Origin: Yoonia sp. SS1-5
GTDB lineage: Bacteria > Pseudomonadota > Alphaproteobacteria > Rhodobacterales > Rhodobacteraceae
NCBI RefSeq assembly: GCF_038443705.2
Contig: NZ_CP151767.2
Location: 1,426,001-1,490,000, forward strand
Direction: 5' to 3'
DNA: 64,000 nt
Positions 1-64,000 of this stretch are shown in pieces (position 1 is the stretch's first letter; every line of letters begins with the position of its first letter). The notes beneath the pieces were generated by a model that had not been told where the DNA came from, ran no database searches, and saw only the letters and a program-made list of their open reading frames with translations. The translations under genes and the position numbers were made by a program.

Positions 1-1138
1 CATGTTTGCCGCGATCCGTCAAAAGGACATGCTGCTGCATCATCCTTACGAGACATTCGACATGGTCGTGCGCTTTCTGGCGCAGGCCGCGCGCGATCCG
101 GATGTGGTCGCGATCAAGCAAACCCTGTATCGCACCTCCAAGCGCTCACCCATCGTAAGCGCCCTTTGCGAAGCTGCCGAAGACGGTAAATCGGTCACGG
201 CACTTGTCGAATTGAAGGCCCGTTTTGACGAGGCCGCGAATATCCGGCAATCGCGCAGGCTGGAACGTTCCGGCGCGCACGTGGTCTACGGTTTCCTGAA
301 CTACAAGACCCACGCGAAAATCAGCACGGTCGTGCGGCGCGAAGGGGATAGGCTGGTTACCTATACCCATTTTGGCACCGGGAATTACCACCCCATTACT
401 GCCCGGATCTATACCGATCTCAGCCTTTTTACATGTGATGCAAAGCTGGGCCGCGATGCCACGAAGGTGTTCAACTATCTGTCCGGCTACGCCCAGCCCG
501 ACGGGTTGCAAAATCTTGCGATTTCGCCCCTGAACCTCAAGCAAACCCTGCTTGACCGGATCGCAGCCGAGGCCGAGAACGCAAAGGCAGGCAAGCCGGC
601 GATGATCTGGGCCAAGATGAACTCGCTCATCGAATCCGATGTCATTGATGCGCTTTATGCAGCCTCGCAGGATGGGGTAAAGATCAGCCTGGTCATTCGC
701 GGGATTTGCGGGCTGCGCCCCGGGGTAGCGGGGCTGTCCGAGAATATCCGGGTCAAATCCATCGTTGGTCGGTTTTTGGAACATTCCCGCATTGTCTGTT
801 TCGGCAATGGCAACGCGCTGCCGTCGAAGAAAGCAAAGGTCTATATGAGCTCGGCCGATTGGATGGGGCGCAATTTGAACCGGCGGGTCGAGACACTGGT
901 GGAAATCAAGAACGCCACAGTTAAAGCACAGATTGTCAGTCAGATCATGGCCGCAAATATGGCTGACGTGACGCAAAGCTGGGTGATGGCGGCCGATGGG
1001 TCATTCACCCGGGCAACCGTCCCCGATGACGCATTCCCCTTCAATTGCCACCGTTTCTTCATGGAAAACCCCTCGCTGTCCGGGCGCGGTTCGGCGGGCG
1101 CAAGCGACGTTCCCCAATTGACCCACACCGACGATTGA
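1..1138 (+). CDS. ppk1: Polyphosphate kinase 1 (3' part, cut by window start)
   Basis: Only the C-terminal part, about 378 residues, is present; the reading frame runs in from the left edge. PPK1 reversibly makes long-chain polyphosphate from ATP. The two C-terminal phospholipase-D-like domains are visible, with KTHAKIS around residue 103 and the [10 protein letters not shown] segment around residue 258. These carry the two histidines known in this family as the phospho-acceptor and second active-site histidine. The HFGTGNYHP and ARIYTD strings are also typical. The stop lies 35 bases before the exopolyphosphatase gene, so the two very probably form one polyphosphate synthesis and breakdown operon. 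Confidence 0.95.
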
Positions 1139-1173
1139 CCGATACCTGTTGCCGGGACAGCGGCAGGGATCAC

Positions 1174-2721
1174 ATGACACAGCAAACAGACCCGGACGTC
1201 ATTGATTGGGGTCCCTTTGGGCGGCCATTGTTTGAAGATGCCGCGGCACAGGGGCTTAGCCGGGTTGGGGTTTTGGATGTCGGGTCAAACTCTGTCCGCC
1301 TTGTGGTGTTTGATGGGGCGGCACGCTCGCCTGCCTATTTCTACAATGAAAAGGTGATGTGCGCCTTGGGCGCTGGTCTGTCAGAGACCGGGCATCTGAA
1401 CCCGCAAGGACGGGTGCGCGCCCTGTCAGCGATCCGCCGGTTTGCCGCATTGGCCGAGGGAATGGGCATCCCCCCCCTCACCGCAGTTGCGACAGCCGCC
1501 GTGCGCGAGGCGTCGGATGGCCAGGATTTTCGCGCCGAGATTTTGCGCGAAACAGGGATCAAGCTGTGGATCATCGACGGCAAGGAAGAGGCACGTTTAT
1601 CAGCGCAGGGGGTTCTGCTGGGCTGGCCGGGCAGCTACGGGCTGGTCTGCGATATCGGTGGGTCATCCCTTGAACTGGCAGATCTGGCTGACGGGCGGGT
1701 TGGACGGCGCGTGACCTCGGCGCTCGGGCCGCTGAAGCTGCGCGAAATCAAGGGCGGGCGCAAACAGGTCAAGGCCTATGTCCGCGAAACCATGGAACAG
1801 CTGCACGAAGAGATGGGCAGCGCAACCGGTGCACGGCTGTTTCTTGTGGGCGGGTCCTGGCGGGCCATCGCCCGTGTTGACATGGAACGCCGGGATTACC
1901 CGCTGACGGTGCTGCACGAATATCGAATGACCTCGCGCCAGATCAGCAAAACGGCGGAATATATCCGCAAATCTGACCTGCAGGACCTGCGGGCGCGCTG
2001 CAATATCTCGGACAGCCGGATGTCGCTTGTTCCGTTGGCCTCAATCGTGCTGAAGGAACTGATGCGCACCTTCAAACCCAAGGATGTTGCCGTGTCGTCC
2101 TACGGTATCCGCGAGGGGATGTTGTTTGAACAAATGCCGCGCGAGTTGCGTGATCGCGACCCCCTGATCGAGGCGTGCCGCTTTGCCGAAGCCAAGGATG
2201 CGCGTCTGCCGGGGTTCGGGCGAATCCTCTATGATTTTGTCAAACCTTTGTTCCCGCGCGCAAATTGGCAGCGCAAGCGGATCATCAAGGCCGCCTGCCT
2301 GCTGCACGATGTCAGCTGGCGCGCGCATCCTGACTATCGGGGCGAAGTGACTTTTGACAACGCGACGCGGGCCAATCTGGGTGGGCTGAAACACTACGAA
2401 CGGGTGTTTCTGGGACTTGCGTTGATGAACCGCTACACAAGCAAGACCAACAACACACGGTTTGCGCCGCTCTTTGCCATGTTGGACGATGGGCAGATCA
2501 AAGAAGCCGAGATACTGGGCCGTGCGATGCGGCTGGGTGCCATGCTGTGGCTGACCGCAGACGAAGAACCCGGCAGCCTGAAATGGCGCCGTAAGTCAGG
2601 CGAATTGACCCTGACGCTGACAAAACATGCCCTCCCGCTTTTTGGCGAGGTTGCCCAAAGCCGGTTCTTGGCGCTTGCCGCCGCGCTGAACGCCAAGGGG
2701 CACGTCAAGTTCAAGCGCTGA
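1174..2721 (+). CDS. ppx: Exopolyphosphatase, Ppx/GppA family
   Basis: 515 residues, close to the usual length of the family. It is expected to hydrolyse terminal phosphates from polyphosphate, or pppGpp in GppA-type members. The ASKHA-fold signatures are seen: DVGSNSVRLVVFDG from residue 35 (phosphate loop 1) and DIGGSSLELA around residue 165 (phosphate loop 2), followed by a C-terminal HD-like helical region. I chose the ATG at 1174, preceded by GGCAGGG, over an upstream in-frame alternative that would lie inside ppk1. Its position directly behind ppk1 supports a role in polyphosphate turnover; Ppx versus GppA activity cannot be decided from sequence. Confidence 0.93.
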   Translation: MTQQTDPDVIDWGPFGRPLFEDAAAQGLSRVGVLDVGSNSVRLVVFDGAARSPAYFYNEKVMCALGAGLSETGHLNPQGRVRALSAIRRFAALAEGMGIPPLTAVATAAVREASDGQDFRAEILRETGIKLWIIDGKEEARLSAQGVLLGWPGSYGLVCDIGGSSLELADLADGRVGRRVTSALGPLKLREIKGGRKQVKAYVRETMEQLHEEMGSATGARLFLVGGSWRAIARVDMERRDYPLTVLHEYRMTSRQISKTAEYIRKSDLQDLRARCNISDSRMSLVPLASIVLKELMRTFKPKDVAVSSYGIREGMLFEQMPRELRDRDPLIEACRFAEAKDARLPGFGRILYDFVKPLFPRANWQRKRIIKAACLLHDVSWRAHPDYRGEVTFDNATRANLGGLKHYERVFLGLALMNRYTSKTNNTRFAPLFAMLDDGQIKEAEILGRAMRLGAMLWLTADEEPGSLKWRRKSGELTLTLTKHALPLFGEVAQSRFLALAAALNAKGHVKFKR

Positions 2722-2857
2722 CAGGGTCTGCATTCTGATGCTTTTATCAGCAGATACCCGCCCAATTGATCGCATTTTAGGCAAGCGCGAAACAGGGTGC
2801 TGACACTGCCAAGGTGACACCCATTTTTCGCCACAGTTTTTATCCAAAATCTAAGCA

Positions 2858-2875
2858 ATGTGTCGATGGACACAT
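2858..2875. promoter_or_regulatory. 7-bp inverted repeat upstream of the PP2C gene
   Basis: ATGTGTC, four-base loop, GACACAT: a perfect dyad about 70 bases before the phosphatase start, followed by a TTGACT hexamer at 2881 that could serve as a -35 element. It may be an operator or just part of the promoter. Seen directly; the function is inferred. Confidence 0.3.
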
Positions 2876-2946
2876 AGGTTTTGACTGATTTGTATTTTGT
2901 AGGTGGCGGGGGCTTACAGCGCGAGCGAACGTACGAGGTAGGTGAC

Positions 2947-3936
2947 ATGTTGGACGATAAGACCCATTCGGCTTCTAAGCTAAAGATGGATGCAGCGGCG
3001 GCAGCGACGCAAGGAAAGCGTAGCTATCAGGAAGACACCATCATCTCGCATTTTCCACTTGGTCAATCATATGGCTATGCGATTGTTGCAGATGGCGTGG
3101 GTGGGCATGCGGCAGGCGCAGTTGCCAGCGCAATCGCCACCAGCGAAACATTCAATACCATCAAGATGAACGAAGATCAGGTGACCAACCCGATGTCGGC
3201 ACCGTTGGTCCTGCGCGAGGCGGCCGAGGCCGCCAATAGTCGCATTCAGACCCATGCGAAAGTGAACCAGGACAGCTTTGGCATGAGCACGACATTGCTT
3301 GTTCCGGTGATCACCGGCGACAAGCTTCTGTGGTTGTCCATCGGCGATTCCCCCCTTCTGCTGTTCCGTGCGGGCGCGTTGCGTCAGTTGAATAAAGATC
3401 ACTCGATGGCCCCTCAGATCGACATGATGGTCAAGGTCGGCTCTATGGATGCTGAGACGGGAAAGAACCATCCGGACCGGAACGCCCTGACCTCGGCGCT
3501 GAACGGTGACGAGATCGCGATGATTGATTGCCCGTCGGTCCCGGTGTCCTTGCTGCCCGGCGATATTGTCGTGGCGACAACTGACGGGCTGCAATCGCTT
3601 TCCAACGCGGCCATTGCCAACACGTTGATGCAGAATATGCACAAAAGCAGCCGTGAAATTGCGGAATGCTTTCTGACCGCGATCGAGGACAAGGATGCAG
3701 AGCATCAGGACAATGCCAGCTTTGTGGTGATCAAGATCGCCTTGGTCGATGATGGCAGCACCGCAACCAACGCAGATGACCTACCGGTTCTCGCGATGGC
3801 CGATGCTGTGGACGAGGCGGCGGAAGCAACCGCAGCGCCCGAACCCCAAGCCGCGCCAGAGGCGCCCGCGGCCGAACCGGTCGCCGAAAAGAAGCCTGAA
3901 ACCTACTGGTATCGCGGTCGGCAATATACCAAGTAG
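2947..3936 (+). CDS. PP2C-family serine/threonine protein phosphatase
   Basis: 329 residues. PP2C (PPM) phosphatases remove phosphate from Ser/Thr using two metal ions. The metal-binding motifs are present in order: QEDTI near residue 28, ADGVGGHAAG near residue 48, TTDGLQSL near residue 215, and QDNASF near residue 256. Start at the ATG at 2947, preceded by GAGGTAGGTGAC; an upstream in-frame TTG at 2881 is less likely. After residue about 280 the protein continues as an Ala/Pro/Glu-rich linker and ends in a basic aromatic tail, YWYRGRQYTK, which is not part of the catalytic domain. Its substrate is unknown and no kinase gene is adjacent. Confidence 0.9.
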   Translation: MLDDKTHSASKLKMDAAAAATQGKRSYQEDTIISHFPLGQSYGYAIVADGVGGHAAGAVASAIATSETFNTIKMNEDQVTNPMSAPLVLREAAEAANSRIQTHAKVNQDSFGMSTTLLVPVITGDKLLWLSIGDSPLLLFRAGALRQLNKDHSMAPQIDMMVKVGSMDAETGKNHPDRNALTSALNGDEIAMIDCPSVPVSLLPGDIVVATTDGLQSLSNAAIANTLMQNMHKSSREIAECFLTAIEDKDAEHQDNASFVVIKIALVDDGSTATNADDLPVLAMADAVDEAAEATAAPEPQAAPEAPAAEPVAEKKPETYWYRGRQYTK

Positions 3937-3963
3937 CCCTGCCGCCCCGGGGGCGAACCTCCG

Positions 3964-4962
3964 TCAATTCGGGATGGTCAGAACAACCGGAAAGTGATCT
4001 GATGCCGTGACCAGCGCCTCGCGCAGGTCACGGTCCTCATAGCAGTCTGGATGGTCAAACGGGTGCCAGATCTGCCATGCGGCACCCTGGTTCCGGACAC
4101 CGGGTGACACCATGATATAATCCAGCAAGGCCTGCAAATAGGGCTGCCCCCGTCGCCGGAACCGGGCCGTCACCGGCATGGCACCGATCCGGCGTCCCAG
4201 TGCCATGCGCGCATGCGGGTCAAACAACTCTCTATCCGCCCCTTTGCCCAGCACAATTTCCACGCCGGACTGGCCGAACAGTTTTTCATAGGTGTCCAGC
4301 CCCGGACCGTCATTGAAATCACCCAGGACGATCAGATCATCACCGGCGACAAAATGCGCATCCACCCGCCCACGCAGCCAGATGCATTGCGCCAGCTGCT
4401 TGCGCCGGTTTTCGATTGATATCCGGATCGCATCCGCATCATCCCGCGCGCCATGCGGGGCCTTTGATTTGGCGTGGACACCGATCAGGCGATACTGCCC
4501 GCTGGCCGTCGTCAACGCCACTTCCAGCGGGGGTTTGGACCAGATCACCGGGTCAGGTGCCGCGTCGATGTTCAGATCCATCTGAAAGTGCTGATCAAAG
4601 GCAGGAAAGCCGGGATCAGCCCCCGGATCATGCTGGGCCTGCACCACCTTTGGATCATAAAGCAGCGCGATTTCCTGTTGGGTATCATTGCGAAACCCGG
4701 TCAGGGCGGTGTTTGCACGCAGCCCGAAACGGGCCGCAAAATTGGCCAACGCCATGGCGCCGTCGCGCTTGCGGCTGCTGTCCGGGGCTTCGATCACCAT
4801 GACCGCATCAGCATCCAGCGCCTGAAACACATGGCCCAGTGCTGCCGTCTGCTGCGCCCGGGTCACGTTCCAGCGCGACGACCAGCCGTCATCGTCAATC
4901 AATTGGCCGTCATCGTCAAAAAGGGCGTTGAACCATTCGACGTTATAGGTGGCGATTTTCAT
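3964..4962 (-). CDS. Endonuclease/exonuclease/phosphatase-family protein
   Basis: 332 residues spanning the EEP fold (DNase I/exonuclease III superfamily). The start MKIATYNVEWFN carries the conserved Asn and Glu region. GDFNDGPG lies in the second half and the C-terminal SDHFPV supplies the catalytic Asp-His pair near residue 322. No signal peptide is seen. Substrate could be nucleic acid, a phospholipid or another phosphodiester; the sequence does not decide. The start overlaps the stop of the TerB/DnaJ gene by four bases (ATGA), implying coupled translation in the minus-strand run 5639 to 3964. Confidence 0.85.
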   Translation of the reverse strand: MKIATYNVEWFNALFDDDGQLIDDDGWSSRWNVTRAQQTAALGHVFQALDADAVMVIEAPDSSRKRDGAMALANFAARFGLRANTALTGFRNDTQQEIALLYDPKVVQAQHDPGADPGFPAFDQHFQMDLNIDAAPDPVIWSKPPLEVALTTASGQYRLIGVHAKSKAPHGARDDADAIRISIENRRKQLAQCIWLRGRVDAHFVAGDDLIVLGDFNDGPGLDTYEKLFGQSGVEIVLGKGADRELFDPHARMALGRRIGAMPVTARFRRRGQPYLQALLDYIMVSPGVRNQGAAWQIWHPFDHPDCYEDRDLREALVTASDHFPVVLTIPN

Positions 4963-5639
4963 GCGCGCGCATCCTGTATCTGCTCCCAGGCCCGGTTGAT
5001 CGCAACCATACGCTTTTCGGCGAGCTTGATTGCTTCCTCGGGAACACCCCGCGCCAGCATCTGGTCGGGATGGGTTTCGCGCACCAGCTTGCGCCAGGCG
5101 GCGCGAACCTCGTCCATCGGCGCATCGGGATCCACCCGCAGCACATCATATGGATCGCCCTCTGCATCGGTGACGAATTGCGCGCGCACCCCGCGAAAGC
5201 GCCGTTCATCAAAGCCGAATATGCCCGCAACATCGCGCAGAAACGCATCTTCCTTTGGGTGGTAATTGCCATCCGCCATGGCGATATGAAACAACCCTTC
5301 AAGCAGATCGCATAAGGGGCCATCGTCGCTGCCATACATTGCCTTGATGCGGCGGGCATAGGTATCAAAGCCGGCTACGTCCTGACGGGCCAGATTGAAC
5401 ACGCGGGCTGCGTTCGCCTCCTCTGCGGCGGGGATGACAAAAACCTCGCGAAAGGCGATGACCTCGTCACGCGTCACGATGCCGTCGGCCTTGGCCATCT
5501 TTGCGCCCAAGGCGATGACCGCGATTGTAAAGCCAACCGTGCGGTCGGGCGCGGTGCGCAATTTGTCAAAGACAGCCGATAGCGCCTCTCCCTTGGCGAG
5601 GGCGGCGATTGCATCGGCAATGCGGGACCAAATGGACAT
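4959..5639 (-). CDS. TerB/J-domain protein (DjlA-like)
   Basis: 226 residues. The N-terminal half (about 25-150) resembles the TerB helical domain, with acidic pairs such as KADGIVTRDE and MADGNYHPKE. The C-terminal 70 residues form a J domain with HPD at 190-192, the motif that stimulates DnaK ATPase. This domain order matches the DjlA-type co-chaperones, but no N-terminal membrane segment of E. coli DjlA type is evident. The stop overlaps the next gene by four bases. Confidence 0.85.
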   Translation of the reverse strand: MSIWSRIADAIAALAKGEALSAVFDKLRTAPDRTVGFTIAVIALGAKMAKADGIVTRDEVIAFREVFVIPAAEEANAARVFNLARQDVAGFDTYARRIKAMYGSDDGPLCDLLEGLFHIAMADGNYHPKEDAFLRDVAGIFGFDERRFRGVRAQFVTDAEGDPYDVLRVDPDAPMDEVRAAWRKLVRETHPDQMLARGVPEEAIKLAEKRMVAINRAWEQIQDARA

Positions 5640-5665
5640 GGGCGGGCCTTTCTAAGCGGCACCTG

Positions 5666-6139
5666 TCATAGCATTTTCTGCATCAATACCAAATCAATGC
5701 GTCGCCCGAACTTGAAACCCACCTGCGAAAGAACTGCAACCTTTTCAAAGCCGATTGCACGGTGAAACGCGATTGCGCCCAGATTTTCACCGCTGATCGC
5801 ACCGATCAGGGTCTGCAAGCCCTGCTGCCGTGCCAGGTCACACAGCCCGCGCATCAATTCCCGTCCCTGCCCATCACCTTGCGCAGTTTCGGACAGGATA
5901 ATGCTGTGCTCTGCGGTGAACCGATAGCCCGGCCCGGGCCGAAAAGGGCCAAACCGGGCAAATCCCCCGACATGCCCGGCTTGTTCCAGAACAAGACAGG
6001 TCTGTTGCGCGCTGATCAGATTTGCCACTTCCGGAACGGATCGCTCCACCGTCGTGAAGGTATGGCTGGTCTCGCGGATCATATGGTTCCACAGCGCCGC
6101 AATGGCGGGCACGTCCTGATCGGTGGCGGGCCGGATCAT
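5666..6139 (-). CDS. GNAT-family N-acetyltransferase
   Basis: 157 residues with the GNAT fold: [18 protein letters not shown] at the start and the acetyl-CoA loop near GDGQGRELMRGL, then ENLGAIAFHRAIGFEK and a C-terminal GRRIDLVLMQ strand. The pattern is closest to the phosphinothricin/methionine-sulfoximine acetyltransferase group, but the natural substrate is not known. It starts inside the stop of the VOC gene (four-base overlap at 6136), so it is co-translated with it. Confidence 0.85.
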   Translation of the reverse strand: MIRPATDQDVPAIAALWNHMIRETSHTFTTVERSVPEVANLISAQQTCLVLEQAGHVGGFARFGPFRPGPGYRFTAEHSIILSETAQGDGQGRELMRGLCDLARQQGLQTLIGAISGENLGAIAFHRAIGFEKVAVLSQVGFKFGRRIDLVLMQKML

Positions 6140-6723
6140 GACAGCCGGACGGGTCCGTCAGGCCTATCAAAAACGGCCTGGAACCCGGCGGGGCCTGCCG
6201 TGACATGAACGCGCGGATCAGGTGTAACGGCGATATCGGCCGCATCCGGATGGAACACCCGGAACCGACGCAAACGGCAGCCACTGTCTGGCAGCGTCGT
6301 TGTCGGGTGCGGGACCCCTGCCCCCCATCGCATCAATGTCGGCAAAGCCCCCCCAAAGGGAAGGCCACCATCAGCAGGAACCGTGATTTGCCATGACAGA
6401 TCGCCACGCTGCAGCGTCATGGGCGGGCCGCAAACCGGAGGCGCCCAACTCAGGTCATCGACACGGCAAATCCAGTTTGCCAGACGTGGCGCACCCACAA
6501 ACTGATCAAGCCCGAACCAACGCGGCCCCTCAAACGGGGCGGCATCCGGATCGGGCGCAATCACTTCGAGATAGATATCGCCAAGACCAAGCAGCATATT
6601 ATGGGTGCCGTACCGGGCATGCTTGCCGCCGGGGGCCATTTTGACCCCAAGCGTGTCTTCGACATAAGCCACCCCATCTTCCAGGCGCGTCGCAGCGACT
6701 GCAAGATGGTCGAGCGCCATCAT
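6136..6723 (-). CDS. Glyoxalase-like/VOC-fold protein
   Basis: 195 residues beginning [24 protein letters not shown], the first beta-alpha-beta unit of a vicinal oxygen chelate fold, with [15 protein letters not shown] supplying the likely metal-ligand glutamate strand. This resembles the Pfam glyoxalase-like group rather than true glyoxalase I. The gene sits directly behind methylmalonyl-CoA mutase with a four-base overlap. It is not the methylmalonyl-CoA epimerase: a clear epimerase gene, also VOC, is at 48248. Confidence 0.75.
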
Positions 6724-8846
6724 CCGCGCGCCTCGCGGATCAGGCTAAGAATGTCCTGGGCGGCTTTGGGAATATTGGTTCCCGGTCCAAAGATCGCCTT
6801 GACCCCGTTGTCATACAGGAACTTGTAATCTTGCTGCGGGATGACCCCGCCACAAATGACGATGATATCATCGGCGTCCGCATCCTTGAGCGCCTGCACC
6901 AGTTTCGGGGCCAGGGTCTTGTGCCCGGCTGCCTGACTGCTGATCCCGATCACATGCACATCATTGTCGATTGCATCCTGTGCGGCCTCTGCCGGCGTCT
7001 GGAACAATGGGCCGACATCCACGTCAAAACCGATATCGGCAAATGCGGTGGCGATGACCTTGGCCCCGCGGTCATGCCCATCCTGGCCCATCTTGACGAC
7101 CAGCATCCGGGGCCTGCGGCCTTCTTCTGCAGCGAAATTTTCGACGCTTTCCTGAATGGCGGCAAAGCCCTCGTCCCCTTCATAGGCGGCCCCATAGACC
7201 CCTGCGAGCGTTTTGACTTCTGCGCGGTGGCGACCGAATGCCTTTTCCATGGCCATGCTGATCTCTCCTACTGTGGCGCGCGCGCGGGCGGCCTCAACTG
7301 CGGCTTCGAGCAGATTGCCGCCCTCATTGGCGCAGTGCGTCAGCGCTGCAAGTGCGGCATCGCATGCTGTCTGGTCGCGGGCGGCCTTGGTTGTATCAAG
7401 CCGCTTGATCTGCGCCTCGCGGACGGCGGCATTGTCGATATCAAGGATATCAATCGGATCTTCCTTGTCTTTGCGGTATTTGTTGACGCCAACAATGACC
7501 TCGATCCCCCGGTCAATCTCGGCCTGACGGCGGGCGGCGGTTTCCTCGATCCGTAGCTTGGGCATGCCGGACGCGACCGCCTCGGTCATGCCGCCCATCT
7601 CTTCAACCTCTTCGATCAACTTCCACGCAGCTTCGGCCAGTTCATGCGTCAGATTTTCGACGTAGTAGGAACCGGCAAGCGGGTCGACCACATTGGTCAC
7701 ACCGGTTTCTTCCTGCAAAATCAGCTGGGTATTGCGGGCAATCCGCGCGCTGAACTCGGTGGGCAGGGCAATGGCTTCATCCAGGGCATTCGTGTGCAGC
7801 GACTGTGTGCCGCCCAATACCGCGCTCATCGCCTCATAGGCGGTGCGGATCACGTTGTTATAGGGATCTTGTTCCTGCAACGACACGCCGGAGGTCTGGC
7901 AGTGGGTGCGCAGCATCGAGGATTTGGGGTTTTTCGGCGCAAACTCTGCCATGATCCGCGACCAGAGCAGTCGGGCGGCCCGCAGTTTTGCGGCCTCCAT
8001 GAAAAAGTTCATACCGATGGCAAAAAAGAAACTTAGCCTGCCAGCAAACTGATCAACATCCATACCCCGCGCGATGGCCGTGCGCACATATTCGCGCCCA
8101 TCGGCCAGCGTATAGGCCAGTTCCTGCACCAGGTTCGCGCCCGCCTCTTGCATGTGGTAGCCGCTGATCGAGATCGAATTGAACTTTGGCATCTCACTGG
8201 TCGTGTATTCGATGATATCCGCGATGATCCGCATCGACGGCTCGGGCGGATAGACATACGTGTTCCGCACCATGAATTCCTTCAGAATGTCGTTCTGAAT
8301 GGTGCCGGACAGAACATTGCGCGGATGCCCCTGCTCTTCCCCCGCCACGATGAAATTGGCGAGGATCGGGATCACCGCGCCATTCATTGTCATCGACACG
8401 CTGACCTTGTCCAAAGGAATACCATCAAACAGGATCTTCATATCCTCGACACTGTCGATGGCGACACCGGCTTTGCCAACGTCCCCCTCTACGCGCGGAT
8501 GATCACTGTCATAGCCTCGGTGCGTAGCCAGATCGAAGGCGACAGACACCCCCTGCTGGCCCGCATCCAACGCCTTGCGGTAAAAGGCATTCGATTCCTC
8601 TGCCGTAGAAAACCCTGCATATTGCCGGATCGTCCAGGGGCGGCCTGCATACATCGTGGCTTTGACGCCACGGGTGAACGGGGCGGCCCCCGGGATGCCC
8701 CCCATATGGGGCAGGTCGGCAGTATCATCGGCCGTGTAAAGCGGGCGCACCTTGATGCCTTCCAACGTGTCCCAGTCCAGCGCATCAAGCGGTTTGCCAC
8801 GCAACTCTTGCGTTGCGATATCTTCCCAGGTCTTCTTGTCAGTCAT
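6720..8846 (-). CDS. scpA: Methylmalonyl-CoA mutase
   Basis: 708 residues, single-chain homodimeric type. It interconverts (R)-methylmalonyl-CoA and succinyl-CoA using adenosylcobalamin. The N-terminal TIM barrel carries the CoA-binding segment ([15 protein letters not shown] near residue 70). The C-terminal cobalamin domain has DGHDRG at about 589-594, whose histidine is the lower cobalt ligand, and the later ICGGVIP loop. I chose the ATG at 8846, with GGGAGAG seven bases upstream, over a longer start at 8903. It is the last enzyme of the propionyl-CoA pathway encoded in this window, and TTTGC-type half sites lie upstream. Confidence 0.97.
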
Positions 8847-8884
8847 GTTGCTCTCCCAAAGGCCGCGCGGCCATCGCGAAATTG

Positions 8885-8920
8885 TTTGCATTGATTTGCG
8901 CAAGGGACTTAGCTTTTGCC
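8885..8920. promoter_or_regulatory. Possible weak PccR-type half sites upstream of scpA
   Basis: TTTGCATT at 8885, TTTGCGCA at 8895 and TTTGCCAA at 8915, in the divergent region between scpA and the DUF4174 gene. They resemble the TTTGCAAA half site seen much more clearly upstream of pccB, but the spacing is irregular and matches are imperfect, so this is tentative. Confidence 0.35.
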
Positions 8921-8944
8921 AACGCCGCCTCTATATCTAAATTT

Positions 8945-9415
8945 ATGAAAGCATTGACGAACATCCGCTGGGCAGCCCTTGCCATCATCCTGAGTGCGAC
9001 CACCGCGTCAGCCCAGGACAAGACAATCCTTGAACGCTGGGAAGAGGATCGCAGCCAAATCTTTGACGGCGCCGATATTGCGCTGTCAGAACTGCAATGG
9101 GTTGCGCGGCCCCTGGTCGTGTTTGCAGACACGCCCAACGACCCGCGTTTCCAGCAGCAAATGGAAAAACTGGCCGCTGGTCTTGACGATCTGGCCGAAC
9201 GCGACGTGATCATCATCCGCGATACGGACCCGGCTGCGGCGACAGAGTTGCGTACGACGCTGCGCCCGCGCGGGTACATGATGGCGCTGCTGGGCAAGGA
9301 CGGGCGCGTGGCCCTGCGCAAGCCCAGCCCATGGAGCGTGCGCGAGCTTTCGCGATCCATCGACAAGATGCCGCTGCGCCAGCAGGAAATCCAGGATCGC
9401 AGGTTGGGCAACTGA
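8945..9415 (+). CDS. DUF4174-type secreted protein
   Basis: 156 residues. Residues 1-22 form a signal peptide (basic start, hydrophobic core, ATTASAQ cleavage region), so the product should be periplasmic. The mature part (FDGADIALSELQWVARPLVVFADTPND, and later LLGKDGRVALRKPSPW) has the thioredoxin-like strand order of DUF4174 proteins but no CXXC motif. Start ATG at 8945; an in-frame extension upstream would overlap the scpA coding region. It is divergent from scpA. Function is unknown. Confidence 0.8.
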   Translation: MKALTNIRWAALAIILSATTASAQDKTILERWEEDRSQIFDGADIALSELQWVARPLVVFADTPNDPRFQQQMEKLAAGLDDLAERDVIIIRDTDPAAATELRTTLRPRGYMMALLGKDGRVALRKPSPWSVRELSRSIDKMPLRQQEIQDRRLGN

Positions 9416-9511
9416 TCAAGCATTCTGTGCTCTGTCAGTAAGCTGGTCGGTTCGCGGCATTGCCCCCCGCAGAGGCAGGACTGTGCGCGTGATGATCCGC
9501 TTATGCCGCAC

Positions 9512-11509
9512 CTATTCGAACTCCATAATCACGTCATCCACCGCAAGGCTGTCGCCGGCGCCGGCATTGACTTTCTTGACGACCCCTTTGCGTTCCGCCC
9601 GCAGGATATTTTCCATCTTCATCGCCTCAACGGTGCAAAGCGCCTGCCCTTCCTGCACCTCGTCACCGGCGGCGACATCCACTTTCACAATCAAGCCAGG
9701 CATTGGGCATAGCAGGAATTTCGATGTATCCGGCGGCAGTTTCTCGGGCATCAGGGCCGCCAATTCGGCCTGACGGGGCGTGCGCACATGGACTTTCAGG
9801 TCAGCCCCCCGATAACGCACCCGGAACCCGCCAGAGATTTTGCCGATTTTCAAAACCAAAGGAAGACCATCGACCATGAGCCTGGCCAGCGGTTGCCCCG
9901 GTGTCCAATCGCTTTCGACCCGGTGTGTTGTGCCGTTGATCGCGACGTCCGATCCGGCCTTATCGGCAGTGATCGCCACCTCATGTGACTGACCTTGCAG
10001 GCTGACGACCCAGTCTTCGCCCACATGCCTTTCGTGATTATCCATCCGGCCTGAAATGCGTGTGCGGCGAATTTCGGCCACGCGATGCATGGCGGCCGCA
10101 GCGGCCGCAATACGGGTACAGGCCGCGTCGGGCAATGTGACCCCCTCGAACCCATCGGGGTATTCTTCTTCGATAAAGGCCGTGGTCATGTTGCCCGAGG
10201 TGAATTTCGGGTGATCGTAGACGGCCGCAAGGAAGGGCAGGTTATGTCCGATCCCCTCAAGCTCGAACCCGTCAAGCGCCAGCCGCATTTCTTCGATTGC
10301 GGTGGCCCGGTCCGGGGCCCAGGTACAGAGCTTGGCGATCATCGGGTCGTAATACATGCTGATCTCGCCGCCTTCGAACACGCCGGTATCGTTGCGGACG
10401 GCCCGGGTTGCCTCAGCCTCTTCGACCGGTGGGCGGTAACGGGTCAGCCGCCCGATAGAGGGCAAAAAGTTGCGATAGGGATCTTCGGCATAAAGCCGGC
10501 TTTCCATCGCCCAGCCGTTGATTTTCAGATCCTTCTGTTCAAAGGGCAGCTTTTCGCCAGCGGCAACGCGGATCATCTGTTCGACCAGATCGACACCGGT
10601 GATCAATTCGGTCACCGGGTGTTCGACCTGCAGACGGGTGTTCATTTCCAGGAAGTAGAAGTTGCGGTCGCCATCAACGATGAATTCAACCGTACCCGCG
10701 CTGGCATAGCCCACCGCCTGGGCCAATGCGGTTGATTGCTCGCCCATGGCTTTGCGGGTGGCCTCGTCCAGAAAGGGGCTTGGGGCCTCTTCGATGACCT
10801 TTTGGTTGCGGCGCTGGATGGAACACTCGCGTTCATGCAGATAGACCGCATTACCGTGACTGTCACACAGCACCTGAATTTCGATGTGGCGCGGCTGGGT
10901 CACGAATTTTTCGATGAAGATCCGGTCATCACCAAAGCTGTTGGCAGCCTCGTTCTTGGACGATTGGAACCCCTCGCGGGCCTCATCATCGTTCCAGGCA
11001 ATCCGCATCCCCTTGCCGCCACCGCCGGCAGAAGCCTTGATCATCACCGGGTAGCCAACCTCGTTAGAGATTTTGACCGCCTCGTCTGCATCCGCGATCA
11101 ACCCCATATATCCCGGCACCGTCGAGACATTGGCGTCCTGCGCGATCTTTTTAGAGGTAATCTTGTCCCCCATGGCCTCGATCGCGCCTTTGGGTGGTCC
11201 GATAAAGGCAACGCCGGCGGCCTCTAATGCCTCGGCGAATTTGGGGTTTTCGGACAGAAAGCCATAGCCCGGATGCACAGCCTCTGCACCGGTTTGCCGG
11301 ATCGCATCCATCACCTTGTCAATCACAATATAAGACTGGTTTGCCGGGGGCGGGCCGATATGCACGGCCTCATCGGCCATTTTGACATGCAGCGCATTGC
11401 GATCAGCATCGGAATAGATCGCAACCGTCTGGATGCCCATCTTGCGGGCTGTCTTGATCACGCGGCAGGCGATTTCGCCGCGATTGGCGATGAGTATTTT
11501 CTTGAACAT
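9512..11509 (-). CDS. pccA: Propionyl-CoA carboxylase, biotin-containing alpha subunit
   Basis: 665 residues with biotin carboxylase (about 1-445), a middle interaction domain and a C-terminal biotin carrier domain. FKKILIANRGEIACRV opens the biotin carboxylase; the ATP-grasp glycine loop is KASAGGGGKGMRIA. The biotin attachment site is EAMKMEN with the modified lysine at about position 631. The start is the ATG at 11509 that opens the conserved MFKKILIANRGE. With PccB it carboxylates propionyl-CoA to methylmalonyl-CoA. It is separated from pccB by three small reading frames on the same strand. Confidence 0.97.
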   Translation of the reverse strand: MFKKILIANRGEIACRVIKTARKMGIQTVAIYSDADRNALHVKMADEAVHIGPPPANQSYIVIDKVMDAIRQTGAEAVHPGYGFLSENPKFAEALEAAGVAFIGPPKGAIEAMGDKITSKKIAQDANVSTVPGYMGLIADADEAVKISNEVGYPVMIKASAGGGGKGMRIAWNDDEAREGFQSSKNEAANSFGDDRIFIEKFVTQPRHIEIQVLCDSHGNAVYLHERECSIQRRNQKVIEEAPSPFLDEATRKAMGEQSTALAQAVGYASAGTVEFIVDGDRNFYFLEMNTRLQVEHPVTELITGVDLVEQMIRVAAGEKLPFEQKDLKINGWAMESRLYAEDPYRNFLPSIGRLTRYRPPVEEAEATRAVRNDTGVFEGGEISMYYDPMIAKLCTWAPDRATAIEEMRLALDGFELEGIGHNLPFLAAVYDHPKFTSGNMTTAFIEEEYPDGFEGVTLPDAACTRIAAAAAAMHRVAEIRRTRISGRMDNHERHVGEDWVVSLQGQSHEVAITADKAGSDVAINGTTHRVESDWTPGQPLARLMVDGLPLVLKIGKISGGFRVRYRGADLKVHVRTPRQAELAALMPEKLPPDTSKFLLCPMPGLIVKVDVAAGDEVQEGQALCTVEAMKMENILRAERKGVVKKVNAGAGDSLAVDDVIMEFE

Positions 11510-11531
11510 TAGATTCCGTCCCCAAAACGCA

Positions 11532-11566
11532 GAACCGCCGCCGGGGTTAGCCCCCGACGACGGTTC
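11532..11566 (-). terminator. GC-rich hairpin between the lipoprotein gene and pccA
   Basis: GAACCG...CGGGG pairs with CCCCG...CGGTTC across a TTAG loop, with two mismatches in the stem. It lies between the stop of the small lipoprotein gene and the start of pccA. No long T run follows on the minus strand, so it may attenuate or stabilise mRNA rather than fully terminate. Confidence 0.4.
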
Positions 11567-11605
11567 CATTGATGCAATCGCGCGTCAGACGCGCGTGTAT
11601 TCAGA

Positions 11606-11812
11606 CTAGCGGCAGCCGTTGATGCCCGCGTCGTCGCAAAGTACGCCAGCTGCGGCGCCTGCAAGGATTGTCCCTGTGCGATCTGTGCCCAGAACCTCGG
11701 ACGCGACAAGACCAGCGCCTGCACCCGCAACGCCACGTTCCACGTCGCCTTCAAGGCAGCCAGCCAGACCGAAAATGGCCACAGTGGCAAGGATAAGTGA
11801 TGATTTCTGCAT
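11606..11812 (-). CDS. Small glycine-rich lipoprotein
   Basis: 68 residues. The N-terminus MQKSSLILATVAIFGLAGC is a lipoprotein signal with lipobox LAGC, so Cys19 would be lipidated. The rest, GAGAGLVASEVLGTDRTGTILAGAAAGVLC, is a Gly/Ala-rich hydrophobic stretch like the glycine-zipper (YMGG-like) envelope lipoproteins, ending with two more cysteines. It is upstream of pccA on the same strand. The role is unknown. Confidence 0.7.
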   Translation of the reverse strand: MQKSSLILATVAIFGLAGCLEGDVERGVAGAGAGLVASEVLGTDRTGTILAGAAAGVLCDDAGINGCR

Positions 11813-12143
11813 TGTCTTCTGCCTAACTTTTGTTTCGGATCCACGCCGGAATTAGCGCGGGCCTGCGATACTTCCATAGCGTTTTGCGGCTGATATCCAA
11901 TATCAGTCGTAAATTTATGGTAAAATCGGCGGAAAACGGAAACCGGTCTGCTCTGGGACAGAGCAGACCGGTAAGGGGAAGGGTAACGGTGTTGACAAGT
12001 TGCAGCCAAACACTTGCTGTTGTCTCCGGCTACAAGACCAACACTGGACCATTGCGGCGCACCGGCCAAGCGTCTGTTGTGACCCCGCGTCAAATGGGCG
12101 GTTTCCCGCTTAGATTGTATCGTCGCAGCCAACCTCCCGCGCA
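11813..12143. other. Gene-poor stretch with a strong hairpin
   Basis: 331 bases between the small lipoprotein gene and the next minus-strand gene. No reading frame here has a credible start and codon pattern. The notable content is the 13-bp perfect hairpin at 11942-11972, listed separately. Promoter sequences for the lipoprotein gene are presumably here but are not recognisable. Confidence 0.5.
11942..11972 (-). terminator. 13-bp perfect hairpin
   Basis: ACCGGTCTGCTCT, five-base loop GGGAC, AGAGCAGACCGGT. On the minus strand it is followed by a moderately T-rich run (TTTCCGTTTTCC), so it most likely terminates transcription of the minus-strand gene ending at 12144. The stem is long and perfect for an ordinary terminator. 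Confidence 0.5.
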
Positions 12144-12503
12144 TCATCGGTCAATCACCTCGGGAAAGCTTTGCCGTGCGACGGCAACGTCGATCTGCAA
12201 CAACGCATCATAACTTGCGGGATCAAACGGGTCTTCGGCGGGGATGACCTCGCGGCCGAACAACCAGCTCAGGCGGCCGGCATCAAGATTGCCGCGCACA
12301 AAAGGCGCATCGCCGAAATGTTCCCACAGCGCCTGCATGAAACCCGCATCGGCCCGCTTGTCGGGTGGCCGGCGGTCTGCGTAACGCGGGCGCTCTGTCA
12401 ACGGCGTGGCACCGCCCTTGTTGGCGCGGCGGATCGTGAACTGAAAATCAGTGCCCGGCAGTCGGCCCGGGAAGCCCCGGTGTTTTTCCATATCAGGCAG
12501 CAT
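12144..12503 (-). CDS. Conserved-looking unknown protein
   Basis: 119 residues from the ATG at 12503 (GGGGCGGGGTG upstream); the ATG at 12491 is an alternative. It is soluble, without signal or membrane segment. Features are MLPDMEKHRGFPGRLPGTDFQF at the start, then HFGDAPFVRGNLDAGRLSWLFGREVIPAEDPFDPASYDALLQIDVA. I do not recognise a domain. Its place between pccB and pccA on the same strand suggests it may be carried in the propionyl-CoA carboxylase transcript. Confidence 0.6.
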   Translation of the reverse strand: MLPDMEKHRGFPGRLPGTDFQFTIRRANKGGATPLTERPRYADRRPPDKRADAGFMQALWEHFGDAPFVRGNLDAGRLSWLFGREVIPAEDPFDPASYDALLQIDVAVARQSFPEVIDR

Positions 12504-12583
12504 CGCACACCCCGCCCCATGATGGTCGCGCCGCGGACAAATCTGATGATCTGCCCGCAGCACTTAGCGATGGTTTTGTCGAC

Positions 12584-12709
12584 TTAACGGGTGGTCTGGA
12601 TGACCGCCATATCCGAAGAGTATCGTAAAGGTCCCCGGTCATGGCTTCCCGACACAGCCACAAGCGCCATAAGCGCTGCAACCACGAAAGCCATAAGTCC
12701 CTGTACCAT
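12584..12709 (-). CDS. Possible small membrane peptide
   Basis: 41 residues, MVQGLMAFVVAALMALVAVSG followed by a polar tail SHDRGPLRYSSDMAVIQTTR. The first 22 residues are a single hydrophobic segment. A weak AGAGGCAGG lies upstream of the ATG at 12709. The size and absence of family make this tentative, but the hydrophobic pattern is stronger than expected by chance. Confidence 0.4.
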   Translation of the reverse strand: MVQGLMAFVVAALMALVAVSGSHDRGPLRYSSDMAVIQTTR

Positions 12710-13019
12710 TTTTGTTGCCTGCCTCTGATTGTGCAAATTGCCCGGCACAGACGGTGCTGAGCAACCCACGAGGGCACGATCATGGGATCGCGTGCCGTCA
12801 GAGTAGCAAGAAATGCCGTATTTTCATACGGCTCGCCGGTAAAGTTCGCGTCAAGCTGCGCGGTTTCGGCAAAAAGGTGACATCCGGCGCGCCGGTCCAC
12901 CAGATACTGTGGCGAACACACCAAAGGATCGAGATGTTGCGCATCCCGCCCAGCGCTCTTTTGCCGAAGCGGGCCGCCTGACGGCTCAAACCGCGGGTCA
13001 TATGGCCACAAACCAGTCA
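12710..13019. other. 310-base stretch behind pccB without a confident gene
   Basis: Several overlapping frames are open on both strands. One minus-strand frame begins with an ATG that overlaps the pccB stop as TAATG at 13020, a common coupling arrangement, and stays open to 12493. Its C-terminal part, however, overlaps two better candidates in other frames, and its composition ([16 protein letters not shown], then many Trp, Arg and Cys) is not typical. I do not call it a gene. Confidence 0.3.
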
Positions 13020-14549
13020 TTACAGCGGAATATTGTCGTGCTTTTTCCAGGGGTGCTCGCGGGTCTTGCCACGCATGGACGCAAAGGCCCGGCATATCCT
13101 TTTGCGGGTCGAATGCGGCATGATCACTTCGTCGATAAACCCCTTTTCGGCGGCCACAAAGGGGTTGGCAAAGCGGTCTTCATATTCCTTGGTATGGGCG
13201 GCGATCTTGTCAGCATCACCCAGATCAGCCCGATGAATAATCTCTGTCGCCCCTTTTGCCCCCATCACTGCAACCTCCGCCGTGGGCCAGGCGTAGTTGA
13301 AATCGCCATTGAGGTGTTTGGACGCCATCACAACATAAGCGCCGCCATAGGCCTTGCGGGTGATGACCGTAACCTTGGGCACCGTGGCCTCGCCATATGC
13401 AAAGAGCAGCTTGGCCCCATGCTTGATCACCCCGCCATATTCCTGACTGGTCCCGGGCAAAAAGCCCGGCACATCCACCAGCGTCAGGATCGGTATCTCA
13501 AACGCATCACAGAAGCGGACAAAGCGGGCAGCCTTTCTGGCGCTGTCGATGTCGATACAGCCCGCCAGCACCATCGGCTGGTTGGCGACAACACCAACGG
13601 TCGCGCCCTCCAGCCGGATGAAACCGGTCAGGATGTTCTTGGCGAACTCGGCCTGAATTTCGTAGAAATCCCCCTCATCGGCAAGTTTCAGGATCAGTTC
13701 CTTCATGTCATAGGGGGTGTTGGGATTGTCGGGGATCAAGGTATCAAGACTGTCCTCGACCCGGTTCACATCATCAAAGAACGGGCGGACGGGGGGCTTT
13801 TCGCGGTTATGCAGCGGCAGGAAATCCACAAGCCGGCGCACTTCGGCAAGGGCCTCAACATCGTTGTCAAAGGCCGCATCAGCGACCGAGGATTTCTTGG
13901 TATGGGTTCCAGCGCCGCCCAGCTCCTCGGCGGTCACCATTTCGTTCGTGACCGTCTTGACCACATCGGGCCCGGTCACAAACATGTAAGAGCTGTCTTT
14001 GACCATAAAAATAAAGTCCGTCATCGCCGGACTGTAGACAGCCCCCCCCGCCGTTGGGCCCATGATCACGCTGATCTGCGGCACCACCCCCGACGCCGAG
14101 ATGTTGCGTTGAAATACCTCACCATAAGCGGCCAGGCTGGCCACACCTTCCTGAATGCGCGCGCCGCCTGAGTCGTTGATCCCGATCACCGGGGCGCCGT
14201 TGCGCACAGCCATATCCATGATCTTGCAGATTTTCTGCGCATGGGTCTCGGAAACCGATCCACCCATGACGGTGAAATCCTGACTGAACACATAGACCAT
14301 GCGGCCATTGATGGTGCCCCAACCGGTGACCACGCCATCACCGGCGGGACGATCAGCCTCCATCCCGAAATCGGTACAGCGATGGGCCACGAACATGTCA
14401 AACTCTTCAAAGGACTCTGCATCAAGCAGCAGTTCGATCCGCTCGCGGGCCGTCAGCTTGCCTTTGGCATGCTGGGCCTCCACACGGCGCGGGCCGCCGC
14501 CAAGACGTGCCGCCGCGCGGCGATCTTCAAGCTCTTGCAAAACGTCCAT
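13020..14549 (-). CDS. pccB: Propionyl-CoA carboxylase, carboxyltransferase beta subunit
   Basis: 509 residues, typical length. Two crotonase-like carboxyltransferase domains are seen: the N-terminal one with [14 protein letters not shown] and [13 protein letters not shown], and the C-terminal one with [18 protein letters not shown] and [10 protein letters not shown], which form the oxyanion holes. It transfers carboxyl from biotin on PccA to propionyl-CoA. The start [19 protein letters not shown] matches the family. A cluster of TTTGCAAA half sites lies 70-120 bases upstream and the regulator gene pccR lies beyond the MFS gene, so induction by propionyl-CoA through PccR is likely. Confidence 0.97.
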
Positions 14550-14620
14550 GAAACCATCTCCCCGATTTTTGCTGGGTCAATACAGGCAAATACCGGATGA
14601 CAGAAGGAGAAATGAGAAAA

Positions 14621-14668
14621 TTTGCAAACTATACGATTTGCAGATTTATAATTTTGCAAATCTGCAAA
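14621..14668. promoter_or_regulatory. PccR operator array upstream of pccB
   Basis: Four half sites in 48 bases: TTTGCAAA (14621), TTTGCAGA (14637), TTTGCAAA (14653) and TCTGCAAA (14661), spaced 16, 16 and 8 bases. The second and fourth form a perfect inverted repeat, TTTGCAGATTT at 14637-14647 against AAATCTGCAAA at 14658-14668. TTTGCAAA pairs are the known recognition element of PccR-type regulators in Rhodobacter. The array lies between pccB and the divergent MFS gene and may control both. Confidence 0.8.
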
Positions 14669-14740
14669 CAATGCGGCCGCATAGCGGCCTTGCGCCGCGC
14701 CCTTATGGACAGTCCGAAATTGGCGGCATAGGTCTGACAG

Positions 14741-15952
14741 ATGACCTCATTGCCGCTTATCCGTTTTCTGGACCGGTCCACGCCGCCCCATATCATGACG
14801 CTGATCCTGATCACGGGCATGTCGGCGCTGAACATGTCGATCTTTCTGCCCTCACTGGCCACAATGACCGACTATTTCCAGACCGATTATGCGATCATGC
14901 AAATCGCCCTGTCCGGATATCTGGCCGCAACAGCCGTCCTGCAAATATTCATTGGTCCGATTTCAGATCGCTTCGGACGGCGCAAAATGGTGATCGGGTC
15001 ACTGGTTGTCTTTGTTCTGGCCACGATCGGCACCTATCTTGCCGAAAGCGTCGAGGCTTTCCTGTTCTTTCGGATCATGCAGGCCGCCGTTGCCACATCC
15101 ATGGCGCTAAGCCGGGCGATTGTGCGCGATATGGTCCCGCAGGCCGAGGCCGCGTCGATGATTGGCTATGTCACGATGGGTATGGCGATTGTGCCAATGA
15201 TCGGCCCGATGATCGGCGGCGCCCTGGACGAGGCCTTTGGCTGGCACGCCACATTCATCTTTCTTGGGGCGGCCGGTCTGGCCGTATTGGTGCTTTGCAT
15301 CTTCGACCTGGGTGAAACCGTCAAGGAAGGCGGGGTCAGTTTTTCCGATCAGATCAAAGGCTATCCCGAACTTTTGCGGTCGCCACGATTTTGGGGATAT
15401 GTCCTTTGCTCGGCCTTCAGCTCGGGCGCGTTTTTCGCGCTGCTTGGGGGCGCGTCTTTTGTTGCCAGCGGCCTTTTCAACCTGTCCCCATTATGGAGCG
15501 GTGTTGCGCTTGGCGCACCCGCCATCGGCTATGCGGCGGGCAACTTTCTGTCGGGGCGGTTTTCGGTCCAGATGGGCATCAACATGATGGCCCTGATCGG
15601 GACAGCAGTGACCATTCTGGGGCTGGGCATTTCGGTTATTCTGACGCTTGCCGGCGTGGTACACCCGCTGAACTTCTTTGGGTTCTGTGTCTTTCTGGGG
15701 ATCGGCAATGGCATGACCTTGCCCAATGTCATGGCAGGGTCGATTTCCGTCCGGCCACATCTGGCGGGAACAGCCAGCGGATTGGGCGGCGCGATCATGA
15801 TCGGCGGCGGCGCGGCACTGTCGCAAATTGCAGGCGGCTTGCTGACGACCGAAACAGGCACCTTGCCGCTGCAACTGGTGATGCTGGGGGTCTCGGTCCT
15901 TGCAATGCTGTCGGTCATTTTTGTGGTGTGGCGCGAAAAACAGATCGCTTGA
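14741..15952 (+). CDS. MFS multidrug exporter, Bcr/CflA type
   Basis: 403 residues with about 12 hydrophobic segments. The inter-helix 2-3 motif GPISDRFGRRKMVIG near residue 82 and the following VFVLATIGTYLAES define a drug:H+ antiporter of the 12-helix Bcr/CflA group. The start MTSLPLIRFLDRSTPPHI is short, as usual for this group. It is divergent from pccB and followed 51 bases later by pccR, so it may share PccR control. The exported compound is unknown. Confidence 0.88.
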   Translation: MTSLPLIRFLDRSTPPHIMTLILITGMSALNMSIFLPSLATMTDYFQTDYAIMQIALSGYLAATAVLQIFIGPISDRFGRRKMVIGSLVVFVLATIGTYLAESVEAFLFFRIMQAAVATSMALSRAIVRDMVPQAEAASMIGYVTMGMAIVPMIGPMIGGALDEAFGWHATFIFLGAAGLAVLVLCIFDLGETVKEGGVSFSDQIKGYPELLRSPRFWGYVLCSAFSSGAFFALLGGASFVASGLFNLSPLWSGVALGAPAIGYAAGNFLSGRFSVQMGINMMALIGTAVTILGLGISVILTLAGVVHPLNFFGFCVFLGIGNGMTLPNVMAGSISVRPHLAGTASGLGGAIMIGGGAALSQIAGGLLTTETGTLPLQLVMLGVSVLAMLSVIFVVWREKQIA

Positions 15953-15959
15953 CCGCCAA

Positions 15960-15995
15960 TTTGCAGCAGCTAAACCTAGTTAGCAAAGTTGCAAA
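15960..15995. promoter_or_regulatory. PccR-like half sites upstream of pccR
   Basis: TTTGCAGC at 15960 and the adjacent pair TTAGCAAA-GTTGCAAA at 15980-15995 end eight bases before the pccR start. They match the TTTGCAAA half site less well than the pccB array but have the same eight-base periodicity. Autoregulation of pccR is inferred. Confidence 0.5.
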
Positions 15996-16003
15996 GGTGC
16001 GTG

Positions 16004-17404
16004 ATGGCGATCCAGAAACTCTATGCCGGTGCCAAGCTGCGTGAATTGCGCGGACGGCTTGGCCTGACCCAAAAGGCGTTTGCGGCAAAGCTGGGGGTAT
16101 CGCTGCCCTATCTGAACCAAATGGAAAACAACGTGCGACCGGTCTCAACCTCGGTCGTGCTGGGATTGGCGCAGGAATTCGGCTTTGACGTGACCGAATT
16201 GCAATCGGGGGATGAGGCCCGGCTGGTGGGCGATATGCGCGAGGCGCTTGCAGACCCGGTCTTTACCGGCCCCGCACCTGCCTTGGCCGATCTGCGCCTG
16301 GCGGCGTCCAATGCGCCGACACTTGCGCGCGCCTTTCTTGATCTGCATGCCGCCTACCGTCAGAACCACGAGCGGTTGGCCTCGCTGGATGAGGCATTGG
16401 GCCGCGAGGATGCCCGGCTACGCCCCAGCCCATGGGAAGAGGTCCGCGACTTTTTTCATTATTGCGACAACTATATTGATGCGATTGATCGCAGCGCCGA
16501 ACGCTTCGCAAGTCGCTGCAAAACCGGCGAAACGCAGGCAACTGCCGCGATCCGGCTGCTGCAGGCCCGCGATATGCAAGTCATCTATGGCGATGTCGAT
16601 GACGTCCGCCACTATGATGCAGAGAGCAAGACCCTGACCGTTTCGCGGCAGGCCTCACCCGCAACGCAGAGCTTTCAGATCCTGCTGCAATTGGCCCTGC
16701 TCACGCAGACCAAGTTGCTGGATGCCACCCTTGATCTTGCGCGGTTTCAATCGGCCGAGGCCCGCAGCATCGCAAAAGTAGGTCTGGCGAATTACTTTGC
16801 CGGGGCCGCGTTGATGCCTTACGGCGCGTTTCTGGCCGCGGCCCAGGCCACCCGTCATGATCTGGAGCTGCTGGCCGCCCAATTCGGCGCATCGCTTGAA
16901 CAGGTGGCGCACCGTCTGTCAACGCTGCAACGGCCCGGCGCAAAGGGGATCCCGTTTTTCTTCGTGCGGGTCGATCAGGCCGGCACCATCACCAAGCGTC
17001 ACTCTGCAACAACGCTGCAATTTGCGCGTTATGGCGGGGCCTGCCCGCTGTGGAATGTTCATCAGGCCTTTGAAGTGCCGGGCCGGTTCCTGCGCCAGCT
17101 TGCCGAGACGCCCGACGGCGCCCGCTATTTCTGCCTGGCACGTGATGTCAGCAAATCCGGCGGGGCCTATGCCAAGCCGACGCGCCGCTATGCTATCGGT
17201 CTGGGTTGCGAGGTCCAGCATGCCCCCGCCATCGTCTATGCCGATCATATGGATGTCGGTGCTGCGGATGCTTACGCGCCCATCGGCATTTCCTGCCGGA
17301 TCTGCGAGCGCCGCAATTGCCACCAGCGATCCGTCCCGCCCCTGGAAAGACAATTGCGGGTCGACCCCGACAGGCGCGGCGTGCTGCCTTACCAGCTGGA
17401 CTGA
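16004..17404 (+). CDS. pccR: Short-chain fatty acyl-CoA transcriptional regulator PccR
   Basis: 466 residues. Residues 5-65 form an XRE-type helix-turn-helix (LRELRGRLGLTQKAFAAKLGVSLPYLNQMENNVRPVS). The middle has the IrrE/ImmA-like region typical of ScfR regulators, and the C-terminal part carries a cysteine cluster, SCRICERRNCHQRS. This is the architecture of PccR, which senses a short-chain acyl-CoA and activates pccB in Rhodobacter. Start at the ATG at 16004 (MAIQKLYAGAKLREL); a GTG at 16001 is in frame just before it. TTTGCAAA-type sites precede both this gene and pccB. Confidence 0.92.
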   Translation: MAIQKLYAGAKLRELRGRLGLTQKAFAAKLGVSLPYLNQMENNVRPVSTSVVLGLAQEFGFDVTELQSGDEARLVGDMREALADPVFTGPAPALADLRLAASNAPTLARAFLDLHAAYRQNHERLASLDEALGREDARLRPSPWEEVRDFFHYCDNYIDAIDRSAERFASRCKTGETQATAAIRLLQARDMQVIYGDVDDVRHYDAESKTLTVSRQASPATQSFQILLQLALLTQTKLLDATLDLARFQSAEARSIAKVGLANYFAGAALMPYGAFLAAAQATRHDLELLAAQFGASLEQVAHRLSTLQRPGAKGIPFFFVRVDQAGTITKRHSATTLQFARYGGACPLWNVHQAFEVPGRFLRQLAETPDGARYFCLARDVSKSGGAYAKPTRRYAIGLGCEVQHAPAIVYADHMDVGAADAYAPIGISCRICERRNCHQRSVPPLERQLRVDPDRRGVLPYQLD

Positions 17405-17460
17405 GGCCGCGATATTTGAAGGTTTTTGACCTGCGCGTGTCACCGGTCAAACATCACGGC

Positions 17461-17486
17461 GGATGGGTTAAAACCCATCCTACGAC
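17461..17486. repeat. REP-like hairpin
   Basis: GGATGGGTT-AA-AACCCATCC (17461-17480) followed by TACGAC, between the convergent ends of pccR and the altronate dehydratase gene. The same GTAGGATGG...CCATCnTAC pattern recurs at 61932 and, in shorter form, on both sides of the REP-associated transposase at 37777. It could also act as a bidirectional terminator. Confidence 0.65.
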
Positions 17487-17487
17487 G

Positions 17488-18993
17488 TCAAAGCACAGCA
17501 CCGATTTGCCATGGCACGAACTCGACCCCGCCAAAGCCCAGCGCTTCGCTTTTGCTGTGCTGCCCGCTGGCCACCGCGATCAGCCGTTCAAAAACCGCAT
17601 CCCCGACGGATTGCACGCTCACCCCGTCGGCGATGACCCCGCAATTGATGTCCATATCCTCTTCCATCCGTTCATAGAGCGCTGTGTTGGAGGCAAGCTT
17701 GATGCAGGGCGTGGGCATGAACCCCGAAACAGAGCCCCGCCCGGTTGTGAAGGCGATCAGATTGGCACCTGATGCGATTTGCCCGGTGACCGAACAGGGG
17801 TCGTAGCCAGGGCTATCCATAAAGACAAAGCCGGGCTGCGTGATCGGGGCGGCGTAGTCGTACACCCCCGCAAGCGGCGCCTGGCCGCTTTTCGAGACAG
17901 CCCCCAAGGACTTTTCCAGGATCGTCGTCAGCCCGCCCCGCTTGTTTCCCGGACTTGGGTTGTTGTCGAGCGAGGCCCCGTGACTGTCGCAATAGTTTTC
18001 CCACCACCGGACCTTGTCCAACAGCGCCTGCCCGACGGCTGGCGTCATCGCCCGATCTGTCAGTAGATGCTCGGCCCCGTAGATCTCGGGCGTTTCAGAG
18101 AGGATTGATGTCCCCCCATATCGCACAAGCAGATCGGACGCAGCGCCCAAGGCCGGGTTTGCGGTGAAACCTGAATACCCATCCGATCCCCCACACTGCA
18201 TCCCCAGCACCAGCTTGGAGACCGGTGCGGGTGCCCGTTCTGCCCGGTTCGCGATCGCGGCCAGATCGCGCAGTTCAGCCACGCCCTTTTCAATCGTCTT
18301 GCGGGTGCCCCCGGTTTGCTGGATCGTCATATAGCGCATATCGCCATGTGCACTGATCCGGCGGTCGCCGACCAAACTGGCCAATTGCATCATCTCGCAG
18401 CCCAGCCCGACAAGCAGCACGCCCCCGAAATTCGGATGCTGGGCGTAGCCCGCCAATGTGCGCAGCAAAAGCGCATAGCCCGCGCCATCTGATGCCATGC
18501 CGCAGCCCGTTCCGTGTACAATCGGCACGATCCCATCAACATTCGGGAAATCTGCCAGCATGCCTGATTTCTCGGCAGCCTCGGCGATAAACCGTGCAAC
18601 CGAGCCTGCGCAATTGACCGATGTCAGCACCCCAAGATAGTTTCGCGTCCCCACCCGCCCGGTGTCGCGATGGAACCCGTTGAACTGACGTGCGGTTTCG
18701 GCAGCATCCAGGGGCACTGCGTTCTGCCCAAAGTCATGGTGGTCCTGCCGCGTGCTCATTTTCAGATTGTGGCTATGCACATGCGCGCCCTTGGCAATGG
18801 GTGCGGCCGCCTGCCCGATCACCTGCCCGTAGCGGTAGATCAGCGCCCCATCTACAATGTCATCCAACGCCATTTTATGTGCCTGGGGGATGGTCTCTTT
18901 TGCGGAACTATCCGATGGCGTCAGTTTGCGCAGTGCGATGCCCACATTGTCCTTTTCATGAAGGCAAAGCAGATCATTTTCAGGCACGTTCAT
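17488..18993 (-). CDS. uxaA: Altronate dehydratase (UxaA family)
   Basis: 501 residues. The N-terminal SAF domain (about 1-75) is followed by the large catalytic UxaA domain with GFHRDTGRVGTRNYLGVL, VHGTGCGMASDGAGY, LGCEMMQ, LGMQCGGSDGYSG and the C-terminal MDSPGYDPCSVTGQIASG, all typical. Substrate could be altronate or galactarate. The ATG at 18993 has GGAGGGG nine bases upstream; an ATG at 19002 is less well placed. No other hexuronate gene is adjacent, so the pathway context is missing here. Confidence 0.88.
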   Translation of the reverse strand: MNVPENDLLCLHEKDNVGIALRKLTPSDSSAKETIPQAHKMALDDIVDGALIYRYGQVIGQAAAPIAKGAHVHSHNLKMSTRQDHHDFGQNAVPLDAAETARQFNGFHRDTGRVGTRNYLGVLTSVNCAGSVARFIAEAAEKSGMLADFPNVDGIVPIVHGTGCGMASDGAGYALLLRTLAGYAQHPNFGGVLLVGLGCEMMQLASLVGDRRISAHGDMRYMTIQQTGGTRKTIEKGVAELRDLAAIANRAERAPAPVSKLVLGMQCGGSDGYSGFTANPALGAASDLLVRYGGTSILSETPEIYGAEHLLTDRAMTPAVGQALLDKVRWWENYCDSHGASLDNNPSPGNKRGGLTTILEKSLGAVSKSGQAPLAGVYDYAAPITQPGFVFMDSPGYDPCSVTGQIASGANLIAFTTGRGSVSGFMPTPCIKLASNTALYERMEEDMDINCGVIADGVSVQSVGDAVFERLIAVASGQHSKSEALGFGGVEFVPWQIGAVL

Positions 18994-19208
18994 TTGTCTC
19001 ATCCCCTCCGACTGGCACACAGGACCGAACTGCCAAACCTATTCGTCCCCGTCAGGCGTTGCTGCGAAAAGATAAGCGGTCGACGAATCCGGTCCCACAC
19101 AGCGATAGCGGTGATGGTTGGTTTCGCAAAGGGTTGTGTCAGTCGGGGCGGCGATACATGCGCCCACCCAATCTGCTGATGCGCGCGGGCCACCACGTCG
19201 CCGGCCAG

Positions 19209-19634
19209 TTACGGCGGGGGCGGTCCGGCCGGGGCGATGACCGCGTAATTGCAGCGCAATGTGTGATCATCAATCGTGCTGATCTGGCCATCAAGACGGC
19301 GCAGCACAACGGCGTTTTCCGCGATCCGGACAGCCGCGTCGCCCGGTTTCAGGACGACATCTGCAGAATGATCAAGTCGCAGCATTTGCAGTGGTTCGTA
19401 TTTCGGGCGCAGAATTGTGACATTCTCGATGATCTCGTAATCCTGCGCGGCGCGGGCGCGGGGAATTTCGAACACCTCGCCATTCTGGCGACGCAGGCGC
19501 AACGTATCGCGCGGGTCGGCATGGTCAGCAGCGGCATCGACGGTATCTTCTAACAAAAGAAACGCCGTCAACTGAACCCAGACGGCATCCTTTTCCCAAT
19601 CCAGTGCGACTGGTGCGCTGTCTTGCTCTGCCAT
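19209..19634 (-). CDS. Unknown protein with CtrA-like box upstream
   Basis: 141 residues, starting at the ATG at 19634 with GGGG seven bases upstream. No signal peptide or membrane segment. The N-terminus has the acidic, hydrophobic LEDTVDAAADHADPRDTLRLRRQNGEVFEIPRARAAQDYEI, and the C-terminus ends in a proline run. I do not recognise the family. A TTAA-N7-TTAAC box at 19680-19695 lies about 45 bases upstream of the start, pointing to control by CtrA. Confidence 0.65.
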   Translation of the reverse strand: MAEQDSAPVALDWEKDAVWVQLTAFLLLEDTVDAAADHADPRDTLRLRRQNGEVFEIPRARAAQDYEIIENVTILRPKYEPLQMLRLDHSADVVLKPGDAAVRIAENAVVLRRLDGQISTIDDHTLRCNYAVIAPAGPPPP

Positions 19635-19679
19635 CCAATACCCCAATTCTGCGTCAGGTCGAGGGTGCAGGGGCAGGTC

Positions 19680-19695
19680 TTAAGAATTGGTTAAC
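19680..19695. promoter_or_regulatory. CtrA-like box 1
   Basis: TTAAGAATTGGTTAAC matches the alphaproteobacterial CtrA consensus TTAA-N7-TTAAC exactly. It sits in the 75-base gap between the two unknown minus-strand genes, 45 bases upstream of the ATG of the downstream gene. The match is seen; binding is inferred. Confidence 0.6.
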
Positions 19696-19709
19696 AATGG
19701 CACAGGACG

Positions 19710-20039
19710 TTAACGATTTGCCGCGCCGACACCGCTGATATCCAGGTGCAATACGGCTTTGCCCCTGTGCACTGACAAGGTATTGCCGGTGATGAATAAC
19801 GGGCGGCGGACCAACATCGCCCCTACCATCTTCTCTATATCGCGGACCCGCACAGCGGTTTGTCGGGCGTCGGGGTCGCCCAGAGCGGCAAAAACCAGCT
19901 TTGCCGGTAGCGCTGCGGCCAGTTGATCCAGCGCACCTGAGAAGAGCATCGCAACATCGTAGATGTCCTGACTGCCAAAGTTAAGGTCAGTGACCCGCAC
20001 CACAGACAAGATCGGCCGCTCTATGCGGATCCAGAACAT
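19710..20039 (-). CDS. Unknown small protein
   Basis: 109 residues from the ATG at 20039, preceded by GGAGGATCCA, an excellent ribosome-binding site. A longer frame to 20135 has no such site. The sequence MFWIRIERPILSVVRVTDLNFGSQDIYDVAMLFSGALDQLAAALPAK has no recognised domain; a RxxF/LH-rich C-terminal strand ends in HLDISGVGAANR. It is followed by CtrA box 1 and preceded by CtrA box 2, so both flanks suggest cell-cycle or motility-type control. Confidence 0.65.
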   Translation of the reverse strand: MFWIRIERPILSVVRVTDLNFGSQDIYDVAMLFSGALDQLAAALPAKLVFAALGDPDARQTAVRVRDIEKMVGAMLVRRPLFITGNTLSVHRGKAVLHLDISGVGAANR

Positions 20040-20180
20040 TGGATCCTCCGGCAGGGAAAATTGATGCGACAACCCGTCATCCCGCCGACAAAGGCGGCCT
20101 GCATGAACCTTGGTATGCGTGTGGAAGATGGACACAGGGCGCCCCCGAAAAGTTAAGGCCAGATATCAGGACGGCTCCTG

Positions 20181-20196
20181 TTAACCATTTGTTAAC
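20181..20196. promoter_or_regulatory. CtrA-like box 2
   Basis: TTAACCATTTGTTAAC, again an exact TTAA-N7-TTAAC match, in the 290-base divergent region between the small minus-strand gene (start 20039) and the HD-domain gene (start 20330). The motif is nearly symmetrical, so which gene it controls cannot be told. Confidence 0.6.
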
Positions 20197-20329
20197 TTTT
20201 GCGAAAGCCCTGTTTTGCGATAGTGCATCGCGGCAAAGGACGCGGGTTCTCATCCAATTGACCCGCAGCGATCAGAGCGTACCCTGTCAAAAACCGCAAT
20301 TAACCACCTGACCTGGACGGAGAATCCCA

Positions 20330-20782
20330 TTGCCCCCGCTGACACCTGACGACCGCGCCGCGGCGCTTGCATTGGCAACGAAAGCACATGCCGGGCAGAC
20401 TGATAAGACGGGGGTGGACTATATGGTCCATGTCCGGGCGGTCGCCGCCGGGGTGCAGGACAGGGCGCTGGTCTATCAGATCACCGCGCTTTTGCATGAC
20501 ACGGTCGAGGATTGCGATGACCCGGAGCTGGTCAGTCTTGCGATCATCGGGGCGCGGTTTGGCGACACGGTCAGGGACGCGGTTGATGCGATCACCAAAC
20601 GCAAGGGGGAACGCTACAAAGAAGAATACCTCGCCCGGGTGCGGGCCAACCCGGTGGCGCGGGCGGTCAAGCTGGCGGATATCGCGCATAACAAATCGCG
20701 GTTGCGAAACCTGCAGGCGGCGGACCGAGAGAGGTTGTCGGCCAAATATGACATGGCGCTGCACTATCTTGCGGATGACTAA
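20330..20782 (+). CDS. HD-domain hydrolase related to RelA/SpoT hydrolase domains
   Basis: 150 residues. ATKAHAGQTDKTGVDYMVHVRAV and the HDTVED motif near residue 62, followed by KLADIAHNKSRL, are the conserved blocks of the metal-dependent (p)ppGpp-hydrolase-like HD domain, here without a synthetase, TGS or ACT domain. It may be a small alarmone or nucleotide hydrolase. The start is TTG at 20330, with GGAG seven bases upstream; there is no in-frame ATG before the conserved domain. Confidence 0.8.
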   Translation: MPPLTPDDRAAALALATKAHAGQTDKTGVDYMVHVRAVAAGVQDRALVYQITALLHDTVEDCDDPELVSLAIIGARFGDTVRDAVDAITKRKGERYKEEYLARVRANPVARAVKLADIAHNKSRLRNLQAADRERLSAKYDMALHYLADD

Positions 20783-21088
20783 GGTAGAGGCCTGCGCAGC
20801 TCAGAGAATACCAAAAAAGCGAAGGGAATTTATAGGGTGGCAGTAATTGGGCTCGCTTGTTCGATTTGGTCGAACTCACGTACCCCGTGGCCCTTATAGA
20901 AGCCGAGTGGTTTCATGGATGAGACGACCACCTGGCATGTTTTCGAGCATGCCTTAAAAGCCTGTTTTAGAGAGCTAAGGTATAGCTTGGCATCCGGCAG
21001 GTCACATGGCCTTTGGAAAATGTGCGGGCTGCAACACACTTGAGCATCATGATTGTCATCAAAGTTTAGTGCCCGCTTCGAGCAGAAT
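20783..21088. other. AT-richer stretch with one doubtful small frame
   Basis: 306 bases, visibly less GC-rich than the neighbours. The minus-strand frame 20830-21117 (95 residues, [21 protein letters not shown]) overlaps the 3' end of the next minus-strand gene and has no ribosome-binding site or recognised domain, so I do not call it. Together with the gene upstream on the minus strand it may be part of an acquired segment. Confidence 0.4.
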
Positions 21089-22381
21089 TCAGGTCTTTGG
21101 AGGCGTGTGCCAAACAATTGCAGACCCGCTATCCGCGGGTGTTTCCGGCGCGATCACGGAATTATAGCACTGCGACAGCGTTTCTATCAGCGCGTCGCCT
21201 GAACCGCCTAGAACAAAGCCAACACCACTTGCGATGCCACCCCATAGAACCTTGGATGTGACCAATTCTGCAACCCGCTCTCCAGATTTTTGATAAAAGG
21301 CGTCAGCAAATATCTTGCGCCCCGTCGGACCATTCTCCGAAGGCGGCACGCGCTTCAACCGGGCATTAAGCTCCGCAATCACGCCAGCCATCAATTGGAT
21401 TTGCTCGCCCAATAAAGCCTCTCTATCAGACAAAGGTAAATCGCGAGCGGCAATAAAAGCGATTTCACGTGCGATGGTTGGGATAGTTTCTAAGGGTTCG
21501 ATGCAATCAGGCAACGCATTTGATATTTCGCGGCGATAAGCATCGACAGCCATCTGCGTCAGTTGCTGCAAGCCTATCGCGCTTGTTTCAAGAACCAACG
21601 GACGTTCGAGAAGCTTAGTTACATGCTGTGTGACCTCTTCCATAGGGATGGGCGCTTGGATGTTACGCTGATGCTTGGCTTCTATCTCAGCAATCTTCCC
21701 CGCAATCCATTCTGGCCCCTTTTCCCAATCTTCATCGGGTAACATAGCGATACTACGTTGAAGATCCCAGTCAACTGGTTCGCCCACAACGAAGGCTTCA
21801 TACCACCTTAACCAAAATTCAAAGTGAGGCTCGGTTAAGTCATGTTTTCTTGGTTGGCTTTCGTGGAATGGTTTCGCTGGCTGACCATGATCTATCGTTT
21901 GATATAGGCGCGCTGCGAACGCAGTGTCGAGCAGATCTCTGCCTCGGAGCGGCTTTAGCACGTCAGAGTTGATGTCATCCTGGATTAAATCGGGTGTCAG
22001 TTGCCATTTCTCACTCAAATCCAAAATTAACTGAATTGATGTCAGGTCGTTTTCTTGCAAAATGCTATGCGAAAAGGAAAAGAGGACTTCCGAATGCCAT
22101 CGCCCGAGCGGAAGTGCGTGAGATGCGTCGTCAATCACGATGTCCGGCTCGGTCGCACGGCAAAGGGCGTCGGCGCAATTATCATCTTGAAAAACCAAAT
22201 AGGTCAGTCCGCATAGTAACAGCCGTGCGTGTGCCAGTCTAAAATCCGACAACCAGCCACTACTCATCGCTCCCGATACCTCAAAAGTCCCAGGTAAACA
22301 TCTAATGGCAGCACGTGCCGTTACAGCGACCATCCGAAAATCGTTTTGTGTTAGCGCGTCAGTTCGTAACATGTCAGCCAT
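21089..22381 (-). CDS. Unknown protein, probably acquired
   Basis: 430 residues from the ATG at 22381 (GGGG eight bases upstream; the ATG at 22372 is an alternative). The N-terminal third is hydrophobic-rich ([15 protein letters not shown]), the middle has a [19 protein letters not shown] segment and a [24 protein letters not shown] helix, and the C-terminus has one possible membrane segment, [22 protein letters not shown] do not recognise a family. Base use is more AT-rich than in lepA next door, which suggests transfer. It is divergent from lepA with 47 bases between starts. Confidence 0.7.
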
Positions 22382-22428
22382 GCCGATGCCCCATTGACCA
22401 ACCCCCAAAACCCCTACATATCCCTGTC

Positions 22429-24228
22429 ATGACAGACCTTTCGCATATCCGCAATTTCTCGATCGTTGCCCATATCGACCACGGGAAATCGACGCTGGCT
22501 GACCGCCTGATCCAGTCCACCAACACCGTGGCTGACCGGGATATGAAGGCGCAGCTGCTCGATAGTATGGACATCGAACGCGAGCGTGGCATCACCATCA
22601 AGGCCAACACCGTGCGCATCGACTACAAGGCCGACAATGGGGAACACTATGTCCTCAACCTGATCGACACCCCCGGCCACGTTGATTTCGCCTACGAGGT
22701 CTCGCGGTCCATGCGCGCCGTCGAAGGCTCGCTATTGGTGGTGGACAGCACACAAGGGGTCGAGGCGCAGACACTGGCCAATGTCTACCAAGCCATTGAT
22801 GCCGATCATGAAATCGTGCCTGTACTGAACAAGATCGACCTGCCCGCGTCCGAATGCGACCGGGTGGCCGAACAGATCGAGGATGTGATCGGGATCGACG
22901 CCTCCGGCGCCATTCAGGTCAGCGCCAAGACCGGCATCGGCATCCACGAAACACTGGAAGCCATCGTCAACCTGCTCCCCGCCCCGCAAGGCAACCGCGA
23001 CGCGCCGCTCAAGGCGATGCTGGTGGATAGCTGGTATGACAGCTACCTCGGCGTCATTGTTCTGGTCCGCATCATCGACGGGGTGATGAAGAAAAACGAC
23101 CGGGTCAAATTCATGTCCAACGGGACGGTGCACGGGATCGACAAGATCGGGGTGTTCCGGCCGCAGATGCAGGATGTGGCAGAGCTTGGGCCGGGTGAGA
23201 TCGGATTTATCACCGCCTCAATCAAGCAGGTCCGCGACACGCGCGTTGGCGACACGATCACCTCCGAAAAGAAGGGGACGGAAACGCCCCTCGCGGGTTT
23301 CAAACCCTCGCAGCCGGTGGTCTTCTGCGGGCTGTTCCCCGTGGACAGTTCCGAATTCGAAGACCTGCGCGATGCCATCGAAAAACTGGCCCTGAATGAC
23401 GCGAGTTTCAGTCACGAGATGGAGACATCCGCCGCCCTCGGCTTTGGCTTCCGCTGCGGGTTTCTGGGGCTGTTGCACCTTGAGGTCATTCGCGACCGGA
23501 TCGAGCGGGAATACAATATCGAGCTGATCACCACGGCCCCCTCGGTCGTCTACCACGTCTATATGCGGGATGGGGAAATGATCGAACTACACAACCCCGC
23601 CGACATGCCCGACCTGACCCATGTGGACCATCTGGAGGAGCCACGGATCAAGGCCACGATCCTTGTGCCCGATGACTATCTGGGCGACGTGCTGAAACTC
23701 TGCCAGGACCGGCGCGGGGTGCAGCTGGACCTGACCTATGCGGGGTCGCGGGCGATGGTTGTTTACGACTTGCCGCTTAACGAGGTCGTGTTCGACTTCT
23801 ACGACCGGCTGAAATCCGTGACCAAGGGCTATGCGTCCTTTGACTACCAGATGACCGGCTACCAGACAGACAACCTGGTCAAAATGTCCGTGCTGGTGAA
23901 TGACGAACCGGTTGATGCGCTGTCGATGATGGTCCACCGGGACCGGGCCGAGATGCGCGGACGCGCGATGGTTGAAAAGCTCAAGGACCTGATCCCGCGC
24001 CACATGTTCAAAATCCCAATCCAGGCGGCCATTGGCGGCAAAGTCATCGCCCGCGAGACGCTCTCCGCCCTGCGTAAGGACGTGACGGCCAAATGCTATG
24101 GCGGGGACGCCACGCGGAAACGCAAACTGCTGGACAAGCAGAAGGCGGGGAAGAAAAAGATGCGGCAGTTCGGGAAAGTGGATATCCCGCAAGAGGCTTT
24201 CATCAGCGCCTTGAAGATGGACGGGTAG
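22429..24228 (+). CDS. lepA: Elongation factor 4 (LepA)
   Basis: 599 residues, normal length. The GTPase domain has AHIDHGKST (G1), DTPGHVDF (G3) and NKIDLP (G4); domains II, III and V follow and the C-terminal domain ends with the basic [20 protein letters not shown]. It is a ribosome-associated GTPase acting during initiation and translocation. The start is the ATG at 22429 ([19 protein letters not shown]). A decayed copy of the last 100 or so codons lies at 39477-39855 on the other strand. Confidence 0.98.
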
Positions 24229-24490
24229 CGCCGCTAGAGCCAGCGACGTCGCGATGCGGTCTGTTACCGATATGCACCGATCCATTCTAACCCTAGCAGG
24301 CAGATGGGGCCACCGGGAACGCGATCTCTCAAATTTGCATGTCGTGACCTGCGATCAGGTTGCGACGCGGCATGCCTCTATTTCATGACCGCGCGATTTC
24401 AAGCTTCCGCCCTATGCCGTCCTGCAGCGCGATCAACTTAACAACCCGTCACCCATTCCCAACGGCCCCGTCGCGCGCTATGTGCCGCCC

Positions 24491-25879
24491 ATGACCCAGA
24501 ACCCACCCAATCTCCGCCCCGACCTCGCAAACGCGCAGATCACCGAGCAACGTCGCGATGGCCAGCCGACCATCGGCATGGTCTCCCTCGGCTGTCCCAA
24601 GGCGCTGGTCGATAGTGAACGCATCCTCACGCGTCTCCGGGCCGAGGGCTATGCAATCTCACCCGACTATGCGGGCGCCGAGGCCGTGATCGTCAACACC
24701 TGCGGATTTTTGGACTCAGCCAAGGCTGAAAGCCTCGATGCGATTGGCGAGGCGCTGCAGGAAAACGGCAAGGTCATCGTGACGGGCTGTCTGGGGGCCG
24801 AACCGGACTATATCCGCGAACACCACCCGCAAATCCTCGCCGTGACAGGCCCGCATCAATATGAACAGGTGCTCGACGCGGTACACGCCAATGTGCCGCC
24901 CGCCCCGGACCCGTTCATCGACCTGCTGCCCGCCAGCGGCGTGTCCCTGACCCCGCGCCACTACAGCTATCTGAAGATTTCCGAAGGCTGTAACCACAAA
25001 TGCAAGTTCTGCATCATCCCCGACATGCGCGGCAAACTGGCCAGCCGCCCGGCCCATGCGGTGCTGCGCGAGGCTGAAAAACTGGTCGAGGCCGGGGTCA
25101 AGGAACTGCTGGTCATCAGTCAGGATACCTCTGCCTACGGGCTGGACCGGAAATACGATGTGAACCCTTGGCGCGACGGCGAGGTGCGCAGCCACATCAC
25201 CGACCTGACCCGCGAGTTGGGCAGCCTCGGCGCCTGGGTGCGCCTGCACTACGTCTACCCCTACCCCCATGTGCGCGATCTAATCCCGCTCATGGCGGAC
25301 CCGTCTAACGGCGTGCTGCCCTATCTGGACATCCCATTCCAGCATAGCCACCCCGACGTGCTGCGGCGGATGGCCCGGCCCGCTGCCGGTGCGAAAACCC
25401 TGGACGAAATCGCCCGCTGGCGCAGCGATTGCCCCGATATCACCCTGCGATCGACTTTCATCGTCGGCTACCCGGGCGAGACCGAGGCCGAATTCCAGCA
25501 CCTGCTGGACTGGCTGGACGAAGCCCAACTCGACCGGGTCGGCTGCTTCCAATACGAAAACGTGGACGGGGCACGCAGCAACGCCCTGCCCGATCATGTG
25601 GCCGCTGAGGTCAAACAGGACCGGTGGGAGCGTTTCATGGCCAAGGCGCAAGCCATCTCCGAGGCGAAACTGCAGGCCAAAGTAGGCCGGACGCTAGAGG
25701 TCATCGTGGACGACATCGACGAAGACGGCATCGCAACCTGCCGGACATGGGCGGACGCTCCTGAGATTGATGGGAATTTGTTCATTGATGAAGGGGCTGA
25801 GAGGTTGTCCGTCGGGGATGTGGTGGAGGTCGAGGTTGAGGAAGCGGGAGAGTATGATTTGTGGGGAAGTATGGTTTGA
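24491..25879 (+). CDS. rimO: Ribosomal protein S12 methylthiotransferase RimO
   Basis: 462 residues. It adds a methylthio group to Asp88 of ribosomal protein S12 using two 4Fe-4S clusters. The order is the N-terminal UPF0004 domain ([15 protein letters not shown] with conserved cysteines), the radical-SAM core with GCNHKCKFC (the three cluster cysteines) near residue 159, and the C-terminal TRAM domain. The ATG at 24491 is nine bases inside an upstream GTG; neither has a strong ribosome-binding site. The stop overlaps the TTG start of the Abi_C-type gene. Confidence 0.95.
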
Positions 25880-26236
25880 TAGAAAATGGTGACGACAGCC
25901 TTTTGGACCGCATTCATCGTCTACAGAATGGACTTGTTGCGGAAGCAACTGGTGAAAGCTTTGATGGTGGGGACTCAGAGTACAAGAAGCTCCGTCACGA
26001 AGTCGCAAGTTCTTCTTTGGTGAAAGATCTTGCTCCAGATTTCGTTAGAAGATGTAGTGGTTTGGAACAGTTTTGGGGCTGGATTAAGTACGAAAAACCG
26101 ACCTACGCAGAAAGAAGAAATTTGATCTGGCAGGCGTTTGCTCCCATGATTGAGAGATTAGAATTCGATCAAGTAAGCCCTATCGGACGGGTAACGACCA
26201 AAAAATTGAGAATTCACGGCGGAGCCGACGTTCACG

Positions 26237-26243
26237 CATATTG
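26237..26243. repeat. Target-site duplication, left copy (CATATTG)
   Basis: CATATTG immediately before the IS; the identical seven bases follow the IS at 27424-27430. Confidence 0.9.
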
Positions 26244-27423
26244 TGTAAAACACACGACTTGATCTGACATTTCTGCTCTTCTGGAGCGCAATCAAGGAGT
26301 GTCGATCAATGACAAGTATTCAAGAGAAGATCATCAAGCCGAAGCTGGGGCTGTTGGAACTGGCCAAACAGCTCGGAAGCGTGTCGCAGGCCTGCAAAGT
26401 GATGGGTTATTCGCGGGACAGCTTTTACCGGTTCAGAGAACTTTACGATCAGGGTGGCGAAGAAGCCCTGATGGATCTCAGCCGCCGCAAGCCGGTGATG
26501 AAAAACCGCGTGCCAGAACATGTCGAGAAGGCGGTCATCGAACTGGCCATCGACAACCCGGCTCTGGGTCAGAAACGGGCGTCGTGGGAGCTGCAGCAGA
26601 AAGGCATCATGGTGTCATCGTCGGGCGTCCGGTCGATCTGGCTGCGTAATGATCTGGAAACCATGAAAAAGCGCCTCAAGGCCCTGGAGGCCCGTGCCGC
26701 CCAAGAGGGTATCTTGCTCACCGAGGATCAGTTGGCCGCGCTGGAAAAAGCCAAGGCCAAGAAAGAAGCCCATGGCGAGATCGAGAGCCACCACCCTGGC
26801 TATCTGGGCAGCCAGGACACCTATTATGTGGGCACAATGAAGGGCGTCGGACGCATTTATCAACAGACCTTTGTCGATACCTATGCCCGCGTGGCGATCT
26901 GCAAGCTCTACACTGAAAAGACGGCAATCACCGCGGCCGACTTGCTGAACGACCGCGTGATCCCGTTCTTTGCAGAGCATGAGATCAGCCTGCTGCGCGT
27001 CCTGACAGACCGGGGCACGGAATACTGTGGCAAGGTCGAGAACCACGCCTACCAGCTTTATCTGGCCGTCGAGGACGTGGACCACACCCGAACCAAGGCC
27101 AATTCTCCGCAAACAAACGGCATCTGCGAGCGGTTCCATCGCACCATCAAGGATGAGTTCTACGACATCGCATTCCGCAAGAAACTGTATCGGTCAGTCG
27201 AAGAGTTGCAGGCCGATCTGGATGCGTGGCTGGCAAAGTACAACGAACAGCGGCCACATTCGGGACGTCACTGCTATGGCAAAACACCTATGCAGACCTT
27301 CCGCGAAACGCTACACATCGCTGTCGAGAAGACGATCAAAACGCACGACCAATCGGACAGTGCGCAACCCGTTCTCAGCGTCGCAAGCTGAGATGTCCGT
27401 CAGATCAAGTCTGAAGTTTTACA
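26244..27423 (+). mobile_element. IS481-family insertion sequence, copy 1
   Basis: 1180 bases. The ends are inverted repeats beginning TGTAAAAC: 25 bases with 21 matches, sharing GACTTGATCTGAC. A seven-base direct repeat CATATTG flanks it, so this is a simple transposition into the Abi_C-type gene. One transposase gene fills it. The second copy at 38281-39460 has the same length and looks identical in sequence, including the transposase protein, so movement was recent. Confidence 0.93.
26309..27391 (+). CDS. IS481-family transposase
   Basis: 360 residues. An N-terminal helix-turn-helix region (LGLLELAKQLGSVSQACKVMGYSRDSFYRF) binds the ends; the integrase-like catalytic core follows with candidate DDE residues D170 (GSQDTYYVG), D234 (LTDRGTEY) and E274 (NGICERFH). 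The C-terminal NEQRPHSGRHCYGKTPMQTF is typical of IS481/IS3-like integrase cores. A single intact frame without frameshift; AAGGAG precedes the ATG. The same protein is encoded by copy 2. Confidence 0.95.
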   Translation: MTSIQEKIIKPKLGLLELAKQLGSVSQACKVMGYSRDSFYRFRELYDQGGEEALMDLSRRKPVMKNRVPEHVEKAVIELAIDNPALGQKRASWELQQKGIMVSSSGVRSIWLRNDLETMKKRLKALEARAAQEGILLTEDQLAALEKAKAKKEAHGEIESHHPGYLGSQDTYYVGTMKGVGRIYQQTFVDTYARVAICKLYTEKTAITAADLLNDRVIPFFAEHEISLLRVLTDRGTEYCGKVENHAYQLYLAVEDVDHTRTKANSPQTNGICERFHRTIKDEFYDIAFRKKLYRSVEELQADLDAWLAKYNEQRPHSGRHCYGKTPMQTFRETLHIAVEKTIKTHDQSDSAQPVLSVAS

Positions 27424-27430
27424 CATATTG
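27424..27430. repeat. Target-site duplication, right copy (CATATTG)
   Basis: Second copy of the seven-base target duplication of IS copy 1. Confidence 0.9.
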
Positions 27431-27815
27431 GGACAAAGCAATCACCCGAGTCCCAAATGATCCTGAAGGTGCGATTACCATGGCAAGGACGCTTTTGGAG
27501 GCCACCTGCAAAGCAATTCTGAACGACCTGAAAATTGATTACTCGAACAAAGAAGACATACCTAAGTTGTGGGCGAGGTGTAGCGAAGCTCTAAATCTAA
27601 GTCCGAGCCAGCACCACGAAACAGTCTTCAAAACGATACTTGGCAATTGCACTTCCATTGTCGCAAATATCTCTTCGCTCCGAAATAAGCTCGGTGATGC
27701 ACATGTCGATCAACCAAAGCCAGTACGGCCCAAGCCACGTCACGCTTCTCTTGCGGTAAATCTTGCAGGCACAATGGCGGCTTTTGTCACCGAAACGTGG
27801 CAAGCACACAAATAA

Positions 27816-28264
27816 AGTATTTCTCAGTCCCTATTTGATGGATTCACTCAAGCTCTTGTCCCGCCCGGCATCGCCGGGCAGCGCCCGGACCTCCCCCATG
27901 GGGAGGGCGCTTCGCACCCGCCCCGAGGTCCAGACGCTCCCCTCATGTTGCGCGAAACATCAGCCACAGCGATCTTGGAAATTTAGAAAGGCCATTCTGT
28001 GACAAGAGCACCCGGGCCAGGTCTCCGACCGTTTTTGGCTGAAAAGGTCCACTGGACCTATTCCGAGACGCCTCAAACCCTCCCCCATGGGGGGGCATGT
28101 TGCGGGTAACATCGGCACCCCCTGGGCTCCGCCCGTGAGAACCTGAATTGATCCCCCGGACCAATTCCGAGACGGTTCTCACCCGCGACGTCCAGACGCT
28201 CCCCCCATGTGCCGCGCTACACTGGCGATAGTTGACGCGGTGCTGAGTTCGGCCGTTGCACACA
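27816..28264. other. Repeat-rich spacer behind the Abi_C-type gene
   Basis: 449 bases without a credible gene. It holds a 71-base dispersed hairpin repeat (27861-27931), two copies of a 42-base degenerate repeat starting GAGGTCCAGACGCTCCCC (27925-27966) and GACGTCCAGACGCTCCCC (28187-28228), and an intervening partial copy with ATGTTGCGGGTAACAT at about 28098. Short dyads ATGTT-N6-AACAT recur in them. Nothing else is visible. Confidence 0.6.
27861..27931 (-). repeat. Dispersed hairpin repeat, copy A
   Basis: Its reverse complement matches 55634-55703 with about five differences in 71 bases. It contains a near-palindrome centred on CCCCATGGGG and a hairpin GCCCGGC-GAT-GCCGGGC. In the other copy the stem is the same while the loop is TTT, so the stem is conserved and the loop is not. 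It lies 45 bases behind the Abi_C-type gene. Confidence 0.75.
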
Positions 28265-28750
28265 TCATCTCCCAGGCTGGATCTGACCGGACCGACGCGC
28301 AGCGCGGTGGCTTTCGGGCGACATGATCTCGAATGCCCAAAGGCCCTGCCCGGCAAGGGCAGCTGCCTTTTCGGCCAGGGCATATCGGTCGGAATAGCGC
28401 AGATAGGCCCGCGCAAGGCCCTGATCGACCAGCACCATGCCAATATCGGCGCCGCCCGTGGCACAGGACGCAACGACCCGGCCATATCGGTCCCGATCAT
28501 GTGCGGTACACTGGGCATGTTGCCCCTCATACAGCGCCTGCACCGCCGCTTTGGCCCATCGACCACAATCCATCTGCTGCGTTCCCGTGTTACAGGGCTG
28601 ACCCAGCTCGGGCGCGTCAATACCGTGCAGGCGCACCCTGACCTGCCCGACATCAAATGTGTCCGCATCAATCACATGGATAGGCCCTTCAAGGGCTGCC
28701 GAAGCCGCCGGGCTGAACGAGGCAAGCAAGAGAGCCAGAATAAATCGCAT
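28265..28750 (-). CDS. Secreted thermonuclease (SNase-like)
   Basis: 161 residues. Residues 1-18 are a signal peptide (RFILALLLASFSPAASA), so it acts outside the cytoplasm. The staphylococcal nuclease OB-fold follows: VIDADTFDVGQVRVRLHGIDAPE with metal-ligand Asp and catalytic Arg, then RDRYGRVVASC with the second Arg, and LARAYLRYSDRY. Four cysteines are likely disulfide-bonded. It degrades DNA or RNA. It stands alone between the repeat-rich spacer and betA. Confidence 0.9.
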   Translation of the reverse strand: MRFILALLLASFSPAASAALEGPIHVIDADTFDVGQVRVRLHGIDAPELGQPCNTGTQQMDCGRWAKAAVQALYEGQHAQCTAHDRDRYGRVVASCATGGADIGMVLVDQGLARAYLRYSDRYALAEKAAALAGQGLWAFEIMSPESHRAARRSGQIQPGR

Positions 28751-28813
28751 ACCCCCATCTAGGGTGCGAAGAGGGTCCAGTGCAACAAAATCGTAAGACT
28801 TGGTTAAGCTTTT

Positions 28814-30472
28814 TTAACGTTGGCTGTTCTGCCAGTCAGGGTGGATCCACGGGGCATCATTGGCCCGCGGCAAGGGATGTCGCTGCAACACGTGATCGGC
28901 CACTTTTTCGCCCACCATGATGGATGGGGCGTTGAGGTTCCCGTTGGTGATACGCGGAAAGATCGAGCTATCCGCAACCCGCAGCCCATCGACGCCAATG
29001 ACCCGTGCCTGCGCATCGACAACGGCAAGCGGGTCGTCGGTGGCCCCCATCTTGCAGGTCCCGCAAGGATGATACGCGCTTTCGACATGTTCCCTTATGA
29101 ACGCATCCAACGCCTCGTCACTTTGGGCGGCCTCACCTGGCTGGATCTCGTGACCGCGAAACGCATCAAATGCGGGCTGGGCAAAGATTTCGCGCGTCAG
29201 GCGAATACAGGTGCGGAACTCTTCCCAATCCTGCGGGTGCGACATGTAGTTGAATTCAATACGTGGATCATCCAGCGGATCGGCAGACCGCAACGTGACC
29301 TGCCCGCGTGACAAGGATCGCATCGGCCCGACATGCGCCTGAAATCCGTGCCCTTCAGGGGCCACCTTGCCATCATAGCTGACCGCGATGGGCAGAAAAT
29401 GAAACTGGATATCCGGATAGTCGATCCCAGCCCGAGAGCGGATGAACCCCGCGCTTTCAAACTGGTTGGAGCTGCCAAGGCCGGTTTTCCACAGCAGCCA
29501 TTCCAGCCCGATCTTGGCCTTGCCACGCAGGTTCCAATAGGAAAACAGCGAAACCGGCTTGGTCGCGGCCTGCTGGATATACAGTTCCAGATGATCCTGC
29601 AGATTTTGCCCGACCCCGGGCCGGTCTGCCACGACGTCAATCCCGTGTTCGGCCAGATGCGTCGCAGGACCGATGCCAGACAACATCAACAGCTTGGGCG
29701 AATTCAGCGATGAGGCCGCAACGATCACCTCGACATTGGCCCTGATGAACTCGATCTTGCTGCCGCGGCTGACCTCAACCCCGACGGCGCGCCCGTCCTC
29801 AATAACGATCCGTCGTGCCAGCGCGCGGGTGATCCGGCAGTTTGGGCGCTTGAGGGCGGGACGCATATAGGCATTTGCCGCCGACCAACGGCGCCCTTTG
29901 TAGATTGTCGCATCAAACGGGCCAAAACCCTCTTGCTGCGCGCCGTTATAGTCGCCGGTCACCGGATACCCCGCTTGCGCGCCGGCCTCGACAAAGGCAC
30001 GGGTCAACGGGTTCTTGCGCGGGCCGCGAGTGACATGCAGCGGGCCGTCTGTTCCGCGCCATGCCGGATCGCCGCCATGGCCACCATCGTGCCAATGCTC
30101 CATCCGCTTGAAATAGGGCAACACATCCGCATAGGCCCAGCCATCGGCACCGCTTTCAGCCCAATGGTCAAAGTCCCTGGCATGGCCACGCACATAGATC
30201 ATCCCGTTGATTGACGATGATCCGCCAATCACCTTGCCGCGCGGCGTGACCAATTGGCGCCCGCCCAGATGCGGTTCGGGTTCCGACTTCAGCCCCCAAT
30301 CATACATCTTCATGTTCATTGGATAGGACAGTGCGGCAGGCATCTGGATGAAAGGCCCGGCATCACTGCCACCATATTCGATGACCAGCACCTGTTTGCC
30401 TGCCTCGGCAAGTCTGTACGCCATGGCGCACCCTGCCGAACCGGCACCGATAATGACATAATCTGCCTGCAT
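28814..30472 (-). CDS. betA: Choline dehydrogenase
   Basis: 552 residues, a GMC-family FAD oxidoreductase. [22 protein letters not shown] at residue 4 is the FAD Rossmann motif and [22 protein letters not shown] the GMC signature; the C-terminal [10 protein letters not shown] carries the conserved active-site histidine region. It oxidises choline to betaine aldehyde. The start follows the betB stop directly. It is the last gene of betI-betC-betB-betA, a complete route from choline sulfate to glycine betaine. Confidence 0.96.
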
Positions 30473-31930
30473 TTAGAAAGGCGCCTCGACATCGCCCATG
30501 GCGACATAGACGCCCTTGAGCTGGCTGTAATGTTCGATCGCCGCCTTGGAATTCTCGCGCCCGACCCCTGATTTCTTGGATCCACCAAACGGGGCCTCGA
30601 CGGGGGCCAGATTATAGGTGTTGATGTAACAAGTGCCCGCTTCGAACCCCGCAACCATGCGGTGCGCCCGGGTCAGGTCGGCCGTAAACACACCGGCGGC
30701 AAGGCCAAATTCCGTGGCATTGGCGCGGGCCAGCACCTCGTCTTCCGTGTCGAAATCCAGCACCGACATGACCGGGCCAAAGATTTCGTCACGCGCAATC
30801 GTCATGTCGTCGGTGACATCTGCAAAAACGGTCGGTTCCAGAAAGAAGCCCGTGTCACCGGCCCGTTTGCCCCCGGTGACAAGTGTGGCGCCTTCAGCGA
30901 TGCCTTTTTCAATGAAACCTTCCACGATGTCGCGCTGCCGCGCTGATACCATTGGGCCGAAATTCACGGTTTCATCCAGTGGGTCACCCATTTTGACGCC
31001 AGCGAGCCGCTCGGTCAGGCGCTTCAGAAACGCGGCCTTGATGCCCTTTTGCACAAAAACCCGCGTCCCGTTGGAACAGACCTGCCCCGAGGAATAAAAG
31101 TTCCCCAAGATCGCGCCGGATACGGCGTTTTCAACATCCGCATCGTCAAAAATCACAAGCGGTGATTTCCCGCCAAGTTCCATCGTCACGTGCCGGATAC
31201 CGGCGGCGGCGGCGGCATAGACTTTTTGGCCGGTCGGCACTGACCCGGTCAATGACACCTTGTCCACACGTGGATCGGTGATCAATGCATTCCCGACCTC
31301 GCCCATGCCTTGCACCACATTGTAAATCCCTGCAGGCCCGCCGGCCTCGTGCAGGATTTCGGCAACTTTCAACGCGCAAAGCGGGGTTGTCTCGGATGGT
31401 TTGAAAATCATGGCATTGCCGCAGGCAAGCGCCGGGGCGCCTTTCCAGCAGGCAATCTGGGTCGGGTAATTCCACGCACCGATGCCGACGCAAACGCCCA
31501 GCGGCTCGCGCCGGGTATAGACGAAATCATCCCCCAGCTGAATATGTTCACCGGTCAGGCTGGCGGCCAGACCGCCAAAATATTCCAACGCATCCGCACC
31601 CGAGGTCGCATCGGCCACCAGCGTTTCCTGCAGCGGTTTGCCTGTGTCCTCAGTCTCAAGCACGCTGAGTTCGTGGTTGCGCGCGCGCATGATGTCGGCG
31701 GCCCGGCGCAAGACGCGGCCGCGTTCTGTTCCGGTCATCGCAGCCCATTCCACCTGGGCGCGCTTTGCGGATGCAATCGCCATTTCGACAATCGCAGGCG
31801 TGGCCGCATGAACGGTTGCAATCACCTTTTCGGACATCTGGCAGATGACCGGGATCGGCGTGCCGTCCGTGTCGTCGACATATTGACCGTCGATAAAGTG
31901 GCTGGCGGTTGGTTGAACGGGATAGCGCAT
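30473..31930 (-). CDS. betB: Betaine aldehyde dehydrogenase
   Basis: 485 residues, normal for BetB. Rossmann-fold NAD domain with [15 protein letters not shown] and GSVPTGQKV; catalytic Glu in MELGGKSP and catalytic Cys in [13 protein letters not shown]. It oxidises betaine aldehyde to glycine betaine. The ATG at 31930 is preceded by GAGGGGAATAAT. The gene abuts betC (one base between) and betA. Confidence 0.96.
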
Positions 31931-31931
31931 A

Positions 31932-33440
31932 TTATTCCCCTCTTGGGAAGCGTTGGTTTTCTTCGAGAACATTCAGGTCCATGTGATTGCGCATGTAGCG
32001 CTCGGATGCTTTTTGCAGCGGCTGATAGTCCCACGGGTAATAGCTGCCATTGCGCAGCGCCTCGTAGACCACCCAACGGCAGGCCTGTGACTGGCGCACC
32101 GCGGCGTCGAACGCGTCAAGATCCCAGCGGGCCTCGGATTTTGCGCGCAGTTGGGTAACGGTTCCCTGATGGGCCGGCACCTCTGCAAGGTTGGTCAATT
32201 CGTGGGGGTCAGCCTCAAGATCGTAAAGCTGGTCAGGATCAAGCGCGCAGCGCGTGTATTTCCATTTGCCGTATCGCAGGCAAACCAGCGGCGCAAAGCT
32301 CGCCTCGGCTGCGTATTCCATCGCAACAGGCGCCGTGCGCGTCCCGCCTTGGCCCAGATGTACAAGGCTTTCACCGGTGGTCCAGAGCGTCACCGCGGTC
32401 ATATCAACACCTGCCAGTTCACATAGCGTGGGTGTCACGTCGATATTACTGACGGGGGTTGTGTTCAGGCCGGGTTCCATCTGGGGCGAGGCGATCATCA
32501 GCGGCACCCGCGCCGATCCTTCATAGAAGGACATCTTGAACCAGAGACCCCGCTCACCCAGCATGTCCCCATGATCCGAGACAAAAAGGATCGTGGCCTC
32601 TTGTCTGGTATCGTCAAGCGTCTGCAGCACTTCGCCGATCTTGTCGTCAAGATAGGATATGTTGGCGAAATAGGCGCGCCGCGCCCGTTTGATATGATCG
32701 TCGGTAATATTGAAATTATCGCGATCATTGGCGTCAAGGATCCGCTGGGAATGCGCATCATGGTCGGCATAGGGGATCGGCCCCACCGCAGGCATCAGAT
32801 GGTCACAATCGGCGTAGAGGTCCCAGTATTTCTTGCGCGCCACGTATGGATCATGCGGATGGGTGAAGCTGACGGTCAGGCACCAGGGCCGATCATCATG
32901 GCCACGGGACAGATCATAAAGCTTGCGGACAGCGTTATAGGCAACCTCGTCATCATATTCCATCTGGTTGGAAATCTCGGCGATGCCCGCGCCGGTCACT
33001 GATCCCATATTGTGATACCACCAGTCGATCCGTTCGCCGGGTTTGCGGTAATCCGGGGTCCAGCCGAAATCCGCGGGATAGATATCGGTTGTCAGCCGTT
33101 CTTCGAACCCGTGCATCTGATCGGGGCCGACAAAATGCATCTTGCCTGACAGGCAGGTCTGATAGCCCGCCCGACGCAGATGGTGCGCGTAGGTCGGGAT
33201 GGATGAGGTAAATTCGGCCGCGTTGTCGTAAACCCCGGTCCGCGACGGCAAGAGGCCGGACATGAACGACGCCCGACCGGGCGCGCAAAGCGGCGATGCG
33301 GTATAACTGTTTGCAAACCGGGTGGATCGTGCGGCCAGCTTTTTCAGGTTTGGCGCATGCAGCCAATCTGCCGGGCCATCTGGAAAGAAGGTCCCATTCA
33401 GTTGATCGACCATGATGATCAGAATATTCGGGGCCGTCAT
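31932..33440 (-). CDS. betC: Choline sulfatase
   Basis: 502 residues, type I sulfatase of the alkaline phosphatase superfamily. The sulfatase signature [13 protein letters not shown] places the formylglycine-forming cysteine at residue 52; IIMVDQLNG and SDHGDMLGE supply metal ligands. The C-terminal region has the extra segment ([27 protein letters not shown]) typical of BetC. It releases choline and sulfate from choline O-sulfate. It overlaps betI by four bases. Confidence 0.95.
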
Positions 33441-34021
33441 TGGGCACCCCCCCTTAATTCGGCGCGCAGCAATGTGATGGCGTGTTCGGTCGCATCGCCG
33501 CTTGCATTTGCATCACGCGCAAGGCCTTGCCGCAGATAGAGACCGTCGATCAGCCCCGCGATCCGGTGCGCGGCGCCGACCGCCCTTGCACCGATCAAGG
33601 GGCGCAGGTCAAAGACAAGGTTGCTGTGCAAACGTCGCTGATAGACCGATAGCAATCGCTGCGCGTCCGGCGATGATTGGGCGAGGACATAAAAATTCAA
33701 CCACGCCGCGATCACCTCGCGCCGAAAGTTCGAACTGGTAAAGCTGGCGCGGATCACCGCCTCTAGCCGGGATTGCGGCCCATCCGCCATCGCCAGCGCG
33801 CCGCGGACCTCTGCCCCATATAGCGTCAATGTATGACGCATGGCTGCCAGAAAAATCTGATCTTTCCCGCCAAAATAGTGATGTGCCAGCGCCGAAGACA
33901 TCCCGGCCCGCTTGGCAATTTTGCTGACAGTCACGTCCAACGACCCAACTGCCCCGATTTCGTCAATCGTGGCTTTCACTAAGGCGGCGCGGCGGATAGG
34001 TTCCATCCCAAGCTTTGGCAT
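33437..34021 (-). CDS. betI: TetR-family repressor BetI
   Basis: 194 residues. The start MPKLGMEPIRRAALVKATIDEIGAVGSLDVTVSKIAKRAGMSSALAHHYFG is the BetI helix-turn-helix region. I chose the second of two adjacent ATGs (34021), which has GAGG at the better distance. BetI represses bet genes until choline is present. It is the first gene of the betICBA run and is divergent from choX; a perfect dyad at 34067-34080 is the likely operator. Confidence 0.94.
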   Translation of the reverse strand: MPKLGMEPIRRAALVKATIDEIGAVGSLDVTVSKIAKRAGMSSALAHHYFGGKDQIFLAAMRHTLTLYGAEVRGALAMADGPQSRLEAVIRASFTSSNFRREVIAAWLNFYVLAQSSPDAQRLLSVYQRRLHSNLVFDLRPLIGARAVGAAHRIAGLIDGLYLRQGLARDANASGDATEHAITLLRAELRGGAQ

Positions 34022-34066
34022 CATGTCCTCACACGAGACTTGCAAAAGCAAAGTAGATGTTTCTTT

Positions 34067-34080
34067 ATTGACTCGTCAAT
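34067..34080. promoter_or_regulatory. Probable BetI operator
   Basis: ATTGAC-TC-GTCAAT, a perfect six-base dyad with two-base spacer in the 88-base divergent region between betI and choX. TetR repressors bind such dyads, and its place allows control of both transcription units. Binding is inferred. Confidence 0.65.
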
Positions 34081-34109
34081 CAAGAAAAAATGACAAACGG
34101 GAGACGATT

Positions 34110-35033
34110 ATGAACTTGAGAAATACCCTTTCCGCGCTGGCAATTTGTGCGGCAGCGCCCGCATTGGCCGACTGCGACACTGTTACATTCTCTGACGTGG
34201 GCTGGACGGACATCACTGCGACAACCGCCGCCACATCCGTTGTGCTTGAGGCACTCGGATACGAGACCGATATCAAGGTCCTGTCCGTGCCGGTGACATA
34301 TATTTCCCTTGCCGAAGGTGATGTGGATGTCTTTCTGGGCAACTGGATGCCCACAATGGAAGGCGATATTGCCCCCTACCGTGAAGCCGGCACTGTCGAT
34401 ACGGTTCGCGCCAATCTGGAAGGCGCAAAATATACGCTGGCCGTGAACAAGGCCGCCGCTGATATGGGCATCGCGGATTTCGCCGATCTGGCGGCAAATG
34501 CTGATGCGCTTGAAGGCAAGATCTACGGGATCGAGCCCGGCAATGACGGTAACCGCCTGATCATGGATATGATTGCGGCAAATGCATTTGACCTGGAAGG
34601 CTTTGAAGTTGTCGAAAGCTCTGAACAGGGCATGCTGGCGCAGGTTGACCGCGCCTCTGGCCGGGACGAGCCGATTGTGTTCCTCGGCTGGGAACCACAT
34701 CCGATGAACGCCAATTTCGAGATGTCCTACCTGACCGGTGGCGACGACTGGTTTGGCCCGAACCTGGGCGGTGCGACCGTTTACACCAACACAACCGCGG
34801 GCTACGCAGACAGCTGCCCGAATGTGGGTAAGCTTTTGAATAACCTTGAATTCTCGCTTGCGATGGAAAACGAGATCATGGGCGCCATCCTCAATGACGG
34901 TGAAGAGCCTTCGGATGCGGCCAAGGCATGGCTTGCGGCAAATACCGACGCCATGATGCCATGGCTTGACGGTGTGACGACCAAGGATGGCGGCGACGCG
35001 GTCGAAGCTGTCAAAGCCGTTCTGGCCGAATAA
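34110..35033 (+). CDS. choX: Choline ABC transporter, substrate-binding protein
   Basis: 307 residues with a signal peptide ending after about residue 20 (LSALAICAAAPALA), so it is periplasmic. The mature part starts DCDTVTFSDVGWTDITATTA, matching the OpuAC/ChoX fold, with aromatic ligand residues such as NWMPTMEG and GWEPHPMN that form the choline box. The ATG at 34110 follows GGGAGA. It is the first gene of choXWV, read away from betI. Confidence 0.95.
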   Translation: MNLRNTLSALAICAAAPALADCDTVTFSDVGWTDITATTAATSVVLEALGYETDIKVLSVPVTYISLAEGDVDVFLGNWMPTMEGDIAPYREAGTVDTVRANLEGAKYTLAVNKAAADMGIADFADLAANADALEGKIYGIEPGNDGNRLIMDMIAANAFDLEGFEVVESSEQGMLAQVDRASGRDEPIVFLGWEPHPMNANFEMSYLTGGDDWFGPNLGGATVYTNTTAGYADSCPNVGKLLNNLEFSLAMENEIMGAILNDGEEPSDAAKAWLAANTDAMMPWLDGVTTKDGGDAVEAVKAVLAE

Positions 35034-35042
35034 TCTGACTTT

Positions 35043-35071
35043 GGCAGGTCCCCGTCTAACGGGGGCTTGCC
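35043..35071 (+). promoter_or_regulatory. Intercistronic hairpin choX-choW
   Basis: GGCAGGTCCCCG, loop TCTAA, CGGGGGCTTGCC: a 12-base-pair stem with two G-U pairs between choX and choW. Such hairpins after the binding-protein gene commonly stabilise or attenuate so that binding protein exceeds membrane components. Inferred. Confidence 0.5.
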
Positions 35072-35090
35072 ACGACGACGGGGGGCGCCG

Positions 35091-35924
35091 ATGAATTGGC
35101 TGACTGACAACAAAATACCAATCGGCAAATGGGCGAAATCCGTCTTCGACTGGATGAACAACAATCTGGCTTTCTTTTTCGACTGGCTGTCGGACATGAT
35201 GGAGGCCCTGATCGACGGGATCCTCTGGGTTCTGGAAACCCCCCACCCCTTCATTGTCATCGGTGTTTTCGCCGCCCTGACATGGGCGCTGCAACGCAGC
35301 TGGAAGACCCCGCTATTTATTGTCTTGGGTTTCCTGTTCATTCTCAATCAGGACTATTGGGAAGAAACCATGCAGTCCCTGACCCTGGTTCTGTCCGCCT
35401 GTGTGGTGTGCATGGGCGTTGGCGTCCCAATCGGGATCGCGGCGGCGCACAGACCCCGGCTGTATCGCGCAATGGTGCCGGTGCTTGACCTGATGCAGAC
35501 CTTGCCAACATTTGTCTACCTGATCCCTGCGATCGTGTTTTTCGGGATCGGCATGGTGCCGGGACTGATTGCGACGGTGATTTTTGTCCTGCCCGCCCCG
35601 ATCCGGCTGACCTATCTGGGGGTCTCGTCAACGCCAACGCCCCTGCTCGAGGCCGCGCAAGCCTTTGGGGCCACCAAGCGGCAGGTGCTGTTCAAGGTCG
35701 AACTGCCCTCGGCCTTGCCACAGATCATGGCCGGGCTGAACCAGACCATCATGCTATCACTGTCGATGGTCGTGATCGCGGCACTTGTCGGGGCCAGCGG
35801 GCTTGGGGTGCCGGTGATCCGGGCGCTCAATACAGTCAACACATCGCTTGGTTTTGAAAGCGGTTTTGTCATCGTGGTCGTGGCGATCATGCTTGACCGG
35901 ATGCTGCGGGTGAAATCAAAATGA
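35091..35924 (+). CDS. choW: Choline ABC transporter, permease
   Basis: 277 residues with about six hydrophobic segments, beginning after a polar N-terminus (NWLTDNKIPIGKWAKSVFDW). The EAA loop for the ATPase is EAAQAFGATKRQVLFKVELPSALPQI near residue 190. The ATG at 35091 follows GGGGGGCGCCG. It overlaps choV by four bases. Confidence 0.94.
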   Translation: MNWLTDNKIPIGKWAKSVFDWMNNNLAFFFDWLSDMMEALIDGILWVLETPHPFIVIGVFAALTWALQRSWKTPLFIVLGFLFILNQDYWEETMQSLTLVLSACVVCMGVGVPIGIAAAHRPRLYRAMVPVLDLMQTLPTFVYLIPAIVFFGIGMVPGLIATVIFVLPAPIRLTYLGVSSTPTPLLEAAQAFGATKRQVLFKVELPSALPQIMAGLNQTIMLSLSMVVIAALVGASGLGVPVIRALNTVNTSLGFESGFVIVVVAIMLDRMLRVKSK

Positions 35925-36934
35925 GTGCTGTTGAATTTGACAACGTGTCCATCGTGTTCGGGGCCCGGCCGCAAAGCGCGCTGCCCCTGATGGATGAGGG
36001 GCTGGAAAGGCCGGAAATCCGCGAACGGACAGACCAGATCCTTGGGGTGCATGACTGCAAGCTGACCGTCGAGGAAGGCGAAATTCTGGTGCTGATGGGG
36101 CTCTCGGGCTCGGGCAAATCCACGCTTTTGCGGGCGGTGAACGGGTTGAACCCGGTCGTGCGCGGCGACGTGCGGATCAAGACCAGCGCGGGCATGACAT
36201 CGGTGACCCATGCAGACGCAAAGACCCTGCGCAATCTGCGCCTGCGCGATGTGGCCATGGTGTTTCAGCAATTCGGCCTGCTGCCCTGGCGCAGCGTGCG
36301 GGACAATGTGGGCCTTGGGCTGGAACTGGGCGGTATGGAAAAATCCGCGCGGCTCAAACGGGTCGATGAGGAACTGGCGCTGGTGGGGCTGGCCGACCGG
36401 GCCGATGCGCTGGTGGGCGAGCTTTCGGGGGGCATGCAGCAACGTGTGGGCCTGGCCCGGGCCTTTGCTACCGATGCGCCGATCCTTTTGATGGACGAAC
36501 CGTTTTCTGCCCTGGACCCGCTGATCCGGACCAAGTTGCAGGATGAATTGCTGGACCTGCAGGCCGAACGAAACCGGACCATCATCTTTGTCAGCCACGA
36601 TCTGGACGAGGCATTCAAGATCGGCAACCGCATCGCCATCATGGAGGGTGGGCGCATCGTGCAATGCGGCACCCCGCGCGATATCTTTACCAACCCGGCC
36701 AATGAATATGTGGCGGATTTTGTGGCCCATATGAACCCGCTGGGGGTTTTGACCGCACATGACGTGATGATCCCGGGGCAAACCGATGGGCCGGCGATTG
36801 ATGTGAACACACCCGTGCAGGACATCATCGAACAGATTGAGACAACGCCTCTGCAGGTCACTGATAACGGCGCGCCGGTCGGACAGATCACGCAAAGCTC
36901 GCTTCTGGCCCGACTGGCCCCGCCGACCGACTAG
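35921..36934 (+). CDS. choV: Choline ABC transporter, ATP-binding protein
   Basis: 337 residues. Walker A GLSGSGKST near residue 60, Q-loop VFQQFGLLPW, signature LSGGMQQRVGLARA, Walker B ILLMDEPFSALDPL, and the His switch SHD. The C-terminal 90 residues are a short regulatory extension in the position of the CBS region of ProV/OpuAA but reduced in length. It energises choline uptake and completes choXWV. Confidence 0.95.
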   Translation: MSAVEFDNVSIVFGARPQSALPLMDEGLERPEIRERTDQILGVHDCKLTVEEGEILVLMGLSGSGKSTLLRAVNGLNPVVRGDVRIKTSAGMTSVTHADAKTLRNLRLRDVAMVFQQFGLLPWRSVRDNVGLGLELGGMEKSARLKRVDEELALVGLADRADALVGELSGGMQQRVGLARAFATDAPILLMDEPFSALDPLIRTKLQDELLDLQAERNRTIIFVSHDLDEAFKIGNRIAIMEGGRIVQCGTPRDIFTNPANEYVADFVAHMNPLGVLTAHDVMIPGQTDGPAIDVNTPVQDIIEQIETTPLQVTDNGAPVGQITQSSLLARLAPPTD

Positions 36935-37015
36935 GGCCCAGGTCTGGAAATCCGGATATTGACGGTGATGCTGCATTGCAGCGACATTGCCGGCATTTAT
37001 ATCAGGAGAATTTTC

Positions 37016-37372
37016 ATGCTTGGCCCATTTGACATCTGGTCTCCTATCATCCGCGCCCCGTTTTCAGGCGACGTAACACAAGAGATCACCCCCCGGGTGT
37101 TTTCCCCCGAAATCAAAGGCAACGCCCGGATCGAACACCGGATCCAGACCGAGGTTGCCAGCTACGGCGCGCAGCTAGGCAAAGTGCTTGAGGCGCTGCA
37201 GGTACTGGCCGCACAATCAGGCACCGCCCTGCCCGACATCGACGCGCTGGTAGCTGACGTCGAAGCGGTCAAACATGACGCGCGGGATGCGCTGCGCGAA
37301 GAGGCCGAAACCGCCCTCGCGCGGCTCAAATCGGCGGACCCTGACGGCTGGGCCGAAGTGATCAGACAATAG
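37016..37372 (+). CDS. Unknown alpha-helical protein
   Basis: 118 residues from the ATG at 37016, with an ideal AGGAGAA six bases upstream. MLGPFDIWSPIIRAPFSGDVTQEITPRVFSPEIKGN, then a long Ala/Glu/Leu-rich helix with heptad character (QLGKVLEALQVLAAQ, DALVADVEAVKHDARDALREEAETALARLKS). No signal or membrane segment. It follows choV in the same direction by 81 bases. The family is not recognised. Confidence 0.65.
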   Translation: MLGPFDIWSPIIRAPFSGDVTQEITPRVFSPEIKGNARIEHRIQTEVASYGAQLGKVLEALQVLAAQSGTALPDIDALVADVEAVKHDARDALREEAETALARLKSADPDGWAEVIRQ

Positions 37373-37454
37373 GCGAGGTCAGAAACGTCGCAAGGCACAG
37401 CCCGCCCATAACGATCAGAAAGCAATGTGGAAGAAAACGCATGTGATGCCCCAT
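37362..37454 (-). CDS. Possible 30-residue membrane peptide
   Basis: MGHHMRFLPHCFLIVMGGLCLATFLTSPIV, a single hydrophobic segment with a short polar start, convergent with and overlapping the end of the preceding gene by 11 bases. An internal ATG gives a 26-residue form with GATGGGG upstream. Too short to be sure. Confidence 0.3.
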   Translation of the reverse strand: MGHHMRFLPHCFLIVMGGLCLATFLTSPIV

Positions 37455-37776
37455 CGGTGTGTGATGGGGGTGATACGGGCGGGGCGGCGGTTTCCGTCGC
37501 TATTGCTTTTCCAAAAGGATTTGGATGGCGGGACCCTCTGACAACGCGGGGGACGCAGGACCGCGGAAATGATCGCCCTCTGGCGCGTTCGAGGCCTGCG
37601 ATCCAGGTGGTGCACGTGGCGGAGGCATCCGCCGCTCCACCGGGACGAAATAGGAGGAGTGGGGGACGTCAGGCGTGGTGCACAGACGGCATCTCATGGG
37701 GTGCGATCCATCTAATACGTAGGGTGGGTGAAACCCACGCAACGAACGGTTAACCATCTTTTGACACCAATGGGAC
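37455..37776. other. Non-coding stretch before the REP-associated transposase
   Basis: 322 bases. It holds the REP hairpin at 37719-37742 and otherwise no convincing gene: the plus-strand frame 37427-37753 has a composition unlike a protein, a GTG-like start and no ribosome-binding site. Confidence 0.5.
37719..37742. repeat. REP-like hairpin upstream of the transposase
   Basis: CGTAGG followed by GTGGGT-GAA-ACCCAC and GC. It shares GTAGG and the TGGGTnAAACCCA core with the copies at 17461 and 61932, and sits 34 bases before the RAYT gene. Confidence 0.7.
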
Positions 37777-38235
37777 ATGTCACGTTACCGCCGACTCTAC
37801 GTACCGGGAGGTACATATTTCTTCACGGTCACATTGGCCGACCGAACAGCCACAACGCTGGTGGATGAAATTGGTCTGCTGCGTTCGGTCTACGCGTCAG
37901 TGATCCGAGAACATCCCATCAAATGCGAAGCGATGGTGATCCTGCCCGATCACATACATGCCGTCTGGACCTGGCCCGAAGGCGACGCCGATTTTTCTAT
38001 CCGCTGGAAAAAGATCAAGGGGCGGTTCTCGCAACATTGTCGCGCCAAAGGCACGCCATCACGCAGCAAGGCGGCAAAGGGAGAAAAAGGCATTTGGCAA
38101 CGACGGTTTTGGGAACACGCAATCCGTGGGCCGGAAGATTTACAGGCGCACATGCATTATTGTTGTTGGAACCCAGTCAAACACGGGTTAGTCGAAAGGC
38201 CCGAAGAGTGGCCCTATTCGTCATTCCGTAGGTGA
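37777..38235 (+). CDS. REP-associated tyrosine transposase (RAYT)
   Basis: 152 residues of the Y1/HUH transposase family: GGTYFFTVTLADR at the start, the metal-binding HxH in ILPDHIHAVW (H59, H61), and the catalytic tyrosine at about Y129 in HMHYCCWNPVKHGLV. It nicks single-stranded DNA at REP hairpins. REP-like hairpins flank it at 37719 and 38227, the latter overlapping its stop codon, as expected for a domesticated RAYT with its REP partners. Confidence 0.88.
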   Translation: MSRYRRLYVPGGTYFFTVTLADRTATTLVDEIGLLRSVYASVIREHPIKCEAMVILPDHIHAVWTWPEGDADFSIRWKKIKGRFSQHCRAKGTPSRSKAAKGEKGIWQRRFWEHAIRGPEDLQAHMHYCCWNPVKHGLVERPEEWPYSSFRR

Positions 38236-38246
38236 AACCCACGCGA
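38227..38246. repeat. REP-like sequence at the transposase 3' end
   Basis: CGTAGGTGAAACCCACGCGA, a shortened form of the upstream REP (37719), overlapping the RAYT stop codon. Confidence 0.6.
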
Positions 38247-38280
38247 GGGGAGAAATGGATGGGGTGGTGATGATTTGAGG

Positions 38281-39460
38281 TGTAAAACTTCAGACTTGAT
38301 CTGACGGACATCTCAGCTTGCGACGCTGAGAACGGGTTGCGCACTGTCCGATTGGTCGTGCGTTTTGATCGTCTTCTCGACAGCGATGTGTAGCGTTTCG
38401 CGGAAGGTCTGCATAGGTGTTTTGCCATAGCAGTGACGTCCCGAATGTGGCCGCTGTTCGTTGTACTTTGCCAGCCACGCATCCAGATCGGCCTGCAACT
38501 CTTCGACTGACCGATACAGTTTCTTGCGGAATGCGATGTCGTAGAACTCATCCTTGATGGTGCGATGGAACCGCTCGCAGATGCCGTTTGTTTGCGGAGA
38601 ATTGGCCTTGGTTCGGGTGTGGTCCACGTCCTCGACGGCCAGATAAAGCTGGTAGGCGTGGTTCTCGACCTTGCCACAGTATTCCGTGCCCCGGTCTGTC
38701 AGGACGCGCAGCAGGCTGATCTCATGCTCTGCAAAGAACGGGATCACGCGGTCGTTCAGCAAGTCGGCCGCGGTGATTGCCGTCTTTTCAGTGTAGAGCT
38801 TGCAGATCGCCACGCGGGCATAGGTATCGACAAAGGTCTGTTGATAAATGCGTCCGACGCCCTTCATTGTGCCCACATAATAGGTGTCCTGGCTGCCCAG
38901 ATAGCCAGGGTGGTGGCTCTCGATCTCGCCATGGGCTTCTTTCTTGGCCTTGGCTTTTTCCAGCGCGGCCAACTGATCCTCGGTGAGCAAGATACCCTCT
39001 TGGGCGGCACGGGCCTCCAGGGCCTTGAGGCGCTTTTTCATGGTTTCCAGATCATTACGCAGCCAGATCGACCGGACGCCCGACGATGACACCATGATGC
39101 CTTTCTGCTGCAGCTCCCACGACGCCCGTTTCTGACCCAGAGCCGGGTTGTCGATGGCCAGTTCGATGACCGCCTTCTCGACATGTTCTGGCACGCGGTT
39201 TTTCATCACCGGCTTGCGGCGGCTGAGATCCATCAGGGCTTCTTCGCCACCCTGATCGTAAAGTTCTCTGAACCGGTAAAAGCTGTCCCGCGAATAACCC
39301 ATCACTTTGCAGGCCTGCGACACGCTTCCGAGCTGTTTGGCCAGTTCCAACAGCCCCAGCTTCGGCTTGATGATCTTCTCTTGAATACTTGTCATTGATC
39401 GACACTCCTTGATTGCGCTCCAGAAGAGCAGAAATGTCAGATCAAGTCGTGTGTTTTACA
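38281..39460 (-). mobile_element. IS481-family insertion sequence, copy 2 (inverted)
   Basis: 1180 bases, same terminal repeats and same transposase as copy 1 but on the other strand. The bases next to it, TTTGAGG on the left and TATCATC on the right, do not match, so no target duplication is present. This implies loss or rearrangement of a flank after insertion. The right flank is the lepA relic. Confidence 0.92.
38313..39395 (-). CDS. IS481-family transposase (copy 2)
   Basis: 360 residues, identical over its full length to the transposase of copy 1, with the same helix-turn-helix and candidate catalytic residues D170, D234 and E274. AAGGAG precedes the ATG. Intact, so it could supply transposase for both copies. 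Confidence 0.95.
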   Translation of the reverse strand: MTSIQEKIIKPKLGLLELAKQLGSVSQACKVMGYSRDSFYRFRELYDQGGEEALMDLSRRKPVMKNRVPEHVEKAVIELAIDNPALGQKRASWELQQKGIMVSSSGVRSIWLRNDLETMKKRLKALEARAAQEGILLTEDQLAALEKAKAKKEAHGEIESHHPGYLGSQDTYYVGTMKGVGRIYQQTFVDTYARVAICKLYTEKTAITAADLLNDRVIPFFAEHEISLLRVLTDRGTEYCGKVENHAYQLYLAVEDVDHTRTKANSPQTNGICERFHRTIKDEFYDIAFRKKLYRSVEELQADLDAWLAKYNEQRPHSGRHCYGKTPMQTFRETLHIAVEKTIKTHDQSDSAQPVLSVAS

Positions 39461-39476
39461 TATCATCGTTCATAAA

Positions 39477-39855
39477 TCAATCGTCCACTTTCAACGCAGG
39501 GGTGAATGCCTCCTGCGGGATATCAACTCTCCCGAACTGCCGCATCTTTTTATTCCCCGCCTTCTGCTTGTCCAGCAGTTTGCGTTTCCGCGTGGCGTCC
39601 CCGCCGTAGCATTTCGCCGTCACGTCTTTGCGCAGCGCTGAAAGCGTTTCGCGCGCGATGACTTTGCCGCCATCCGCTGCATAGATCGGGGTTTTGAACA
39701 TGTGGCGCGGGGTGAGGTCTCTGCGCCTTTCGACCACACTCCGCCCCACATCTCGGCCCGTTTCCGGTGCGCCATCATCGACGGTGCCTCGCCTATTCTC
39801 GATAGCGGTGAAGCGTTCTGCCCAACGGTCTGGAACACCGGCCCCGAAAAGAGGC
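39477..39855 (-). pseudogene. Decayed 3' fragment of lepA
   Basis: On the minus strand the last 60 or so codons read [39 protein letters not shown], matching the LepA C-terminus with few changes, then KVDD and a stop. Further upstream the match continues in another frame ([11 protein letters not shown] against [11 protein letters not shown] in LepA) and fades near 39855, so it has at least one frameshift and no start. The intact lepA is at 22429-24228. The fragment ends 17 bases from IS copy 2, so the copy and the IS are probably linked by one rearrangement. Confidence 0.85.
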
Positions 39856-39918
39856 TCACAGCAACACTGTGTTTTGTGCTATCGCTGACCCACCACAATC
39901 CAGCGAAAGGTTTCCCCT

Positions 39919-40158
39919 ATGCCAGACCCCAAAATTGCCCAAAAGGCGCCGTTTCCTGTCGATGTCGAAGAGGGCAAAGCCTATTTCTGGTGTTCTTGCG
40001 GGCAATCGGCGAACCAGCCCTTTTGTGATGGCTCTCACAAAGGCACGGATTTCGCCCCGGTAAAGTTTGAGGCCACGGAAACCAAGACCGTGTTTTTTTG
40101 CGGCTGCAAGCATTCAGACGCGCCCGTGACCTGCGACGGGACGCATCACAAGCTCTGA
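39919..40158 (+). CDS. CDGSH iron-sulfur domain protein
   Basis: 79 residues with two CDGSH-type motifs: CSCGQSANQPFCDGSH (about residues 25-40) and CGCKHSDAPVTCDGTH (about 61-76). Each Cys3-His set can hold one 2Fe-2S cluster. These small proteins take part in electron transfer or iron-sulfur handling. The 3' end overlaps the convergent IMPACT-family gene by 13 bases. Confidence 0.92.
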   Translation: MPDPKIAQKAPFPVDVEEGKAYFWCSCGQSANQPFCDGSHKGTDFAPVKFEATETKTVFFCGCKHSDAPVTCDGTHHKL

Positions 40159-40508
40159 CAATCCGCGGCATCAAGATAGACCCGCACCGCATCCTGCACC
40201 CGCCGGAACCGGTCGCCGCCCAGTTTGGTTCCTCCAAACCAGCGCGTGACCACGATGATGTGCCCGGTTATATCCTCGCGTTCCAGCATACGCAGGATCA
40301 CCATGCCTGCGCCGCTTTCGCCATCGTCGTTCTTTACAGGCCCGTCGGGCAAGATGACGGCCCAACTGTTGTGGGTCGCCCGGGCGAATTTCTTTTTGCG
40401 GCATAAGCTTTTGACAAAGGCCTTCGCCTCGTCAACAGATCCAACCGGCCCGCCGGAGACCGCGTATTTCGACCCCCGATCGGTCAGCGCATTTTCGATG
40501 ATCTTCAG
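40146..40508 (-). CDS. IMPACT/YigZ-family protein with a non-standard start
   Basis: About 120 residues: LKIIENALTDRGSKYAVSGGPV, KKFARATHNSWAVILPDGPVKNDDGESGAGMVILRMLERE, then VVTRWFGGTKLGGDRFRRVQDAVRVYL. The DGEp/SGAGmvIL and RWFGGxxLGGdRF blocks are the UPF0029/IMPACT fold (YigZ N-terminal part). An in-frame stop lies at 40521-40523 and no ATG, GTG or TTG occurs before the middle of the domain. CTG at 40508, at the place where homologues begin, is the best start; a TTG at 40352 would lose half the domain. It could be a recently damaged gene. Confidence 0.65.
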   Translation of the reverse strand: MKIIENALTDRGSKYAVSGGPVGSVDEAKAFVKSLCRKKKFARATHNSWAVILPDGPVKNDDGESGAGMVILRMLEREDITGHIIVVTRWFGGTKLGGDRFRRVQDAVRVYLDAADCQSL

Positions 40509-40520
40509 CCTATGGCGCCT

Positions 40521-40757
40521 TTATGAGGTAACCTGCTGATGGGCCCGCCCGCCACAATTGCTGCGATCCGGAAGCCCGTAGAGCGGCGACGCCGTTTGAT
40601 CGGACCCCGCAGCGCATGATTGGCGCGCCCCGTCCCAGACTGTCCCGACAGGGCAGCTTTGGCTTTGTTGGACCGGTTCGGTTGGTGTAATTTCGGCTGC
40701 TGTCTGCGCATTGGCCGCAAAAGGCAGCACGGCGCAGGCGAGAATTGTCAGACCCAT
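40521..40757 (-). CDS. Small secreted protein with CxxGxxWDxxxxxC motif
   Basis: 78 residues. Signal peptide MGLTILACAVLPFAANAQ, then a mature part with CPVGTVWDGARQSC. The same spacing, CAEGLVWDLATKSC, is in the TPR protein at 41189, so the two share an N-terminal module, perhaps disulfide-bonded. The rest is a short basic tail. Function unknown. Confidence 0.65.
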   Translation of the reverse strand: MGLTILACAVLPFAANAQTAAEITPTEPVQQSQSCPVGTVWDGARQSCAAGSDQTASPLYGLPDRSNCGGRAHQQVTS

Positions 40758-40811
40758 CGTAATCTCCTCTGTTCAGCTATGCTTGCAAAGGTAACCCGGA
40801 ACCGTCTGAAA

Positions 40812-41111
40812 TCAAATGCCGCTGCCGCTTTGTTCCGCCCGCAAGGTGATGAACAGCTGCCGGTTTGCACAATAATCAGGCGGCGCATCGAGGTTGATCG
40901 TAGGCCGTGAGGTCAGATGCGTCTGGTCAAGGCATTTGGCGCATCTGTCGGGTGCTGCACAGCGTCGGCAATCCTCGATCATCTGCGCGTAAGCCTGCGC
41001 ATCCACCGACCCATCCGCGAGGGCCCGCCGCAAGGACACCCCCGTCGCCCGCGCCATGGCGAGTGTTTTCCAGTAATGCGGCCGTGCCGCGCCGATGCGA
41101 TGCATTGCCAT
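40812..41111 (-). CDS. DUF6455-type protein
   Basis: 99 residues from the ATG at 41111 with a perfect AGGAGGAGGG upstream. It has RRALADGSVDAQAYAQMIEDCRRCAAPDRCAKCLDQ followed by CANRQLFITL; the cysteines CxxC...CxxC resemble the DUF6455 small proteins common in Rhodobacteraceae, possibly a metal or redox site. Function unknown. Confidence 0.75.
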   Translation of the reverse strand: MAMHRIGAARPHYWKTLAMARATGVSLRRALADGSVDAQAYAQMIEDCRRCAAPDRCAKCLDQTHLTSRPTINLDAPPDYCANRQLFITLRAEQSGSGI

Positions 41112-41188
41112 GCCCTCCTCCTGATCCGGTTGCCCGAATGAGGTAGCCCGCCGCATCGCGCCTGTCCTTGCGCCAGATCAAACTGAGT

Positions 41189-41719
41189 CTAGTAGGTGGC
41201 CCCGTGCCCGGTGGCAATCGCGTCTGCCAGCGACGTTTCCGCCCATGTGCCACGCCCACCGCGCATGCGGATCTGGGTCAGTTGTGCTTGCGCCAGCACC
41301 AGGTTTCCTGACGCTACATGTCCTTGGCCCATATAAGACCGGGCCAGCAGGTTGCCTGGATCCGCCACCAGCGCGGCCCTGTAATAGTCCATCCCGGTCT
41401 CAACCCGACCGGCCATCCGATGCGTAAACCCGTAATAGGTCAATGCCAGCGGTGCCTGTGGATTTTGCAAACTGTCCAGGATGTTCAGCGCGGCGGCGTA
41501 CTGACCGGCATGGGCCAACTCGCGCACATCGCGCAGCCGCGCACTGTCGTCATTGGTGCTTTCCTCTGGTGTCAGGCAGGATTTGGTGGCGAGATCCCAA
41601 ACCAGCCCTTCCGCGCAGGTTTCTGTCGTTTCGGTAGGCTGGGGCGGCGTTGGCGTCTCGCTGCCTGCTGCAAACGCAACCATGGGGGACAGGGCAAGAA
41701 CAAGGGCAGTCAGGCGCAT
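41189..41719 (-). CDS. Secreted TPR protein with CxxGxxWDxxxxxC motif
   Basis: 176 residues. Signal peptide MRLTALVLALSPMVAFA, a Thr/Pro/Glu-rich linker, CAEGLVWDLATKSC near residue 37, then tetratricopeptide-like helices (LRDVRELAHAGQYAAALNILDSL, LALTYYGFTHRMAGRVETGMDYYRAALVADPGNLLARSYMGQGHVASG). Periplasmic scaffold or binding protein. The ATG at 41719 has GGAG at eight bases; a longer in-frame start overlaps the divergent gene and is rejected. Confidence 0.8.
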   Translation of the reverse strand: MRLTALVLALSPMVAFAAGSETPTPPQPTETTETCAEGLVWDLATKSCLTPEESTNDDSARLRDVRELAHAGQYAAALNILDSLQNPQAPLALTYYGFTHRMAGRVETGMDYYRAALVADPGNLLARSYMGQGHVASGNLVLAQAQLTQIRMRGGRGTWAETSLADAIATGHGATY

Positions 41720-41822
41720 ATGGAAACTCCGGCTAAGCGAACTGCAGCAAAGATAGCACGACCTGCCTGAAAAGCCAGTTTGCGCCCCTTCACAGACCTC
41801 GCCCACTGTGAGAAGAGAGGAC

Positions 41823-42662
41823 ATGCGTTTTTTGTTTCTCTGTTATCTTTGTTTTGTCGCCCCACTGGTCCATGCGGATGCGTCGCGTCCGCAGACGGTC
41901 TCGGATACGATACAGACATTGTTGACCGCCGTGCGCGATGCCGGTTTCCCGAATGCGGCGATCAATTTCCCCGAGATGACACTGACCCCGGTGGCAAGCG
42001 ATCCCGATACGGTTGTCAGCTACCCATCCAATCTGCATGTGCAAATGCAGACCGCCGGTTCAAGCCGCGACAGGGCCCGAATCGTCGACAATATCGTGCT
42101 GCCCCTGACACTACAGGCCACCGATGCCGCTGACCCGTTCCAGACCAGCCAGGTCTTTCCGGTGATCCGCAATATCAACTACATTGATCGCTTTTCCGAT
42201 GATGTGGAACTGATCACGGCCCCGCTCGCCGGTGATCTGGTCATCACCTACGAGATCACATATCCGACACATACCGTCCCCCTGGTCGCGCCAAAGGCCG
42301 CTGATGCGGGTTTGACCCATCTCAGCGTCCATCAGGCCGCGATGACGAATTTGCTGGGCCGTGCGAATGATGCATTTGTGTCGGGCAGTGAAGAAGGGCT
42401 CTATTTCATCGCCTTTGACGGTTACCACGAAAATGCGTTGTTGCTGGACAATCAGATGTGGGCCTCGATCACCGCCGAGGTGGGGCCTATCATCATGGCC
42501 GTTCCAGCCCGGGATACGGTATTGTTTGTCCCCCAGTATAATGAAGCAGCGCTGGATATTCTTTTGGGCCTGCGTGCCGACATCTTTGGTGAGCGCACAT
42601 ACGGGTTAAGCGACCTGCTGTTTACCTGGGATAACGGCAACTGGGTCGTGCTGCCGGAATAA
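41823..42662 (+). CDS. Exported DUF1444-like protein
   Basis: 279 residues. Signal peptide MRFLFLCYLCFVAPLVHA, then a body whose order of blocks (VFPVIRNINYIDRF, LAGDLVITYEITYP, LTHLSVHQAAMTNLLGRA, YFIAFDGYHENALLLDNQMW, IMAVPARDTVLFV) resembles DUF1444 (YtpQ). In most family members there is no signal peptide, so this is an exported version. It starts with ATG at 41823 after GAGAGGAC and is divergent from the TPR gene. Confidence 0.7.
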   Translation: MRFLFLCYLCFVAPLVHADASRPQTVSDTIQTLLTAVRDAGFPNAAINFPEMTLTPVASDPDTVVSYPSNLHVQMQTAGSSRDRARIVDNIVLPLTLQATDAADPFQTSQVFPVIRNINYIDRFSDDVELITAPLAGDLVITYEITYPTHTVPLVAPKAADAGLTHLSVHQAAMTNLLGRANDAFVSGSEEGLYFIAFDGYHENALLLDNQMWASITAEVGPIIMAVPARDTVLFVPQYNEAALDILLGLRADIFGERTYGLSDLLFTWDNGNWVVLPE

Positions 42663-42746
42663 CCCGGCCACCTGACGCCGGAACCGGGCGATCCGTGACC
42701 CAACGGAACAATTGACCTGGTGCGATGTACTCATAGGCTTTGGTGT

Positions 42747-43403
42747 ATGAAAAACATCCCCGACCAGTATCCCGCCTATGCGCTGTCCGAGAAAATCGCA
42801 GATGGCACAATGCATGTGATCGGCGTCATTGGGGCCATCACCGGCGCCGTCATTCTTGTGCTCTGGGCCGCGGATATGGCAGCGCCTGCGCAACTTCTGG
42901 CAATCGCCATCTATGGCGGAACCCTGATCGCGACCTTCGTCGCCTCGGCCTGCTATCACATGACCCCGTGGGAGCCGATCCGCCCTGCCTTGCGCCGGTT
43001 TGATCATGCGGCAATCTACCTCAAGATCGCCGGAACCTACACGCCGCTGGTCGTGATGATCGGAACCGGATTTGCCTATGCGGTGCTGGGCATTGTCTGG
43101 GGGCTTGCGGTGATCGGGGTTGTGCTCAAACTTTTCTTCTGGCGCAGCCCGGGGCGGTTTGGGCCTGCGCTTTACCTGATCATGGGGTGGCTTAGCGTTG
43201 CCTTGATCTGGTCGCTCTGGCCGATCCTGCCGACCATTGCGCTGGGGCTGATGGCCATTGGTGGTCTGATCTATACCGGTGGCGTGCCATTCTATGCGGC
43301 TGAGAACATGAAATATTCCAATGCCATCTGGCACGGCATGGTTGTCGCAGCTTCGGCCTGCTTTTTTGCTGCCATCAGTATTTCAGCGGTTCAGATGGGC
43401 TGA
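42747..43403 (+). CDS. Hemolysin III/PAQR-family membrane protein
   Basis: 218 residues with about seven hydrophobic segments. The N-terminal SEKIADGTMHVIGVIGAI, the SACYHMTPWEPIRPALRRFDHAAIYLKIAGTYTP block and the C-terminal SNAIWHGMVVAASACFF carry the conserved His and Asp residues of the PAQR/HlyIII fold, thought to bind zinc. It is an integral membrane protein with hydrolase-like fold; the name hemolysin III is historical. Confidence 0.88.
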   Translation: MKNIPDQYPAYALSEKIADGTMHVIGVIGAITGAVILVLWAADMAAPAQLLAIAIYGGTLIATFVASACYHMTPWEPIRPALRRFDHAAIYLKIAGTYTPLVVMIGTGFAYAVLGIVWGLAVIGVVLKLFFWRSPGRFGPALYLIMGWLSVALIWSLWPILPTIALGLMAIGGLIYTGGVPFYAAENMKYSNAIWHGMVVAASACFFAAISISAVQMG

Positions 43404-43405
43404 AC

Positions 43406-43810
43406 TTAGGTATCCGCCTGATAGGCCTGTTGCTGTGCATGCCCGGCAAGCGGTGCGTCAACAAAGCGCCAGCTATCCGCCCCGTCAAAATAGCGCACCG
43501 GGACCGAGGCCATCACATCCGGGTCGGCAAGGCGCAGGTTGACTGCCATGCGCGCATCGGGGCCTTCGAGGGCCAGATTCTCCCAATGGGTGATGCATCC
43601 ACAGATCTTGCAGCTGTGAAAGGCCAGTTCCCGGTCCCCATGGGTGTAGGTATCTGTCGGGCCAGTGATCGTGACTTGCGGGATCCGCGCATAGATCCAC
43701 AAGGTCCCATACCGACGACAGACAGAACAATTACAGCATGTTGTCCATCGCGGCGCGTGATCGAAATCGTATGCGACAGCGCCGCAATGGCACGTACCTT
43801 TGATTGCCAT
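43406..43810 (-). CDS. GFA-family (glutathione-dependent formaldehyde-activating-like) protein
   Basis: 134 residues from the ATG at 43810. The zinc-binding cysteines CHCGAVAYDF, CCNCSVCRRYG and CKICGCITHW are the GFA/Mss4-like signature. The true activity of most members is unknown, often C-S bond or adduct chemistry. It ends two bases from the HlyIII gene, convergent with it. Confidence 0.85.
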   Translation of the reverse strand: MAIKGTCHCGAVAYDFDHAPRWTTCCNCSVCRRYGTLWIYARIPQVTITGPTDTYTHGDRELAFHSCKICGCITHWENLALEGPDARMAVNLRLADPDVMASVPVRYFDGADSWRFVDAPLAGHAQQQAYQADT

Positions 43811-44047
43811 GGGTGCAGGGCCCTCCACACCCAATAGATGCAGGAAGGCTGGCATCATGCATTGCAGATTGCAAGCGACCCGCCCAATGCGCAATTTTCG
43901 AACTGACCCAAGGTAAGGAATGCCTGACCTGACGATGTGTCAATCCGCACATACAGTGTCTGTATTGAAGTTTACAAGTACCGCCATGGGCAGCGTTCTT
44001 TTAAAGCCCTACGGCTCAGTTACCGAGTTGTTTTTCGAGTAAGTATA

Positions 44048-44368
44048 ATGAGTGGTTTTTTTGAGATTTTTCCGCCTAGCGTCCTGGATGCGATCGGAGT
44101 TGCGGGTTTTGGACTTTATGTCCTGAACTATGCGCTACTGACGTTTGAAAGGGTTCGGTCGGATCATGTCGCATATTTCGCGACGAATGGCGCCGCTGCC
44201 GCGATGGTTTTGATTGGACTTTTGTCCTCGTTCAATCTGGCCTCCGCAATGATCCAGATCTTCTGGATTGGCATTTCGGCATTGGCCATATTCATCCGCC
44301 TGCGTCGTCCCGCGCAGGCGGATGAAGTGGCCACCAGACCACATCCAACAACACCCTTGCTAAGATAG
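44048..44368 (+). CDS. Small membrane protein, CBU_0592-like
   Basis: 106 residues with three hydrophobic segments: LDAIGVAGFGLYVLNYALLTF, YFATNGAAAAMVLIGLLSSFNL and ASAMIQIFWIGISALAIFI. The pattern YxxxNxxGA...SSFNLxSAxIQxxWIxIS is that of the CBU_0592 group. The C-terminal coding part contains a 14-bp perfect inverted repeat (44291-44326). Function unknown. Confidence 0.75.
   Translation: MSGFFEIFPPSVLDAIGVAGFGLYVLNYALLTFERVRSDHVAYFATNGAAAAMVLIGLLSSFNLASAMIQIFWIGISALAIFIRLRRPAQADEVATRPHPTTPLLR
44291..44326. repeat. 14-bp perfect inverted repeat inside a coding region
   Basis: TTCATCCGCCTGCG at 44291-44304, eight-base loop, CGCAGGCGGATGAA at 44313-44326. It lies 42 bases before the stop of the membrane protein gene and would give a very stable mRNA hairpin, possibly terminating or protecting the transcript. 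Confidence 0.5.
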
Positions 44369-44371
44369 ACC

Positions 44372-45100
44372 CTATAGGCTTGCCGCGACCTGTTGCACCG
44401 TGCGCAGCCGGTCCGCATTGGCGGGGTGTGTCCCCAGAAACTTGTCGCCCGGATCAGGGATGCGGAAAAAGAACTGTGCACCACGCAGCGGATCGTACCC
44501 GGCGGCGGCCGCAATCCTTGTGCCAAGTGCGTCTGCCTCTAGTTCGAAATTCTTGGAATAGCTGCGCGCGCCCACTGTGGCACCAACCTGCTGTGCGGTG
44601 TTGATTGCGTCGGGGCTTGTTGTCCCCAACGCCCCGGCCAATCCGCCCAGCAGAACCGCCCCTAATGCAGCGTTCTGACGTTGCCGCGCGATATGTCCTT
44701 CGATGTGATGCGCCGCCTCATGGGCCATGACAAAGGCGATCTCGTCGCGGCTGCGCGCCTCGGCAATCAGAGGAACGGTAAACGCAATGATCGGGCGCCC
44801 GTTCCGGTCCAGCGTCTGATAGGCATTGACGGGCTGTCCGGGGCGATCATCCACCACAATTCGAAAATCGCAATTCAACCGTGGCGCGCGCTGGCGACAG
44901 AATTGTTCGGCAACCGGTTCAATCCGGCGAACAACCGATCTGTAGTTGGACAGCGCAGCCCGCGTGGACAGTTTAGGGCCTGCCGCGGTGGGCTGAATGG
45001 CCGGTACTGCGGGGCCCGGACTTGGCGCGGGACCCGTTGAGACGGGCACAGTATCACAGGCCGCAAAAGCCAGAAGGAAAGCAAGTGGGAACAAACGCAT
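44372..45100 (-). CDS. M48-family metalloprotease lipoprotein
   Basis: 242 residues. MRLFPLAFLLAFAAC is a lipoprotein signal with lipidated Cys15, followed by a Pro-rich linker. The peptidase domain has HEAAHH (zinc-binding HExxH) and ELEADALG with the third ligand glutamate; a Gly-rich membrane-like stretch (AVLLGGLAGALG) follows the helix. It is the loosely BepA/LoiP-type envelope protease group that helps outer-membrane quality control. The start at 45100 opens the lipoprotein signal. Confidence 0.9.
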   Translation of the reverse strand: MRLFPLAFLLAFAACDTVPVSTGPAPSPGPAVPAIQPTAAGPKLSTRAALSNYRSVVRRIEPVAEQFCRQRAPRLNCDFRIVVDDRPGQPVNAYQTLDRNGRPIIAFTVPLIAEARSRDEIAFVMAHEAAHHIEGHIARQRQNAALGAVLLGGLAGALGTTSPDAINTAQQVGATVGARSYSKNFELEADALGTRIAAAAGYDPLRGAQFFFRIPDPGDKFLGTHPANADRLRTVQQVAASL

Positions 45101-45202
45101 CCATGGTCTCCAGATTTGTCGATCAGCGCATACAATAACATGCCTACCGCAAGCCACCAGTCCCGATTGCACCCCGCCAAAGGGGCGGCTACTGTCCTGT
45201 TT

Positions 45203-45451
45203 ATGTTTACCATAGAACATGAATATGACGCGACGGTTGTCACCTTGGTTGATGAAGGCAAGGCCCCGCTGCAAGAGGATGTCACCATCAATGCGTTCGA
45301 GGATTGTGTGACCATCACACAGGCCGACCCGCGCACCGACGCACTCGTCCAGATCACGCTTTCCATGACCCAATTGCGCGATCTGCGCGCGGCACTTGAT
45401 CTGCCGGAAGGTGTGTATCAATTGCGTCCAGCCAGGGATGGCAGCCTGTGA
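45203..45451 (+). CDS. Unknown small protein coupled to the deacetylase
   Basis: 82 residues, MFTIEHEYDATVVTLVDEGKAPLQEDVTINAFEDCVTITQADPRTDALVQITLSMTQLRDLRAALDLPEGVYQLRP. It is predicted mostly beta with one helix, soluble. Its stop overlaps the GTG start of the deacetylase (GTGA), so the two are translated together and may work together. No family recognised. Confidence 0.7.
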   Translation: MFTIEHEYDATVVTLVDEGKAPLQEDVTINAFEDCVTITQADPRTDALVQITLSMTQLRDLRAALDLPEGVYQLRPARDGSL

Positions 45452-46560
45452 CAACAGGGTTTTTCTGGGATGAACGTTGCTTTTGGCACCATGGCGGCAA
45501 CTATGCGGGCATGATGCCGGTTGGCGGGTGGGTGCAGCCAACCCATGGCGGATTGCCGGAAGATCCTGAAACCAAAAGGCGGCTCAAGAACCTGATTACG
45601 GTGACCGGGCTTGCCGAGGGCCTGCGAATGCGTGGCGCGGCACCTGCGACCCGGGCCGATCTGTTACGCGTGCATCCGGCGCATTATCTCGATGCATTCA
45701 AGGCGCTCTCGGATGAAGCAGGCGGCGAGTTGGGGCTGCGCGCCCCGTTTGGCCCCGGAGGGTTCGAGATTGCCGCGCTGAGTACGGGATTGGTCAAGGG
45801 CGCGCTGTCGGCTGTCCTCACCGGTGATCTGGATAACGCATATGCCCTGTCGCGCCCGCCTGGGCATCATTGCCTGCCGGACCAGCCAAACGGGTTTTGT
45901 CTTTTCAACAACATCGCTGTCGCGATCGAGGCCGCAAAGGCCGCTGGTCAGGCCACCCGATTTGCCGTGCTGGACTGGGATGTGCATCACGGCAACGGGA
46001 CCGAGGCGGTCTTCTACGACCGCGCAGATGTGTTCACCATATCCCTGCATCAGGACCGGAACTATCCGCTGAATACCGGGCATTTCGCTGATCAGGGACA
46101 GCGGGATGGCACCGGTTTCAACCTGAATATCCCGCTTCCTGCCGGGACCGGCCATAACGGCTATCTCAAAGCGATGGAACGATTGGCGCTGCCTGCAATC
46201 CGCGCCTTTCGGCCTGACGTGCTGATTATTGCCTGCGGTTTTGATGCAGCCGCCAATGATCCGCTGGGCCGCATGCTTGCCACAGCCGACACATTCGGGA
46301 CGATGACCGGGCGGGTTATGGAACTCGCCGCCGACATCTGTGAAGGGCGGTTGGTGATAGCCCATGAAGGAGGGTATTCGGAAACCTATGTTCCGTTCTG
46401 CGGCCACCGGGTGCTAGAAGTTATGGCAGATAGTGACGTTCACGCCCCCGATCCAATGGCTGACGCATTCGCGCAACGCCAGCCCGATGCCCGGTTTGAG
46501 GCGTATTTTGATACCCTCCTTGACGAGATGGTCGCGCAATTTCAGCTACCCGGTCAGTAG
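45448..46560 (+). CDS. Class II histone deacetylase-like/acetylpolyamine amidohydrolase
   Basis: 370 residues of the arginase-deacetylase fold. RPPGHHCLPDQPNGFCLFNN carries the paired catalytic histidines, DWDVHHGNGTE and ACGFDAAANDPLG the zinc ligands. In bacteria these hydrolases remove acetyl groups from polyamines or other small substrates, or from proteins. GTG start at 45448 overlapping the preceding stop. The substrate is not shown by the context. Confidence 0.92.
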   Translation: MTTGFFWDERCFWHHGGNYAGMMPVGGWVQPTHGGLPEDPETKRRLKNLITVTGLAEGLRMRGAAPATRADLLRVHPAHYLDAFKALSDEAGGELGLRAPFGPGGFEIAALSTGLVKGALSAVLTGDLDNAYALSRPPGHHCLPDQPNGFCLFNNIAVAIEAAKAAGQATRFAVLDWDVHHGNGTEAVFYDRADVFTISLHQDRNYPLNTGHFADQGQRDGTGFNLNIPLPAGTGHNGYLKAMERLALPAIRAFRPDVLIIACGFDAAANDPLGRMLATADTFGTMTGRVMELAADICEGRLVIAHEGGYSETYVPFCGHRVLEVMADSDVHAPDPMADAFAQRQPDARFEAYFDTLLDEMVAQFQLPGQ

Positions 46561-46623
46561 GACCCGCCGCTTGTCACCGGGCCGCGCAGTTCATATCTGA
46601 CACCAAACAATAACGGATCAAAA

Positions 46624-47202
46624 ATGCCTGCACCCAACCCCGCCGCCCTTGATTTTCTGCTGACCCGGCGGTCTCGTCCGGCTAAGACCCTGACAACGCC
46701 GGTGCCGGATCGGGCCACGGTCGCGAAGATACTGACCGCTGCGGCGCGCACGCCGGATCATGGAAAACTGGAACCATGGCGTTTCATTGTTTTGCAAAAA
46801 CAAGCTCTTGGGCGACTGGCCACATTGGTTGAAACGCGCGGCCGCGACCTGGGATTGCCCGATGATCAGGTTGCCAAGGCCGTGGCCCAATATCAAAATG
46901 CCGATCTTGCGGTGGCGGTCGTCAGCAGCCCCCGCCCATCGGAAAAAATCCCACGCATCGAACAGGTCTATTCAGCGGGCGCTGTTTGTCTGGCCCTGCT
47001 GAACGCCGCGCTCGCGGCCGGTTGGGGGGCGAACTGGCTGTCCGGATGGGCCAGCCATGATCCCACATTCATCCGCACTGGCCTTGGGCTGGCAGAGCAT
47101 GAACAGGTTGCCGGGCTCATTCACCTAGGCACTGAAACCAGCGTACCACCCGAACGCCCCCGCCCCGATCTTGCTGCCATCACAACATGGGTGGACCAAT
47201 GA
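46624..47202 (+). CDS. Nitroreductase-family protein
   Basis: 192 residues, FMN-dependent fold: FLLTRRSRPAKTL (FMN-binding RRS), AARTPDHGKLEPWRFIVL, then VYSAGAVCLALLNAALAAGWGANWLSGW and LIHLGTE. The order and short length match the YdjA-like nitroreductases. It overlaps the EI24 gene by four bases. Confidence 0.88.
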   Translation: MPAPNPAALDFLLTRRSRPAKTLTTPVPDRATVAKILTAAARTPDHGKLEPWRFIVLQKQALGRLATLVETRGRDLGLPDDQVAKAVAQYQNADLAVAVVSSPRPSEKIPRIEQVYSAGAVCLALLNAALAAGWGANWLSGWASHDPTFIRTGLGLAEHEQVAGLIHLGTETSVPPERPRPDLAAITTWVDQ

Positions 47203-47888
47203 TATTCACGGCGTTTTTCAAGGCCGTGGCGCAGTTGCCAGACGGTCGTTTTCAAAGCGTTCTCTGGCGCGGGATCGGCCTGACCATCGCGTTGCTGGTG
47301 GCATGCTATGCGGGCCTGCTTCAGCTGATCGCGTGGTTGACGGCGGAGCCGATTACCCTGCCAGGTGTGGGCGAGGTCACGTGGGTCGGCGATCTGCTGG
47401 GCTGGGGGTCGCTTGGGCTGATGCTGCTTTTGTCGATCTTCCTGATGGTGCCGGTTGCATCAGCGATCACCTCGCTTTTTCTGGATGAAGTTGCGCAAGC
47501 TGTTGAGGAAAAACACTTTCCACGGCTCAAACCGGTGGCCCCAATCGGGTTTGGCGAGGCGCTAAAAGATACCGTGAACTTTTTGGGGGTTCTGGTCGGG
47601 GCCAACTGCCTGGCCTTCATCCTTTATCTGATCTTTCCCTTTGCAGCCTTCCTCATCTTCTATGCGCTGAACGGGTTTCTGTTGGGCCGGGAATATTTTC
47701 AACTCGCCGCCATGCGCCGGTTAGGCAGGGACGGCGCAAAGCAGTTGCGCAAGAAGCATCGGGGCACAATCTGGCTGGCAGGATGCCTGATGGCAGTCCC
47801 GCTGACCTTTCCGCTGATCAATCTGATCATCCCTATTCTGGGTGCGGCAACCTTCACCCATCTTTATCACCAGCTGAGTTCTCGCTGA
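47199..47888 (+). CDS. EI24-domain membrane protein (CysZ-like)
   Basis: 229 residues with about four to five hydrophobic segments (LLVACYAGLLQLIAWL, LLGWGSLGLMLLLSIFLM, VLVGANCLAFILYLIFPFAAFLIFYALNGFLLG, LAGCLMAVPLTFPLINLIIPI) and the family block EYFQLAAMRRL. CysZ proteins transport sulfate, but many EI24 members are uncharacterised. ATG at 47199, overlapping the nitroreductase stop. Its last 35 bases overlap the convergent DUF1467 gene. Confidence 0.85.
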   Translation: MIFTAFFKAVAQLPDGRFQSVLWRGIGLTIALLVACYAGLLQLIAWLTAEPITLPGVGEVTWVGDLLGWGSLGLMLLLSIFLMVPVASAITSLFLDEVAQAVEEKHFPRLKPVAPIGFGEALKDTVNFLGVLVGANCLAFILYLIFPFAAFLIFYALNGFLLGREYFQLAAMRRLGRDGAKQLRKKHRGTIWLAGCLMAVPLTFPLINLIIPILGAATFTHLYHQLSSR

Positions 47889-48162
47889 CGGCAGGGGTGG
47901 CCATCCGGTCAAACCAGTCAAGATCCCGCACCGTGATCGCACCTGACAGGATCGTGCCAGCAATAATCGCCCAGATCGGCAGGGCCCATAGCGTGGTGAT
48001 CTTTGCCTTGCGCTTCATCTGCGGGTTGGCGGGGGCAGACGCATGGGTGCCGGGGACAATTTCACCGGTATCGCCCTGACTGGTCATGCGCAGCGGCAAC
48101 ACAATGAAAAAGACCATCGACCAGACGACAGCAAACAGAACAATTGCAGAAACGGGACCCAT
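47854..48162 (-). CDS. DUF1467 membrane protein
   Basis: 102 residues. Two hydrophobic segments: SAIVLFAVVWSMVFFIVLPL and ITTLWALPIWAIIAGTILSG, with a conserved QGDTGEIVPGTHASAPA between them, characteristic of DUF1467. The ATG at 48162 has AAGGAGGT at seven bases. In alphaproteobacteria it commonly neighbours methylmalonyl-CoA epimerase, as here (85 bases upstream on the same strand). Confidence 0.88.
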   Translation of the reverse strand: MGPVSAIVLFAVVWSMVFFIVLPLRMTSQGDTGEIVPGTHASAPANPQMKRKAKITTLWALPIWAIIAGTILSGAITVRDLDWFDRMATPAVSENSAGDKDG

Positions 48163-48247
48163 TGGTGCACCTCCTTGGCTTGCTTCAGCAGATACGGCTT
48201 TACGAGGCGCCGACAAGGGGTATCGGACACATTTGGCGGTATATCGT

Positions 48248-48652
48248 TCAGACCTGCTCAAGCTCCACAAGGCAGCCGTTAAAATCCTTTGGGTGCAGAA
48301 AAAGCACCGGCTTGCCATGTGCGCCGATTTTCGGCTCGCCCCCGCCCAGTACGCGGGCGCCCTCGGTCAGAAGGTGATCGCGGGCGGCAAGGATATCGTC
48401 CACCTCGTAGCACACATGGTGGATGCCCCCTGACGGATTTTTATCAAGAAACCCCTGAATGGGGGAATCGTCGCCCAGCGGATATAAAAGCTCGATCTTG
48501 GTGTTGGGCAACGTGATGAAAACAACTGTCACACCGTGGTCTGGTTCATCCTGCGGCGCACCGACATCGGCACCCAGCATGGTGGCATATTGCGCGCGCG
48601 CGGCTTCCAGATCGGGGACAGCGATAGCGACGTGGTTCAGGCGACCAATCAT
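48248..48652 (-). CDS. mce: Methylmalonyl-CoA epimerase
   Basis: 134 residues, typical length. VOC fold: LNHVAIAVPDLEAARAQYATMLGA, IELLYPLGDDSPIQGFLDKNPSGGIHHVCYEVDDI, and a C-terminal FNGCLVELEQV. The metal ligands are the first His (LNHVAI), the Glu of KIELLYP, the His of GIHHVCY and the final VELE Glu. It interconverts the methylmalonyl-CoA epimers between PccAB and the mutase, completing the pathway in this window. ATG at 48652 with GGAG at seven bases. Confidence 0.95.
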   Translation of the reverse strand: MIGRLNHVAIAVPDLEAARAQYATMLGADVGAPQDEPDHGVTVVFITLPNTKIELLYPLGDDSPIQGFLDKNPSGGIHHVCYEVDDILAARDHLLTEGARVLGGGEPKIGAHGKPVLFLHPKDFNGCLVELEQV

Positions 48653-48780
48653 GAGAAACTCCATTTTTCGGCAATATGGCTTGGCCCGACACCGGGTGCA
48701 ACCGACAGCGAAGTTAATGAACTCTTCACCTTGTACTGCTTTGTCTAGTGATCGAAACGCTGCCAAAGGGAAGAATCGCT

Positions 48781-49497
48781 ATGGATACGCTCGATGATAT
48801 CATGATGACCCAGTCCCCGACCGCACGGCGCCCGCTGCTGGGCCTGACCGTGCTGATGGTCGAAGATAGCCGATACGCGTGCGAGGCTGTGCGATTGCTG
48901 TGTTTGCGATCCGGCGCACGGATCAGGCGGGCGGATAGTCTGGAAAACGCGCGCCGTCATCTGGCCGTATACCGGCCGTCGGTTTTGCTGGTGGATGTGG
49001 GCCTGCCTGACGGGTCCGGCGTTGCGCTGATCGAAACGCTCGCGGCCGCGAAACCGCGCATTGACGTGATCCTGGGGATCAGCGGTGACCCCAATGCCAA
49101 CGACGCCGTGATGCAGGCGGGCGCCGATGGTTTTGTCGAGAAACCGATTTCCAATCTGGCCAGTTTTCAGGCCGCCATTCTAGCACATCTGCCCGCTGAT
49201 CGGCAGCCCCCCGGACCGCGCCAGATCAATGACGAGGCCGTCAAGCCGGACCCGATCGCCTATCAGGACGATCTGGCCCATATCGCGCAAATCCTTGATG
49301 AGGCAGCCGATGGCACGAACCTCGCCTATGTCACCCAGTTTCTGGGCGGCGTGGCCCGCAGCGCCCAAGATCATGATCTTGATCGCGCAGTCACCGATCT
49401 GGCCAATATGCAGCGCAGTGGCACGGATTTTCGCAAAGGCGTCATCAACCTGTCCGCCATGGTGCAATCGCGCCTGTCGGCCGCCGGGATGGTCTAG
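48781..49497 (+). CDS. Response regulator with an unknown C-terminal domain
   Basis: 238 residues. Receiver domain at about 22-140: acidic E28 D29, phospho-acceptor D72 in LLVDVGLPDGSG, and conserved K121 in FVEKPI. The C-terminal 90 residues (DDLAHIAQILDEAADGTNLAYVTQFLGGVARSAQDHDLDRAVTDLANM) are helical and lack a DNA-binding motif I can name; they resemble a short helical output or histidine-phosphotransfer-like region without a clear His. No kinase gene is adjacent. Confidence 0.85.
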   Translation: MDTLDDIMMTQSPTARRPLLGLTVLMVEDSRYACEAVRLLCLRSGARIRRADSLENARRHLAVYRPSVLLVDVGLPDGSGVALIETLAAAKPRIDVILGISGDPNANDAVMQAGADGFVEKPISNLASFQAAILAHLPADRQPPGPRQINDEAVKPDPIAYQDDLAHIAQILDEAADGTNLAYVTQFLGGVARSAQDHDLDRAVTDLANMQRSGTDFRKGVINLSAMVQSRLSAAGMV

Positions 49498-49523
49498 CGC
49501 GGGCGAACCGCGCCAGACGCATA

Positions 49524-51377
49524 TCAGCTTTCGGGCGGCAAGACGCGCAGGCGCAATTCGCGCAACTGCTCGTTCTGCGGCTCGGAGGGGGCGTCCATCA
49601 TCAGATCTTCGGCACGTTGGTTCATCGGGAACATGATGACCTCGCGGATGTTGGACGCATCGGCAAGCAACATCACGATCCGGTCGATACCTGCAGCACA
49701 GCCACCATGGGGCGGCGCGCCATATTGAAACGCATTGACCATACCACCAAAACGTTTCTCAACCTCATCCTTGCCGTAGCCGGCAAGCTCAAAGGCTTTG
49801 AACATGATCTCGGGGCGGTGGTTCCGAATGGCGCCTGAAACCAGTTCATAGCCGTTGCAGGCCAGATCATACTGATAGCCCAGCACTTTCAGCGGATCAC
49901 CTTGCAGTGCCTCCATCCCGCCCTGCGGCATTGAGAACGGGTTATGTTCGAAATCAATCTTGCCGGTCTCTTCATCCTGCTCGTAGATCGGGAAATCCAC
50001 GATCCAGGCAAAAGCAAAGCGGTTCTGATCGGTCAGGCCAAGTTCCTCGCCGATGACATTACGGGCGCGGCCCGCAACCGCCTCGAACGCTTTCGGCTTA
50101 CCACCAAGGAAGAAGGCGGCATCTCCCAGACCCAGACCCAATTGCTGGCGAATGGCCTCGGTGCGTTCGGGTCCGATGTTCTTGGCCAATGGCCCCGCGG
50201 CTTCCATGCCACCCTCAACCTCGCCTGATTTCAGCTTGGCCTGCGCCTCTTTCACCGAAATACCCAGTTCTTGCGCCACAGCATCCGCCGTCTTTTCGCG
50301 CCAGAAGATATAGCCCATGCCAGGCAGCCCCTCTTTCTGGGCAAAGGCATTCATGCGGTCACAGAACTTGCGGGATCCACCGGTCGGGGCCGGGATCGCG
50401 CGAACTTCGGTCCCCTCCTGCTCCAGCAGCTTGGCAAAGATCGCAAAGCCAGAGCCTGCAAAATGCTCTGACACAACCTGCATCTTGATCGGGTTGCGCA
50501 GGTCGGGTTTGTCGGAACCATACCAGAGCGCGGCATCACGATAGGAAATCTGCTCCCATGTCTGGTCTACCTGACGGCCGCCGCCAAATTCCTCGAATAT
50601 CCCGGTGATCACTGGCTGGATCGTGTCGAACACATCCTGCTGCTCGACAAAGGACATCTCCAGATCCAACTGATAGAAATCGGTCGGTGACCGATCAGCG
50701 CGCGGATCTTCATCGCGGAAACAGGGGGCAATCTGAAAATACTTGTCGTATCCGCTGACCATGATCAGCTGCTTGAACTGCTGTGGGGCTTGCGGCAGGG
50801 CGTAGAACTTGCCCGGATGCAGACGGGACGGCACAAGGAAATCCCGGGCACCTTCAGGCGACGACGCCGTGATAATCGGCGTCTGATATTCACGAAAGCC
50901 ACTGTCCCACATGCGACGGCGCATAGAGGCCACAACATCTGATCGCAGCTTCATATTCTCCTGCATCGCCTCGCGGCGCAGATCCAGATAGCGATATTTC
51001 AGGCGGGTTTCTTCCGGATATTCCTGATCGCCAAAGACCATCAGCGGTAGCTCTTTGGCCGCACCCAGCACTTCAATCGCGCGCACAAACACCTCAACCT
51101 CGCCCGTCGGCAGTTTGGGGTTGACCAGTTCAGGGTCGCGCGCTTTCACCTCACCATCAATGCGGATACACCATTCGCTGCGCACCTTTTCCACATCGGC
51201 AAAGGCTGCCGAATCCGGATCACAAAGTACCTGCGTGATACCGTAATGATCGCGCAAGTCGATGAACAGGATGCCGCCATGATCGCGCACCCGATTGACC
51301 CAACCCGACAAACGAACAGTATCACCCACATTGGCGGCGGTCAGATCGGCACAGGTATGGCTGCGATAAGCATGCAT
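49524..51377 (-). CDS. aspS: Aspartyl-tRNA synthetase
   Basis: 617 residues. N-terminal OB-fold anticodon domain ([24 protein letters not shown]), class II catalytic core with motif 2 [24 protein letters not shown], the bacterial GAD insertion, and motif 3 GIDRIVMLL. It charges tRNA-Asp; alphaproteobacterial forms may be non-discriminating. Start at the ATG opening [12 protein letters not shown]. Confidence 0.97.
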
Positions 51378-51566
51378 TTTAGGGTCCTCAACGGTCAATG
51401 GTCGGCCCGATACACCCGTTTGGCCCAGATAAGTCAACCGCCCGCATCATCTTGCCGAAAATACTCCCGCCGGAGGCATCAAATTTCCAGAAATTTGATC
51501 CACCCCTTGCACATGTCTGCACCATCCCTATAACCCCCAACAATTTGCATATTGAGGGGCACTGCC

Positions 51567-54500
51567 ATGCCAAAGCGCACCGACATCCAGTCGATCATGA
51601 TCATTGGCGCGGGCCCTATTATTATTGGACAGGCCTGCGAGTTTGACTACTCCGGCGCGCAAGCCTGCAAGGCCCTGCGCGAGGAAGGCTACCGCGTCAT
51701 CCTCGTCAACTCCAACCCGGCCACGATCATGACCGATCCGGGGCTGGCGGATGCCACCTATATCGAACCGATCACACCCGAAGTTGTGGCAAAAATCATC
51801 GAAAAAGAACGTCCCGACGCATTGCTGCCCACCATGGGCGGGCAAACCGGGCTGAACACTTCGCTTGCGCTGGCCGACATGGGCGTGCTCGATAAGTTCA
51901 ACGTCGAAATGATCGGGGCCAAGCGCGAAGCCATCGAAATGGCCGAAGATCGCAAGCTGTTCCGCGAAGCCATGGACCGGCTCGGCATTGAAAACCCCAA
52001 AGCGACCATCGTCACCGCCCCCGACGGCGATCTTGATGCGGGTGTGAAAATCGCGCTTGAAGCGTTGGAAGAGATCGGGTTGCCCGCCATCATCCGCCCT
52101 GCCTTTACCCTTGGCGGCACCGGTGGTGGCGTGGCTTATAACCGCGAAGAATACGAACATTTCTGCCGGTCGGGGATGGATGCATCCCCTGTCGGTCAGA
52201 TCCTTGTCGACCAGTCGCTCTTGGGCTGGAAAGAGTTCGAAATGGAGGTCGTGCGCGACAAGGCCGACAACGCCATCATCGTCTGCGCCATTGAAAACGT
52301 CGACCCGATGGGCGTCCACACCGGCGACAGCATCACCGTGGCCCCTGCCCTGACGCTGACCGACAAAGAATACCAGATCATGCGGACGCACAGCATCAAT
52401 GTGCTGCGCGAAATCGGGGTCGAAACCGGCGGGTCCAATGTGCAATGGGCCGTGAACCCCGCCGATGGCCGCATGGTCGTGATCGAAATGAACCCACGCG
52501 TGTCGCGGTCATCAGCACTGGCGTCCAAGGCCACCGGTTTCCCCATCGCCAAGATCGCGGCGAAACTGGCGGTCGGCTACACGCTGGATGAGTTGGACAA
52601 TGACATCACCGGCGTGACCCCCGCGTCGTTTGAGCCAACGATTGACTATGTGGTCACCAAAATCCCGCGCTTCGCGTTTGAGAAATTCGCAGGCTCCGAA
52701 CCCTATCTGACCACCGCCATGAAATCCGTGGGCGAGGCGATGGCCATCGGCCGCACCTTTCACGAAAGCATGCAAAAGGCGCTGGCCTCGATGGAAACCG
52801 GCCTGACCGGATTCGACGATATCGACATCCCCGGCGCACCGGAACGGGCGGCGATCACCAAGGCGCTCGCCAAGCAAACTCCCGACCGGCTGCGGGTCAT
52901 CGCGCAGGCCATGCGGCACGGGCTGTCAGATGATGACATCCACGCTGTCACGAAATTCGACCCGTGGTTCCTCGCGCGGATCCGCGAGATCGTGCAGGCC
53001 GAAGCTGAAATCGCGGTCAATGGGCTGCCTGTCACCGAAGACGGGCTGCGCGCTGTCAAAATGCTCGGCTTTACCGATGCGCGGCTGGCCAAACTGACGG
53101 GCCGGGACGAAGACCAGATCCGCCGCGCCCGCCACAACCTCGGCGTCACGGCTGTGTTCAAACGGATCGACACCTGTGCGGCGGAATTCGAGGCGCAGAC
53201 GCCCTACATGTATTCCACCTATGAGACCCCCGTGATGGGGGATGCGGAATGCGAGGCCCGGCCAAGCGACCGGAAAAAGGTCGTCATCCTCGGTGGCGGT
53301 CCCAACCGGATCGGGCAAGGGATCGAGTTCGATTATTGCTGCTGCCACGCCTGTTTCGCCCTGACCGATCAGGGGTACGAGACGATCATGATCAACTGCA
53401 ACCCCGAAACGGTCAGCACCGATTATGACACGTCAGACCGGCTCTATTTCGAACCGCTGACCTTTGAGCATGTGATGGAGATCCTGCGGGTAGAACAGGA
53501 CAATGGCACCCTGCACGGGGTCATCGTGCAATTCGGCGGACAGACCCCGTTGAAACTGGCCAACGCACTGCATGACGCGGGCATCCCGATCTTGGGCACC
53601 TCCCCCGACAGCATCGACCTGGCGGAAGATCGTGAACGTTTCCAGCAGCTTGTGCAGAAACTCGACCTCAAGCAGCCCCATAACGGCATCGCCTCAACCG
53701 ACGAAGAAGCACTGAACATTGCCGAAGGCATCGGCTTCCCGCTCGTGATCCGCCCGTCCTTTGTGCTGGGTGGGCGCGCGATGGAAATCGTGCGCGATAT
53801 GGATCAGTTGCGCCGCTATATCTCTGACGCCGTCGTCGTCTCTGGCGACAGCCCGGTGCTGCTCGATAGCTATCTATCTGGCGCGGTTGAGGTGGATGTG
53901 GATTGCCTGTCAGACGGCAAAGACACCCATGTGGCCGGCATCATGCAACATATCGAAGAGGCGGGCGTGCATTCCGGCGACAGCGCCTGCTCCCTGCCCC
54001 CCTATTCACTCTCCGACGCGGTGATTGCGGAAATTCGCAGCCAGACCGAAAAACTGGCCAAGGCGCTGAACGTCGTCGGCCTGATGAACATCCAGTTCGC
54101 CATCAAGGACGAGACCGTCTACCTGATCGAGGTGAACCCGCGCGCCTCGCGCACCGTGCCTTTCGTGGCCAAGGCGACTGACTCAGCCATCGCCTCCATC
54201 GCCGCGCGGCTGATGGCGGGGGAACCACTGTCAAACTTCCCGCTGCGCGACCCCTATCCGCCCGCCGAGGACCCAATGACCGTCCTGCCATTGGGCGATG
54301 CCTTCACCCTGGCCGATCCGAAAACACCGTGGTTCTCGGTGAAAGAGGCGGTTCTGCCCTTCGCCCGCTTCCCTGGCGTGGACACGATCCTTGGGCCGGA
54401 AATGCGGTCAACGGGTGAGGTCATGGGATGGGACAGGTCCTTCCCGCGCGCATTCCTCAAGGCGCAAATGGGGGCGGGGACAGCGCTGCCAACATCCGGC

Positions 54501-54884
54501 ACCGTGTTCATCTCGATCAAGGATATGGACAAAACCGCCGAGATGTCCGCTGCCTGCAACAGCCTCATCGCGCTTGGATTTGACCTCCTGGCGACACGTG
54601 GGACGGGCGCATGGCTCAGCAAAAACGGGATCGCCTGCGAGGTGGTCAATAAAGTCTACGAAGGCGGGTTGACCATCGTTGACCGGCTCAAGGACGGGCA
54701 TGTGGCGCTGGTGTTCAACACAACCGAGGGCCAGGCCGCCGTCGACGACAGCCGGTCCATCCGGGCCGTCGCGCTCTACGACAAAATCCCCTATTTCACG
54801 ACCGCCGCCGCGTCACAGGCAGCCGTGCTGGCGATGCAGGCACGGGAAGAAGGGGATGTTGGGGTGAGATCGCTACAGGGGTAA
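51567..54884 (+). CDS. carB: Carbamoyl phosphate synthase large subunit
   Basis: 1105 residues. Two ATP-grasp carboxyphosphate and carbamate halves are seen: the first with [33 protein letters not shown] and [18 protein letters not shown]; the second with [30 protein letters not shown] and [12 protein letters not shown]. The C-terminal MGS-like regulatory domain has FVSI-type [11 protein letters not shown]. It makes carbamoyl phosphate for arginine and pyrimidines. ATG at 51567, GAGGGG upstream. The stop is four bases before the unknown TTG-start gene. Confidence 0.97.
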
Positions 54885-54888
54885 CGCA

Positions 54889-55620
54889 TTGGATGACGCG
54901 GAAAGAAGGGCTGAGCAGCTCCTAGCCTCGTTCGATATTGGAACCTTTGCATATGAGCCCTTGGGACAGCGCAGCCCTGATTTTGGCCTTGATGATCGTA
55001 TAGCAGTCGAAGTTACACGACTGACAAAAGAGACAAATGTAGAACGCGAGCACATCATAATTGATTCTGATGAGGTACCAATTCGCCAAATCGTCGGAAC
55101 TGCAATTAGTAGTTTCGACGGCTCCGCGTGCACCAGGTCGGCTTTCGTCAACTACCGGTTTAGACGCCCGCTTCAGCGGCAGGACTTACGCACGACGCTG
55201 CGCGACTTCTTGGACAATGCGCTAAAGCACGAAATAGCGGAAACACATCCTACTCAAGTTTGCCGCGGCTTTTGGGTCGATCTCAAGCGAGGGAAACATC
55301 GACCTGGCCGACCATTCATCGAAGGTGCGTCAAACGACAGCGATAGAAGTGGCTGGCTAGTACCGGACATGCTGCGCAACGTTTCCAGAATTGCTGCGAT
55401 TAAGCAGAATAAGGCTATGGATGCCCAACGTCAGTACCTCGAATGGTGGTTGTTTTTGGAGAACCGTCTCAGCTACCGACTAGACGTAGAAGCACTGAGC
55501 GAGTTTCGAGCAACCATTCGTCCAAACAGCTTTTGGACGAAGTGTGTTGCGTTCGACCCGCGCGATCCGCTGCAATACGAATTCCTATGGGATCTTTCCG
55601 ATCAACATATCAGAACATAG
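54889..55620 (+). CDS. Unknown accessory protein, possible nuclease fold
   Basis: 243 residues. The start is TTG at 54889, four bases after the carB stop, with GGGG seven bases upstream. SPDFGLDDRIAVEVTRL near residue 29 has the D-x6-E-x-T spacing reminiscent of a PD-(D/E)XK core, but the lysine is replaced and the rest is not recognised. Tryptophan- and Arg-rich helices follow. It is AT-richer than carB, suggesting acquisition. The shared hairpin repeat follows 13 bases after the stop. Confidence 0.6.
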   Translation: MDDAERRAEQLLASFDIGTFAYEPLGQRSPDFGLDDRIAVEVTRLTKETNVEREHIIIDSDEVPIRQIVGTAISSFDGSACTRSAFVNYRFRRPLQRQDLRTTLRDFLDNALKHEIAETHPTQVCRGFWVDLKRGKHRPGRPFIEGASNDSDRSGWLVPDMLRNVSRIAAIKQNKAMDAQRQYLEWWLFLENRLSYRLDVEALSEFRATIRPNSFWTKCVAFDPRDPLQYEFLWDLSDQHIRT

Positions 55621-55633
55621 CAGGCCGGTGCCC

Positions 55634-55703
55634 GGACCTCGGGGTGGGTGCGAAGCGCCCTCCCCATGGGGGAGGTTCGGGCGCTGCCCGGCTTTGCCGG
55701 GCG
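55634..55703 (+). repeat. Dispersed hairpin repeat, copy B
   Basis: Matches the reverse complement of 27861-27931 with about five differences. Contains the CCCCATGGGG near-palindrome and the hairpin GCCCGGC-TTT-GCCGGGC. It lies 13 bases behind the unknown gene after carB, as copy A lies behind the Abi_C-type gene after rimO. Confidence 0.75.
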
Positions 55704-55826
55704 CAGTGCGGGATAGGCCATGGGTCTGCCCCTCCCCCCGCGTCACATTCTGCGACCACAAGCGTGCGGTGTGGACATCCCCGACCCATGCGCCATAGGG
55801 TGTCCCGGGCAGACCGGGGGTAAAAT

Positions 55827-56945
55827 ATGCACAACGTCGCCATTACCGGAACCGGGGTCTATACCCCCTCTCAGATCATCACCAATGATGAGCTTGTTGC
55901 CGCGTTCAACGCCTATGCCGACCTGTGGAATGCCGAAAATGCCGATGCCATCGCTGCAGGCACGGCAGAGGCCAAGCCCCATTCATCCTCTGATTTCATT
56001 GTTGCGGCCTCGGGCATCGAACAGCGTTATGTGCTGGACAAGGATGGCGTGCTGGACCCGTCCCGCATGTTCCCCCATCTGGCCGCCCGCGCGGATGATG
56101 AACCGGGCTATATGGCCGAAATCGGGGTTGATGCCGCGCAAAAGGCGATGGCGGTTGCCGGTGTTGATGCGGCTGACATTGATCTGGTGATTTGTGCGGC
56201 TTCGAATATGGAACGGGCCTACCCGGCGATCGGCGTCGAAATCCAACAGCTGATCGGCGCGGGTGGCTTTGCATTCGACATGAATGTCGCCTGTTCCAGC
56301 GCCACTTTCGGCATCCAGACGGCCGCTGATATGATCCGCGCAGGCTCTATCCGCCGGGCGCTTGTGATCAATCCCGAGATTTGTTCGGCCCATCTGGAAT
56401 GGCGCGACCGCGATTGTCATTTCATCTTTGGCGATGTGGCCACGGCCACCCTGCTTGAACGGGACGAGGGCCTGAAGCCGGGGCATTTCAAGGTTCTCGG
56501 GACCCGTTGCGCCACGCAGTTCAGCAATAACATTCGCAACAATAACGGCTATCTGCGCCGCACCCATGACCAGATGGAAGACCGCCGCGACATGCAGTTC
56601 ATGCAAAATGGGCGGAAGGTCTTCAAGGAAGTGCTGCCGCTTGTCAGCAAGCATATCGCCGCCCATATGGCGGATGCGGGCGTCGCTGCCGCCGATCTGC
56701 GCCGTCTGTGGCTGCATCAGGCCAACAAGACGATGAACGATTATATCGGGAAAAAGGTGCTGGGCCGCACCCCAGAGCCGGGTGAGCAACCCAATATCCT
56801 GCAGGATTACGCCAATACATCCTCTGCCGGGTCGATCATTGCGTTTTCGAAATACGCGGACGACCTGTCGCCGGGGGATTACGGGCTGATCTGTTCTTTC
56901 GGGGCGGGCTATTCGGTCGGATCGGTGATCGTGCAGCGCGCCTAG
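55827..56945 (+). CDS. Beta-ketoacyl-ACP synthase III-like (FabH) protein
   Basis: 372 residues, longer than FabH (about 317). Thiolase fold with the catalytic cysteine in [10 protein letters not shown], His in [10 protein letters not shown] and Asn in [12 protein letters not shown]. The N-terminal half has an insertion ([31 protein letters not shown]) not usual in FabH. It could start fatty-acid or polyketide-like synthesis or be a special-purpose KASIII. The stop overlaps the ArsH stop region (convergent). Confidence 0.85.
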
Positions 56946-57649
56946 CTGCTGACCCGCTTGTGCACATCCTCGCGCGATTCGACCCGTTCAGAGTACCGAT
57001 CTGTCAGCATCGCGCTGCGCCCCCGCGTCATGACTGTGAACCGCGCCAGTTCCTGCATCACATCCACGATCCGGTTATAGAGTGATGATGGCTTCATCCG
57101 CCCATCCTCGAACTCTTTCCACGCCATCGGCACGGATGACTGGTTGGGGATCGTGATCAGCCGCATCCACCGGCCCAGAATACGCAACTGGTTGACCGTG
57201 TTGAACGATTGCGACCCGCCTGACACCTGCATGACGGCCAATGTCTTGCCCTGTGTCGGGCGAATCCCGCCGATGGGCGACAGCGGGACCCAGTCGATCT
57301 GGTTTTTCATCACCGATGTCATGGCCCCGTGACGTTCGGGGCTGGACCAGACCATCCCCTCGCACCACAGCACCAGTTCGCGCAGGGCCACCACCTTTGG
57401 GTGCGTTTCATCCGCATCCCCGGGTGGCGGCAGGCCAGAGGGGTCAAAGAACCGTGTTTCACATCCTAGTGCGCGCAAGACCCGCGCGCCTTCTTCGGCG
57501 CATCGCCGGGAATAGCTGACATCCCGTAACGAACCGTAAAGCAGCAGAATACGGGGCGGGTGCGTCGGCCCATCCGGCCCGGCCAATGCGGCCATATCCA
57601 GGGGGGCAAGCGCGTCTGGCGCGATATTCGGCAGATCAGACAGGTCCAT
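56942..57649 (-). CDS. arsH: ArsH-like NADPH-dependent FMN reductase
   Basis: 235 residues. Flavodoxin-like fold: [21 protein letters not shown] (FMN phosphate loop), [23 protein letters not shown] and [23 protein letters not shown] are the ArsH blocks. ArsH oxidises or reduces organoarsenicals and other substrates. No other ars gene is adjacent, so an arsenic role is only possible. Confidence 0.85.
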
Positions 57650-57653
57650 ATGT

Positions 57654-58103
57654 CTAGGCGGTCTCTTCCAGATGCAGCTTCATCTCGATCAGAACCTTTT
57701 GCAGTGCTGTGGTTTCCCGCAGCAACCGCTTGGCCTCATTCACTGATATCACGCCGTCTTCCATGGATCGGTTATATTCTTCCATCAACAAAGCAAACCG
57801 TTGTGACAGCATGATGACATCGGAATTCACCCCGCCGGTACTGTTCCGGGGGCTGTCATCATATGACATGGTGATCCCACGCATTTCCGACAAGGCCCCC
57901 GTGACATGCGGATAACTTGCTTCGGCCTCAAGCGCTGCGACCGCGTCCACCGGGATGAACCTGTCCGCGTGTTCCTCGGCATCGGAATAGTACCGCCCCA
58001 GGGTTGCCTTGGACCGACCGGTCAGCAAACAGGCCTTTTCAATACCGACATCCTTGACCAGCGCCTCGGTATGCTTTTTCAGGTAACTTTCATGTCCAGC
58101 CAT
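57654..58103 (-). CDS. Helix-turn-helix protein, phage CII-like
   Basis: 149 residues. [45 protein letters not shown] at about 18-62 has a helix-turn-helix pattern of the phage CII-like regulators found in Rhodobacterales; the C-terminal half is a helical, probably oligomerising domain ([45 protein letters not shown]). It is four bases upstream of arsH in the same direction. A perfect 14-base palindrome lies about 50 bases upstream. Confidence 0.65.
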
Positions 58104-58155
58104 TACAGTTTTCCTCTATTGCAATGGGCCGCAATCGGCACCCAAATTGACGTTG

Positions 58156-58169
58156 CGTTAACGTTAACG
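58156..58169. promoter_or_regulatory. 14-base palindrome upstream of the HTH gene
   Basis: CGTTAAC-GTTAACG, a perfect palindrome 53 bases before the start of the HTH gene, in the 237-base gap before tdk. A likely operator for the adjacent regulator; inferred. Confidence 0.5.
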
Positions 58170-58340
58170 ATTTCGGGAACGTATGTCATTGATAAATATG
58201 TGCGTTCTCATACCCGGACCGGCGCATTTGGACAGAGCCATGTAACAAACCCATATTCCACTGGGCACAACTGCATCAAAGTCGCAAATCGGATCACGCG
58301 ACGCTTGCAATGACCCGTTGCGGGGCGATAAAGATCAGCC

Positions 58341-58934
58341 ATGGCCAAGTTGTATTTTAATTATTCCACGATGAATGCGGGCAAGTCGACTGTCTTGCTG
58401 CAAGCGTCACACAACTATATCGAACGCGGTATGAAGACCTACCTGATGATTGCCCAGCTGGACAATCGGGCCGGGGATGGCCGGATCGGCAGCCGTATCG
58501 GGATCGGCGCGAATGCAGATACTTTTGGACCGGGCGAAGATCTCTACGTCAAGGTGCAGAAACGGCTCGGGGAAGGCCCTTGCGCTTGTGTGTTTGTGGA
58601 CGAGGCCCAGTTTCTAGAACGTCAGCAGGTATGGCAGCTTGCGCGCGCGGTTGATGATCTTGATGTGCCAGTGATGGCTTACGGGCTGCGGGTTGATTTC
58701 CTGGGCAAGCTGTTTCCCGGATCAGCCGCGTTGCTGGCGCTGGCGGATGAAATGCGCGAGGTCCGCACGATCTGTCGTTGCGGAAAGAAGGCCACAATGG
58801 TGGTCCGCAAGGACGAATATGGGCAGGTCCTAACAAGTGGCGAACAAATCGCCATTGGCGGCAATGACCGTTATGTCTCGCTCTGCCGCAAACACTGGCG
58901 CGAGGAAATGGGCGAACCCAAACCCGAAAGCTAG
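58341..58934 (+). CDS. tdk: Thymidine kinase
   Basis: 197 residues, TK1-type. P-loop STMNAGKSTVLLQ near residue 9, VFVDEAQFL Walker B, and the zinc-binding cysteines CRCGKKATMV and SLCRKHW. It phosphorylates thymidine for salvage. The start MAKLYFNYSTMNAGKS matches the family. Confidence 0.95.
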   Translation: MAKLYFNYSTMNAGKSTVLLQASHNYIERGMKTYLMIAQLDNRAGDGRIGSRIGIGANADTFGPGEDLYVKVQKRLGEGPCACVFVDEAQFLERQQVWQLARAVDDLDVPVMAYGLRVDFLGKLFPGSAALLALADEMREVRTICRCGKKATMVVRKDEYGQVLTSGEQIAIGGNDRYVSLCRKHWREEMGEPKPES

Positions 58935-58988
58935 GGTCAGGACCAACGCCGAAACGCCTTCCGCGCCTGACGGGCGATTTTCAAAGCG

Positions 58989-61178
58989 TCAGTAGAAACT
59001 CTGCGGGTCGATATCTATCGACAGGCGCAGATTGGTGGGCAGGCGAAACTGACCAGCCCATTGCGCCAGCGCCTTTTGCAAAGGGGCCGCTTTGTCTGCC
59101 TTGACCAACAAGCGCACCCGGTGACGCCCGCGCACCCGAGCGATAGGCGCGGGTGCCGGGCCAAAAACCTGTGCCCCGATCTGCCGCAACGGCCCATCCC
59201 GGCGGGCCATGTCCGCCCCCAGATCAAAGACATCCTGCACGTTCGGACTGCTCAGGATGATGCCCGCCATACGACCATAAGGCGGGACACCTGCCGCCTT
59301 TCGCTCGGCCGCCTCGGCCGCCCAGAAGCTTTCCTCGTCACCGGCCAGAATGGCCCGAATGACCGGATGTTCGGGCTGATACGTCTGCAACATGGCTTCG
59401 CCGGGGGTTTGCGCACGCCCGGCCCGCCCGGCAACCTGCCGCATCAGTTGGAATGTGCGTTCCGCGGCCCGCAGATCGGATCCTTGCAGGCCCAGATCGG
59501 CATCTATGACACCGACAAGCGTCAACAAGGGAAAATTGTGTCCCTTGGCCACAAGCTGGGTCCCGATGATGATATCCGCCCCGCCTTCTGCAATTTCCGC
59601 AATATGCGCTTTCATCGCACGGGCCGAACCATAAAGATCCGATGACAGCACGGCGATACGGGCATCCGGGAAGAGGGTTTCAACCTCTTCCCCCATCCGT
59701 TCCACACCGGGGCCCACCGCGCTTAGCCGGTCTGCCGCCTCGCATTTCGGGCAGACGGTGGGCAAAGGCGTGGTTTCGCCGCATTGATGGCACATCAGAC
59801 GTTTGAGGAACCGATGCTCGACCATCCTTGCGTCACACTGCGCGCAGCCGATTTGATGGCCGCAGGCCCGGCAAATTGTAATCGGGGCATAGCCCCGGCG
59901 ATTAAGAAAAATCAGCGATTGCTCACCCCGCCCGATCCGGTCGCGCATGGCGTTCCGAAGTGTGGGCGAAATCCAGGTATTGTTGGGAATATTCTCAACG
60001 CGCATGTCAATCGCCGTCATGGTCGGCATGACCGCAGCACCAAACCGGGATGTCAGCGTGATCCGCTGGTATTTGCCCGCCTCCACATTGGCCCAGCTTT
60101 CCAGCGACGGCGTGGCCGAGGCCAGAACAACCTGCGCCCCGTTGATGGCCGCGCGCAAAACCGCCATGTCGCGGGCGTTATACAGGACCCCGTCTTCCTG
60201 CTTGTATGAGGTATCATGTTCCTCATCCACAACGATAAGGCCCAAATTCTGATAGGGCAGAAACAGCGCGGAACGCGCACCCACGACCAATTGCGCGTCG
60301 CCCTGCCCGACCATCCGCCAGCAGCGTCGCCGCTCGGTCATTGTCACCCCGGAATGCCATTCGGCGGGCCGCATCCCGAAACGGGCCTCCACCCGGGTGA
60401 TGAACTCGCCCGACAGCGCGATCTCGGGCAACAGGACCAGCGCCTGCCGCCCCATGCGCAGGCATTCTGCAACGGCCTCCAGATAGACTTCGGTCTTGCC
60501 GGACCCGGTCACCCCTTTCAACAAGGTGGTCCCATAGGCATCGCTGCGCAGGGCCGCCCGCAACGCCTCGGCCCCTGCCGTCTGATCCGGGCTCAGCGTC
60601 TTACCGCCATAATCAGGATCAAGGGCCGGATAGGGGCTGTCGCGCGGCGCCTCTTGTTCGAGGATCGCATTCTGCCCGACCAGCCCCTTGATCACAGAGG
60701 TTCCCACATCCGCCATCTCGGCCAGCTCCCTTAAGGTAAAGGACAGCCCCCCGTAATCCCGCAAAACGGTGAGGACCTTCTGACGGGCCTTTGTCATCCG
60801 ATCAGGCTCTGCCGCGCCGAGCCGGTAGATCTTGCGCATGGCGGGCGGATCGCCAAGGCCCGGGGAACGGGTTCCCAGACGCAGCATGGCCGACAACGGG
60901 GTCAGCGTGTATTCGGCCGCTCTGGTCAGAAAACTGCGCATTTCTTCGCGCATCGGGGCCACATCAAGAACCCGAAAGACCGGTCTGATCTTGGCCCGAT
61001 CATAGTCGCCAACCCCCGGCCCCCAGATGACGCCCAGCACCTTGCGCGGCCCAAGCGGGACCTCCACAAATGCGCCCAGATGGCAGCCACCTTCGGGGGC
61101 TTTGTAGTCCAACAGGCGATCAAGCGGTTGGGTTGTCAGAACCGCAACCAGATCACCATGGTGGAAAAAATCGCTCAT
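58989..61178 (-). CDS. priA: Primosomal protein N' (PriA helicase)
   Basis: 729 residues. 3' DNA-binding domain at the start, helicase with GVTGSGKTEVYLEA (Walker A), VDEEHDTSYKQ (DEEH box), then the zinc-binding cysteines CRACGHQIGCAQCDARM...CHQCGETTPLPTVCPKC and the second RecA-like lobe. It restarts stalled replication forks. The ATG at 61178 opens MSDFFHHGDLVAVL; an upstream in-frame start is less likely. Confidence 0.96.
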   Translation of the reverse strand: MSDFFHHGDLVAVLTTQPLDRLLDYKAPEGGCHLGAFVEVPLGPRKVLGVIWGPGVGDYDRAKIRPVFRVLDVAPMREEMRSFLTRAAEYTLTPLSAMLRLGTRSPGLGDPPAMRKIYRLGAAEPDRMTKARQKVLTVLRDYGGLSFTLRELAEMADVGTSVIKGLVGQNAILEQEAPRDSPYPALDPDYGGKTLSPDQTAGAEALRAALRSDAYGTTLLKGVTGSGKTEVYLEAVAECLRMGRQALVLLPEIALSGEFITRVEARFGMRPAEWHSGVTMTERRRCWRMVGQGDAQLVVGARSALFLPYQNLGLIVVDEEHDTSYKQEDGVLYNARDMAVLRAAINGAQVVLASATPSLESWANVEAGKYQRITLTSRFGAAVMPTMTAIDMRVENIPNNTWISPTLRNAMRDRIGRGEQSLIFLNRRGYAPITICRACGHQIGCAQCDARMVEHRFLKRLMCHQCGETTPLPTVCPKCEAADRLSAVGPGVERMGEEVETLFPDARIAVLSSDLYGSARAMKAHIAEIAEGGADIIIGTQLVAKGHNFPLLTLVGVIDADLGLQGSDLRAAERTFQLMRQVAGRAGRAQTPGEAMLQTYQPEHPVIRAILAGDEESFWAAEAAERKAAGVPPYGRMAGIILSSPNVQDVFDLGADMARRDGPLRQIGAQVFGPAPAPIARVRGRHRVRLLVKADKAAPLQKALAQWAGQFRLPTNLRLSIDIDPQSFY

Positions 61179-61267
61179 GTTAGCGCCAACGCTTTTGGGT
61201 TTCCGCCGTCTTCCCCTTGAGGTAAACGAGGCCCGAGCAAACGCCAACCCATCCCCGGAGGACTGTG

Positions 61268-61921
61268 ATGAAGTTTTTTGTAGACACTGCCGAAATTGAT
61301 CAAATCAAAGAGCTGCATGAATTGGGCATGGTGGACGGTGTCACCACCAATCCGTCGCTGATTGCAAAATCAGGCCGGGATATTCTTGAGGTCACCAAGG
61401 AGATTTGCGACATCGTGGACGGCCCGGTATCCGCAGAAGTGGTCGCACTCGACGCCGACACCATGTTGGCCGAGGGGCGCAAGCTGGCAAAGATTGCGCC
61501 AAATATCGCGGTAAAGGTCCCGCTGACATGGGCCGGGTTGCAGACCTGCAAGGCCTTGTCTGACGAAGGCACGATGGTCAACGTGACCTTGTGCTTTTCG
61601 GCCAATCAGGCACTTTTGGCTGCAAAGGCAGGTGCGACATTCATCAGCCCGTTTATCGGACGTCTGGACGATCTGAACCTTGACGGGCTGGAACTGATTG
61701 AAGACATTCGGACCATCTACGACAATTACGGGTTCGAGACGCAAATCCTTGCCGCCTCGATCCGGTCGGCAAACCATATGAGCGATTGCGCAAAGATCGG
61801 CGCCGATGTGGCAACAGCCCCGCCCGCCGTGATCAAAGCCATGGCCAATCACGTGCTGACGGACAAGGGGCTGGCTGGTTTCATGGCTGATGTCGAGAAG
61901 GCAGGCATCAAGATACTCTAG
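61268..61921 (+). CDS. tal: Transaldolase, short (fructose-6-phosphate aldolase-like) type
   Basis: 217 residues, the short decameric class. [36 protein letters not shown] and [17 protein letters not shown] with the Schiff-base lysine, then [28 protein letters not shown]. It transfers dihydroxyacetone units in the pentose phosphate pathway or cleaves fructose 6-phosphate. ATG at 61268 after GGAGGACTGTG, rather than the GTG at 61265. Confidence 0.93.
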
Positions 61922-61931
61922 CTGCGACGGC

Positions 61932-61957
61932 GTAGGATGGATTTAAATCCATCTTAC
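61932..61957. repeat. REP-like hairpin behind tal
   Basis: GTAGGATGGATTT-AAATCCATCTTAC, a 13-base stem with one mismatch, ten bases behind the tal stop. It is the same family as the hairpin at 17461 and the REPs at 37719 and 38227. Confidence 0.65.
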
Positions 61958-61977
61958 GACCTGACCGCCAACAATAA

Positions 61978-62008
61978 GGCGTCGGGCAAAAAAGCAACGC
62001 CCGACGCC
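61978..62008 (+). terminator. 10-bp perfect hairpin upstream of the DUF484 gene
   Basis: GGCGTCGGGC, eleven-base loop, GCCCGACGCC. With the REP just before it, it separates tal from the next gene. No T run follows, so termination is only probable. Confidence 0.45.
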
Positions 62009-62081
62009 CCCATCCAAAATAGTTGAAGAAATGGTCACAAGCCCCTGTTAGTCTGTCACAAAACAACAGTTGAGCAGGCAA

Positions 62082-62777
62082 ATGACCAAACATCAGATGG
62101 AGAAAGATCTCCGCACGGCGATTATCGAAAACCCTTCGGTACTACTCGAAGATCATGACGTGATGCGCGCCCTTGTCGGGGCAAACGAAAATGACGCGGG
62201 CAACAATGTCGTTGACCTGCGTTCCGTCGCGATGGAACGGCTCGAGGCGCGCTTTGACCGGCTGGAAGACACCCACCGCAATGTCATCGCAGCGGCCTAC
62301 GACAATCTGGCAGGCACCAATCAGGTTCACCGCGCCATCCTGCGCATGATGGATGCAACCGACTTTGATGCTTTCATGCGCGATCTGGCCACCGATGTTG
62401 CCGATACCCTGCGCGTTGATAATATCCGGCTGGTGCTCGAAAGCACGACCGAGACCGTTTCAGATGGCATGGGTCCTGTCGTCACTTTGGCGCCGCAGGG
62501 ATTTGTCGATGACTATATTACCGCCGGTCGCAATACGCCGGTTCGGAAAATCACACTCCGCCCCTGCATCAACGGTGCAGCTGACCTGCATGCTGACAAA
62601 AGTGTCGACATCCAGTCAGAGGCCTGCCTGAAACTGGACCTCGGCCCCGACCGCCTTCCCGGGCTGCTCGTTCTGGGCAGCACGGATGCGGCACAGTTCA
62701 CGGCCCAGCAAGGCACCGATCTGTTGACCTTCTTTGCCGGCGTGTTCGAACGGGTCATGCGCCGCTGGCTGGCGTGA
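62082..62777 (+). CDS. DUF484 (GAF-like) protein
   Basis: 231 residues. The N-terminal helical part (MEKDLRTAIIENPSVLLEDHDVMRALVG) and the C-terminal GAF-like domain (ISGNIRLVLEST-type strands, LLVLGSTDAAQFTAQQGTDLLTFFAGVFERVMRRWL) match DUF484, a family commonly encoded next to xerC. The stop overlaps the GTG start of xerC. ATG at 62082 has a weak AGCAGGCAA upstream. Confidence 0.85.
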   Translation: MTKHQMEKDLRTAIIENPSVLLEDHDVMRALVGANENDAGNNVVDLRSVAMERLEARFDRLEDTHRNVIAAAYDNLAGTNQVHRAILRMMDATDFDAFMRDLATDVADTLRVDNIRLVLESTTETVSDGMGPVVTLAPQGFVDDYITAGRNTPVRKITLRPCINGAADLHADKSVDIQSEACLKLDLGPDRLPGLLVLGSTDAAQFTAQQGTDLLTFFAGVFERVMRRWLA

Positions 62778-63699
62778 CCACCGCGATCTCACCCGCATTG
62801 ACGCAGGCGCTGGCCACGTGGCTGGACCAGCAGCGCGCGTTGGCGGGGGCTGCGCAAAATACGATTGTCGCGTATCAGACGGACCTTCTGGGCTTTCTGG
62901 CCTTCATGACGCAGCACCATGGCCAACCAACCGGCTTGACCCCGATTGCACGGATTGGCACCCGCGACATGCGTGCATGGATGGCACATGAACGCGGACG
63001 CGGGATCAGCGCCCGGTCACTTGCCCGCGCGCTGTCGGCAGTCAAATCCTTCTATCGGTGGCTCGCTGCCAAAGAAGGGTTCGAACCGACCGCAGTCCTT
63101 TCAACGCGCGCGCCCAAGTTTCAGAACAAGCTGCCGCGCCCCCTTGCACCGGACAATGCGGCTGCAATTATCGACACGGTCGGACTGCAGACCAATGAAC
63201 CATGGGTCGGGACCCGCGACATGGCTGTTCTTACACTTCTCTATGGCTGCGGCTTACGCATATCCGAGGCGCTCAGCCTGACGGGCAAGGACAATCCGCT
63301 GAAAGAGGTGCTGCGGATCACCGGCAAGGGCGGCAAGGAGCGGATCGTCCCTGTTATTCCGGTCGCCCGGAATGCGGTTGCCGCTTATGTCAAGCAATGC
63401 CCCTATGACTGCGCCCCGGATGAGCCGTTATTTCGCGCCATCCGTGGGGGAAGCTATCCCCGCGCGCGATCCAGAAAGTCATGGCGCAAGCCCGCATGCA
63501 ACTTGGACTGCCCGCGACAGCAACCCCACACGCGATGCGACATTCTTTCGCGACACATCTGTTGTCGGCGGGCGGGGATTTGCGAACTATTCAGGAACTG
63601 CTGGGCCATGCATCCCTTTCCACCACGCAGGCGTACACGGCCGTCGATGCGGCCCGTTTGATGGAAGTCTACGACAAAGCCCATCCCAAGGCGCATTGA
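62774..63699 (+). pseudogene. xerC: xerC, frameshifted in the catalytic domain
   Basis: GTG start overlapping the DUF484 stop. The first part reads normally to RAIRGG near 63450, with the N-terminal SAM-like domain and the catalytic R in CGLRISEALSL. Then the frame changes: the rest ([17 protein letters not shown], the [10 protein letters not shown] box with the HxxR pair, GHASL, and the Tyr in TTQAYT) lies in the frame one base earlier and stops at 63699. One base is missing in the GGGGGAA run at 63446-63452. XerC resolves chromosome dimers at dif and is rarely lost, so either this is a sequencing error or the gene is inactive. Confidence 0.85.
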
Positions 63700-63781
63700 C
63701 ACATGCCCGCCCCGAAAAATTGCATGCATACCGGCCAAGCCCGGCATTGCCTCCCATCGGATTATACATCATGAAAGCGCA

Positions 63782-64000
63782 ATGACCCTTCGTGCCAAAG
63801 CCCTATTCGTGCATCTGCTGACCGCAACAGGTGCGGTATTTGCCATGCTTGCGATGCTCGCCGCGGTCGAGGAAAAATGGGACCTGATGTTTCTTTGGCT
63901 GGTCGTGGCCTTCGCGGTCGACGGGATCGATGGACCGCTTGCCCGCAAATACGATGTCAAAACCAATGCCCCGGCATTTGATGGCGTATTGCTCGATCTG
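63782..64000 (+). CDS. pcs: Phosphatidylcholine synthase (5' part, cut by window end)
   Basis: 73 residues are present: MTLRAKALFVHLLTATGAVFAMLAMLAAVEEKWDLMFLWLVVAFAVDGIDGPLARKYDV. The CDP-alcohol phosphatidyltransferase motif DGIDGPLAR is followed by FDGVLLDL. The closest family is Pcs, which makes phosphatidylcholine directly from choline and CDP-diacylglycerol. It sits next to the frameshifted xerC. It links to the choline uptake genes in this window. Confidence 0.82.
   Translation, partial: MTLRAKALFVHLLTATGAVFAMLAMLAAVEEKWDLMFLWLVVAFAVDGIDGPLARKYDVKTNAPAFDGVLLDL

Follow-up and report, generated by a model that had tools for sequence, protein, structure and literature searches.

An Abi_C gene broken by IS481 occupies a hypervariable single-gene slot behind rimO in Yoonia

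Directly behind the core gene rimO of Yoonia sp. SS1-5 lies a gene that an insertion sequence has cut in two, which raises the question of what kind of gene was interrupted and whether its position has a meaning of its own. We addressed this within the window, the whole analysed stretch of 64,000 nucleotides, and in comparison with related genomes.

The interrupted gene and its insertion sequence

The features at the locus, in window coordinates, are:

24482..25879, plus strand, rimO, a core gene (Pfam UPF0004, Radical_SAM, TRAM_2); its stop codon marks where the slot begins on the left
25876..26243, plus strand, N-terminal piece of the Abi_C gene, its TTG start overlapping the rimO stop; aligns to the N-terminal half of intact relatives
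26237..26243, no strand, left copy of the target duplication CATATTG, 7 bp, read from the sequence
26244..27423, plus strand, intact IS481-family element of 1180 bp, one of 25 identical copies
26309..27391, plus strand, IS481 transposase, 360 aa (NCBIfam NF033577, E 8.9e-88)
27424..27430, no strand, right copy of CATATTG, 7 bp, read from the sequence
27426..27815, plus strand, C-terminal piece of the Abi_C gene (Abi_C E 6.8e-19; PADLOC AbiJ E 2.8e-21)
27681..27704, plus strand, codons for RNKLGDAH, an HEPN-type R-N-x5-H motif read in the C-terminal piece
27862..27945, plus strand, palindromic element to the right of the slot, from a pattern scan

The sequence-only reading of this DNA had proposed that a single frame of 250 residues, starting at a TTG over the rimO stop, was split by a clean and recent IS481 insertion, and each of these points stands. 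The insert together with one duplication copy measures 1187 nt, which is 2 modulo 3 and equals the frame offset between 25876 and 27426. In the continuity test the two pieces were never joined; they were translated separately and each was compared with 240 relatives, of which the C-terminal piece matched all 240 and the N-terminal piece 180. The pieces lie end to end on the intact relatives: the last codon of the one and the first codon of the other encode a shared Tyr, and their aligned positions coincide in 130 of the 180 and differ by one residue in the other 50. The rebuilt length is 122 + 129 - 1 = 250 aa. The TTG at 25876 overlaps the rimO TGA (25877-25879), though an in-frame GTG at 25861 is a possible alternative start. 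The GC content of the N-terminal piece is about 46%.

The inserted element, with ends TGTAAAAC...GTTTTACA at 26244-27423, has all the marks of the IS481 family: a transposase scoring 294.5 bits against the NF033577 cut-off of 224, inverted arms (26242-26268 and 27399-27425; 27 nt, 85% identity) and a perfect 7-bp target duplication. The genome holds 25 copies, and because all are 100% identical we conclude that the element spread recently. Such a duplication surrounds 7 of the 10 copies whose ends were read and is absent from 3. IS481 has thus recently entered the gene and broken its frame, and the gene is presumably inactivated. What had been called a defence-type gene silenced in this strain is indeed a defence-type gene interrupted by IS481; its loss of function is presumed from the interruption. 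A second identical copy in the window (38281-39460, minus strand), without target duplication, lies directly behind a 152-aa ORF (37777-38235) that resembles a REP-associated HUH transposase.

The C-terminal piece matches Pfam Abi_C (PF14355, E 6.8e-19) with 68.2 bits against a curated cut-off of 24, as the sequence-only reading had predicted, and it also matches the AbiJ model of PADLOC. For the N-terminal piece there is no Pfam match at E <= 1 and no PADLOC match at E <= 0.01; for want of a Pfam match, the protein is given no type among the known AbiJ N-terminal domains (NTD1-5). A structural model of a relative suggests an HEPN-like fold in the C-terminal half, and the HEPN motif (R-polar-x4-6-H) is present as RNKLGDAH. 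R207, N208, D212 and H214 are conserved at 90% or more, and the motif pattern is found somewhere in 237 of the 240 relatives. Since the model of the relative and the R-N-x5-H motif both point to an HEPN domain, the broken gene most likely encoded an AbiJ-type abortive-infection RNase. Judging from fold, motif and family, the N-terminal domain, predicted to be helical, would probably sense or restrain, and the HEPN domain would probably cut RNA once phage infection is sensed.

The protein family is a large one: a search with an intact relative retrieves 2255 proteins at E <= 1e-10. The C-terminal piece has relatives in 168 plasmid records, all under 60% identity, and in four phage records, the best at 53%. 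Used as query against 40 genomes of the genus, the same piece found matches in this genome and two others only, and the uninterrupted copy behind rimO that the sequence-only reading had suggested looking for in relatives was not among them. In one of the two, G012, the position behind rimO is taken by another Abi_C protein (35-37% identity), and the other, G026, has a remote Abi_C relative behind thyX (L241; 30% over 100 residues).

Occupancy and cargo of the slot behind rimO

Our genus sample comprised 56 Yoonia/Loktanella-like genomes including this one, in 52 of which the rimO end was found. Besides the window this gave 51 loci, and dropping 6 that were cut within 600 nt behind rimO left 45 assessable ones. 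A locus was scored as occupied if an ORF of at least 100 aa adjoined rimO with a GC content at least 8 points below that of rimO. By this measure a low-GC gene lies directly behind rimO in 39 of the 45 congeneric loci, whereas the same criterion is satisfied by only 9 of 74 loci from other Rhodobacterales (77 named loci of other genera, 3 of them cut off). Low-GC genes are rare in the background, with only 8 of 352 ORFs at GC <= 0.515 in 20 arbitrarily placed 20-kb congeneric stretches.

The cargo is diverse. In 40 loci (the 39 chosen ORFs and the window) we count 27 families, 18 of them seen once; L181 (GC 0.54), L193 (104 aa) and the second ORF of L064 were left out of this count. In 24 of 39 loci cargo and rimO share a strand, and in 15 they are on opposite strands. 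Several close relatives agree in their flanks and carry unrelated cargo, and more distant pairs, for example L043/L051 and L060/L179, share theirs. The comparison of close species shows that the cargo is replaced as a unit between lineages, and the broken Abi_C gene is one occupant of a hypervariable single-gene slot. Taken as a whole, the sequence-only reading had recognised the Abi_C domain, the clean recent insertion and the defence-type gene, and had missed this nature of the site.

To the right of the slot, yigZ (UPF0029) can be recognised by its own ORF in 25 of 52 loci, and by the ORF antisense to it in 30 of 52. In the window yigZ lies at 40161-40487 on the minus strand, about 12 kb from the slot (28265-40487), and the stretch between holds an SNase gene and, read by eye, an operon leading from choline-O-sulfate to glycine betaine. 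Partial rimO sequences were seen at two loci. In G004 (L050, 5032-6470) a second and related cargo gene lies behind yigZ, immediately preceded by a second rimO 3' fragment of 195 nt (77%). In G033 (L067, 2600-2830) only the last part of rimO was found, from about codon 411, and it starts beside sequence that by eye resembles an IS end.

A PADLOC scan of the cargo (E <= 1e-8) covered 37 rimO loci and the C-terminal piece in the window; L051, L053, L067 and L190 are relatives of scanned loci, outside the 37. A defence family was matched in 10 of the 37 loci under nine family names, as a family match only:

L039, FRG protein PDC-S15
L040, AbiJ, a second AbiJ-like protein
L041, PD-Lambda-5
L042 and L066, SduA
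L044, bSEFIR
L047, PDC-M36A
L058, PD-T7-5
L063, PDC-S57
L068, HNH restriction type

By family match, then, many defence systems occur at one core-gene position across genomes. As a control, 100 non-slot genes of the same loci were drawn from 187, each common to at least 2 loci and one of them the second cargo of G004, and none matched better than 4.5e-4. Low-GC genes from arbitrary stretches matched PADLOC at 1e-8 in 2 of 8 cases. The slot is therefore rich in defence-family genes compared with its surroundings, though not demonstrably richer in them than other low-GC genes, and we dropped the PADLOC match as a general proof of defence. What distinguishes the slot is that most species keep a low-GC gene there. 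A diverged family in the rimO slot of five species (L178, L186, L188, L191, L065) has no PADLOC match better than 0.0086 and no Pfam match above cut-off (L191 being outside the Pfam scan), and is a candidate unknown defence family. Among the 35 loci whose rimO cargo was scanned with Pfam, none had a match to an integrase, transposase or resolvase family.

The palindromic element and further slots

A GC-rich palindrome follows within 2.6 kb behind rimO in the window and in 12 of 43 other loci under a strict pattern; within 3 mismatches it is found at only 10 of 52 rimO loci. Four copies within 3 mismatches occur in this genome. Genus-wide there are 99 places in 34 of 56 genomes, with 1-6 copies each and at least 2 copies in 26 genomes; the palindrome is absent from 400 kb of arbitrary stretches, and the reversed palindrome gave 0 in every genome. 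Contexts were examined for 93 of the 99 places (5 of the 6 omitted are rimO copies), and 90 of the 93 were recovered within 3 mismatches on re-scan; L255, L256 and L278, first listed with 1-2 mismatches, were missed by it and dropped.

A low-GC ORF (GC <= 0.515) ends within 300 nt before the palindrome in 47 of the 90 copies, and in 29 of these 47 it ends 20-49 nt from the 30-base core; the remaining 43 copies have no low-GC neighbour. The consensus, from the 46 of 90 copies that include the distal half, is 82 nt long and folds at -61.9 kcal/mol. By eye, a matching outer stem is seen in a second sequence type as well (L045 and L053 compared with L056 and L062). The palindrome stands behind pheS and rimO even where cargo is missing (L239, L267, L192), and one doubling as a terminator may serve both an empty and an occupied slot. 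One copy in this genome (L217, around 4999) lies between an apparent sucB and a 146-aa gene with no low-GC cargo. Elsewhere in the window, at 54889-55701, a 243-aa gene of GC 0.51 starts right behind an apparent carB, identified by eye, and is followed by a palindrome copy in opposite orientation (55653-55701); it marks a possible further slot.

Tracing the palindrome led to the same layout behind pheS and thyX, two core genes that dominate its contexts and whose identities were confirmed against the PDB. Among palindrome-found loci, 16 of 19 at pheS are occupied (12 families) and 14 of 15 at thyX (14 families), with an exact 4-nt start/stop overlap in 8 of 16 and 10 of 14, respectively. In a pheS sample free of palindrome bias, the 30 best-matching of 53 loci found, low-GC cargo of 16 families stands behind pheS in 20 of the 30. 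It lies on the pheS strand in 19 of the 20 and has the exact 4-nt overlap in 15, and a palindrome follows it in 11. Among the 10 unoccupied sites of this sample, 5 have a palindrome about 40 nt behind pheS. Taking occupied pheS and thyX sites together, 25 of 34 show the exact overlap, and translation of the guest is probably coupled in this way to that of the core gene.

This genome has cargo in all three slots, with a 153-aa gene (L322) behind pheS and a 427-aa gene (L218), P-loop-like by eye, behind thyX. The rimO slot of L055 and the thyX slot of L253 hold proteins related to each other (42% over 327 residues). This pair and the Abi_C relative behind thyX in G026 show that the same kinds of gene visit different slots. 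At least three core genes of this genus, rimO, pheS and thyX, have a single-gene slot at the 3' end.

Routes of exchange and relation to known systems

Our account as a whole, which we consider probable, is that the gene was the AbiJ-like cargo of an exchangeable single-gene slot, swapped by homologous recombination and then broken by IS481. Such slots usually hold one low-GC accessory gene, often followed by a palindromic element, and the start of cargo behind pheS and thyX mostly overlaps the stop of the core gene by 4 nt. The swap would most likely proceed by homologous recombination in the core gene and the right flank, with DNA from a gene transfer agent or other uptake, for example. We prefer homologous replacement as the route, though weakly. 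Of the 56 genomes, 51 have the GTA_TIM family, this one among them, which is permissive only.

Other routes were tried and set aside. For phage site-specific integration at rimO, the search turned up no viral contig with a gene for a close relative of the rimO end or of the C-terminal piece. Among 31 sequences there is no sign of an extended conserved DNA site near the end of rimO: the final complete 20-codon block has a codon identity of 0.55, within the range of 0.48-0.67 for the remaining blocks, and apparent constraint is confined to a few codons (457-459) ahead of the tail. Close pairs suggested that the end of rimO is exchanged along with the cargo, but this is not significant against five same-cargo pairs, one of which (L027/L056) has a cut locus, and we do not claim it; the second rimO fragment in G004 fits such an exchange, and the fragments in G033 and G010 speak neither for nor against it.

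A plainer explanation would be a single arrival behind rimO of an abortive-infection gene, from a family found widely on chromosomes as well as plasmids, and a later hit by IS481, the site having no special meaning. This is enough to explain the gene and the insertion. As regards the site, it is already contradicted by the occupancy of 39 in 45 congeneric loci compared with 9 in 74 elsewhere, by the 27 families in 40 loci and by the same pattern at pheS and thyX, and we regard it as highly improbable. The 3' ends of rimO, pheS and thyX might also be no more than harmless landing places before terminators, used by many unrelated elements that later lost their mobility genes. The palindrome behind half of the unoccupied pheS sites would fit, as would the use of rimO as an integration site by large elements in Acidithiobacillus, as described in the accessible part of PMC10322971. 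Typical cargo, however, is a single gene rather than an island remnant, and an exact overlap of start and stop is seen at both pheS and thyX; tolerance of insertions is in our judgement quite unlikely to be the whole explanation.

More specific is the idea that a recombinase acting in trans reads the folded palindrome, perhaps with the core-gene end, and inserts gene plus palindrome in an integron-like manner. The result would be a distributed cassette system in which units of one accessory gene, in some cases a defence gene, and a palindromic 3' element come and go exactly at the stop codon of an essential gene (rimO, pheS, thyX, perhaps others), each guest being coupled in translation to its host gene. 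A rare palindrome that follows cargo at all three genes and is absent from the controls, the spacing of low-GC ORFs before it (47 of 90 copies, 29 of them at 20-49 nt from the core), the outer stem apparently kept by two sequence types and the exact overlap at 25 of 34 occupied pheS and thyX sites would all follow from such a putative enzyme. However, the rimO cargo of 35 loci holds no integrase, transposase or resolvase family by Pfam, the palindrome also occurs without cargo and in 43 of 90 copies without a low-GC neighbour, where it may be a terminator, it accompanies few rimO loci (10 of 52), and this genome contains a single exact copy of the 17-bp motif at the rimO end. We therefore hold this cassette system to be doubtful and keep homologous replacement as our preferred reading.

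With slots of this kind, whatever stands behind rimO, pheS or thyX in a newly sequenced genome of the genus becomes a candidate unknown defence gene. Most of the rimO cargo scanned has no family name, and the slots thus offer a cheap route to unknown defence genes. They also make it testable how single accessory genes move without a visible mobile element, and coupling to the stop codon of an essential gene suggests a way of holding a dangerous gene at a low, steady level.

Among the literature matches listed, all open-licence papers, none was seen to describe slots for single genes at rimO, pheS and thyX. The minimal mobile elements of Neisseria place alternative genes between two conserved genes and exchange them through flanking homology; unlike these, the slots here extend across species of a marine genus and show both an overlap of stop and start and a palindrome at the border. 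Integron gene cassettes likewise consist of a single gene followed by a palindromic site, but here no integrase was seen in the rimO cargo of 35 loci, there are no arrays, and insertion is at core-gene stop codons.

In the accessible text of PMC3710099, AbiJ and Abi_C are abortive-infection proteins with an HEPN domain. The broken gene resembles them in its C-terminal match, the HEPN-like fold predicted by the model, the R-N-x5-H motif and an N-terminal domain of about 120 residues; it differs in that the N-terminal piece has no Pfam match, and so no AbiJ-NTD type, and in being broken by IS481. Insertion sequences are described as inactivating defence systems, mainly CRISPR-Cas in the sections available of PMC10359306; here an insertion sequence has likewise entered a probable defence gene, but the pair is Abi_C and IS481. 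The rimO-integrated elements of Acidithiobacillus ferrooxidans share the insertion site and, in what could be consulted of PMC10322971, measure 53 and 165 kb. Defence hotspots between core genes are already known, as the available portions of PMC10250203 and PMC10121019 indicate. The Pseudomonas aeruginosa core defense hotspots cDHS1 and cDHS2 are islands with medians of 26 and 6 kb according to the part of PMC10250203 at hand, and they share with our slots varied defence genes between fixed core genes, a lower GC content and no obvious mobilising element. Unlike these islands, the slots described here mostly hold one gene each, often with a start-stop overlap, and occur at several core genes with a shared palindrome.
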